A stretch of 40,466 nucleotides of DNA from Methylococcaceae bacterium (GTDB taxonomy: Bacteria; Pseudomonadota; Gammaproteobacteria; Methylococcales; Methylomonadaceae), in the NCBI GenBank assembly GCA_024636875.1, contig JAGXGJ010000001.1:1-40466 (forward strand), written 5' to 3'. The translations under genes were made by a program, and so were the position numbers. The number at the start of each line of letters is the position of its first letter. Positions within the stretch are counted from its first letter, which is position 1. A model generated the notes under the pieces. It saw only the letters and a list, made by a program, of their open reading frames with translations, was not told where the DNA came from and did no database searches. This document shows positions 1-40,466 of this stretch, piece by piece.

Positions 1-66
1 TAATTTCAAGTCTTCGATTTGCGAGGCGCTCAAGGATAAGAGGGTTGGTTTGGTGGTGGTTTGCAT
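1..66 (-). CDS. N-terminal start of a protein leaving the window, possibly a transposase
   Basis: An open frame on the minus strand starts at an ATG (66-64) and stays open to the left edge, giving only 22 residues (MQTTTKPTLLSLSASQIED and so on). The polar N-terminus followed by a short 'LSLSASQIEDL' helix resembles the beginning of helix-turn-helix domains in IS630-like transposases, but 22 residues are too few for a family call. No clear ribosome binding site is visible. It lies just past the point where the neighbouring SBBP repeat gene breaks off, which would fit an inserted mobile element. It may be a chance frame. Confidence 0.25.
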   Translation of the reverse strand, partial: MQTTTKPTLLSLSASQIEDLKL

Positions 67-100
67 GGTCGTAATCGGTGGAAGAAATGATGAGGATAGT

Positions 101-2035
101 TTACCCTGAACGGGTAAAGTCTTCTTCGGAAATCACCTTACCTCCCAGATACGTAGAATACAACAATTCTGTGCCGCTGGCGTTGAACTTAGTCACGAAG
201 GCATCGTTTTTCCCCCCAAAATTCGGATATATTGCGTTGACCGCCGGGAAATTGGCGGAATATGTCCATCCGGTGACAAACGTATTACCAGCGCTGTCCA
301 CGGAAATGCCTGTGCCGTTATCGCTACCATTACCACCCAGATACGTCGAATAAAGGACTTGCGCGCCGCTAGCGTTGAACTTGGTCACGAAGGCATCACC
401 ATAATTTCCTCCCTCGAAATTCGGATATATTGCGTTGACCGTCGGGAAATTGACGGAATATGTATTGCCGGTGATATAAGCATTCTCGGCGCTGTCCACG
501 GCAATGCTGCTGCCGTGATCGCTATCATTACCGCCCAGATACGTGGAATATAGGACTTGCGTGCCGCCAGCGTTGAACTTTGTCACGAAGGCATCTTTAA
601 CGCCCCCAAAATTCGGATATATTGCGTTGACCGTCGGGAAATTGGTAGATTCTGTATAACCGGTGACATAAGCATTCCCGGTGCTATCCACCGCGATGTC
701 AAAGCCAGCTTCAGAAATATTACCACCCAGATACGTGGAATAAAGGACTTGCGCGCCGCTGGCGTTTAATTTGGTCACGAAGGCATCGCTGCCCCCCCCT
801 AAATACGGATACTTGGCGTTGACCGCCGGGAAATTGGCTGAATATGTTGTTCCGGTGATATAAGCATTCCCGACGCTATCCACGGCGATGTCCCAGCCGA
901 AATCGCTATCATTACCGCCCAGATACGTGGAATATAAGACTTCTGTGCCGCTGGCGTTTAACTTGGTCACGAAGGCATCGCTTTCCCCGCCAAAATTCGG
1001 ATACTTGGCGTTGATCGCCGGGATATTGGAGGAAGACGTTTTGCCGGTGATATATGCGTTCCCCTCGCTGTCCACGGCGATGTCCTCGCCGGCATCAAAG
1101 TAACTTCCCCCTAAATAACTCGAATACGCCAATACCGGATCGATCACCAGCGTTTGTGTTGCATCATAAGCCGCCAATTGAAAACCGATTTGTGGGTGTA
1201 TAATTTTTTCCTGACGCTGGTTAGCTTTCCTGCTCGGACTAGGGGCATCATGCAGAACAAAGCGCGCATCAACGCTTCGTCTTTGTCCATCGATAGTTTG
1301 ATAGGCCACGGGCTTGTGCAAGCGCACATCTCCGTCTGCCGTATGCAGCACCAGATCTCCCTGCGCATCAATAGCCACTTTATCAGTTCCTTGGAACGAT
1401 AGCCGCACGGCTTTGGGGTCTGCGCCAGGGGCAACGATGAAGTCATACTCCAACTGCCGTTGGTTGCCGTAGTAGATAAGATCGATGCCGGGGTAGACTT
1501 TTTCGTACTTGGTTTTGGCATAGGTGGGAATATTGGTGCGCCATTGCTTGGGGTCTTTACCGCGAAAATAGTTGACCTTGCCGGGCAGTTCATCCAGTCC
1601 TTTAACTTGCGGAATCGGATTGCCGCCGACGAGTTTCATGCGTAACGTGGTCGCCTTTTCCTGGCTGCTTTTAATGGTTTTACTGGGCGTTTTTCCGTTT
1701 GGAACCGACAGCGATTGTCTTAAGGATTTGCTGTTTTTAGTTTCGGCAGGTGCGGATTTATTTAACGACAGCACCGCTTCGGTCGGCGTCAGAAACAGGC
1801 CATAACCTTGGCCCCGCGCGATGAACTGAACTTTTTTATCCATCTGTCCCCGGTTAGCCTCAAAACTCAACGGCAGCTTGCCGTAGATCTTTACCTGTTG
1901 GACTTTGGCTGTAGTATCCGGTTTTGTTTGTGCTTTAATACCAGTTGCAGCCTCCACGCTGCAAAACACCGCGAAAGCAATCAATATCAGTATCCATGCC
2001 GGCAGTTTCACCCATTTGTTTTGTCGTTTGTTCAT
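101..2035 (-). CDS. SBBP-repeat beta-propeller protein, apparently truncated at the C-terminus
   Basis: A 644-residue exported protein. The ATG at 2035 is chosen because GGTGGGGGAC lies directly upstream; an ATG at 2125 would add 30 residues ahead of the signal sequence. Residues 1-30 form a signal peptide (KLPAWILILIAFAVFCSVEA). A DUF7948-type N-terminal domain follows (LPLSFEANRGQ, FLTPTEAVL, YPGIDLIYYGNQRQLEYDF). The C-terminal half holds five full units of about 64 residues with the SBBP signature (YSTYLGGN.SD.G.DIAVDS.GNAYITG, then DAFVTK.NASGT). A sixth unit breaks off after YSTYLGG and ends in an unrelated tail, KVISEEDFTRSG. Such proteins are predicted extracellular propellers of unknown ligand. 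The abrupt end suggests loss of the true C-terminus. Confidence 0.8.
   Translation of the reverse strand: MNKRQNKWVKLPAWILILIAFAVFCSVEAATGIKAQTKPDTTAKVQQVKIYGKLPLSFEANRGQMDKKVQFIARGQGYGLFLTPTEAVLSLNKSAPAETKNSKSLRQSLSVPNGKTPSKTIKSSQEKATTLRMKLVGGNPIPQVKGLDELPGKVNYFRGKDPKQWRTNIPTYAKTKYEKVYPGIDLIYYGNQRQLEYDFIVAPGADPKAVRLSFQGTDKVAIDAQGDLVLHTADGDVRLHKPVAYQTIDGQRRSVDARFVLHDAPSPSRKANQRQEKIIHPQIGFQLAAYDATQTLVIDPVLAYSSYLGGSYFDAGEDIAVDSEGNAYITGKTSSSNIPAINAKYPNFGGESDAFVTKLNASGTEVLYSTYLGGNDSDFGWDIAVDSVGNAYITGTTYSANFPAVNAKYPYLGGGSDAFVTKLNASGAQVLYSTYLGGNISEAGFDIAVDSTGNAYVTGYTESTNFPTVNAIYPNFGGVKDAFVTKFNAGGTQVLYSTYLGGNDSDHGSSIAVDSAENAYITGNTYSVNFPTVNAIYPNFEGGNYGDAFVTKFNASGAQVLYSTYLGGNGSDNGTGISVDSAGNTFVTGWTYSANFPAVNAIYPNFGGKNDAFVTKFNASGTELLYSTYLGGKVISEEDFTRSG
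121..1130. repeat. Tandem ~192-bp coding repeats of the SBBP gene
   Basis: The motif around ATTCGGATAT recurs at 221, 419, 611, 803 and 995, a spacing of 198, 192, 192 and 192 bp. Each copy encodes one SBBP unit on the minus strand. The copies are very similar at DNA level, more than structure alone would require, which points to recent duplication or gene conversion. The 198-bp unit carries an extra two codons (Asn-Tyr in FEGGNYGDAF). Confidence 0.85.
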
Positions 2036-2162
2036 GTCCCCCACCTTTGCGCCGAACAACGCCTTTTTCCCGCCCAAAAAAAACCGAACCACCTGTAGCG
2101 ACATTGACGTTGTCGCTCCCGGCAATTCGGCTATCCGTTATAAGGATCCTAAATTTTCTGTC

Positions 2163-2178
2163 CCTACCTTCCGGTAGG
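2163..2178. other. Small stem-loop between the SBBP gene and yajQ remnant
   Basis: CCTACC (2163-2168) and GGTAGG (2173-2178) form a 6-bp stem with a TTCC tetraloop, followed on plus by TTTAGCCTTTTT. It may be a terminator left from a lost gene. Otherwise 2036-2256 is AT-rich and shows no gene. Confidence 0.35.
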
Positions 2179-2256
2179 TTTAGCCTTTTTATTATTTTAA
2201 GTCAGTAGATCACAAAATAAATATAATTTCTACTGAGTAAATTAGTTAGGAATATT

Positions 2257-2577
2257 CAGTTACAACAGATGTTCAGCATTGTCTGTTCAAAACTCACCCG
2301 GCGCGGCGTTGATATAGCCTGCCTGGACGTAGGCGATGCCAAAGGCAGCGGTAAAATGATGCGCCAGGAAATCACGTTGAAACAGGGTCTGGACTCGCTG
2401 TTGGCAAAAAAAATCGTCAAATTGATCAAGGACAAAAAGCTGAAAGTGCAGGCGGCAATTCAGGGCGATAAAGTCAGAGTAACGGGTAAAAAACGCGATG
2501 ACCTGCAGGAAGTGATTCAAATGCTAAAAGATGAAAAGCTGGAACAACCGTTGCAGTATGATAATTTCAGAGATTAG
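2257..2577 (+). pseudogene. yajQ: 5'-truncated yajQ (nucleotide-binding YajQ/UPF0234 protein)
   Basis: The frame ending at 2577 gives about 102 residues matching the C-terminal two thirds of YajQ: LQQM...[45 protein letters not shown], and the terminal QYDNFRD. Family members are about 160 residues and start MPSFDIVSE; that N-terminal region is absent here. Similarity begins at about 2257 (in-frame Q-L-Q-Q before the ATG at 2269) and the frame closes with a stop at 2224-2226. No RBS precedes 2269. YajQ binds nucleotides, reported as cyclic di-GMP, through two ferredoxin-like lobes, and half of that is missing. I read it as a pseudogene left by a deletion or rearrangement at about 2250, though expression of a short form cannot be excluded. 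Confidence 0.8.
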
Positions 2578-2725
2578 GCGCATTGAAACTTTTTTGCGGC
2601 CAGGCAATGAGTTGTCAATACTTTATAAACTTAAGCAACGTTGCCCGGCGTCAATTCTCCTGACACGTGGGCTTGCTGAACAACGTGTGACCGAACGCAC
2701 ACTATGACGATGCTGACTGCCCTAT

Positions 2726-2752
2726 CGGGAGCTGTGATTTTCATTGCTCCCG
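2726..2752. other. Stem-loop downstream of the large minus-strand gene
   Basis: CGGGAGC (2726-2732) pairs with GCTCCCG (2746-2752) across a 13-nt loop. It lies 31 bp past the stop of the 2783-6271 gene and downstream of yajQ, so it could end transcription from either side, but there is no good U-tract. Confidence 0.35.
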
Positions 2753-2782
2753 AGCAGAACATTCCTGACCCAATGACAAGTT

Positions 2783-5700
2783 TTACGAAAGTGACAACCG
2801 GCAGCGGCTTTCGCCTAACGGGTCCGAGCCTATCGTTCCAATCAGGGCATTTAAATAATCTGCACTCTGCACACTCGCCAGTTTCAGCCGCGCCGCCTGC
2901 AAACGTTCAGTCATTTTAAAGCTGTCGTGCAGCGGGATATGGCGGCCATCCCGCAAAAACGCCTCCAGATCATCGACATGGCGTTGGCACAACGCCGCAT
3001 CGCGCCGTTGTTTTATTTCCAGGCGTTCCCGATACCAGTCTGAAGCCAGTAAATTTTGCCGGGTGAACATCGCCCGCACCTCTTCATGGTTCACATCCTT
3101 GCCCTGATAATGCCCTTCGGCCATGATATGCAGCAGCACAAACAGTGGCGGACAGGCCTCATCGATACTGCCGTCGTTGAAATACTGCCGGGCTACCCGC
3201 TGCTGGGTTTCGACGATATTGTTTACGCCATCGACAAACACGGCCAAATCCTGACGTTCCGGCTGTAAAATCTCATCGCTGAATACTGCCGAAGGATTAT
3301 CGAATATTTTCCCCATTAATCCATGCACAAACAGGCTGGTAATCCGGTAGCCCAAGCGGCTGGCCAATATGCGCTGACCTTGATAATCAAAATCTTCCAG
3401 TTTTTCCAGATAACCATGCGCTATCAGATAATCGGGCTGACGTTCGGCGTGTTTCAAGCGCGCCCAGATTTCAGGAATCAGCAGACTGATATCATGATCG
3501 ATGCGCACATTCGGGCCGATAAAACCAGCCGAACTGGAAAAGCCTGCATAGCCGGTCAAAATAAACGAAACCAGCGCATTGTTTAAATCCGCCGTTGCCC
3601 GCAAAGCATTAAACGGGCCTTTGGTCAACGCACCTTCACTGCCCGCGCCGGTGGTCGAAGGGGATTTGCCGGTCAACGAACAAATAAAATCCATGAACAA
3701 TTCCGGCAGTTCCTGGTAATGAATCGGGTTATATACCGCCAGCGGACGAATGCCATGCTCAGGTTCCGGAGGATTATTGCGCCGTCCGGTCAATACCGCA
3801 TCGACTGCATAACAAACCGGCTGGGATAGCGGAATTTTGCGGTGCAATCTTGCGCCGGTTTCGGCGACATATTTACGCAAGGGTGCAACCAAATCGGCGC
3901 GGGTTTCCAGATAGCGCGGATTTTTCGAAGGCTTGCCGTTGACCAGACGCGGGTGCGCCGATGACACCACATAACCCTCGCCAGCATAATAAACATCAGT
4001 TAATAACTGCCGCATCGGCGGGGTGAATTTCGATAAGGTCATGACATCTTCCGCCAAATCGGCTAGTTTCTCGCCCCATAACGGCTCAAAATTTGCGAGG
4101 AAATTACCGCTGCCTGCCATATTAGCTTCGGTTTGTTTGTCATAGCCGGGATGAATCGCATCATCAGGCCGCTGGAACAAACGGTATTCACAGTTGGCGA
4201 CCAGTTTAATGCTGTGCCGGTATTTATCATCGGCTAACAAAGGCCGAATCGCTGCCACGGGCACGACGGTCGAAACGGTAATGTCGTCTTCCATTTGCAC
4301 TTTTTCGGCCGGGATGTAGTCCTGGCGGGTTTTGAAGGTGCGCCAGCCGCCTTCCTGGTTAAAACCGACCCGTAAATACATTGCAACAATCTTGCGATCG
4401 AAGAGTTTGAGTTCATGACCCGGCGCGCCATCAATCACATCCACCGACAAGCGTTGCCGCCAGGTGTTCCCCCATTCCTGGCGATAGAAGCGTTTAATCA
4501 AAAACACCAGGGCCAGAATGCGAGGCGGAATGGCTTTCAACCAGGTACGGTATTCCCCTGCATGGGTGGGCGACGGCGACAGCAATTTAATCACCGAGCC
4601 TAAACTGCGCTCACTGCTTAACACTGAACGTCCGGGTGCGTGGTCTTCGTCTTCAAAGCCAGGCCGGAATCGTCCGCGGTAGTCTTTATCGAAAATCGCC
4701 TGCACCTGGTCTAAATCGTTCTGCAAATCATCGACGTACAGCGAAGCAAAAATCACCGCATCTTCAATCGACTTGGAAATTTCCGATTTGCCGCCGCCGG
4801 ATACCGTGCAGGGCTTATGGCAGAACGTACCTTCAGCCGCTGTGCCGACCAGCCGCCACGACGGCGCGCCGGGATGTTTTTGCATTTCGATTTTGAAGCC
4901 GTTCGGCTGGATGTAAATCTTGCCAGGACGCAGGCGGATTGAGTGCGTCTGGCCGTTTTTGAGCCAGCTGATTTTCTGGCTGTTGAGATTCATCCGCAGG
5001 TCTTGCGGTACATAGACGATGTCGGGAAAGCGGCGGTCGAAGGCGTAGCCTTCCGGCTGGATATTCATCATTGCGCCGTAGCGATAGGCCATGTCATCAA
5101 AATCATAGCCCGGTTCGCGGGTGAGGCTGCCTACGCCGAATTCGTCACCATGATTGAAGCGCTGGAAGGCTAATGCGCCGCCGGCGTGTTCTTCTTCAGC
5201 TGCGCCAAACAGATTGGCCGCATAGCTGATTTGGGTTTTGACTTCTTTTTTGCAGTAGCCGAAATAGTTGTCGGCCAGCAGCGTGACAATCACGCCGGAA
5301 GCGTCGCGTGCAGTGAGTTTGAATGCCTGACCATTGTTATACAGCTCTTTATCATCTTGCCAGCACATGCCTTCTTCGCGCTGACGGTCAGTGGCTTTAT
5401 CCCAATGCGGCAAGCCGAGCGTTTTTTTGGTCAATTTCGCCAAATGCGGAGCCAGGATAATACAACCGGAATGCCCGGTCCAATGTTCTATGTCAAGTGC
5501 GGCATCAAACTGTGGCAAGGCCGGATTGCCGCCGTTGCCGAAAATACTCTCGACAAAATCCAGGTTACTGACCAGATTGCCCGGTGCAAACAAGCGGATT
5601 TCCATGGTTTTTTCAGCATCGGCGCCGGGTATGGCGGGACATACCACCGGTCGCAGTAACAGCGAGGAAAATATTCTGGCAGGCGCCGGCTGATTGGCTG

Positions 5701-6271
5701 TGAACGGCAGAATCAACATCTCGGCGGGTGGATTCAGTGCGTGCGCCAGCATGTGGGCGAAAGTGATTTTCGGCACTTGTTTTTTGTCACCGGGCACCGG
5801 CAAGCCGCCTTCGGCGATGTGAAATGAACCTTCGGTTGTGCGGCGGTCGCTGGCGGGATTGTGCAGTACGCCTTGCTTGACACGGTAACTGGACACAATG
5901 TCAGATAGAAAAACATCCTCATCCATCGGCAACGACAATTCCCGCGCCACGCCGTGTCTATCAAGCTCAAACGTCATGGTTGGCAGGGCCGGAATTTTGT
6001 CCAGATTCAAATCCGCCAGATAACGATTCAGGAATGCCTGAATGCGCTGGTCGGCTGGATAATGGGATTCGCCCGCCAGTTGGCGGTTTTTTTCCAGATA
6101 ACTGTCTAATAAGTCCTTCGCCGTGTCCATCAACTCTGCCGATTCGTTGCTGATGCAGGTCGGCTGGCCGCAGGAGGCCAGTTTCAGGTTGATATAAAGA
6201 TGCAGCTTGCGGCGAACGGCGGCTTGATCGAGCGGACTGTTGTCCAGGCCCAGTGCTTGTTTGTAGTCCAT
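2783..6271 (-). CDS. Probable PPi-type phosphoenolpyruvate carboxykinase
   Basis: A protein of about 1162 residues from ATG 6271. A TTG at 6316 with AAGGG upstream would add 15 residues, and neither start is certain. No signal peptide or membrane segment is seen, so it is cytosolic. Size and conserved blocks match my recollection of the large diphosphate-dependent PEP carboxykinases of Entamoeba and Propionibacterium: DRHGVARELSLP, NYFGYCKKEVKTQIS, LVSNLDFVESIFGN, GHSGCIILAPHL and, near residue 870, GKSPSTTGAGSEGALTKG. That family interconverts PEP plus CO2 and phosphate with oxaloacetate plus PPi, linking the C3 and C4 pools. Methylococcales are known for PPi-dependent phosphofructokinase, so a PPi enzyme at this node would fit. 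It is the first of the minus-strand block moving left, with the transporter gene ending 71 bp upstream of its ATG. The assignment is from memory of the family. Confidence 0.6.
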   Translation of the reverse strand: MDYKQALGLDNSPLDQAAVRRKLHLYINLKLASCGQPTCISNESAELMDTAKDLLDSYLEKNRQLAGESHYPADQRIQAFLNRYLADLNLDKIPALPTMTFELDRHGVARELSLPMDEDVFLSDIVSSYRVKQGVLHNPASDRRTTEGSFHIAEGGLPVPGDKKQVPKITFAHMLAHALNPPAEMLILPFTANQPAPARIFSSLLLRPVVCPAIPGADAEKTMEIRLFAPGNLVSNLDFVESIFGNGGNPALPQFDAALDIEHWTGHSGCIILAPHLAKLTKKTLGLPHWDKATDRQREEGMCWQDDKELYNNGQAFKLTARDASGVIVTLLADNYFGYCKKEVKTQISYAANLFGAAEEEHAGGALAFQRFNHGDEFGVGSLTREPGYDFDDMAYRYGAMMNIQPEGYAFDRRFPDIVYVPQDLRMNLNSQKISWLKNGQTHSIRLRPGKIYIQPNGFKIEMQKHPGAPSWRLVGTAAEGTFCHKPCTVSGGGKSEISKSIEDAVIFASLYVDDLQNDLDQVQAIFDKDYRGRFRPGFEDEDHAPGRSVLSSERSLGSVIKLLSPSPTHAGEYRTWLKAIPPRILALVFLIKRFYRQEWGNTWRQRLSVDVIDGAPGHELKLFDRKIVAMYLRVGFNQEGGWRTFKTRQDYIPAEKVQMEDDITVSTVVPVAAIRPLLADDKYRHSIKLVANCEYRLFQRPDDAIHPGYDKQTEANMAGSGNFLANFEPLWGEKLADLAEDVMTLSKFTPPMRQLLTDVYYAGEGYVVSSAHPRLVNGKPSKNPRYLETRADLVAPLRKYVAETGARLHRKIPLSQPVCYAVDAVLTGRRNNPPEPEHGIRPLAVYNPIHYQELPELFMDFICSLTGKSPSTTGAGSEGALTKGPFNALRATADLNNALVSFILTGYAGFSSSAGFIGPNVRIDHDISLLIPEIWARLKHAERQPDYLIAHGYLEKLEDFDYQGQRILASRLGYRITSLFVHGLMGKIFDNPSAVFSDEILQPERQDLAVFVDGVNNIVETQQRVARQYFNDGSIDEACPPLFVLLHIMAEGHYQGKDVNHEEVRAMFTRQNLLASDWYRERLEIKQRRDAALCQRHVDDLEAFLRDGRHIPLHDSFKMTERLQAARLKLASVQSADYLNALIGTIGSDPLGESRCRLSLS

Positions 6272-6341
6272 GGGAACGTCTGTGTCGAATGGGAAAATAA
6301 AATTGTAATATCGCAAACTCAGGCCCTTGCGTCAATCACTC

Positions 6342-8000
6342 TCAGATGATGAACAAAACAATCATTTGCGCGGCGATAATCCGCAAAATCATCACCAACG
6401 GGTAAACCGTTGCATAGGCTATCGACACTGCCGCCGATGGATTAAGGCCATTGGCAAACGCCAGGGCCGGTGGATCGGTCATACTGCCCGCCAGCAAACC
6501 GCAAAGCGACAGATAATTGGTTTTAAAAAAACGCTGTGCGACAAACGCCATCGTCAGCAACGGCAGCAAGGTAATCAGTGTGGCGCAGCCCATCCAGTAA
6601 AAACCATCGCCATGCACCAGTGTGTCGACAAACCGGTCGCCGGAATTCAGGCCCACACAGGCCAAAAACAGCACGATGCCCATGTCTTTCAAAATAATAT
6701 TGGAGCTTTTGGGTAAATGCCAGGTCATCGCGCCCCAGTTGCCGATACGGCTTAGGATAATAGCTACAATCAACGGTCCGCCGGCAAGGCCCAGTTTCAC
6801 CGAGGACGGCATACCAGGCATTGTAATCGGAAAGCTGCCGAGTATCACACCAAGGGTAATACCAATAAAAACAGGCACAATTTGCGGGTGATTGAGTTCT
6901 TCCAATGAATTACCCAATGCCTTTTCAATTGCTTCCAGGGCTTCCTGACTGCCCACAATATGCAGTTCATCGCCAAATTGCACGTGTACATCGGGCGTGG
7001 GTGAAAATTCAACATCAGAACGGTGAATTCTGGAAATAGTTACGCCATGAGTTAAGCAAAGCTGGCCAATGCTTCGACCAATCGCCTGTTTATGGGTGAC
7101 GACAAAGCGGCGGAGATAAAGATTCTTGGTCATTTGTTGCAGGTCAATCGTTGATTCAGGGCCAATGAGCATTTTCAGTTTTTTCAACGGGACTTTGTCA
7201 CCGACCACCCGCACCGTGTCACCGACAGACAAATGGCTGTCCGGTGTGGCGATGTGCACCTCGCCATCATGAAGTATGCGGGTAATGACCACGCCTTCAA
7301 AAAACGGAATATCGGCGATGCAGCGTTGGTTGAGATTGGTGTTTTCGACGGTCAAATCCTGACAAACCGGAATATGGGCATTGTCCTGCTGAACCTTGGC
7401 GAAAGTCTCAGCCTCGGTTTCGACATTGACCTTAAACACTTTTTTGATCAGCTGCATCGACAAAATAATACCGACAATCCCGAATGGATAGGCGACTGCA
7501 TAGCCCAATCCGGGCATTTTCAGGGTTTCGCCAGTGATATTCGGCAGGCCGCCCAGAATTTGTTGTGCTGCTGCCAGTGACGGCGTGTTGGTCGTTGCAC
7601 CGGAAAACAAGCCCACAGCGACCGCCACAGGAATATCAGCGAAGTGACTGATCGCTATCGCCAGTAACGCGCCCAAGATGACTACACCTGCTGCCAGTGC
7701 GTTGAAGCGAACGCCATAGAGAAAAAACGAGTTGACAAAACCGGGGCCTACTTCAAGACCGATGGCATAAACAAACAGGATTAATCCGAATTCGCGCAGA
7801 AAGTCCATGACCTCGGCGTTAATTTGATTGCCGAAATGACCAAAAATCAGCCCGGAAAACAGAACTCCGGTAATGCCCAGTTCAATACCGAATAGTGAAA
7901 GACGCCCCAGTACCAGGCCAGTGGAAATCACTAGACTGATAATTAATAAGGTGTGCGGTACGGAGTTCTGGTCAATAAAAAGTTCAAGCAGCCATTGCAT
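6342..8000 (-). CDS. AspT/YidE-YbjL family putative antiporter with two RCK_C (TrkA-C) domains
   Basis: A 552-residue inner-membrane protein. Residues 1-190 hold hydrophobic helices in the YidE/YbjL duplication arrangement (LLIISLVISTGLVLGRLSLF, then GLILFVYAIGLEVGPGF and GLFSGATTNTPSLAA). Residues of about 205-370 are soluble and contain two TrkA-C-like domains (VVITRILHDGEVHIATPDS and ISRIHRSDVEFSPTPDVHV). A second membrane bundle follows (LGLAGGPLIVAIILSRIG, MGIVLFLACVGLNSGDRF, GLLAGSMTDPPALAFA). This is the topology of the aspartate:alanine exchanger family; the two GLLAG/GATTNTP-like loops are typical. The substrate cannot be read from sequence. The ATG at 8000 lacks an obvious Shine-Dalgarno sequence. 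Adjacent genes for a C4-acid-forming enzyme and a semialdehyde dehydrogenase make a dicarboxylate or amino acid substrate reasonable. Confidence 0.82.
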   Translation of the reverse strand: MQWLLELFIDQNSVPHTLLIISLVISTGLVLGRLSLFGIELGITGVLFSGLIFGHFGNQINAEVMDFLREFGLILFVYAIGLEVGPGFVNSFFLYGVRFNALAAGVVILGALLAIAISHFADIPVAVAVGLFSGATTNTPSLAAAQQILGGLPNITGETLKMPGLGYAVAYPFGIVGIILSMQLIKKVFKVNVETEAETFAKVQQDNAHIPVCQDLTVENTNLNQRCIADIPFFEGVVITRILHDGEVHIATPDSHLSVGDTVRVVGDKVPLKKLKMLIGPESTIDLQQMTKNLYLRRFVVTHKQAIGRSIGQLCLTHGVTISRIHRSDVEFSPTPDVHVQFGDELHIVGSQEALEAIEKALGNSLEELNHPQIVPVFIGITLGVILGSFPITMPGMPSSVKLGLAGGPLIVAIILSRIGNWGAMTWHLPKSSNIILKDMGIVLFLACVGLNSGDRFVDTLVHGDGFYWMGCATLITLLPLLTMAFVAQRFFKTNYLSLCGLLAGSMTDPPALAFANGLNPSAAVSIAYATVYPLVMILRIIAAQMIVLFII

Positions 8001-8219
8001 AGTGGAGGGATAAAAAATTAAAAATTATGGGGGACCCAGGCAAGTGCCTTAGCCAGGCTGGAATGGCGGCTTACCAATATATAGCAGGGCTGTTTATTCT
8101 AGCCGCGATTCATTGATTTTGCTTGCTTTACCAAGATTGTCGAGTGAACCGGTTCCTGCCAGCGAAGTCTGCGCTGTCCATGTGCAGACGCATTGTTCTT
8201 TTGTCGCTGGCTTTCAACT

Positions 8220-9584
8220 TCAGTAAATGGAAACTGTTTTGATATTGACGAACTCGCGAATACCTTCAGCGGCCAGTTCCCGTCCATACCCGGATGCCTT
8301 GATTCCACCAAATGGCAGGCGCGGGTCTGAAGCCACAATATTATTGACGAAGATGCAGCCTGTCTCAATAAGATCTATCGTTTGTTCCATTTCGTTTTCA
8401 TCCCGGGTAAAAATCGCTGAACCCAGTCCGAAGCGAGTATTATTAGCCAAAGCAATTGCTTCTTCAAAATTCTTTACGCTAAAGAGACAGGCAACCGGGC
8501 CGAATAATTCATCCTGCGCGGCAGGCGTGTCCCAGGGTATGTTTTCCAGAATACCCGGTTTGAAAAAATACCCGGGCCCGGCAATTGACTCCGCGCCGGT
8601 TAACCGTATAGCGCCTTTTTTCAGGGAATCATCGATTTGCCGATTCAGGTAATCACGGATGTTCGCCATCGCCAATGGGCCAATATCCGTGGCATTATCC
8701 ATAGGATCGCCCACCTTGAGCGCTTCGAATTTCTGTTTCAGTGCGGCGCGAAATTTATCATAAACAGCTGTGTGAATAATAAAACGTTTGGCGGCAATGC
8801 AGGATTGTCCGTTATTCTGAATTCGGCCCAGCGTTGCCTTTTGTACGGCATCGTCCAGATCAGCTGAAGGCATGACGATAAACGGATCGCTGCCGCCCAG
8901 TTCCAGCACGGTTTTTTTTATTTGCGAACCGGCAGTACTTGCTACAGAAGCGCCTGCTTTTTCGGAGCCGGTCAACGTCACTGCCTTTACACGGTTATCG
9001 GTCAAAATTTTTTCAACCTTATTGGCACCGATTAACAGCGTTTGAAACACACCGTCTGCAAACCCTGCCTGCTTGAATATTTCCTCGATGGCCAGTGCAG
9101 CCTGCGGCACATTGGAGGCATGTTTCAACAATGCGGTATTGCCGGCCATTAATGCGGGGGCTGCAAACCGAAATACCTGCCAGAAGGGGAAATTCCACGG
9201 CATGACAGCCAGGACAGGGCCCAGGGGTTGATAACGCACAAATGACCTCAGGCTGTCTGTTTTAACAGCTTGATCCGCCAAAAACAGCCGTGCATTTTCA
9301 GCATAGTAGCGGCACACCCAGGCGCATTTTCCGATTTCCTGTTGCGCGGCGTGATAGGGTTTTCCCATCTCCATTGTCAGGATTCTGGCAAATTTGTCTT
9401 GGCCGCTGTCAAGAATTTTGGCGACAGCTTCCATTTTGTCTGCACGCTGATCAAAGGAAAGGCATTTTTGCAAGGCAAAAGCTTGTACAGAACGAGCCAG
9501 TATCTGATTAATCTCTGCGTCATTATATTCGCTATATTCTTCAAGAATTTGTTCGTTTGCCGGATTAATGCTGCGTAGCGTCAT
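8220..9584 (-). CDS. NAD(P)-dependent aldehyde dehydrogenase, succinate-semialdehyde dehydrogenase-like
   Basis: A 454-residue cytosolic enzyme of the ALDH superfamily. The ATG at 9584 is preferred because AAGGA lies 8 nt upstream; a TTG at 9605 also opens the frame. It contains the ALDH hallmarks: PWNFPFWQVFR (cofactor-binding region), the Rossmann GSEKAGASVA, the catalytic Glu in LELGGSDPF near residue 230, the catalytic Cys in NNGQSCIAAKRF near residue 265, and the C-terminal PFGGIKASGYGRE. The short opening SINPANEQIL and overall length match the short GabD/SSADH group, which oxidises succinate semialdehyde to succinate. In a methanotroph this could close a partial TCA route, but specificity among aldehydes is inferred. 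A 219-bp gap separates it from the transporter gene downstream, so they may not share a transcript. Confidence 0.85.
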   Translation of the reverse strand: MTLRSINPANEQILEEYSEYNDAEINQILARSVQAFALQKCLSFDQRADKMEAVAKILDSGQDKFARILTMEMGKPYHAAQQEIGKCAWVCRYYAENARLFLADQAVKTDSLRSFVRYQPLGPVLAVMPWNFPFWQVFRFAAPALMAGNTALLKHASNVPQAALAIEEIFKQAGFADGVFQTLLIGANKVEKILTDNRVKAVTLTGSEKAGASVASTAGSQIKKTVLELGGSDPFIVMPSADLDDAVQKATLGRIQNNGQSCIAAKRFIIHTAVYDKFRAALKQKFEALKVGDPMDNATDIGPLAMANIRDYLNRQIDDSLKKGAIRLTGAESIAGPGYFFKPGILENIPWDTPAAQDELFGPVACLFSVKNFEEAIALANNTRFGLGSAIFTRDENEMEQTIDLIETGCIFVNNIVASDPRLPFGGIKASGYGRELAAEGIREFVNIKTVSIY

Positions 9585-9973
9585 GTCAGTATCCTTTTTT
9601 CTCAAGTGCGTGGCAATCTTTGCAGGGCATGGCAGTTAACGATGACTTAAACCGGATACCACAAGCAATTGCTGCCGCGACTTTTTGCCAGTAAACAGTT
9701 AGGTGATGGTGTTTGATTGGTCAAATATATTAAGGCAAATCATAATAAATTGTCTGCCTGCAATTTATTGACAAGTGTTATACAGCCCTGTCAAATGGAT
9801 TATTTCAGGCAGGAAATGCACAGGTTTGCAAGGATGAATTTGCCAAAATCGAGGTCATTAATTCACACAGGGCAGCCGATTTACAGTATTATTGCCAACC
9901 AAAAACGAGTACGGCAGGTCTTAATAAGACCAGCTGATTAAACAACTTAACATAAGATAAGGTTTTTCACCTC
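9585..9973. other. Divergent intergenic region between the ALDH gene and mch
   Basis: A 389-bp AT-rich stretch between two divergently transcribed genes. I see no convincing coding sequence: an open frame at 9717-9941 has no RBS and no recognisable motif. It should hold promoters for both directions, including that of the C1 cluster. Confidence 0.6.
9768..9796 (+). promoter_or_regulatory. Candidate sigma70-type promoter for the mch cluster
   Basis: TTGACA (9768-9773) is a perfect -35 box; 17 nt later TCAAAT (9791-9796) matches the -10 consensus at four of six positions. It would give a leader of about 170 nt before mch. Only the -35 match is strong. Confidence 0.3.
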
Positions 9974-10957
9974 ATGGAATATAAAGCTAGCGTTAATAAA
10001 CTGACTCAGCCCCTGGTAAAACATCTGATTGATAATGCAGACAAATTACGTTTGGATGCAGGGACCCTTGAAAATGGCTGCACTGTTATTGATGCGGGTA
10101 TTAATGTCCCGGGCGGGCTCGAAGCGGGGCGCATTATCGCTGAAATTTGTCTGGGCGGCATGGGTACGGTCACCATCAGCCACAGCGCTTATACAGCTAA
10201 CTGGCCGCTCTCAGTTAATGTGCATACGGGTAATCCGGTATTGGGCTGTCTGGGCAGTCAATATGCCGGTTGGAGTTTAGCGCATGAAAAATATTACGCG
10301 CTGGGTTCTGGCCCTGCGCGGGCGCTGGCAACCAAGCTGAAAGACGGCCAGCAAGAACCGGTCGAAGAGTTGTATAAAGACTTGGCGTACAGGGATGAAG
10401 CCGATGCTACGGTGTTAGTGATTGAAAATGATGCTATGCCGCCTGTTGCTATCGTTGAAAAAGTCGCGGCAGCTTGTACAGTTGATCCGTCAAAATTGAC
10501 CATTATCGTTACCCCTACCAGCAGTCTTGCAGGCGGCGTGCAAGTTGTGGCGCGTGTGCTGGAAGTAGCTATGCATAAAGCTCACGCCTTGCATTTCCCG
10601 TTAGAAAATATTGTTGACGGCAGCGGTAGTGCGCCGGTTTGTCCGCCGCATCCGAACTTTGTTAAGGCAATGGGCCGAACCAACGATGCTATTTTATTTG
10701 CAGGACTTGTGCATTTATTCGTAAAAGGCAGCGATGAAGCGGCAGAAAAACTGGCCAGGGAATTGCCCAGTTCAACGTCCAAAGATTATGGCAAACCGTT
10801 TGCGGAAATCTTTAAACAGTATGACTACGATTTCTTTAAAATAGATCCGATGCTGTTTAGTCCGGCCAGTGTAATTGTGACAGCGGTTGATTCGGGCAAA
10901 AGCTACCGTGCCGGAAAACTGGATGATGCCTTGTTAGACCAGTCATTTGGGGCATAA
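9974..10957 (+). CDS. mch: Methenyltetrahydromethanopterin cyclohydrolase
   Basis: A 327-residue cytosolic enzyme that hydrolyses methenyl-H4MPT to formyl-H4MPT, the middle step of the archaeal-type formaldehyde oxidation pathway of methylotrophs. Recognisable Mch blocks are [11 protein letters not shown] at the N-terminus, [54 protein letters not shown] and the C-terminal [12 protein letters not shown]. Length agrees with bacterial and archaeal Mch (about 320). The ATG at 9974 follows AAGG at a slightly long spacing of 11 nt. It heads a run with the RimK-like, CitG-like and fae genes, the same order seen in other methylotroph H4MPT clusters. Confidence 0.95.
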
Positions 10958-10965
10958 ATACAGGC

Positions 10966-11859
10966 GTGGGTCGTATCGCCATTTTTACCGATGATCCGGG
11001 CTGGCATGGAAAACAATTGCGTCGTGCTTTTGCCAGTCTGGGTTATAGCAGTGACTACCTCTCGTTGACAGAATGCCGTTTTACTATTGAATCAGGACAA
11101 CAAGCGCTTGTTCTTCCGGGTTTTGAACAGGCATTGCCGGATGCAGCCTTTGTTCGCGGCGTGCCGGGCGGTTCGCTTGAAGAGGTTGTATTTTATCTGG
11201 GCATTCTGCATGCTTTAAAAGCGATGAACGTTCCCGTTTATAATGACGGACTTGCTGTAGAGCGCAGTGTTGACAAGGCTATGACCAGCTTTTTGCTGCA
11301 TCATGCCGGTTTGCCAACGCCATTGACCTGGGTTTTGCGCAATCGGGTCGATGCCTTGAGCATTGCTGAAAATGAATTAAAAAAAGGTCATTTGCTAATA
11401 AGCAAGCCTTTGTTTGGTTCGCAAGGCGAAGGTATTCGCCGCATTGAGAAAATGACGGATTTATTTTGGTTGACCAGTAGTCATGGTGTTTATTATCTGC
11501 AGCGTTTTGTGCACTGCTCCGGTACCGGTTTTTCTGATCATCGGGTGTTTGTCATTAATGGCAGGGCGGTTGCCGCCATGCGCAGGCGTGGGAAATCGTG
11601 GTTAAATAATGTGGCGCGCGGGGCGCGTTGTGAACAGATCGATCTGGAACCGAATCTGGCCGAATTGGCTATCAAGGCGACAGCGGCATTAACGATGGAC
11701 TATGCTGGCGTGGATATTATTCAGGATAGAGCAGGGCGCTATACCATCATTGAAGTGAACAGTATTCCGGCATGGAAAGGACTGGAAAGTGTTTGTAACG
11801 TCACTATTGCAGATTTATTGGCGGAAGATTTGATAACACGACGTATTAAAACCTTATGA
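10966..11859 (+). CDS. RimK-like ATP-grasp ligase of the H4MPT gene cluster (Orf5 type)
   Basis: A 297-residue protein starting with GTG 8 bp after mch. It shows the ATP-grasp fold of alpha-L-glutamate ligases: DGLAVERSVDKAMTSFLL, the ATP-binding strand HLLISKPLFGSQGEGIRR near residue 143, YYLQRFV, DHRVFVINGRAVAAMRR, and the metal-binding end DIIQDRAGRYTIIEVNSIP (Glu and Asn near residues 263-265). The final PAWKGLE is typical of the methylotroph group. Homologues sit next to mch in many H4MPT-using bacteria, and gene loss in Methylobacterium is known to impair C1 oxidation. A role adding glutamate to H4MPT or methylofuran is likely but unproven. Its end overlaps the next gene by 4 bp (ATGA), so translation is probably coupled. 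Confidence 0.85.
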   Translation: MGRIAIFTDDPGWHGKQLRRAFASLGYSSDYLSLTECRFTIESGQQALVLPGFEQALPDAAFVRGVPGGSLEEVVFYLGILHALKAMNVPVYNDGLAVERSVDKAMTSFLLHHAGLPTPLTWVLRNRVDALSIAENELKKGHLLISKPLFGSQGEGIRRIEKMTDLFWLTSSHGVYYLQRFVHCSGTGFSDHRVFVINGRAVAAMRRRGKSWLNNVARGARCEQIDLEPNLAELAIKATAALTMDYAGVDIIQDRAGRYTIIEVNSIPAWKGLESVCNVTIADLLAEDLITRRIKTL

Positions 11860-12725
11860 TTTCGACACACCAGCTTGGCGAGCTTTACCGCCAGGCCTGT
11901 GAAATCGAATTACAGGCATTTAAACCGGGAAATGTCAGTGTTTATTCTGCGGGGCATGATATGACTGCCGCTGATTTCAGAATCAGCGCCGAGGTCAGTG
12001 CCGCGCCGCTTTGTAATCCCGGATATTCGTTAGGTGAAAAAATATTTTATGCTGTAAAGAATACCCGTGAAGCGGTGGGCTGTAATACCAATTTAGGGAT
12101 TATTTTGTTGTGCGCTCCGTTAATGCAGGCAATCAGTTATACGCATCCGGATTTGACGCTAAGACAGGCGTTGAGTCGGGTTCTGACAAGGACAACTGTA
12201 GAAGATGCTGACTGGGTATTCAAGGCAATCACGCTGGCATCGCCGGGCGGTTTGGGCAACTCAGATGATCAGGATGTAACAGAAAGACCATCAGTTTCCT
12301 TGACTGAAGCGATGAAGCTTGCCAGTGCAAAGGATCGCATCGCCCTTCAATATGTCACAGATTATAAAGATATTTTTGATTTTACAGTTTTAATTTATTA
12401 TAATGCCATGAGTAAATGGGGGAATCAGGAATGGGCAGTGGTATCAGTGTATGCTGACTTATTGCGCCGGTTTCCTGATAGCCACATTGAAAGAAAATAC
12501 GGCGATCAGCATTCTGAAATGGTAGCTAGCAGGATGACTCGGCTTAGTGAAGAGTTGTCCAATTCGAATAATCCTGAGCATATTATGCCAATGTTATACA
12601 GCATAGATCAGGAGCTTAAATCCAGGGGTGTGAATCCGGGGACTGCGGCTGATATAAGCGTAGCAACGGTATTGACGGTATTTTTAGAAGATTTATTAGC
12701 CATTGTTAATAAATCTATGCAATAA
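11856..12725 (+). CDS. CitG-like (triphosphoribosyl-dephospho-CoA synthase family) protein of the H4MPT cluster (Orf7 type)
   Basis: A 289-residue protein with an ATG overlapping the upstream stop. Its family traits are the acidic and glycine motifs of CitG/MdcB proteins: CEIELQAFKPGNVSVYSAGHDM near the N-terminus, GCNTNLGIILLCAPL around residue 75, and ASPGGLGNSDDQDV around residue 128. The family transfers ribosyl-phosphate-type groups from ATP in citrate lyase cofactor synthesis, but no citrate or malonate lyase genes are nearby. In methylotrophs this gene travels with mch and fae, so a step in H4MPT biosynthesis (which includes ribose-phosphate addition) is the natural hypothesis. The exact reaction is unknown. 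The final 84 bp before fae hold fae's leader and RBS. Confidence 0.85.
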   Translation: MISTHQLGELYRQACEIELQAFKPGNVSVYSAGHDMTAADFRISAEVSAAPLCNPGYSLGEKIFYAVKNTREAVGCNTNLGIILLCAPLMQAISYTHPDLTLRQALSRVLTRTTVEDADWVFKAITLASPGGLGNSDDQDVTERPSVSLTEAMKLASAKDRIALQYVTDYKDIFDFTVLIYYNAMSKWGNQEWAVVSVYADLLRRFPDSHIERKYGDQHSEMVASRMTRLSEELSNSNNPEHIMPMLYSIDQELKSRGVNPGTAADISVATVLTVFLEDLLAIVNKSMQ

Positions 12726-12809
12726 GTTTGTTAAAAACACAAGGCGACACCACAAGTGTCGATATTAGCTCAAATTTTTTCAACTTTTTCTTCACAGGGG
12801 AAAACAAGC

Positions 12810-13325
12810 ATGGCAAAAATCAATAAATTGTGCGTTGGCGAATCATTAGTAGGTGAAGGCAACGAAATTGCACACGTCGACTTGATGATTGGACCAAGAG
12901 GTTCAGCGGGTGAGTCTGCATTTGCAAACGCACTTACCAACAACAAAGATGGCTTTTCTTGTCTGTTGGCTCTTGTTGCGCCTAACCTGATGGTTAGACC
13001 AGCAACCGTTTTGTACAACAAGGTAACCATTAAAGGTGGTAAGCAAGCTGTGCAAATGTTTGGCCCAGCGCAACGCGCTGTTGCTATGGCTGTTGCTGAT
13101 TGTGTAGAAGACGGCACTATCCCGGCTGATGAAGCTGATGACTTATTCATCACAGTGGGTGTATTCATTCACTGGCACGCTGATGATGATGCAAAAATTG
13201 AAAAATTCAACTATGCAGCAACTAAAGAAGCGCTGAAACGCGCTGTTGCCGGATCACCAACGGCTGCTGAAGTTGTTAAGGCTAAAAAAGAAGCTAAACA
13301 TCCGTTCGCTGTTAACAACGAATAA
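12810..13325 (+). CDS. fae: Formaldehyde-activating enzyme
   Basis: A 171-residue cytosolic enzyme that condenses formaldehyde with tetrahydromethanopterin to methylene-H4MPT, preventing toxicity and feeding the pathway. The ATG at 12810 has AGGGG 10 nt upstream; the frame is open further back to a GTG at 12756 but that adds a non-homologous stretch. Conserved blocks: [23 protein letters not shown] (His22, matching the catalytic His17 of the characterised enzyme), [30 protein letters not shown], and the C-terminal KHPFAVNNE. Codon use is strongly biased to common codons (many GCT, GTT, AAC), consistent with the very high expression known for Fae. It closes its operon at a strong terminator 47 bp downstream. 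Confidence 0.97.
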
Positions 13326-13372
13326 GCCTCAAGCTGGATCAGGGTAGTGTAACCTGACTACAAAAGTTGTTG

Positions 13373-13403
13373 AAAATACCCCGGCTAGCCGGGGTATTTT
13401 TTT
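13373..13403. terminator. Bidirectional terminator between fae and the HisA-like gene
   Basis: Bases 13373-13400 are a perfect 28-bp palindrome (AAAATACCCCGGCT and its complement) with T runs on the outside of both strands. It ends fae on plus and, lying 3 bp past the stop at 13406, also ends the convergent minus-strand gene. Confidence 0.93.
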
Positions 13404-13405
13404 GT

Positions 13406-14101
13406 TTACAGATTTTTCATATCTTCACGCCCGATAGCACCCGAATGTAGAGCACTGGCAACCAGCGACTGTTGTATGCCCGCCTGTTTCAAGGCCTGTA
13501 AATCGTAAATATCTCTTATTCCTCCTGCGGCAATAAAATTTTTATGCGGATACTGCCTGCAATACCGGTTTAACTTATCCAGATCAGGGCCCTGATGACT
13601 GCCGACCCGATTCAGGGTCATGACGATGATCGTATCCGGCCATAAGTCATGATTTGAAAACAGGATTTTTGACCCTAATGCTTCAATAGCAGAATAATCC
13701 AGAGACAAAATAAAGCGCTTGTCGAAAGCATCAAGTTCTGAAAGCGTTTCATCGCTATAACATTCACTGCCTAGTACGGGTACATAATTGCCTGGATATT
13801 TTTTATAGCCTTGATAGCCGCTGTCTATCCAAAACGAAATTTGCGGAAAACAAGCCAGTACATTGCTGATTAAATTCTGATGATCACCCTGATGAGTAAT
13901 CGCATTCAAATCCGCAATATAGAGCGTATCAAAGTCATGGATGCCTAAAAACGCCTGGATGACTTGATAAATATCCGGAGCTGGGCACAAGTCAGTATTA
14001 ACAGGTTGGTAGTGTTCACGTTCACCTTGCCGGGCATGAACCACAACGCCGTCTTTTAAATCGATTACCGGAATTATTTTCATTGATAAAGCCGCTGTCA
14101 T
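13406..14101 (-). CDS. HisA/HisF-related TIM-barrel protein (COG1411-like), C1 cluster
   Basis: A protein of 225-231 residues; starts at ATG 14101 and ATG 14083 are both possible, with neither having a strong RBS (TGGAA precedes 14101). The opening MKIIPVIDLKDGVVVHARQG is the HisA signature, and later strands carry the second phosphate-binding region (NFIAAGGIRDIYDLQALK and QSLVASALHSGAIG). It is shorter and more divergent than true HisA, no his genes are near, and related HisA-like proteins are conserved in methanogens and H4MPT-using bacteria. It probably serves methanopterin or methylofuran synthesis; the reaction is unknown to me. It is the only gene of this cluster on minus and diverges from the ATP-grasp gene at 14125 with only 23 bp between starts. 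Confidence 0.78.
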   Translation of the reverse strand: MTAALSMKIIPVIDLKDGVVVHARQGEREHYQPVNTDLCPAPDIYQVIQAFLGIHDFDTLYIADLNAITHQGDHQNLISNVLACFPQISFWIDSGYQGYKKYPGNYVPVLGSECYSDETLSELDAFDKRFILSLDYSAIEALGSKILFSNHDLWPDTIIVMTLNRVGSHQGPDLDKLNRYCRQYPHKNFIAAGGIRDIYDLQALKQAGIQQSLVASALHSGAIGREDMKNL

Positions 14102-14124
14102 TGTTCCAATGTTAAAATGTGATT

Positions 14125-15153
14125 ATGAAAATTCTAGTGTTCGAGTATATCACCGGCGGCGGTTTTAACAGGCAGATGCTGCCCGATTCATTGGCAAGTG
14201 AAGGGCGTTTGATGCTGCATGCGCTGCTCGATAACCTGTGCGGAATAGGCGGCATGGAACTCGTGGTTATGCTGGATAGCCGCATTAATGGTTCTGTGAG
14301 CACACGTGGAATCGAAGCGGTTATTATCAATCCGGAACACAAGACGCATGAGGAATTTGCGCGGCAGGTCCAGCGCTGTGATGCCGTATGGCCGATAGCG
14401 CCCGAATTCGACAATATATTACAGACGTTGTGTCAAACCGTTGAGTTGACGGGTAAGCTGTTATTGACATCACCTGCCCGGGCTGTCGCTGTGGCAGGCA
14501 ATAAATTTTACACCTATCAATGCCTCAAACAGCATCATATCGATACAGTACCAACCCAGTTGGTGAACCTCGAGAGCGGATTTATACGTACCCTGCAAGT
14601 TAATCCGCATCTGCATCATCATGAATGGATGATAAAGCCGGTTGAAGGTGCAGGCTGTGCCGATAGTTATCTGATCTCTGATCCGAAAGACCTTGAGCTT
14701 CTGTGCATACAAAAAGGACAGTATGTCATTCAGCCTCATATTCAAGGGAAAAAAACCAGCCTTTGCTGCCTGTTCAGCCGAGGCAGCGCCTGGTTGCTGT
14801 GTGCAAACCTGCAGCAATTCAACCTCATCAACAGACAATATCGCCTGGCAGAAATCATCGTGAATCATCATCCTGATCCTGATCCAGGTGTATATCAACA
14901 TGTGCTTGATAATATTGCCCGCGCTTTGCCTGAATTATGGGGTTATGTCGGCATTGATTTAATCGAAACGCCGGAACGATTGTTAATTCTCGAAATAAAC
15001 CCGCGGCTAACCACTTCATTTACCGGCATTTATGCAGCGCTCGGTATTAATGTTGCCGAAACGGTGTTGCAGTTGCTGGAAGGCAAACCAAAACTCAAGC
15101 CGGTTTATGATCGACCAATTACCATTACTGTGAAGCCTAATGATACAGACTAA
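14125..15153 (+). CDS. ATP-grasp ligase, MfnD-like (tyramine-glutamate ligase type; Orf17 of methylotrophs)
   Basis: A 342-residue protein; ATG 14125 is chosen over an in-frame GTG at 14119. The opening MKILVFEYITGGG is characteristic of this family. Further ATP-grasp elements: AGNKFYTYQCLKQ, the ATP-binding lysine in HHEWMIKPVEGAGCADS near residue 170, YVIQPHIQGKKTSLCCLFS, and the metal-binding GIDLIETPERLLILEINPR. In archaea, MfnD joins glutamate to tyramine in methanofuran synthesis, and bacterial methylofuran contains a tyrosine-derived unit; the bacterial homologue is known from methylotroph C1 clusters. Its 3' end overlaps the MfnF-like gene by 14 bp, indicating an operon and a shared pathway. 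Substrate is inferred. Confidence 0.8.
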   Translation: MKILVFEYITGGGFNRQMLPDSLASEGRLMLHALLDNLCGIGGMELVVMLDSRINGSVSTRGIEAVIINPEHKTHEEFARQVQRCDAVWPIAPEFDNILQTLCQTVELTGKLLLTSPARAVAVAGNKFYTYQCLKQHHIDTVPTQLVNLESGFIRTLQVNPHLHHHEWMIKPVEGAGCADSYLISDPKDLELLCIQKGQYVIQPHIQGKKTSLCCLFSRGSAWLLCANLQQFNLINRQYRLAEIIVNHHPDPDPGVYQHVLDNIARALPELWGYVGIDLIETPERLLILEINPRLTTSFTGIYAALGINVAETVLQLLEGKPKLKPVYDRPITITVKPNDTD

Positions 15154-16213
15154 TGTCGTCGGCTGGGATATAGGGGGAGCGCACGTTAAAGCCGCGGCCA
15201 TCAATCAGGAGGGCGGAATTATCGCTATTTATCAGCAGCCTTGCCCGTTATGGAAAGGCATCGAGCAATTGCGGGAAGCTGTAGACAGTATTATGCAAAC
15301 CCTGACTGATGAAAATTATTGCCATGCCATCACGATGACCGGCGAGCTGGTTGATTTGTTTGAACATCGTGAAGATGGCGTTAAGCAGATTATCGATACC
15401 ATGACCATGCTGTTGCCTGAACAGCGATGTTTGATATTTGCAGGCAGACAAGGTTTGTTGAAAGCGGAGCAGGTTGAAGCCGGCCATTATCAATCTATAG
15501 CTTCAGCCAACTGGCTGGCTAGCGCCTCCTTTGCCGCTCAGCAAGTAGCTGGCGGCTTATTTGTCGATATAGGCAGTACCACCACAGATATTCTCTTGCT
15601 CAGTGACGGCAAGGTTTTGGCGGAGGGCTACACCGACTATCAGCGTTTACTCTCACAAGAGCTTGTTTATACCGGCATCGTCAGAACGGCTGTGATGGCG
15701 ATAGCGCAAACTGCGCTGGATGAAGGCCAGGAAATTGGTTTAATGGCCGAATATTTTGCCACGATGGCGGACGTCTATCGCGTCACCGGAGAGCTCAACG
15801 AAGTACACGACCAATGCGAAACGGCTGATGGTGCTGAAAAAACCATCGTAGCCAGCGCCAGACGGTTATCGCGTATGATAGGCTGCGATTTTTTTCCGGA
15901 AGAATTGCCGCGCTGGCAACACTTCGCTGAAAATATTCGCAGCCGGCAATTACAAAAAATTCAACGGGCTTGTGAACGCCAACTGTCTGCGCCCAGAGCA
16001 TACGAGCCAGGTTTTTCTAAAAATAGTCCATTAATTGGTGCGGGAGTAGGGCGGTTTCTGGTTAAACAGATAGCATTGAATTTAGGGCATCCCTACCTGG
16101 ATTTTTCTGATTTATTTCCGGAACCTGAAAATAAAACAGACATAACGAGTGCGGATTGCGCGCCTGCCTTTGCTGTAGCTTGTTTGGCTAGTAAATTTGA
16201 TTGTACTGATTAG
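15140..16213 (+). CDS. H4MPT-linked C1 transfer pathway protein, MfnF-like ASKHA-fold enzyme
   Basis: A 357-residue protein with two sugar kinase/Hsp70-type phosphate-binding motifs: VVGWDIGGAHVKAA at the N-terminus and GGLFVDIGSTTTDILLL near residue 139, with LIGAGVGRFLVKQIA near residue 295 as the adenosine motif. This matches the hydantoinase/oxoprolinase-related family restricted to methanogens and H4MPT-using bacteria, whose archaeal member MfnF couples the furan to the tyramine-glutamate part of methanofuran. The overlap with the MfnD-like gene supports a methylofuran role here. The gene ends the C1 cluster, and base composition and gene type change right after it. Confidence 0.83.
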   Translation: MIQTNVVGWDIGGAHVKAAAINQEGGIIAIYQQPCPLWKGIEQLREAVDSIMQTLTDENYCHAITMTGELVDLFEHREDGVKQIIDTMTMLLPEQRCLIFAGRQGLLKAEQVEAGHYQSIASANWLASASFAAQQVAGGLFVDIGSTTTDILLLSDGKVLAEGYTDYQRLLSQELVYTGIVRTAVMAIAQTALDEGQEIGLMAEYFATMADVYRVTGELNEVHDQCETADGAEKTIVASARRLSRMIGCDFFPEELPRWQHFAENIRSRQLQKIQRACERQLSAPRAYEPGFSKNSPLIGAGVGRFLVKQIALNLGHPYLDFSDLFPEPENKTDITSADCAPAFAVACLASKFDCTD

Positions 16214-16537
16214 TTGAAGATACACAGCACACAAGAAGATCACATGCCTGCTGTAAGATTCATACCCTGCCGGGCTATCCAGTGGCCGGACAACAGCTTT
16301 ATCGTTGCCCGGCGATTCGGCCGTTCGATGAGGGGGAACGGCGGTTAATAAATTCGAAGGCCATTGCTGCATTCAAGCATGGGAATGTCGGGCATAAAAA
16401 GCATGTCCGACCCGGCTATGTGTGGTCAAGTCTTGCAATGCAACAAACATATCCAATCACGGATGTCTATCCAGGCCGTTTGACTTTTTTACCTTCAGCA
16501 CTAAAGTCATGTCCATAGTCATATAGAAGGTATTATC
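16214..16537. other. Intergenic junction between C1 cluster and defence island
   Basis: 324 bp with no convincing gene. Bases 16387-16411 form a hairpin (GTCGGGCAT and ATGTCCGAC around AAAAAGC), possibly the end of a repeated palindromic element and terminator-like for the upstream gene. An open frame at 16282-16518 has low-complexity content with no recognisable family. Confidence 0.5.
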
Positions 16538-16774
16538 ATGAAAACCATCAAAGCATCCGAATTTAAAGCCAAGTGTCTGCAACTGATGAACGAAGTGGCG
16601 GATTCCGGCGATAGCATCGTCATCACCAAAAACTGCCAGCCGGTGGCACAACTATGCCCGGTAATCTCAAGACCTGCCACCCTCGCCGGTTGCCATAAAG
16701 GCAAAATCAGTATTGTTGGGGATATCGTGGGAACATTGGGCGAACCGTGGGATGCCGAATGTTCGTTCTGCTAG
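16538..16774 (+). CDS. Phd/YefM-family antitoxin
   Basis: A 78-residue protein with GAAGG 9 nt before the ATG. The N-terminal half is the classical Phd/YefM DNA-binding fold: MKTIKASEFKAKCLQLMNEV, then GDSIVITKNCQPVAQL. The C-terminal tail (GTLGEPWDAE) is the usual toxin-wrapping segment. Antitoxins of this type repress their own operon and neutralise a PIN or RelE toxin. The stop overlaps by 16 bp the start of a VapC-like toxin frame, which is disrupted, so the antitoxin may now be an orphan. Confidence 0.85.
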   Translation: MKTIKASEFKAKCLQLMNEVADSGDSIVITKNCQPVAQLCPVISRPATLAGCHKGKISIVGDIVGTLGEPWDAECSFC

Positions 16775-17149
16775 ACATCCATGCCTTAATTTGGCTCGAC
16801 CAGGACGATTGAAGCACGAAAGCGCGCCGATATTGCCTTACAGCAAGGCAGATTGGCGGTTTCGGCGATCTCATTCTGGGAGACCGCCATGCTCGTTGCC
16901 AAGGGGCGGGTTACTATGGCGCTCCCGGTTACGGTTTGGCGACGCGACCTCCTGGGCCTTGGGTTGCTTGAATTTCCCAACGATGGCGATATTTGGCATC
17001 GCGCAGCCGCCCAACTTGACCTGCACGGCGACCCAGCCGACCGTCTCATCGTTGCCGCCGCCCGGAACAAAGAGGCAGCACTGCTGACCGCCGACCAACC
17101 GCTATTGCAATGGGACAATGCGCTGGAACGCTTCGATGCCCGGCGATGA
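16759..17149 (+). pseudogene. Frameshifted VapC-like PIN-domain toxin
   Basis: Two frames together make one PIN toxin. The first starts at ATG 16759 (MFVLLDIHALIWLDQDD, with the first catalytic Asp) and hits TGA at 16810-16812. The second frame, readable from about 16805 (IEARKRADIALQQG) to 17149, carries the conserved SAISFWETAMLVAKGR and DPADRLIVAAARNKEAALLTAD with the other acidic residues. A short segment normally between these parts is missing, so a small deletion of a length not divisible by three is likely at about 16805-16815. VapC toxins are site-specific RNases; this copy should be inactive unless frameshifting or a sequencing error is involved. Confidence 0.8.
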
Positions 17150-17459
17150 CAATGATGTTTCATAACATGAAATTGCTGGCTGAGGGGCTGCTCTTGGCAG
17201 CAGCACGGTAGGCGGTAATGGGGCCGGGGCCACACGGTACAGTAATGGGCTCAGATCTTGCGTTATCACATAACAAAAACCCTGATCTGTTTGATGCTTG
17301 ATTGCAAGACCTGCCCCCTGTCTTTTAAGACCCCCGTCTTTTAATATTATTATTCACCACAGAGGCACAGAGAACACAGAGCATTTATAAGCCTTATATA
17401 AGAAACTCTGTGTTCTCTGAACTTCTGTTGTTAACTAAAAAATACAGGCATGATACGCA
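17150..17459. other. Gene-free stretch between vapC remnant and GxxExxY gene
   Basis: 310 bp without a gene. It contains a direct repeat of GTCTTTTAA (about 17312 and 17337 region) beside C-rich GACCTGCCCCCT sequence and the first of two long CACAGAG hairpins (listed separately). It looks like eroded repeat DNA. Confidence 0.5.
17356..17431. repeat. Long hairpin repeat, degenerate copy 1 (CACAGAG element)
   Basis: CAGAGAACACAGAG (17368-17381) and CTCTGTGTTCTCTG (17406-17419) form a perfect 14-bp stem around a 24-nt loop; the outer arms CCACAGAGGCA and ACTTCTGTTG are partly decayed. The same left arm recurs at 17859, so this is a dispersed palindromic element. Confidence 0.85.
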
Positions 17460-17846
17460 ATGGACTATTATGAGACGGACAATGAGTTAACAGGGACGAT
17501 TATAGGCGCTGCCATTGAAGTTCATCGTCATCTGGGGCCTGGATTATTGGAATCCGTGTATGAAGAATGTATGGTCTTTGAATTGGCAGAGCGCGGCTTG
17601 GAAATTCAACGTCAATTACTAATCCCCATCGTTTATAAAGGCAGACAGCTTAAAATCGATTATCGGATCGACCTTTTAGTGAACCAAACAGTTATCATTG
17701 AATTAAAGTCAGTGCAAAAACTGGAAGCTATTCATGAAGCGCAATTGTTAACCTATTTAAAACTGGCAAATAAAAGATTCGGTTTGTTAATGAACTTCAA
17801 TGTACCGATAATGAAACAAGGCATACGCAGACTATTAAACGGCTGA
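17460..17846 (+). CDS. GxxExxY protein (PD-(D/E)xK-like fold family)
   Basis: A 128-residue protein with the family-naming motif GPGLLESVYE (residues about 27-36), preceded by TGTIIGAAIEVHRHL. The core IDYRIDLLVNQTVIIELKSV contains a D...E-x-K arrangement like that of nuclease-fold proteins, and HEAQLLTYLKLANKRFGLLMNF follows. Length agrees with the family (about 125). The family is widespread and its function is not established; a nuclease or recombination-associated role is often suggested from fold. The gene is bracketed by two copies of a long hairpin repeat, suggesting that it and the repeats moved as a unit. No clear RBS is visible before ATG 17460. Confidence 0.88.
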   Translation: MDYYETDNELTGTIIGAAIEVHRHLGPGLLESVYEECMVFELAERGLEIQRQLLIPIVYKGRQLKIDYRIDLLVNQTVIIELKSVQKLEAIHEAQLLTYLKLANKRFGLLMNFNVPIMKQGIRRLLNG

Positions 17847-17858
17847 ATTTTATTATTT

Positions 17859-17927
17859 ACCACAGAGGCACAGAGAACACAGAGATTTTTATTAATCATT
17901 CCTCTGTGTTCTCTGTGTCTCTGTGGT
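17859..17927. repeat. Long hairpin repeat, intact copy 2 (CACAGAG element)
   Basis: A 26-bp left arm at 17859-17884 (begins ACCACAGAGGCACAG) is the reverse complement of 17902-17927 with one mismatch, around a 17-nt AT loop. It sits between the GxxExxY stop and the mod start and could act as a terminator or an RNA stability element as well as a mobile repeat. Confidence 0.92.
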
Positions 17928-17950
17928 GAACCCACAATACGGACAAAAAC

Positions 17951-20806
17951 ATGGCAAAAATTGAAGACGGCAACGGACAGCAATCCGGCAATTACAAACA
18001 CAACCAGGAAGCCGTTCAGCGTCCCGATGCCGGGATTCAACCGGAATTTAACGGGCGCAAGCCGCCTAAAAGCTACCGTTACGATTCCTCGCTGGCGCCA
18101 GAGTTGTGCTGGGATGAAAACGCCGAACGCGAATTTGCCGAATGGTTGTTGAACCTGATTACGGAGGCTGCGGAACAGGGCGAGGCAGAAATCTTTAAAC
18201 AGCCGCAGATTTGGCAAGGCACAGAGGAAAAATTTTCCTCAATCCGTGAATGCGTGGCGCGGCTGAAAAGTCTGACGCAACCGTTTTTAAATTGGGCCGG
18301 CAAGGCCGAACGCCGCGACATCAAAGTGCCGGCCATACCGTTGTTCGTGCATGAACGCCATTCCACCCAAGCCATCTTGAAAACCCTGGAAAGCTACCGC
18401 GCCGCCGGCACGCAACTGGATTTATTCGGCGACCCGGAACTGGACATCAGCGACATGCTGGACGCCTACGAGCACAAAGGCCCGTGGACCAACCGGCTGA
18501 TTCAGGGCGATTCGCTGCAAGTGATGAACTCGCTGCTGGAATACGAAGGCCTGGGCGGCCAGGTGCAAATGATTTATATGGACCCGCCCTATGGTGTGAA
18601 ATTCGGCTCCAACTTTCAGCCCTTTGTGCGCAAGCGCGATGTCAAACACGGCAAAGACGAGGAAATGATCCGCGAGCCGGAAATGGTCAAGGCGTATCGG
18701 GATACCTGGGAATTGGGCTTGCATTCGTATCTGACTTATTTGCGCGACCGTTTATTGCTGGCTAGGGAATTGTTGATTGAAAGCGGCAGTGTGTTTGTGC
18801 AGATTTCAATTGATAACTTTCATCATGTTCGTGAAATTATGGATGAAGTGTTTGAAGCATCTAACTTTATAAGTTTTATAACCTATAGCACAACAGGTGG
18901 ATTCCCTTCAAAAACACTGAGCCGATCAGGAGATTATATCCTTTGGTATTCAAAAAATAAGGAGAAAATCCGTTATAACCAGATTTATACAAAGAAGGAG
19001 TCTCCTATTGGAGATACAAAAAGTAAATATGATCAAGTTGAATTGCCTGATGGTGTTAGACGAGCACTGACTAATGAAGAGAAGAATGGTGATATTACTT
19101 TACCGCAAGGAGCAAAAATATACACTCTTAATGGACTAACCAGTCAAGGTTCTGCAAATAAACCACAGCCTTTGGAATACAATGGTGAAAAATATTTTCC
19201 TGGTTCAAATGCACATTGGAAAGCTAATTATCCAGAGGGCATGGAGAGAATAAAAAAAGCGAATAGAATTCAAAAAGCAAATACTACTATCAGATATATC
19301 AGGTATTTGGACGATTTTTGTGTGCAACCGATTCACAATATATGGGCAAATATTGGAGGGAGCGTTCAAAGCCGTTCAAATCCAAAATTATACGCTGTCC
19401 AAACTGGTAGTTCTCTAATAGAAAGATGTTTACTAATGGTTACCGATCCCGGCGATTTAGTCATGGATCCCACCTGCGGCTCAGGTACGACCGCCTATAT
19501 CGCAGAACAATGGGGCCGCCGCTGGATTACCTGCGACACTTCCCGCGTACCTCTGGCCTTAGCCCGGCAACGCTTGCTGACCGCCACTTTTCCCTGGTAC
19601 GAACTGAAAGAACCATTACGCGGACCCTCCGGCGGTTTTATTTATAAGCGCAAACACAACAAAAAGGGCGAGGAAGTTGGCGGCCTGGTGCCGCGCATTA
19701 CCCTCAAATCCATCGCCAATAACGAAGAACCGGACATGGTCACATTGGTTGATAAACCGGAAATCAACAACAAAATTACCCGCGTCTGCGGAACGTTTAC
19801 TGTAGAAGCGACAATACAGGGTGCGCAGTCGATTGAAGATTACCCTCATACCAACATTGTTGACGAAAGCAGTGTAAAGCCCTCTCCGGAGGGAGAGGGT
19901 TGGGTGAGGGGAAATGAGACCATGGGAAAAAACCTATTTGAATCCCCTCACCCCGGCCCTCTCCCTGGGGGAGAGGGAGTTAAGGAGTCGGCGGTTTATA
20001 ACAATCCCCGCGCCTATCTGGACCGCATGATTGAGGTATTGCGGCAAAGTCTTACCTTGCGCTTGCCGGGCAACAAAAGCCTGCAATTCGACAATGTCCG
20101 CCCGTTGGCGGCAACTGATCATGAATATCTCCATGCCGAAGCCATCGAACAAGACAGTACAAGCAAACGCATAGCCGTGGTGTTCGGTCCGGAAGATGGC
20201 GCAATCAATTCCAACGATGTTCTGGAAGCCTCGCGCGAAGCGTATTATCTGAAATTCGACGCGCTGTATTTTTTCGGCTTTGCAATACAGGCCAAGGCAC
20301 GGGAATTGATCGAAGATCGCGGCAAGTTGAAATTGCCGTGCAGCTATGTCGCCGTCACGCCCGATGTGGTTATGTCGGATTTGTTGAAAACCAGCAAGAC
20401 TTCGGAAATCTTTTCCGTTACCGGTCTGCCGGATATTGAATTTAGCGAAACCGGGCAAAAATTACCCACCGGCGACAAACTCTATCAAGTGACCTTGCTG
20501 GGTCTGGATGTTTTCCGCCCGCACGATCTTGAAACCGAATCGATTGCTGCCGAAAACCTGCCCTGCTGGATGCTGGACACCGACTATAACGGCATGTGTT
20601 TTTGCGCCCGTCAGGTTTTCTTCCCCAAAACCGCCGCCTGGGACAATCTGCAAAAGTCCCTGAAAGGCCGGTTTTCCGATTCAGTCTGGGAGCATCTGGC
20701 CGGCACGACAAGCGAACCGTTTGTGCTGGGCAGCCACAAGCGTATTGCCGTTAAAGTCATCGATGAACGCGGTAATGAGTTGATGGTCATACGGGAGGCG
20801 CGGTGA
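17951..20806 (+). CDS. mod: Type III-like restriction-modification DNA adenine methyltransferase (Mod)
   Basis: A 951-residue enzyme that would methylate N6-adenine in a short recognition site and serve as the specificity subunit for Res. Motif IV (MIYMDPPYG, Asp near residue 211) precedes motif I (MDPTCGSGTT near 506-514), the beta-class order used by type III Mod proteins. The target recognition domain should lie between them, and DNA from about 18780 to 19440 is visibly AT-richer than either side. Residues of about 643-678 (SSVKPSPEGEGWVRG to SPHPGPLPGGEG) are encoded by palindromic repeat DNA inserted in frame. The C-terminal part (PLAATDHEYLHAEAI, DALYFFGFAIQAKA) is typical of the large Mod variants paired with this Res type. 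It is followed by three small genes and res on the same strand. Confidence 0.9.
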   Translation: MAKIEDGNGQQSGNYKHNQEAVQRPDAGIQPEFNGRKPPKSYRYDSSLAPELCWDENAEREFAEWLLNLITEAAEQGEAEIFKQPQIWQGTEEKFSSIRECVARLKSLTQPFLNWAGKAERRDIKVPAIPLFVHERHSTQAILKTLESYRAAGTQLDLFGDPELDISDMLDAYEHKGPWTNRLIQGDSLQVMNSLLEYEGLGGQVQMIYMDPPYGVKFGSNFQPFVRKRDVKHGKDEEMIREPEMVKAYRDTWELGLHSYLTYLRDRLLLARELLIESGSVFVQISIDNFHHVREIMDEVFEASNFISFITYSTTGGFPSKTLSRSGDYILWYSKNKEKIRYNQIYTKKESPIGDTKSKYDQVELPDGVRRALTNEEKNGDITLPQGAKIYTLNGLTSQGSANKPQPLEYNGEKYFPGSNAHWKANYPEGMERIKKANRIQKANTTIRYIRYLDDFCVQPIHNIWANIGGSVQSRSNPKLYAVQTGSSLIERCLLMVTDPGDLVMDPTCGSGTTAYIAEQWGRRWITCDTSRVPLALARQRLLTATFPWYELKEPLRGPSGGFIYKRKHNKKGEEVGGLVPRITLKSIANNEEPDMVTLVDKPEINNKITRVCGTFTVEATIQGAQSIEDYPHTNIVDESSVKPSPEGEGWVRGNETMGKNLFESPHPGPLPGGEGVKESAVYNNPRAYLDRMIEVLRQSLTLRLPGNKSLQFDNVRPLAATDHEYLHAEAIEQDSTSKRIAVVFGPEDGAINSNDVLEASREAYYLKFDALYFFGFAIQAKARELIEDRGKLKLPCSYVAVTPDVVMSDLLKTSKTSEIFSVTGLPDIEFSETGQKLPTGDKLYQVTLLGLDVFRPHDLETESIAAENLPCWMLDTDYNGMCFCARQVFFPKTAAWDNLQKSLKGRFSDSVWEHLAGTTSEPFVLGSHKRIAVKVIDERGNELMVIREAR
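19880..19977. repeat. Pair of inverted palindromic elements inserted in frame within mod
   Basis: CCCTCTCC/GGAGAGGG (19880-19887 / 19892-19899) and CCCTCTCCC/GGGAGAGGG (19957-19965 / 19969-19977) are two palindromes. GGGTGAGGGG (19902-19911) is the exact complement of CCCCTCACCC (19944-19953). So two copies of one repeat face each other and can form a large cruciform. The block reads through without a stop. A further copy lies at 25000-25033 outside genes, so this is a dispersed extragenic-type repeat that has landed in a coding sequence. Confidence 0.92.
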
Positions 20807-20837
20807 TGGCTAACAATGAAACAGTAGGAGGTGAATC

Positions 20838-21068
20838 ATGAGTATTTCTGTTTCTATTGATTTTGCACAATTAAAAAATGCGGTTGCACAATGCAATGCT
20901 GATGAAAAAATGGAGTTATTACGGCTACTGGAAAATGAGACTTTTCCAAGCCGGTTTAGGCAATTTCTGGAACAGGTAAAAACCGATGAATTGAGTCTGG
21001 ATGATATTACTGCAGAAGTCGAGGCCGTCAGGCAAGCAAAATATGTTTTACAATGCAGAGCACGTTAA
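20838..21068 (+). CDS. Small protein in the mod-res interval, antitoxin-like
   Basis: A 76-residue acidic protein with a strong RBS (AGGAGGTGA) just upstream of ATG 20838. It begins MSISVSIDFAQLKNAVAQC and ends in LSLDDITAEVEAVRQAKY, a helical tail like that of short proteins found beside PIN-domain toxins. No catalytic motif is seen. It lies 31 bp after mod. A tiny frame (MANNETVGGES, 20806-20841) overlaps both and could couple translation. An antitoxin or accessory role in the following toxin pair is plausible, but the family is not one I can name. Confidence 0.6.
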   Translation: MSISVSIDFAQLKNAVAQCNADEKMELLRLLENETFPSRFRQFLEQVKTDELSLDDITAEVEAVRQAKYVLQCRAR

Positions 21069-21093
21069 TATCACTATTTTCTGAGGAAAGATT

Positions 21094-21303
21094 ATGTACG
21101 CTTATAAAGAAATTATCACCGTGGACAATCTACAACAATTGACATTAAGTAAACCGTTGCAACTGCCATTAGGCAAAAAAGTCGAGGTTCTAGTCATCGC
21201 TGAAGATGATGGCGAAAACTTGGACGACATACGAAACTATATAAATCAACAGGGCATTACCGAAAGCATGGTCGAAGAAGCTATTGAGTGGGCAAGAAAA
21301 TAA
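21094..21303 (+). CDS. Putative antitoxin partner of the PIN toxin
   Basis: A 69-residue acidic protein with GAGGAAAG about 7 nt before ATG 21094. The N-terminus (ITVDNLQQLTLSKPLQLPLGKKVEVLVIAED) resembles the beta-rich AbrB/VapB-like region and the C-terminus is a helix (NYINQQGITESMVEEAIEWARK) suitable for wrapping a toxin. Its TAA stop shares one base with the toxin ATG (TAATG), the usual coupling in toxin-antitoxin pairs. The call rests mostly on that arrangement. Confidence 0.7.
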   Translation: MYAYKEIITVDNLQQLTLSKPLQLPLGKKVEVLVIAEDDGENLDDIRNYINQQGITESMVEEAIEWARK

Positions 21304-21716
21304 TGCGAGTCGTTTTTGACACGAACACATTAATTTCCGCATTGCTTTTTCGGGGACATTCAAGTTTTTTAGTGCCGTTATGGCAAAACCATGAAATAAC
21401 GGTTTTGGCCAGTCATGATTCGGTAATTGAATTTTTAAGAGTACTCAATTATCCAAAATTTAATCTTTCCAGTTTACAGATAAAGTCTGTCGCTGACGCG
21501 TATTTGCCTTATGTTGTGCTTATCGGTGTAGATAAATCGCAACTGCCCGATGACTTGCCTCAATGCCGCGACATTAAAGACCAGCCATTTATTGATTTGG
21601 CTTATTTTGGAAAAGCTGACGCACTGATAAGTGGCGATTCAGATTTACTAGTTTTAAACGGACAGCTACCTTTTGCTATTGAAACGCCCGCTGCTTTCAA
21701 ACAACGGAACCTATAA
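21303..21716 (+). CDS. PIN-domain toxin (COG1569-type putative ribonuclease)
   Basis: A 137-residue protein from ATG 21303 overlapping the antitoxin stop; an upstream GTG at 21288 is less likely. It has the PIN acidic residues: Asp in MRVVFDTNTLISALLFRG, Glu in SHDSVIEFLRVL, Asp in DIKDQPFIDLAY, and Asp in ADALISGDSDLL. The FDTNTLISALLFRG opening is typical of the 'putative toxin-antitoxin system toxin component, PIN family'. All acidic positions are present, so this copy looks intact, unlike the vapC remnant at 16759. Its position between mod and res could help keep the restriction system from being lost. Confidence 0.85.
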   Translation: MRVVFDTNTLISALLFRGHSSFLVPLWQNHEITVLASHDSVIEFLRVLNYPKFNLSSLQIKSVADAYLPYVVLIGVDKSQLPDDLPQCRDIKDQPFIDLAYFGKADALISGDSDLLVLNGQLPFAIETPAAFKQRNL

Positions 21717-21742
21717 GCTTTATACTGTAAACATTAAACGCT

Positions 21743-24700
21743 ATGTCCAACGAAGTCCAAAACCCGATCATCAATTCGCCGTTTGTCGAGCCGAAACTGC
21801 ATTGGCAAATCGAGCACGGCAAATCACCAGTGAAAGCTGAAGGCCGGCGCCCCGCCAGTTATTATTATCGGGTGCCGGAAAGCGCCGGGCGCGGCCGCAA
21901 AAATAAAAAACAAATGACGCTGCAAGGCGATTTGAATGTCGGCGAACAGGAAGATTTGCCGATTGTAAATTGGCTAAGAATGCGGGTTAAGGAATGGCGC
22001 GCCGGTGTCTTAACCGGTATTCCTTACGATGGCGCATCGCCGGTGACTAAAGAACTGTTGGCTTTGTGGTCCGCCGGCAGCGACAGGCGGCAACAGCGTT
22101 TATATTTTGCCCAGCTTGAAGCTGCGGAAACCCTTATTTTTCTGGTCGAAGCGTCTGAGGTTTACCAGAAAAACAAGCCGCTTATACCACTTGATAAACC
22201 GGGCGATAAAACTCTGGCGAAAGGCTTTAAGGCCTTTACCCGCTATGCCTTGAAAATGGCAACTGGTACCGGTAAAACCACGGTCATGGGCATGTTGTCG
22301 GCGTGGTCGATTTTAAACCGGGTGGCAGCACCGACTGATGATCGATTTTCCGACACGATTTTGATTGTCTGCCCCAATGTCACCATCCGCGAAAGACTAC
22401 AGGAATTAGATCCCGCCTTGGGCGATTTAAGTTTGTACCGCACCCGGCAATTAGTGCCAGTACATCGAATGGAAGAACTCAGGCGCGGCGAAGTCATGAT
22501 TGCCAACTGGCACAAACTGGCCAAAAAGGAAACCAACAGCGTCAATGGGGACTCTGCCAAGGTAGTCAAAACCGGAGAAGCAACTGAAGTTGTGATGAAT
22601 GCCGGACGCACAGACGAACGTATTGAAACCAGGTACTTTGAATCAGACAGAGCCTGGTTTAAACGTATTCGTCAGGAATTAGGTTCCGCTAAAGGCCGCA
22701 CACCGCATTGGCTAATATTTAATGACGAAGCGCATCATGCCTATCGTCGCGGCGACAACAACGGCAATAACATTGTTGATTTGGAAGAAGATGCTTCGCT
22801 TGCTAAAAAGAATGCCAGGGAAGCGACAATCTGGATTGAAGGCCTGGATCGAATCAACAAGTTGGCTGGCGACCGTAAAAAGGGTATTGGTCTTTGCGTT
22901 GATCTCTCCGCTACACCCTTTTATATTCAGGGCTCAGGCAATGAAGTCGGCAAGCCGTTTCCGTGGGTCGTTTCGGATTTTGGTCTGCTGGATGCTATTG
23001 AATCCGGCTTGGTGAAAATTCCGCAGTTGCCGACGCGCGATATTACCGGCGCCAATGAAGCGACTTATTTTAATGTCTGGCGCTGGGTGGAGGACATGGC
23101 CGAAAAAGACGGCCACAGTAAAATCAATCCTCAAATAGTGATGACCTACGCCTCGGCACCGATTACAACGCTGGCTCAAGATTGGCATGAACGGTTTTTA
23201 CAATGGCAACAAGACAGTCAGGGCGAATTGCACCCAGTACCTCCAGTGTTTATCATCGTATGCCGCGATACCAAAGTGGCAGCGGAGGTTTATAACTGGT
23301 TGGCTTACAATGAAGGCGGTTATGGTACTGCACCCACCTGGTTTAGCAATCAACCGGGTGAAGAAGTTACGGTACGAGTGGATTCCAAAGTCGTTGAGGA
23401 TATGGAAGAAGGCGGCACCAAGGATGAAACCAAACGCTTACGCTTTATTCTGGATACGATTGGCAAGAAAACGTGGCTGGGTGGCAAGGTTCCGGAGGAA
23501 TGGTCTGAATTGGTCCGCAAAAATAACGACAAAGCTGCCAGCGATGACAATGACGGTAGTTACAAGTGGATGGATGAGCGTATACCGCCTGGACGTAATA
23601 TCCGCTGCATTATTTCTGTGGCGATGCTGGCGGAGGGCTGGGATGCCAATACGGTTACGCATATTGTCGGCTTGCGTCCGTTTGGCTCCCAGTTATTGTG
23701 TGAACAAGTCGTTGGCCGTGCCCTTCGCCGTCGCAGTTACGCTTTGAATGAAGAGACTGGTCAATTCGAGGAAGAAACAGCGAAAGTATTTGGCGTTCCT
23801 TTTGAATTGGTACCGTTTAAAGTTTCTCAAGGGAAAGATAAACCACCGCCAAAAGAGCCGCATCATATTTTCAGCGATACTGAAAAAGCCCAATTTGCAA
23901 TCAGCTTTCCTATTGTTGAAGGCTATTTCAGTCCGCAAACATTTGAAGTCAATATTGTTTGGAATCAGGTTGCACAGGTAACGATTGATCCCAAAGAAAT
24001 TCCTAATCAAATAGAACTGAATTCGCTAACTTCTTTTGATGGTACGTTGGCTAAATATGGGCCGGGGCAAAGACCTATCCTTACGCTTACAGAGTGGCGC
24101 AAACAATTCCGTTTGCAACAAGTGGCATTTAGTCTCGCCAGGGAGGTTTGTAAACGCTGGGAGTCTGAACAAGGTTCTTTTGAGAAGAGTGATTCAACCA
24201 TTACTCCGCAAGTGTTGTTTCCTAAAGTGGCTTATGCCGCTAAACGGTTTTTATTGGAAAAAATTAAATGCGAGGGCACAGCGCAACCGTGCGATGTGTT
24301 GTTGGTGGGGAAATATCAGCAAGCTGCTGTGAATTCGTTGTATGAAGCCATTCGTAAGGGGGGAGTTTGTGGAAGAAACCTGGAGTTGCCTCGCATCGCA
24401 AAAGGCGCCGCTGGCCGGGGTAGTACGGAATACGTTGATTATCATACGACCAAGGATGTCTATCCGGTAACCAAGAGCCATTTAAACCTGATGGCGGCGG
24501 ATACCAAAAAATGGGAACAAAGTGCCGGCTTTGCACTGGATGCTCATCCTGGTGTGATCAAGTGGGTTAAAAATGAACATTTGGGGTTCTCTATTCCATA
24601 TAGAAAAAGTGGTGTGCCATCCACATACATTCCGGACTTTATTGCCGAACTGGATATAGGCTTGAATTTGATCATCGAAACCAAAGGCCAGTACAACGAC

Positions 24701-24874
24701 AATGCCGATATAAAAGCGAAAGCAGCCGAGCGTTGGGTTAATGCGGTTAACGAAGCTGGAAATTCAGGCTTGTGGCAATATGTGGTGGTTAAAGACCCGG
24801 CTGCCTTGCCGAATATCTTGAACCAGTATTGCGCTACAAAATGGGATGTCAGTGATCTTGAATTTGGGACGTAG
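21743..24874 (+). CDS. res: Type III-like restriction endonuclease subunit (Res), BPTD_3080-type
   Basis: A 1043-residue ATP-dependent helicase-nuclease working with Mod. Helicase motifs are in order: Walker A in LKMATGTGKTTVMG near residue 174, DEAH box in IFNDEAHHAYRRG near 328, LSATPFYIQGSG near 390, and motif VI QVVGRALRRRSY near 655. The C-terminal nuclease domain has the PD-(D/E)xK pattern in IPDFIAEL (about 962) and LIIETKGQ (about 977). It starts 26 bp after the PIN toxin gene with no strong RBS. The enzyme would translocate on DNA and cut sites left unmethylated. No inactivating change is seen. Confidence 0.9.
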   Translation: MSNEVQNPIINSPFVEPKLHWQIEHGKSPVKAEGRRPASYYYRVPESAGRGRKNKKQMTLQGDLNVGEQEDLPIVNWLRMRVKEWRAGVLTGIPYDGASPVTKELLALWSAGSDRRQQRLYFAQLEAAETLIFLVEASEVYQKNKPLIPLDKPGDKTLAKGFKAFTRYALKMATGTGKTTVMGMLSAWSILNRVAAPTDDRFSDTILIVCPNVTIRERLQELDPALGDLSLYRTRQLVPVHRMEELRRGEVMIANWHKLAKKETNSVNGDSAKVVKTGEATEVVMNAGRTDERIETRYFESDRAWFKRIRQELGSAKGRTPHWLIFNDEAHHAYRRGDNNGNNIVDLEEDASLAKKNAREATIWIEGLDRINKLAGDRKKGIGLCVDLSATPFYIQGSGNEVGKPFPWVVSDFGLLDAIESGLVKIPQLPTRDITGANEATYFNVWRWVEDMAEKDGHSKINPQIVMTYASAPITTLAQDWHERFLQWQQDSQGELHPVPPVFIIVCRDTKVAAEVYNWLAYNEGGYGTAPTWFSNQPGEEVTVRVDSKVVEDMEEGGTKDETKRLRFILDTIGKKTWLGGKVPEEWSELVRKNNDKAASDDNDGSYKWMDERIPPGRNIRCIISVAMLAEGWDANTVTHIVGLRPFGSQLLCEQVVGRALRRRSYALNEETGQFEEETAKVFGVPFELVPFKVSQGKDKPPPKEPHHIFSDTEKAQFAISFPIVEGYFSPQTFEVNIVWNQVAQVTIDPKEIPNQIELNSLTSFDGTLAKYGPGQRPILTLTEWRKQFRLQQVAFSLAREVCKRWESEQGSFEKSDSTITPQVLFPKVAYAAKRFLLEKIKCEGTAQPCDVLLVGKYQQAAVNSLYEAIRKGGVCGRNLELPRIAKGAAGRGSTEYVDYHTTKDVYPVTKSHLNLMAADTKKWEQSAGFALDAHPGVIKWVKNEHLGFSIPYRKSGVPSTYIPDFIAELDIGLNLIIETKGQYNDNADIKAKAAERWVNAVNEAGNSGLWQYVVVKDPAALPNILNQYCATKWDVSDLEFGT

Positions 24875-24975
24875 GGATTTATTTTGCATATCAAAATCAA
24901 CAAGAACAAAAGTGTAAAATTTTCTGACAGTTATGGAAATCAAGACCTTTTTGTCAGACAGGTATAGGAGCCAAA

Positions 24976-25054
24976 GTTGGTAAAGCGACCTTTGTAATAC
25001 CCTCACCCTAACCCTCTCCCAAAGGGAGAGGGGTCTTTGTGTCGCTTTACCAAC
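24976..25054. repeat. Nested palindromic element after res
   Basis: GTTGGTAAAGCGAC (24976-24989) is perfectly inverted at 25041-25054 and the similarity continues imperfectly outward (TAGGAGCCAAA against TAGAGTCCGAC). Inside lies CCCTCACCCTAACCCTCTCCC with the CCCTCTCCC/GGGAGAGGG palindrome (25012-25020 / 25024-25032), the same core repeat found inside mod. One repeat appears nested in another. It may also terminate the res transcript. Confidence 0.9.
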
Positions 25055-25083
25055 GTCGGACTCTATAATTAGTATTTAAATTT

Positions 25084-25100
25084 CATGGGGATACCCCATG
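25084..25100. other. Short palindrome upstream of the transglycosylase gene
   Basis: CATGGGG and CCCCATG flank ATA. It could be an operator or an RNA hairpin in the leader of the next gene, and includes an alternative ATG for it. Confidence 0.4.
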
Positions 25101-25162
25101 GATCATCCCTTATTTTACGAAACAACACCCAGTCAAAAGACAAGATTGATAATTATTGCCCG

Positions 25163-26365
25163 ATGAAAAAGCCTGTAATTCCACTCGATCCAGCGAAAGT
25201 CAAACCTGAGCCTAAGTCTGTTTCTAAACCTGAGCCTGAGCCTAAGCCTAAGCCTAAGTCTGTTTCTAAACCTGAGCCTAAGCCTAAACCTGAGCCTAAG
25301 CCTAAGTCTGTTTCTAAACCTAAACCCAGAACTCCCCGTGCAACAAGGCAAGGCTCAAAACAAGCGCTAGCCAGACCGCCAGTAAGAAATTTCAGGCGCA
25401 GACTTTTGTTAATCAGCCTTGAAGTGTCAGGCCTGGTTATTACTGCTGTTTCTGCAATCATGGTTCTTTTAGGTTATTCGGCTGACCGGTTTTCCGGCAC
25501 CCGTTTCTTTACCAGTTTGCTGCCTTTTGCAATCGGTATTTTGGGCTTGATACTGGCGGCTGCCGTGTTGCTAATTGGCTGGTGGAAGCTTCGAAAATGG
25601 TCGCAGGGCAGGGCATCGCTGTTGGCCCCAATGCTGTCTATCAGCCTTGCGCTGGTGATTGGCTGGCTTGTCATGCAGGATCAATTCGTCCTTGCGTTCG
25701 GACACTTTCGCACGCTGGTCGGCGGCAAGCAGGAAGCCAGCAGGGTTACATTAGCTCATCAGGTCTACGCAGCTTATCGCCGCCACGATCCGGCACAACT
25801 GCAAAAGCTGGTTAATCGCGCGCAGGGCTATAATAATGTTATCGAGGAGGCGGCTGAAGTATTCGATATCGATACTAACCTGCTGCAAGGCGTTGCCGCG
25901 GCAGAGTCTTCCTTTTTGCCTCGCGATAGCAAGGATGGCGGACACGGCCTGTTTCAAATCACGCTTGTGCCAAAAGTCGTAATGGAGCAGGCCGTCACGC
26001 ATTTGAAGGTGGCAAAGGCTTCATTGCTCAATCCGCGGCACAATGCGTTCATAGCGGCTGCCACGTTAAAATATTATCTGGACGAGATGAATAATGATTT
26101 GTTTCTGGGCTTGCTGGCTTATAACATCGGGCCCGCTAACGGAGGCCTTCGATTTATCATGCAGCAATATGGAGCGACAGATTTTGTCACGATACAACCT
26201 TATTTACAGCGACTGCCGCGTGATTATCCAATTCGTGTTTTATCCTACTCACTGGCGTTCAGACTCTGGGAAAAAGAAGGAAAACTGCTTGCTTATGAAG
26301 AAGGAAAAAATGCCATACATATCCAGCGCATCGGGATACCAGGCTTGCAAATGGACTTTTTTTAA
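25163..26365 (+). CDS. Membrane-anchored lytic transglycosylase (SLT domain) with KPEP-repeat linker
   Basis: A 400-residue protein from ATG 25163; an ATG at 25085 would add 26 residues and neither has a clear RBS. Residues of about 10-60 are a proline-lysine-glutamate repeat (KPEPKSVSKPEP units). Three hydrophobic segments follow at about 80-105, 115-140 and 155-175 (VSGLVITAVSAIMVLLGYS, FAIGILGLILAAAVLLIGWW, SISLALVIGWLVM). The C-terminal SLT domain carries the catalytic Glu in AAAESSFLPRDSKDGGHGLFQIT near residue 247 and LGLLAYNIGPANGG. It should cleave peptidoglycan in the periplasm while tethered to the inner membrane. The repeat N-terminus is encoded by near-perfect 6-bp repeats and is presumably cytoplasmic. 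Confidence 0.82.
   Translation: MKKPVIPLDPAKVKPEPKSVSKPEPEPKPKPKSVSKPEPKPKPEPKPKSVSKPKPRTPRATRQGSKQALARPPVRNFRRRLLLISLEVSGLVITAVSAIMVLLGYSADRFSGTRFFTSLLPFAIGILGLILAAAVLLIGWWKLRKWSQGRASLLAPMLSISLALVIGWLVMQDQFVLAFGHFRTLVGGKQEASRVTLAHQVYAAYRRHDPAQLQKLVNRAQGYNNVIEEAAEVFDIDTNLLQGVAAAESSFLPRDSKDGGHGLFQITLVPKVVMEQAVTHLKVAKASLLNPRHNAFIAAATLKYYLDEMNNDLFLGLLAYNIGPANGGLRFIMQQYGATDFVTIQPYLQRLPRDYPIRVLSYSLAFRLWEKEGKLLAYEEGKNAIHIQRIGIPGLQMDFF
25202..25328. repeat. Hexanucleotide-based coding repeat (CCTGAG/CCTAAG)
   Basis: CCTAAG and CCTGAG hexamers alternate with three copies of the longer spacer AAGTCTGTTTCTAAACCT, giving Lys-Pro-Glu-Pro and KSVSKP units. Because the units are six or multiples of six bases, changes in copy number keep the frame, so length is likely variable between strains. 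Confidence 0.9.
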
Positions 26366-26395
26366 GTCCCGGTGGGGCTGATCTTGAGCTTTGAA

Positions 26396-27946
26396 TTATC
26401 GATACAACAGTGCAGCACTGATAACTGCCGCGCTGATCAGAATTGCCAATACCATTGTCCGGTGGTTATTAACCATTTGCTGGCGCAACAGGATTAACTC
26501 TTGATGTTGTGCTTCAGTCTGTTGCTGCGCATGCGCCGCATTTTCCAGAGCTTTGTAAAGCAAAGAAGGGATTTCCGGCAATTGCTCGGCAAATTCGGGA
26601 AACTGTTTGATGATTTTGTTGATTTTGGCTTTAGGACCTAAACGCTCATGGAACCATTTTTCAAGAAAAGGTTTGGCAGTCTGCCATAAGTCCAGCTCTG
26701 GATAGAGCTGCCGGCCTAAACCTTCAATATTGAGCAGGGTTTTCTGCAGCAACACCAACTGCGGCTGAACATGCATATCAAAACGCCGCGCCGTCTGGAA
26801 TAAACGCAATAACAATTGGCCAAAGGAAATATCTTTCAGCGGTTTTTCAAAGATGGGCTCACAAACACTGCGGATGGCGGATTCAAATTCTTCTATGCGG
26901 GTTGATCTGGGCACCCAGCCCGATTCAACGTGCATCTGTGCAACTTTTCGATAATCCCGATTAAAAAAAGCCAGAAAATTCTCTGCCAAATAGCGTTGGT
27001 CAGACAACGACAAGGAGCCGACGATACCAAAATCAACGGCTATATATTTATCCGGCAGATCGACAAAAATATTACCCGGATGCATGTCGGCATGAAAGAA
27101 GTTATCTCTGAATACCTGGGTAAAAAAGATTTCCACACCGCGTTCGGCCAGTACTTTAAAATTTGCTCCACCCGCTTTAAGCTGCTCGATTTCACCAACG
27201 GGTATGCCGTGGATTCTTTCCATGACCATGACCTTCTCGCGGGTCAGCGGCCAGTGGATTTCGGGTATATAGATCAATTCCGAGTTGGCAAAATTGCGGC
27301 GTAGTTTGGCTGCATTTGCCGCTTCTCTGACCAGATCAAGTTCGTCCAGCGTGGTTCTTTCAAATTCGGCAACGACTTCCATGGGGCGTAATCTTCTTGC
27401 ATCGGACCAGAATTTTTCAGCAAAGCGGGCCAGTTCATAGAGCAGGCCTATGTCGGAGCGGATCCTGTCTTCAATGTCAGGACGCAATACCTTAACGATT
27501 ACGCTCTCGCCGCTATGTAAAACTGCGGTATGGACCTGAGCGACTGAAGCCGATGCCAGGGGCTCAGGATCAAACTTGGCAAACGCTTCGGCGATAGACA
27601 TACCCAGTTCTTTTTCAATAATGCTGCGAGCAATCTCATTGGCAAAAGGCGGAACGCGGTCTTGCAGTTTTACCAGTTCATCGGCAATATCATCGGGCAG
27701 CAGATCTTTGCGAGTAGACAGGGCTTGGCCGAATTTGACATAGATAGGCCCCAAATCTTCCAGTGCACGTCTGATTCTGACGCCGCGGGACTCGGATTTG
27801 GCTTTAAGCCAATAGCTGGGAGTGACAAAGGCCAAATAACGAACAGGGCGGAACAAATGGGTTTTTAAAACGATTTCGTCCAGGCCGTGAAGGACCAGGA
27901 CCCAGTTAATATGGACCAGGCGTAATAATAATTTAGGTCGGATCAC
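26396..27946 (-). CDS. ubiB: UbiB atypical kinase-like protein (ubiquinone biosynthesis)
   Basis: A 516-residue member of the ABC1/ADCK/UbiB family. GTG 27946 is chosen because AAAAGG lies 7 nt upstream and the protein then begins [17 protein letters not shown]; a TTG at 28009 also opens the frame. Family motifs: [18 protein letters not shown] (KxGQ) near 75, the alanine-rich loop ASASVAQVH near 120, [13 protein letters not shown] near 285, and the metal-binding VDFGIVG near 303. A C-terminal membrane helix ([18 protein letters not shown]) anchors it. UbiB is an ATPase needed for ubiquinone synthesis, probably by delivering lipid precursors to the Ubi complex. It is the last gene of the hslVU-ubi run. 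Confidence 0.95.
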
Positions 27947-28038
27947 GTATTTACCTTTTAAATGTGGGGCGGGCACTTTTTCCGTACCCACCTGTAAATG
28001 GCTTATCAAGGGTGGGAAGACAGTGTTGCCAAACTGGA

Positions 28039-28659
28039 TTATTGTTTATACAGCAGCTTATTTTCCAGACGTGCGACGCGGCTTTGCAAGCGATCAAAAT
28101 CGGTGCGTAATTCATCAACCCGGGCGTAAAAAATATCTACTTCAGGGCCGGACGGCAACTCGCGGGTTTCTTCCTGTAGAAATTCCGAGACGTTGAGTCT
28201 GAAGGTTTCAATGGACTCTTTGCCCCAGTCTTGACCGGCTCGAAAAAACTGGCTTATGTTATGGGCAATACTTTCGCCAGTATAACGGGCCAGTTGTTGT
28301 TCCAGATTGATATCCAGCTTAGCGAACAGCTCCTGGAATTTTTGACCCGTGTTTATGTCCCCCTCAATTTTTACTTCACCGGAGAAAATTGAACGCATGG
28401 GTTTTGAGCTGAGTCCCATTAAACCGAAGGCAAAAACCGAACCTGTCAATCGGGTATCGGGTTGATCCGGGCTGTAATCGAGCAGCTGAATTGAATCAGA
28501 ACCAGGGCACAGATAAATGGTTTCATTAAACGGCGAAACAGTCACGGCAATGACTTTACCGGCCAAGGGCGCCAAAAACACACTGCTGTTCTGATCCAGG
28601 GCAAGAAATTTGTTGAGTGCGGTTTCCAGTGCACCCGTCAGCAACGGTTTGATGATCAT
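28039..28659 (-). CDS. ubiJ: UbiJ, SCP2-domain ubiquinone biosynthesis accessory factor
   Basis: A 206-residue protein; ATG 28659 follows directly on the ubiE stop at 28661. The N-terminus ([22 protein letters not shown]) is typical of UbiJ and is followed by an SCP2 sterol-carrier fold ([51 protein letters not shown]). The C-terminus is a coiled coil ([22 protein letters not shown]). UbiJ scaffolds the soluble Ubi metabolon and binds quinone intermediates. The position between ubiE and ubiB is the standard gammaproteobacterial order. Confidence 0.92.
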
Positions 28660-28660
28660 G

Positions 28661-29416
28661 CTATATCTTATAACCTCTGTGAACGGCAACAATACCTTGG
28701 GTCATATTAAAGTATTCGCAGCGCTCCAGACCGGCGTTTTCCATCATTTTTTTCAACTCATCCTGTTTCGGATGCATACGTATGGATTCAGCCAGATAGC
28801 GATAACTGTCTTCATCTTTCGCAACAATTTTGCCGATCTTGGGGAGCAGCTTGAATGAATAAAAATCGTAAACTTTTTCAGTGATCTTGTCAGTCGGATG
28901 TGAAAACTCCAGCACGATAACGCGGCCGCCGGGCTTAAGTACGCGGTACATGGAGTGCAGCGCAGCATCTTTATCGGTGACGTTGCGCAGACCGAAGCCT
29001 ATGCAGACACAATCAAAGGAATTATCTGCAAAGGGCAGGCATTCGGCATTGACCTGTGCATAGCGGATATTGCCGGCCAGCCCTTTGTCTATCAGGCGAT
29101 TGCGGCCTGTACGCAGCATCTCGGAATTAATATCAGCCAGGACAACCTGACCTTCTTTGCCGACACGTTGCTCGAATAGCGCCGTTAAATCGCCGGTTCC
29201 GCCAGCCAGGTCAAGCACTTGCTCGCCTTTGCGGACATTGCTCAATTGCACTGCAATGCGTTTCCATAGCCGGTGAATGCCCATTGACATCAAGTCGTTC
29301 ATGATATCGTACTGACCGGCAACCGAATCAAATACGCCGCGGACCAGATTGACTTTTTCTTCCTTGGCGACTCGTTTGAAACCGAAATGGGTGGTGTTGT
29401 CGTTTGTCATTGTCAT
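28661..29416 (-). CDS. ubiE: UbiE, ubiquinone/menaquinone C-methyltransferase
   Basis: A 251-residue SAM-dependent methyltransferase. ATG 29416 overlaps the DUF971 stop by 4 bp; ATG 29410 has a better spaced AGG and may be the real start. Motif I is [12 protein letters not shown] near residue 67; UbiE signature regions are [18 protein letters not shown] and [17 protein letters not shown], and the C-terminus is [14 protein letters not shown]. It C-methylates the benzoquinol ring in ubiquinone synthesis. It is translationally coupled to both neighbours. Confidence 0.96.
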
Positions 29417-29808
29417 GCCTGGTTTGTAAGTTGTTCTTTGCGCTTATGTCCGGCGGCTTCCAGCTTGTTGAGGTAATCGGCCCATAAGGTCTGATATTCA
29501 GCACCTAACTTATAGAGCAAATCCCAAGTGTAAATGCCGGTGCTATGGCCATCGCTAAAGACTGGAGAAATGGCATAATTACCTATAGGTTTAATTTCAA
29601 TTATGGTGACATTTTCTTTGTCCACCTGAAGAATTTCCTGTCCCGCGGCATGACCCAACGCTTCAGCAGAGGGCGTGTAAACGCGCAAATATTCACACGG
29701 CAGTATAAACACACTGCCGTCATCAAAACTGATTTCAAGAATGTTGGAAACCTGATGCAGTTTGATTTCGGTAGGCCAGGTATTACAAGGGGTTACAGTT
29801 AAGCGCAT
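29413..29808 (-). CDS. DUF971 protein (gamma-butyrobetaine hydroxylase-like N-terminal domain)
   Basis: A 131-residue protein with the DUF971 pattern: [42 protein letters not shown], then [29 protein letters not shown]. This domain is linked to iron-sulfur protein maturation and is the N-terminal domain of gamma-butyrobetaine hydroxylases; alone it is often encoded between hslU and ubiE in proteobacteria, as here. Function in this setting is not established. Its stop overlaps the ubiE start. Confidence 0.9.
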
Positions 29809-29837
29809 AGGATTTATAAAAATACTTGGTTGTGTAA

Positions 29838-29865
29838 GCCGGGTTAGTGATAGGTGTAACCCGGC
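29838..29865. other. Stem-loop between hslU and DUF971 gene
   Basis: GCCGGGTTA (29838-29846) is perfectly inverted at 29857-29865 (TAACCCGGC) with a 10-nt loop. There is no U-tract on the minus strand, so it may be a weak terminator or processing site that sets hslVU apart from the ubi genes. Confidence 0.55.
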
Positions 29866-29871
29866 ATTTTG

Positions 29872-31197
29872 CTACAAAATATAGCGGCTCAAATCCTCGT
29901 CTTCAGCAAACTCGGTCAAGTGTTGTTCAACATAGGCGGCATCAATAACAATTGTTGTTTCAATCAGGTCAGGAGCATTGTAGGAAATTTCTTCAAGCAA
30001 TCGTTCCAACATCGTGTGTAATCGCCTCGCACCTATGTTTTCAGTGGCTTCATTCACTTGCCAGCCCAGTTCGGCAATGCGTTGAATACCATCGGCCGCA
30101 AATGTCAATGACACGCCTTCTGTGGCTAATAAAGCTTGATACTGTTCAGTTAGTGACGCATCTGGTTCAGTCAGAATGCGAACAAAATCATCCACAGACA
30201 GGGCGCTTAGTTCAACACGGATCGGAAAACGGCCTTGCAGTTCGGGAATCAGGTCGGAGGGTTTGGCAACATGAAACGCGCCCGAAGCGATAAACAGAAT
30301 ATGATCGGTTTTGATCGCACCGTATTTAGTGCTGACCGTGCTGCCTTCAACCAGCGGTAATAAATCACGCTGCACGCCTTCACGGGACACTTCGCCGCCA
30401 CTACCGCCTAATTCGGAGCGTTTGCAAATTTTGTCAATTTCATCCAGAAACACGATACCGTTCTGTTCTACAGAGTCTACAGCGCGTAATCGAATGTCAT
30501 CTTCATTAACCAGCTTGGATGCTTCTTCTTCCTGTAAAGACTGCAAGGCTTTTTTAATGGGCATTTTGCGCGATCGGGTTTTGCCCGAACCCAGATTCTG
30601 GAACATGCCCTGTAATTGACTGGTCATTTCTTCCATGCCGGGAGGCGCCATGATTTCTACGCCCATAGGCGCAACATGCACATCAATTTCAATTTCCTTA
30701 TTATCGAGATCGCCTTCGCGCAATTTCTTGCGCATTTTTTGCCGGGTAGATTCTTCTGTATCAGACAGCATACCGGCATCAGATCTCGGCAGCAGAATAT
30801 CCAGAATTCTATCTTCGGCCGCATCGTAGGCTTTGGTTTGAACCTTTTCCATTTCTGCCATGCGCATCATTTTGACGGCAGTATCGACCAAATCACGTAC
30901 TATGGATTCAACATCCCTGCCGACATAACCCACTTCGGTAAACTTGGTGGCTTCTATCTTGATAAAAGGTGCATTTGCCAAACGTGCCAGACGGCGGGCG
31001 ATTTCAGTTTTACCAACACCCGTAGGTCCAATCATTAAAATATTTTTGGGTGTAATTTCATCGCGTAAAGCCGTATCAACCTGTTGACGCCGCCAACGGT
31101 TTCTTAATGCGATAGCGACAGAGCGTTTGGCACTGGCCTGGCCAACAATGTGTTTATCCAGTTCACTTACAATTTCTTTAGGGGTCATCTGTGTCAT
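29872..31197 (-). CDS. hslU: HslU, AAA+ unfoldase subunit of the HslVU protease
   Basis: A 441-residue ATPase, from ATG 31197, 7 bp after the hslV stop; the frame also extends to 31227. The characteristic opening [17 protein letters not shown] is present, with Walker A in [16 protein letters not shown] near residue 57, the pore motif [12 protein letters not shown], Walker B in [11 protein letters not shown] near 255, and the C-terminal LSRYIL that docks into HslV. The I-domain occupies about 110-245. It unfolds substrates and feeds them to HslV under heat or envelope stress. Confidence 0.97.
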
Positions 31198-31204
31198 GCG
31201 TTTA

Positions 31205-31750
31205 CTACTCGTTGGGTTCTGCGTCAAGTTCTTCTATGCGCAGACTATGGTTGGTATAAATACAAATATCAGCGGCTATATTTAAAGATCTTTCGACAAT
31301 CTCGCGTGCGCTCAGATTGGTGTTTTCCAGTAATGCGCGTGCAGCCGCCTGAGCAAAAGAGCCGCCTGAGCCTATGGCCATCAAATCAAATTCGGGCTCG
31401 ATTACATCGCCAGTGCCGGAAATAATCAATGATGTTTTGGCATCTGCAATCGTCAGCAACGCTTCCAGTCTACGCAGGGCGCGGTCTGTGCGCCAGTCTT
31501 TAGCCATTTCGACGGCGGCGCGAGTTAAATTGCCGCGATGTTTTTCCAGTTTGCCTTCAAAATGTTCAAACAGGGTAAAGGCATCCGCAGTAGCGCCTGC
31601 AAAACCGGCAATGACTTTATCATGATATAAGCGGCGTACTTTACGGGCATTGCCCTTCATGACCGTATTGCCCAATGTGACCTGGCCGTCGCCGCCGATC
31701 ACAACTTTATCGCCTCGGCGAACAGAAAGTATGGTTGTTCCTCTAAACAC
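31205..31750 (-). CDS. hslV: HslV, threonine protease subunit of HslVU
   Basis: A 181-residue peptidase; the frame is open to 31867, but GTG 31750 with GGA 9 nt upstream gives [17 protein letters not shown], so that removal of the first residues exposes the catalytic threonine (TTILS). Further conserved regions are [23 protein letters not shown] and [20 protein letters not shown]. Length matches E. coli HslV (176). GTG as start matters because the longer version would bury the active Thr behind 40 unrelated residues. First gene of the minus-strand run. Confidence 0.95.
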
Positions 31751-31808
31751 TGCATTATTCCAAAATTTAAAAAAAGATAGTGTTAATTTTACATGGGATG
31801 AAATTAAA

Positions 31809-32054
31809 ATGTGGAAAAAAGCTGTCGTGAGCATATTTTTACCTGAATATATAAAACTTTCAGCCATGGTATCGGTGCTTGGGGATAGCGGTTATGCCGA
31901 TATGAATTATCAACATGCTGAACCTGAGGAAAGGTATTTCGTTTCGTGTAGCCTTGAAGATAGGCTGGTTGATAAATCAAGGCAAAATTCTTTTTATTAT
32001 CAATCCCGGATCATGCTTCTGTTACCTGCTATTAATGAGGAATTGCCAAGATGA
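31809..32054 (+). CDS. Possible small protein upstream of hps
   Basis: An 81-residue frame (begins [18 protein letters not shown], ends [11 protein letters not shown]) within the hslV-hps interval. GGGATGAAAT lies about 12 nt upstream of ATG 31809, a poor RBS. The composition is protein-like (charged middle [13 protein letters not shown]) but no family is recognised. It may be a chance frame over promoter DNA. Confidence 0.25.
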
Positions 32055-32141
32055 GTTAATAACTTTATGTTTTTAAAGTCGAATTAATTTATCAATTAGT
32101 CATGAATTCAGTGTAATATATGCCGGATTGATCATTGGGCA

Positions 32142-32169
32142 TTGACATCCCTCCCATTTCTACTTTACA
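32142..32169 (+). promoter_or_regulatory. Candidate promoter of hps
   Basis: TTGACA (32142-32147) is a perfect -35 box; the best -10 at 16 nt spacing is TTTACA (32164-32169), a weak match. Downstream leader to hps is about 60 nt. Strong expression of hps is expected in a RuMP methanotroph. Confidence 0.35.
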
Positions 32170-32234
32170 GTTACACCCGCAAAACAAAAACGTAACGCAA
32201 TAACTATTAATAATAACCCTTCGGAGCATATATC

Positions 32235-32876
32235 ATGGCAAAACCCTTAATACAAATGGCAATGGATTCACTGGATTTCGATCAAACAGTAGCGCTTGCA
32301 ACAGAAGTGGCCCCACATATTGATATTTTTGAAATCGGAACTCCCTGTATCAAACACAATGGTGTCAATCTGGTTAGAGAATTGAAAGCAAGATTTCCAG
32401 ACAAATTACTGTTAGTCGACCTTAAAACAATGGATGCCGGCGAATACGAAGCAACGCCTTTCTATGCAGCAGGCGCTGATATTTGTACAGTTCTTGGCGT
32501 ATCAGGTCTGGCCACTTGTCAAGGCGTTATCAAAGCAGCAAACGCACATGGCGCAGAAGCTCAAATCGATTTGATCAATGTTGACGACAAAATAGCGTGT
32601 GCTCGCGCAACTGCAGAAGCAGGCGCACAGATCATTGGTATTCATACGGGTCTTGATGCACAGGCAGCCGGTCATTCACCTTTTGAAGATCTGAGTGAAA
32701 TCGCCGCATTGGGCTTACCTGTCAGAATTTCAGTAGCAGGCGGTATTAAAGCATCAACTGTTCAGGATGTTGTAAGAGCCGGTGCAAACATTATCGTAGT
32801 TGGCGCGGCAATTTATGGAGCACCATCACCTGCTGAAGCAGCCCGTGAAATCCGCGAACTAGTCGACGCAGTATAA
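32235..32876 (+). CDS. hps: 3-hexulose-6-phosphate synthase
   Basis: A 213-residue TIM-barrel enzyme that condenses formaldehyde with ribulose 5-phosphate, the entry of carbon into the RuMP cycle. Signature regions: MAKPLIQMAMDSLDF, FEIGTPCIKHNGV, LLVDLKTMDAGEYEA with the metal-binding and catalytic D-x-K-x-x-D, IIGIHTGLDAQAAG, and the phosphate loop ISVAGGIKASTV. CGGAG precedes ATG 32235 by 9 nt. The phi gene follows 5 bp downstream, and the codon use favours highly expressed genes. Confidence 0.97.
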   Translation: MAKPLIQMAMDSLDFDQTVALATEVAPHIDIFEIGTPCIKHNGVNLVRELKARFPDKLLLVDLKTMDAGEYEATPFYAAGADICTVLGVSGLATCQGVIKAANAHGAEAQIDLINVDDKIACARATAEAGAQIIGIHTGLDAQAAGHSPFEDLSEIAALGLPVRISVAGGIKASTVQDVVRAGANIIVVGAAIYGAPSPAEAAREIRELVDAV

Positions 32877-32881
32877 TTATT

Positions 32882-33415
32882 ATGCATCAGCAGCTTATTA
32901 TAGAAAAGATTTCAGGCATTCTTGAGGCTACAGATAATACGTATGAAGTAAAACTGACAAATCTGCTTGACGGTGCGAAGCGTATTTTTATCGCAGGTGC
33001 GGGGCGTTCCAGGCTCGTTGGTAATTTCTTTGCCATGAGGCTGGTGCACGGCGGTTACGAGGTGAGTGTTGTTGGTGAAATTGTTACGCCGAGCATTAAA
33101 GCGGGCGACTTATTGATCATCATCTCCGGTTCTGGAGAAACAGAACAGCTGATTGCATTCACTAAAAGCGCAAGAAAAGTAGGTGCAAACATCGTGTTGA
33201 TTTCGGCTAAAAGCGACTCAACCATTGGAGATATGGCAGATGCAGTTTTTCAAATTGGTCGTGCCGAACAATATGGTAAAGTTCGAGGCATGCCGATGGG
33301 AACCGTATTTGAACTCTCTACATTATTCTTTCTGGAAGCCATCATTTCACATATCATTCATGAAAAAGGCATCCCTGAAGAGGTAATGAGAGAAAGGCAC
33401 GCTAATTTAGAGTAA
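32882..33415 (+). CDS. 6-phospho-3-hexuloisomerase
   Basis: A 177-residue SIS-domain isomerase that turns hexulose 6-phosphate into fructose 6-phosphate. SIS features: RIFIAGAGRSRLVGNFFAMRL near residue 34, DLLIIISGSGETEQLI near 76, LISAKSDSTIGDMAD, and the C-terminal catalytic GTVFELSTLFFLEAIISHI and EEVMRERHANLE. Length and motifs match methylotroph PHI (called phi, hpi or hxlB). It is co-transcribed with hps, 5 bp apart. Confidence 0.96.
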   Translation: MHQQLIIEKISGILEATDNTYEVKLTNLLDGAKRIFIAGAGRSRLVGNFFAMRLVHGGYEVSVVGEIVTPSIKAGDLLIIISGSGETEQLIAFTKSARKVGANIVLISAKSDSTIGDMADAVFQIGRAEQYGKVRGMPMGTVFELSTLFFLEAIISHIIHEKGIPEEVMRERHANLE

Positions 33416-33426
33416 CATCAAAAGAG

Positions 33427-33446
33427 CGAGTGGTAATGCCCACTCG
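33427..33446 (+). terminator. Stem-loop after the hexuloisomerase gene, possible weak terminator
   Basis: CGAGTGG (33427-33433) and CCACTCG (33440-33446) pair with a 6-nt loop, 12 bp past the stop. Few Ts follow, so read-through into transketolase is likely; it may also stabilise the hps-phi message. Confidence 0.5.
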
Positions 33447-33546
33447 TTCTGATATGTGTTATCAAGAACTAAAATAACATTTGTGACAAATCGCCAGTTG
33501 ATGTGATTCACTACACGTAATTTACCAATTTAGTAAGGAGAACAAT

Positions 33547-35541
33547 ATGACTTCGCGCCGAGAATTAGCGAACGCCATACGCGCTTTGAGCATGGATGCT
33601 GTACAAAAAGCAAACTCTGGACATCCAGGTGCACCTATGGGAATGGCTGACATTGCCGAGGTGTTGTGGAACGATTTCATGCGCCACAATCCGGCCAACC
33701 CGAAATGGTCGAATCGTGACCGTTTCGTGCTTTCAAATGGTCATGGTTCAATGCTGTTATATTCGCTGTTGCACCTGACCGGCTATGATCTTCCGATGGA
33801 AGAGTTAAAGAACTTTCGTCAACTGCATTCCAAAACACCGGGTCACCCTGAATATGGCTATGCACCTGGAATTGAGACCACAACCGGACCTCTAGGCCAA
33901 GGTATTACCAACGCAGTTGGTATGGCGATTGCCGAAAAAGCGCTGGCAGCTCAATTCAACAAGGATGATCACAAAATTGTTGATCATCATACTTATGTGT
34001 TCATGGGTGATGGCTGTTTGATGGAAGGCATCTCTCACGAAGCCTGTTCGTTGGCTGGAACGCTGGGTCTGGGCAATCTAATCGCCTTCTGGGACGACAA
34101 CGGCATTTCCATTGATGGTCATGTCGAGGGCTGGTTCACCGATAATACACCCATGCGTTTTGAAGCTTACGGCTGGCATGTTATTGCAGATGTTGATGGA
34201 CACGACCCTGTTGCGATAACTAAAGCAGTCCAATTGGCTAAAGTCATGACGGACAAGCCGACTCTGATCTGCTGTAAAACAACCATTGGTTTTGGTTCGC
34301 CGAATAAAGCGGGTACCCATGCCTGCCACGGTGCTGCGCTGGGTCAGGACGAAATCAATCTGACCAAGGCTGCTCTGGGCTGGGATCATGAGGCGTTTGT
34401 CGTTCCTGAGCAAGTGTATGCCGGCTGGGATGCCAAAGCGAAAGGCGCCAAGGCGGAAAAGGAATGGAACGGCAAGTTTGCAGCTTACCAGGCTGCATAT
34501 CCTGAGTTGGCCGCTGAATACGAACGGCGTATGGCTGGTGAACTGCCAAAAAATTGGGCGACTGATGCGAATAATTTTGTTAATGCCGTTAATGCTGAAG
34601 CCAAAACAACAGCGACACGTTTGTCTTCCTTAGCGTCAATAGAAGGTTACGCAAAGATTCTGCCGGAAATTTTTGGCGGTTCTGCAGACTTGGGTACTTC
34701 CAATATGACCGAATGGTCCGGGCACAGGCCGATGCGTGCCAATAAACCAAACGCTAACTACGTTAATTATGGTGTTCGCGAATTCGGTATGTCTGCGATT
34801 TTAAATGGTCTTGCTGTACATGGCGGGTTAATTCCGTTTGGCGCGACCTTCCTGATGTTCTCTGAATATGCTCGAAACGCGTTACGTATGGCCTCTTTGA
34901 TGAAGATTCGTTCGATCTTCGTTTATACCCACGACTCTATCGGACTGGGCGAGGACGGTCCTACCCATCAACCGATTGAACAAATCGCGACACTTCGATT
35001 GATTCCATTTATCCAGGTTTGGCGTCCTTGCGATGCAGTTGAAACAGCCGTTTCCTGGAAAGCGGCTATCGAACATAAAGAGGGTCCTTCGATTTTGATT
35101 TTTTCACGCCAGAATCTGCCTCACGTACCGCGCACAGAGCAACAAATCAAGGCTATTTCTCGTGGCGGTTATATTCTGAGCGACAGCGACGGCCAGCCGG
35201 AAGCGATCATTATTGCTACCGGATCAGAAGTTGAATTGGCATTGAAAGCAGCTGATGAACTAAGGTCTTCAGGCAAGAAAATTCGTGTAGTATCAATGCC
35301 TTCTACGAATATCTTTGATGCTCAGGATGCAGCTTATCGTGAATCAGTGCTGCCTTCTGCCGTGACCCGGCGAGTCGCAGTTGAAGCGGGTGTGACCGAT
35401 GGCTGGTGGAAGTATGTAGGGACCAATGGAAAAATCGTAGGTATCAACCATTTCGGTGAGTCTGCTCCAGCCGGTCAACTCTTCAAAGAGTTTGGCTTCA
35501 CCGTTGAAAACGTAGTCAAGAACGTAAAAGCAGTACTTTAG
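33547..35541 (+). CDS. tkt: Transketolase
   Basis: A 664-residue thiamine-diphosphate enzyme that moves two-carbon units between sugar phosphates for ribulose 5-phosphate regeneration. TAAGGAG sits 8 nt before ATG 33547. N-terminal features: [32 protein letters not shown] and the ThDP/Mg motif [14 protein letters not shown] near residue 155. The central part has [16 protein letters not shown] and the pyrimidine-domain [18 protein letters not shown] near 460. Length is as usual for the family. It lies 131 bp after the isomerase gene within the RuMP block. Confidence 0.97.
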
Positions 35542-35587
35542 TTCTAAATAACAAATATAGAGTAATTACACACATTATATTTGGAGA

Positions 35588-35637
35588 AAGACCCCCTAAC
35601 TTTGAATGCGTCCAGCAATCTGTTATGTCGGGGTCTT
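35588..35637 (+). promoter_or_regulatory. Inverted repeat in leader of the first TGV-repeat gene
   Basis: AAGACCCC (35588-35595) is inverted as GGGGTCTT (35630-35637) with a 34-nt loop, in the 128 bp between tkt and the next gene. It could be a processing site or leader structure; function unknown. Confidence 0.45.
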
Positions 35638-35669
35638 GATCCACTTCTTCCGACTTATAGGTGAACGAC

Positions 35670-36458
35670 GTGAAAAAGAATAATTTGACCCGAGGTGCAT
35701 TTGCAGCACTGCTGCTAGCGAGTACAGTGGCAGGCGCAGAACAACAATATCCAGCGGCAGACTTTAAGCCGGAAGTGATTTACCAGGACAGTGACTATAT
35801 CGCCAAGAATAGCCCCTCAACAACAACCAAGGCGCCTGCATCGACTTCAACAACTGCTTCTAGCGCCGCAGGAGGAAGTGATGTGGATTCAAAATACCCT
35901 GCCGCAAACTTTCAACCGGAAGTTTTGTACCATGATCCTAATTACAAACCCGGTACATCTGTAAACAAAGAAACTGTATCGGAAGAGATATTTGGCGAGA
36001 AGTCGGAAGAAATTGCTTCGGAACAGGTAGAAAGTCAAATTGAAAGTCCTGTAAAGAAAGAAGTATTTGGCTCGGAACAGGGAGAAAGTCAAAGTATAAG
36101 CACTACTGCTGCCGCGAGCAAAGAAGAATCGTCCATGCTGACTTATCTGATTGGTTTAGTGATTCTTGCCGGGGCTGGATTTTATTTTTTCAAAAAACAA
36201 AGCTCGACTACTGCCTCGACTACTGTTAAGAAACAGGCGCCATTACCTGCCAGAACTTCTTATACACTGACCGGCGTCAGCAAATATTTAAATAAGGTGT
36301 CGGGAACCGGCGTATCCAGATACCTGGAAAAACATGTCAAGTCGTCATCAGCAACAACCGGAGTTGCAAAATATATGGCAAAAAAAGCAGTGTCTACAAA
36401 AGAACCGGCAGCGCGAGCAGCAACTGGAGTTGAAAAGTACATGCGCGACCGGGGGTAG
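35670..36458 (+). CDS. Exported, membrane-anchored protein with C-terminal TGV-[KR]-Y-[LM] repeats
   Basis: A 262-residue protein I cannot assign to a named family. GTG 35670 is chosen because AGGTGA lies 5 nt upstream; GTG 35661 would add 3 residues. A signal peptide (KKNNLTRGAFAALLLASTVAGA, cut near residue 23) is followed by two copies of YPAADFKPEVIYQD / YPAANFQPEVLYHD at about 27 and 76, a Ser/Thr/Ala linker, an acidic stretch with EEIFGEKSEE and KEVFGSEQGE, and a membrane helix at about 156-174 (MLTYLIGLVILAGAGFYFF) ending in positive charges. The C-terminal part has four repeats, TGVSKYL, TGVSRYL, TGVAKYM and TGVEKYM at about 201, 213, 230 and 252. With a cleaved N-terminal signal, the repeats should face the cytoplasm. 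It is flanked by tkt and a second TGV-repeat gene. Confidence 0.8.
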   Translation: MKKNNLTRGAFAALLLASTVAGAEQQYPAADFKPEVIYQDSDYIAKNSPSTTTKAPASTSTTASSAAGGSDVDSKYPAANFQPEVLYHDPNYKPGTSVNKETVSEEIFGEKSEEIASEQVESQIESPVKKEVFGSEQGESQSISTTAAASKEESSMLTYLIGLVILAGAGFYFFKKQSSTTASTTVKKQAPLPARTSYTLTGVSKYLNKVSGTGVSRYLEKHVKSSSATTGVAKYMAKKAVSTKEPAARAATGVEKYMRDRG

Positions 36459-36461
36459 TCA

Positions 36462-37403
36462 ATGAGCGAAAATAACTTGAATGGTATGTTTTTGCCTGCT
36501 GTAGCTGGATTATTCTTTTTCATGAAACGACCTAAAGTTAAGGAAGTCGAGACCGTATATCCTGTTTACACCAGAGATGACAGCGGACTCACCGGAGTTG
36601 CGAAGTATCTGGAAAACCAGGAAGCGATTTTATTGGCTGAAAGAAATGCAAAGCTGTTGGAAGAACAAAAGCCTGTGCAATTAGTGAGTGGCGTTGCCAG
36701 GTATATACAATTGCAGGAACAGTTTCCAACCAGTGGCGTGACTAAATATGTACTGAGACAGGCTTTGGCTGAAAAACAAAAGCAGCAGGAACCGGGGGAA
36801 ATTGGAGCGACCGGTGTTGAAAAATATTTAAAAAATAAAAAACCGGCGCCAGGGCTGACAGGAGTAGCCAAGTATCTGAAATATCAGGAAAGTTTGCCGC
36901 AACCCAGCAAAGTCGCCAAATACATGGCTAAACAAGCCATTTTAGCCGCCATGCAACCAAAAGGAGTTAAGTCAGCTGCAATTCAGCTTGAAGTCACCGG
37001 CGTCGCCAGGTATTTGCAGCATCAGGCTAGTCTGCCGCAGCCGAGCAGAGTTGCCAGATATGTCGCAAAACAGGCTGTTTTAGCTGCACTGCAAGAAATG
37101 CAAGCCCCTGTTGAAGCTAAGGCAACTGGTGTTGCCAAGTATCTGCAACATCAAGCCAGCCTTCCACAGCCCAGCAGAGTTGCCAAATATGTAGCACAAC
37201 AGGCAGCTCTGGCCGCAAAGCAAGCAAAGAAGCCAGTTGCGCAGTCAGGGTCGACTGGCGTTGCCAAATACCTGCAACATCAAGCTGAACTGCCGCAACC
37301 GAGCAGGGTATCCAAGTACATGGCAAGGCTGGCTTTAGTCGAAAAGCAAAAACCGGTAGTGGTTGAAACTGGTGTTGATAAATATATGCGTTATCAGGGT
37401 TAA
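36462..37403 (+). CDS. TGVAKYL-repeat protein
   Basis: A 313-residue protein with no family I recognise, 3 bp after the previous gene and with GGGGGTA before its ATG. A short hydrophobic segment (GMFLPAVAGLFFFMKR, about 8-22) could be a membrane tether. The rest is repeats. TGV-type units start at about 44, 76, 91, 117, 133, 179, 222, 265 and 303; from 133 on each is two-part, TGVAKYLQHQASLPQPS followed by RVAKYVAKQAVLAA, at 38-46 residue spacing. Each half looks like an amphipathic helix with conserved K/R-Y. It ends TGVDKYMRYQG, like the ending of the upstream protein. The strongly basic helices suggest binding to a protein surface, membrane or polyanion. Position in the RuMP block suggests a link to C1 sugar metabolism; function is otherwise unknown. 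Confidence 0.8.
   Translation: MSENNLNGMFLPAVAGLFFFMKRPKVKEVETVYPVYTRDDSGLTGVAKYLENQEAILLAERNAKLLEEQKPVQLVSGVARYIQLQEQFPTSGVTKYVLRQALAEKQKQQEPGEIGATGVEKYLKNKKPAPGLTGVAKYLKYQESLPQPSKVAKYMAKQAILAAMQPKGVKSAAIQLEVTGVARYLQHQASLPQPSRVARYVAKQAVLAALQEMQAPVEAKATGVAKYLQHQASLPQPSRVAKYVAQQAALAAKQAKKPVAQSGSTGVAKYLQHQAELPQPSRVSKYMARLALVEKQKPVVVETGVDKYMRYQG
36858..37330. repeat. DNA region of near-identical TGVAKYL coding repeats
   Basis: Four two-part units of about 129-138 bp repeat the same codons at many positions, with phrases such as GGCGTTGCCAAATACCTGCAACATCAAGC recurring in variants at 36997, 37126 and 37257. Similar copies allow expansion or contraction by recombination, in frame. Confidence 0.75.
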
Positions 37404-37603
37404 TAGATTCTCTGGAAAACACATGGGGACTGAACTAAAAAATTTTTGCGATGTCAATTTAGATTCATTTTAATAAAGTCTGCGTCAGATTTATATCGAT
37501 GATTACGCTTCCGGGCGCCGTTTAAATAGGGGGCATTCATGATTACATTTGACTATTACGCGATTATACGATTTTTTAAACTATAAATATTAAGGTACCA
37601 ATT

Positions 37604-38590
37604 ATGGGCAAGAATTTACTTGAACAACTTAGAAAAGTCACTGTAGTTGTGGCCGACACCGGAGATCTCCAGGCAATTGAAACATTCAAGCCGCACGATG
37701 CAACGACTAACCCGTCGTTAATTACTGCTGCTGCACAAATGCCGCAATACCAGGGCATCGTTGATGACACCCTGAAAGGCGCCAGAGCGACATTAGGCAA
37801 GGCTGCACCAGCAGCACAGGTTGTTTCCCTTGCATTTGATCGTCTTGCTGTTGCTTTCGGAATTAAAATTCTCGAAATTATTCCGGGCCGCGTTTCTACT
37901 GAAGTCGATGCACGGCTTTCTTTCGACACTGAAGCATCAATCGCTAAAGGCCGCGAACTGATCGCTCACTACGAAGAGCAAAATGTTTCGCGCGAACGGG
38001 TGCTGATCAAGGTCGCTTCCACTTGGGAAGGCATACAGGCCGCAGCGGTTCTGGAAAAAGAAGGTATTCATTGTAACCTGACGCTGTTGTTTGGCAAGCA
38101 TCAGGCAATTGCCTGTGCCGAAAATGGCATCACGCTGGTTTCTCCTTTCGTTGGGCGGATTCTTGACTGGTACAAGAAAGACACAGGACGTGATTCTTAT
38201 GCGCCTGCTGAAGATCCTGGTGTAGTTTCAGTCACTGAAATCTATAATTACTACAAAAAATTTGGCTATAAGACCGAAGTGATGGGCGCCAGTTTCCGCA
38301 ACATAGGTGAAATTATGGAATTAGCGGGCTGCGATTTGTTAACGATTGCGCCGTCGCTGTTGGCTGAATTGCAATCTACTGAAGGTGACTTGCCGCGGAA
38401 ATTGGATCCAGAGAAGGCTGCCAGCATGTCTATTGAAAAAACATCCATAGACAAGGCTACTTTTGACCGTATGCACGCCGAAAATCGTATGGCTACAGAT
38501 AAACTGGCTGAAGGTATCAGCGGTTTCGCGAAGGCATTGGAGTCGCTCGAAGAGCTGCTCGCAGCGCGTTTGGCGAGCCTGGAGGGTTAA
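37604..38590 (+). CDS. tal: Transaldolase
   Basis: A 328-residue class I transaldolase moving a dihydroxyacetone unit between sugar phosphates in RuMP regeneration. Conserved blocks: [52 protein letters not shown], and the Schiff-base lysine in [16 protein letters not shown] near residue 135, then [19 protein letters not shown] and [12 protein letters not shown]. Length is normal. AAGG lies 9 nt before ATG 37604. It follows the TGV genes after 200 bp of AT-rich sequence that could hold its own promoter. Confidence 0.96.
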
Positions 38591-38694
38591 AAATACCTGG
38601 TTGTCCGGGTTATGTTATGGATATTTCAATATTCGTAATCCGGATGGCTGCGTCTCCAGACTTCCAATGTAATTGAATAAAACAGGATTCCTAA

Positions 38695-39774
38695 ATGTCA
38701 CAGAAAATATCAGATGTCGTCAAACCCGGCGTTGTCACCGGTGAAGATGTACAAAAAATCTTTGCAATTTGCAAAGAAAAGAAGTTTGCAATGCCTGCAG
38801 TCAATGTTATTAATACCGATTCAATCAACGCGGTATTGGAAGCTGCGGCTAAAGTTAAAGCGCCCGTTGTTATCCAGTTATCCAACGGTGGTGCTCAATT
38901 TGTTGCTGGTAAAGGCCTTAAGCTGGAAGGGCAGCAAACTGCAATCCTGGGCGCTATATCTGGCGCCCAGCATGTACACCTGATGGCAGAAGCTTATGGT
39001 GTACCGGTCATTCTCCACACTGACCATGCGGCAAAAAAATTGCTGCCCTGGATTGATGGTCTACTGGATGCCGGCGAGAAATATTTTGCTGAAAAAGGCA
39101 AGCCGCTATTCAGCTCACATATGCTGGATTTGTCTGAAGAAAGCCTGAAAGAAAACATCGAAATCTGCGGCCAATATTTACAGCGCATGTCCAAAATGGG
39201 TATGACGCTAGAAATCGAATTGGGTGTTACCGGCGGTGAAGAAGACGGCGTTGATAACAGCGGTATGGATAGCTCTTTGTTGTATACCCAGCCGGAAGAT
39301 GTTGCCTATGCCTATGAACAGTTAAGCAAAATCAGTCACCGATTTACTATTGCCGCTTCTTTCGGCAATGTACATGGGGTTTATAAACCGGGCAATGTGA
39401 AATTGACGCCTACCATTTTGAACAACTCACAAAAGTATGTGACTGAAAAATACGCTGTACCTGCAAATACATTAAATTTCGTCTTTCATGGTGGTTCTGG
39501 TTCTACAGCTGCAGAAATCAAGGAATCGATCAGCTACGGCGTCGTTAAAATGAATATAGATACCGACACCCAATGGGCTACGTGGGAAGCTATCATGAAC
39601 TATTACAAGCAAAATGAAGCTTATTTGCAAGGTCAAATCGGTAACCCGGACGGTGACGATAAACCGAATAAAAAATACTACGATCCCCGCGTTTGGCAGC
39701 GTGCCGCTGAAGTGGGCATGGTTACCCGTTTAGAGAAAGCTTTCCAGGAATTGAACGCTGTCAATTCTTTGTAA
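38695..39774 (+). CDS. fba: Class II fructose-bisphosphate aldolase
   Basis: A 359-residue zinc enzyme of the E. coli FbaA (class IIA) type. Zinc ligands are in VILHTDHAAKKLLPW near residue 108-111, GNVHGVYKPGN near 227 and VFHGGSGS near 265. The acidic LEIELGVTGGEEDGVD and the substrate-binding KMNIDTDTQWA are also present. It splits FBP into trioses, both in glycolysis and in RuMP regeneration. AGGA lies 9 nt upstream of ATG 38695. It is the last gene of the RuMP block and is followed by a strong terminator. Confidence 0.97.
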   Translation: MSQKISDVVKPGVVTGEDVQKIFAICKEKKFAMPAVNVINTDSINAVLEAAAKVKAPVVIQLSNGGAQFVAGKGLKLEGQQTAILGAISGAQHVHLMAEAYGVPVILHTDHAAKKLLPWIDGLLDAGEKYFAEKGKPLFSSHMLDLSEESLKENIEICGQYLQRMSKMGMTLEIELGVTGGEEDGVDNSGMDSSLLYTQPEDVAYAYEQLSKISHRFTIAASFGNVHGVYKPGNVKLTPTILNNSQKYVTEKYAVPANTLNFVFHGGSGSTAAEIKESISYGVVKMNIDTDTQWATWEAIMNYYKQNEAYLQGQIGNPDGDDKPNKKYYDPRVWQRAAEVGMVTRLEKAFQELNAVNSL

Positions 39775-39787
39775 GCGCCAATGATTC

Positions 39788-39825
39788 AAATAAACCGATG
39801 TTTATTCATCGGTTTATTTGTTTTT
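39788..39825 (+). terminator. Rho-independent terminator of fba
   Basis: AAATAAACCGATG (39788-39800) is inverted as CATCGGTTTATTT (39807-39819) with a 6-nt loop, followed by TTTGTTTTT. It lies 13 bp past the fba stop. Confidence 0.93.
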
Positions 39826-39878
39826 ATAAGCCATGGATGGGGTTTGATAAAACATCTTGAGTATTCAACCTTACCGCA

Positions 39879-40034
39879 TTAAATATCGATATTGCTACAG
39901 CCTGGAACGGTTTCACTATCATCAGTTTTGGGACGAACAATCAGATTCAACCGATCCAATATTTTTTTTCTGATCTCATCGCCTGTTTCTTTTACGAAGG
40001 TAATTATAAATTGTTCGCCGCAGCGGCAAATCAT
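39879..40034 (-). CDS. Possible small protein or gene remnant (51 aa)
   Basis: A frame from ATG 40034 to TAA 39879 encodes MICRCGEQFIITF, then a charged helix (KETGDEIRKKILDRLNLIVR). Immediately upstream another frame reads VKDAAFVLKAGIDGL and stops at a TGA overlapping the ATG (CTATGA), so the two may be halves of one decayed gene or a coupled pair. No family recognised. Confidence 0.35.
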   Translation of the reverse strand: MICRCGEQFIITFVKETGDEIRKKILDRLNLIVRPKTDDSETVPGCSNIDI

Positions 40035-40146
40035 AGGCCGTCAATACCAGCTTTTAGCACAAAAGCAGCATCCTTAACCCCTGGTTTAGTCTAAAAATAG
40101 CATATCCATCTGGTGTGTATTCCAAACCCCGCCCACAGGACAGGGC

Positions 40147-40177
40147 TCCCCTGATCGTAGTCGAAGGGCTCAGGGGG
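40147..40177. repeat. Palindromic repeat element (CCCCTGA...TCAGGGG)
   Basis: TCCCCTGA (40147-40154) is inverted at 40170-40177 around a loop with GTAGTCGAAGGGC. 'TCGAAGGGCTCAGGGG' is typical of widely dispersed intergenic palindromes in proteobacteria; CCCC...GGGG flanks extend it. Confidence 0.7.
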
Positions 40178-40194
40178 AACGTGGGGTCTAAGTC

Positions 40195-40466
40195 TCAACT
40201 GATTTTTTTAGGATAAATTGGGCGCCCTTCATTTTGGGGTAAAAGTAGTAAACAGTTCAAACATAAGGCACAACGACCCCTCAGGTTTCCCTGATATTTT
40301 TTTAAATCCAGCCTAAAAAATGGTTGCGGTTGGCTTTGAGAAATTATCTGTAAGAGCCGTTCCAACCAATCCCCCTCAAGCGGAATGCCGGTTAGCAGCT
40401 CAATGGGGGCTTTCCCTTTGCGTTTTCCGCTCTTGTAGAGGTGATGATTGTGGTAAAACATAATCA
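40195..40466 (-). CDS. C-terminal part of a transposase-like protein, cut by the window edge
   Basis: The minus-strand frame is open to the right edge and ends at 40195, giving 88 residues from its first Met. The start FYHNHHLYKSGKRKGKAPIELLTG resembles the end of DDE integrase-core domains (NN.R.L...KRKGKAP.E.LTG), followed by a tail with several cysteines (RCALCLNCLLLL). It is therefore probably the last part of an insertion-sequence transposase or an integrase-core relative. The N-terminal catalytic part lies outside the window, so intactness is unknown. Confidence 0.55.
   Translation of the reverse strand, partial: IMFYHNHHLYKSGKRKGKAPIELLTGIPLEGDWLERLLQIISQSQPQPFFRLDLKKYQGNLRGRCALCLNCLLLLPQNEGRPIYPKKIS

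What the first reader, a model, noticed from the sequence alone, without database searches (positions are those of the whole stretch)
19877..19982. Dispersed palindromic repeat inserted in frame in the mod gene
About 100 bp of mod consist of two oppositely oriented copies of a CCCTCTCC-type palindrome with complementary GGGTGAGGGG arms, encoding SPEGEGWVRG...SPHPGPLPGGEG. The same core lies in the intergenic DNA after res (25000-25033). These elements are normally extragenic; here the reading frame stays open through both, adding a Pro/Gly-rich loop to the methyltransferase. Either the enzyme tolerates the insert in a surface loop, or the repeat is being domesticated as protein sequence.
Basis: partly seen in the sequence, partly recalled or inferred. 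Interest (0 to 1): 0.72.

Follow-up and report, generated by a model that had tools for sequence, protein, structure and literature searches.

The report
In-frame mobile repeat in methyltransferase gene
A short palindromic mobile DNA element has landed inside a bacterial DNA-methylating enzyme gene without breaking its reading frame, adding about 44 amino acids to a loose linker, much like the 'selfish' protein-coding repeats known from Rickettsia.

Summary
The mod insert (19852 to about 19983; 132 nt, 44 codons) is a truncated copy of a ~152-bp MITE-like element dispersed in related genomes. The element has terminal inverted repeats, 10-12-bp flanking duplications at 6 of 12 testable copies, and two inverted G/C-rich triplex motifs (TM; published, always intergenic in E. 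coli MG1655). The mod copy keeps the left terminal repeat and both TMs but no right repeat. Of 42 copies examined, 14 lie inside long ORFs, all sense and in the same frame (HsdM, a type IIG-like methylase, SMC, RecD, topoisomerase I and others). In Mod it fills a hypervariable linker that is coil in a weak structure model; the closest homologues lack it. TMs also sit in frame in Mod homologues of several phyla (20 of 116 Mod ORFs, two doubtful; 0 of 69 Res ORFs), in loops that accept insertions. Loop tolerance accounts for most of that contrast. Best reading: a protein-compatible MITE, working like a Rickettsia palindromic element, carried as a passenger by an apparently functional methyltransferase. 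Domestication and phase switching are not shown. New variant of a known kind.

The parts
17951..20806 (+). mod: type III-like N6/N4 DNA methyltransferase, 951 aa, carrying the insert; DPPYG at residue 211, DPTCGSGTT at 506
19852..19983 (+). the insert: truncated copy of a ~152-bp MITE-like element, 132 nt / 44 codons; the right boundary is approximate
19852..19869 (+). left terminal inverted repeat, CAACATTGTTGACGAAAG (common form in other copies CAATACTGTTGACTTAAG)
19880..19911 (+). TM copy 1: type A-like triplex motif with two 1-nt losses against the published consensus
19912..19943 (+). spacer between the two TMs
19944..19977 (-). TM copy 2, inverted: exact fit to the published type B triplex motif on the - strand
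21743..24874 (+). res: partner restriction enzyme of the BPTD_3080 family, full length, GTGKT and DEAH motifs present
24963..25067 (.). a different 105-bp MITE with TATAGGAG..ACTCTATA ends and a single TM core at 25000-25033

Best explanation
The insert is a copy of a non-autonomous mobile element (about 152 bp: terminal inverted repeats plus two inverted triplex-type palindromes) that moved into the linker of a type III-like mod gene and has lost, or never had, its right end there. The element usually has one stop-free frame, so an insertion in that phase lengthens the host protein instead of ending it. The catalytic core and the C-terminal domain remain intact, so the insert stays as a tolerated passenger, and inside a gene it can be lost only by an in-frame deletion, which prolongs its stay. 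Shown: element identity, left boundary, dispersal, flanking duplications at some intact copies, in-frame state, extra-segment status. Inferred: mobilisation in trans by a transposase not found here, continued enzyme activity, neutrality, and the retention effect.
For: 28 listed places besides the window, of at least 100 bases at 80-86% identity, share the unit (only about four candidates per genome were scored). Terminal repeats and layout. Flanking direct repeats of 10-12 bp with at most one mismatch at 6 of 12 testable copies, 0 of 204 mismatched pairs reaching the same score. 14 of 42 copies in long ORFs, all sense and in one frame, in hosts with full Pfam domains. Host linker variable: occupancy 0.10-0.21 at residues 641-680; homologues L010 and L109 have a linker about 40 residues shorter. 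Coil from 613 to 685 in the model. Mod under purifying selection against L039 (dN/dS 0.12, 0.10, 0.19); catalytic motifs and Res intact.
Against: The window copy has no right repeat and no recognisable target duplication, so its own insertion event is inferred from relatives. 5 of 12 testable copies show no convincing duplication and one is ambiguous. No transposase with these terminal repeats was found. The model is weak (mean pLDDT 63.9, some core stretches below 50). No uninserted allele of the same species was seen. Synonymous sites between mod and L039 are strongly diverged (dS 0.6-1.2), so recent loss of function would not show.
Confidence: 0.8

Rival explanations
1. Domestication: the TM-encoded Pro/Gly/Glu-rich peptide has become a functional spacer of Mod and is kept for its sequence.
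For: TMs recur in frame in the same loops of Mod homologues of several phyla. Both Mods of the own genome carry them, and the second is shared with a same-genus genome.
Against: Inserts in HsdM and SMC change amino acids no less than their flanks (pN 0.026 against 0.016; dN 0.066 against 0.043). Most Mod homologues have other or no sequence there. One stop-free frame is enough to explain the shared frame.
Confidence: 0.08
2. Disabling insert: Mod is inactive or impaired and the locus is on its way out.
For: Insertion of 44 residues; some Mod homologues are frameshifted (10 junctions found).
Against: Frame open, catalytic motifs present, Res full length, and a linker where homologues vary widely in length. 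Loss of Mod with Res active would be expected to kill the cell (established knowledge of R-M systems, not tested).
Confidence: 0.06
3. Contingency locus: unstable TMs inside mod switch the frame and make a phase-variable methyltransferase.
For: The TM is linked to genome instability in E. coli (PMC4666352 abstract). 2 of 10 Mod frame changes have TMs in the gap (L023, L025).
Against: In L023 the frame change lies beside a 155-nt missing stretch about 0.43 kb from the TMs, and the difference next to the TM is net in frame. L025 was not examined further. The coding TMs seen are in frame.
Confidence: 0.03
4. Assembly artefact: the repeat was wrongly joined into mod.
For: The assembly is in 183 contigs and 77% complete, with 164 exact heads.
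Against: The copy is at most 86% identical to any other long copy listed, the left flank and the sequence after it align to homologues, and the frame is open.
Confidence: 0.02

Closest known systems
Rickettsia palindromic elements (RPE; Ogata et al. 2000 and 2002, seen only as cited in PMC10969869)
   Same: ~150-bp dispersed palindrome, stop-free frame with a conserved peptide, in-frame fusions with unrelated genes
   Different: Different clade; built on a triplex-motif doublet; MITE terminal repeats and flanking duplications shown here. Sequence similarity to RPE families was not tested
G/C-rich intrastrand triplex motif TM_ECO (Holder et al. 2015, PMC4666352)
   Same: Copy 2 fits the consensus exactly (type B); inverted A + B pairing as reported for E. 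coli
   Different: Inside a coding sequence and part of a larger mobile element; copy 1 departs from the consensus; E. coli MG1655 copies are reported as always intergenic and not associated with mobile elements
REP / REPIN with RAYT transposase, including intragenic GTAG and CGTC REPs (PMC3733652)
   Same: Inverted pairs of short palindromes; in-frame copies reported in genes, many of them for DNA synthesis and repair
   Different: No TM head in the six own-genome Y1_Tnp loci held; intact copies have long terminal repeats and 10-12-bp duplications; no GTAG tag seen at the ends
Phase-variable mod genes (phasevarions)
   Same: Repeat DNA inside a mod gene
   Different: No ON/OFF variants seen, and the in-frame element is not a simple sequence repeat

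Membership tests
MITE | Short (<200 bp), no transposase gene, terminal inverted repeats | tested here: met
   Intact relatives 149-153 bp with inverted ends; the window copy keeps only the left end
MITE | Target-site duplication | tested here: inconclusive
   10-12 bp at 6 of 12 testable copies, one ambiguous, five without; 0 of 204 control pairs. None recognisable at the window copy
MITE | Related autonomous transposon | tested here: inconclusive
   Terminal-repeat pattern in 9 genomes: no inward-facing pair 1-2.5 kb apart among the listed places, read by eye
Rickettsia palindromic element-like | In-frame insertions in unrelated genes with a shared encoded peptide | tested here: met
   14 of 42 copies in long ORFs, same strand and frame; 11 different kinds of host gene (and the window Mod)
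Rickettsia palindromic element (as a sequence family) | Sequence similarity to RPE families | not tested
   No RPE sequence was fetched or compared
Triplex motif TM_ECO | CCCTCNCCC N3-6 GGGNGAGGG N3 GGGNGAGGG | tested here: met
   Copy 2 fits exactly on the - strand. Copy 1 does not: one C short in the first stem and a 2-nt second loop
Triplex motif TM_ECO | Forms a triplex in vitro or in vivo | not testable with these tools
   Reported for E. coli sequences in PMC4666352
REP/REPIN-RAYT | Association with a RAYT (Y1_Tnp) gene | tested here: inconclusive
   Six Y1_Tnp matches in the own genome, no TM head in the six loci held (1.6-3.3 kb); but a 105-bp MITE lies about 1.9 kb from the Y1_Tnp match on contig C79
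Type III restriction-modification (BPTD_3080 type) | Adjacent mod and res with family profiles and motifs | tested here: met
   Mod: PF01555, PADLOC MTase_III 510 bits. Res: NF046055 1134 bits (cut-off 800) but only weak PADLOC REase_III hits
Phase-variable mod | Reversible ON/OFF frame switching at the repeat | tested here: inconclusive
   2 of 10 frame changes have TMs in the gap; the one followed up is not at the TM. No population data

The most novel reading that the evidence does not exclude
Triplex-type palindromic MITEs are a widespread source of protein sequence. They end up in long DNA-acting enzymes, above all DNA methyltransferases of several R-M types, more often than loop tolerance predicts, and their matching DNA then promotes recombination that spreads inserts and neighbouring domains between species.
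Probability: 0.15. Interest if true: 0.78.

Novelty: new variant of a known kind. Interest (0 to 1): 0.55.

Why it matters
Protein-compatible palindromic elements are best known from Rickettsia, with further cases among REPs. This is a well-bounded, apparently unrelated case in genomes related to methane-oxidising bacteria (inferred), with 14 in-frame copies in 11 kinds of gene. It links a puzzling triplex motif, reported as intergenic in E. coli, to transposable units and to coding DNA, and it supplies inserted and uninserted versions of the same enzymes for testing how often selfish DNA becomes protein.

Tried and rejected
Specific targeting of Mod: suggested by 20 of 116 Mod against 0 of 69 Res ORFs, then weakened because Mod loops proved far richer in long insertions than Res. 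Phase variation: frameshifts checked and one followed up; not supported. RAYT mobilisation: no TM head in the six Y1_Tnp loci held, not excluded. Autonomous parent transposon: not found in 9 genomes. RNA family: no Rfam match at the gathering threshold in 17500-25500. Movement from gene to gene: the GACGAAAGC variant is shared by the Mod and one SMC copy, which group with 0.85 support; too weak to claim.

Literature: eight searches. Among the titles and abstract openings listed I saw no paper on this 152-bp element or on TMs inside mod genes; only the top listings were seen, and most subscription papers and preprints are not held. Papers: PMC4666352 abstract, two sections and passages; PMC3733652 passages and one section; PMC10969869 passages; PMC186582 not held.

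Data caveats: one search used six peptide stretches, one of which (GNETMGKN) is encoded by the insert; 80 of 95 confirmed loci were kept. Of the 20 TM-bearing Mod ORFs, L084 looks spurious and L072 is a weak variant; Mod ORFs include fragments. One search scored 20 own-genome regions picked from the 100 places listed of 147, favouring clustered copies; two further heads near edges were dropped. The same call found 47 ORFs of 120 aa or more with embedded heads in all sampled genomes; I gave 38 of the 47 to, 40 and 10 of those 38, and some may be spurious ORFs. The 42 copies come from 42 loci (22 returned and 20 stretches chosen from its listing); two of these loci held only short matches and two held two copies; the window copy is one of the 42. 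One search's 26 genomes are those for which one search returned Mod loci L009-L034, out of 118 with a match; sizes are rounded by the tool.

Full report
What is there. The mod ORF (17951-20806, 951 aa) contains two inverted copies of a CCCTCTCC..GGGAGAGGG hairpin with complementary GGGTGAGGGG tails. The own genome (3.19 Mb in 183 contigs, 77% complete) has 147 copies of CCCTCNCCCNRNCCCTCTCC against 0 of the reversed control and 164 hairpin heads against 0. Heads occur in 105 of 200 genomes in the relatives search. The closest named Mod in the collection is from a Methylococcales bacterium MAG (L039, 77% identity in its best segment), so 'Methylococcales' is an inference.

The motif is known. 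It fits the G/C-rich intrastrand triplex motif of Holder et al. 2015 (PMC4666352; abstract, two sections and passages seen). That paper gives CCCTCNCCCN3-6GGGNGAGGGN3GGGNGAGGG and reports 23 copies in E. coli MG1655, always intergenic, with five inverted pairs, each combining type A (TTA) with type B (CCG). Copy 2 in mod, read on the - strand, is an exact type B. Copy 1 is type A-like, one C short in the first stem and with a 2-nt second loop.

The insert is part of a larger mobile element. Window 19850-19990 matched 89 of 200 genomes; many matches are single TMs, but 28 listed places besides the window cover at least 100 bases at 80-86% (about four candidates per genome were scored, so this is a lower bound). 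Aligned copies show a unit of terminal inverted repeat CAATACTGTTGACTTAAG, TM, spacer, inverted TM, and CTTAAGTCAACAGTATTG. Eleven intact copies span 149-153 bp. Of 12 copies with both ends testable, six (L209, L211, L212, L213, L220, L248) have 10-12-bp flanking direct repeats with at most one mismatch, one (L245) is ambiguous because its repeat is TM sequence, and five (L242, L247, L250, L252, L254) show none convincing; 0 of 204 mismatched flank pairs reach the same score. The mod copy has the left repeat (19852-19869) and both TMs but no right repeat. Host-like sequence resumes near 19984, where L039 aligns again (ESAVY against EAKAVY). The net insert, about 132 nt, is 44 codons.

It is compatible with protein. 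Of 42 copies matched over at least 80 nt, 14 lie inside long ORFs with at least 40 codons on each side. All 14 are sense and in one frame, with peptides like KPSPEGEGWVRGN...LFxSPHPxLLPxGEG, one of them (L219) cut after the first TM. The element's stops explain this: that frame is open in 4 of 4 intact genic copies and 2 of 7 intact intergenic copies, while the other five frames are open in 2 of 55 cases. Hosts by Pfam: the window Mod, HsdM (two genomes), an Eco57I/TaqI_C methylase, the SMC hinge (three genomes), RecD, topoisomerase I, an NRPS, a PKS, CobN, an AIRS_C protein and a nitrogenase-type protein. That is 4 of 14 copies in DNA methyltransferases and 9 of 14 in DNA-acting proteins; the 14 include the window copy, and orthologous insertions count more than once.

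Effect on Mod. Residues 641-680 are occupied in 10% and 21% (two 20-residue blocks) of 54 aligned sequences. The AlphaFold model (mean pLDDT 63.9; weak, with some core stretches below 50) has no helix or strand between 613 and 685, between the methyltransferase core and the C-terminal domain. Catalytic motifs are intact. Comparison with L039 gives dN/dS 0.19, 0.12 and 0.10 in three parts, at dS 0.6-1.2. The partner Res matches its family over almost its whole length and keeps its helicase motifs. I infer an active enzyme; activity was not tested.

Mod as a collecting place. The second Mod of the same genome (G000:C71, ORF 1062 aa) also carries two in-frame TMs; among 51 scored heads in 20 sampled own-genome regions these two were the only ones embedded in an ORF. 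Across 110 loci, TMs occur in 20 of 116 Mod ORFs (two doubtful), 0 of 69 Res ORFs, 2 of 191 other ORFs (weak matches), and 3 heads in 190 kb of remaining DNA (one-sided Fisher p 4.5e-5 for Mod against Res). They sit in a few loops of the reference numbering, about 77-88, 147-155, 630-676, 736 and 837-842. The named carriers are Nitrospira and other Nitrospirota, beta- and deltaproteobacterial, Burkholderiales and Planctomycetales genomes (titles). For the 26 genomes whose Mods one search returned as loci, plus the second own Mod, 12 exact heads were seen where 0.43 were expected from genome-wide density; heads within one gene are not independent, and by genome it is 5 of 26.

Why Mod and not Res. 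Mod has 69 row-insertions of at least 15 aa in 72 rows, Res 6 in 49 rows. TM peptide signatures are in 11 of the 89 Mod insertions of at least 8 aa; at that rate Res would be expected to show about one to three, and it shows none. So loop tolerance accounts for most of the Mod/Res contrast. It does not by itself explain why TMs are denser in Mod than in the surrounding non-ORF DNA; longer retention inside genes is one possible reason (inference). Mod is not an exclusive host: among 38 ORFs with embedded TMs from eight genomes, Pfam finds N6_N4 methylases (4), DUF559 (3), HsdM-type methylases (2), HsdR (2), class I aminoacyl-tRNA synthetases (2), and single cases such as RecC, DNA polymerase III alpha, SMC, Lhr-type helicase and asparagine synthase. 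In plasmid records, 9 of 60 listed places fall on annotated features, two of them DNA methyltransferases (one a BREX PglX); 48 have none, 3 records are unannotated, and that gene table is incomplete.

Alternatives. Frame switching: of 10 Mod frame changes, two have TMs in the gap. In the same-genus genome the change lies beside a 155-nt missing stretch about 0.43 kb from the TMs; a second difference next to the TM is net in frame. The other case (L025) was not followed up. RAYT: no TM head in the six Y1_Tnp loci held, although a 105-bp MITE lies about 1.9 kb from one Y1_Tnp match. Domestication: inserts in HsdM and SMC change amino acids no less than their flanks. Unexpectedly, synonymous divergence of HsdM between two genomes drops to 1 of 34 sites in the insert against 93.5 of 370 in the flanks (p 0.001), with lower values on both sides; this fits spread of the insert by recombination. 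The SMC pair shows a weaker, non-significant dip (p 0.07).

Comparison with the known. [quoted passage not shown] Intragenic REPs, many in genes for DNA synthesis and repair, are in PMC3733652. This element works like an RPE, but it has MITE features and a triplex-motif core, and its sequence was not compared with RPEs. The listings of eight literature searches showed no paper on it.

Verdict. Observation confirmed and extended. 'Tolerated insert' is supported; 'domesticated' is not shown. New variant of a known kind.

Noticed in passing
24963-25067: The intergenic repeat after res is a 105-bp MITE with TATAGGAG..ACTCTATA ends; the 13 other own-genome hits scored are 97-99% identical and nearly all copies found are exactly 105 bp, so the family looks recently amplified.
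   Followed up: partly
L242 140-1918 and L247 1186-2973 (HsdM in G017 and G043): Synonymous divergence dips to 0.03 in the insert against 0.25 in the flanks, with lower values on both sides, as if the inserted allele spread by recombination.
   Followed up: partly
L018 1331-4246 (G135; also L155 2002-6690): A Mod ORF (1563 aa in L155) packed with TMs, including TM-derived tandem repeats with 33- and 36-bp periods, multiples of three.
   Followed up: no
L135 3535-6720 (G000:C71) and L023 (G002): Second Mod of the own genome with two in-frame TMs, and its same-genus counterpart, which shares TMs but has a frame change beside a 155-nt missing stretch.
   Followed up: partly
L154 1946-7495 (G135:C4): Another TM-rich spot in and beside an N6_N4 methyltransferase gene and a 1089-aa ORF without a Pfam match.
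   Followed up: no
21094-21716: Between mod and res, a 69-aa ORF followed by a PIN_3-domain protein, which looks like a toxin-antitoxin pair (the pairing is inferred).
   Followed up: no
17460-17846 and 17856-17930: A PDDEXK_3 nuclease-family ORF upstream of mod, followed by a 29-nt inverted repeat, 93% complementary.
   Followed up: no
25202-25347: Degenerate AAGCCTAAGCCTGAG-type tandem repeat inside ORF 25085-26365, which matches Pfam SLT.
   Followed up: no
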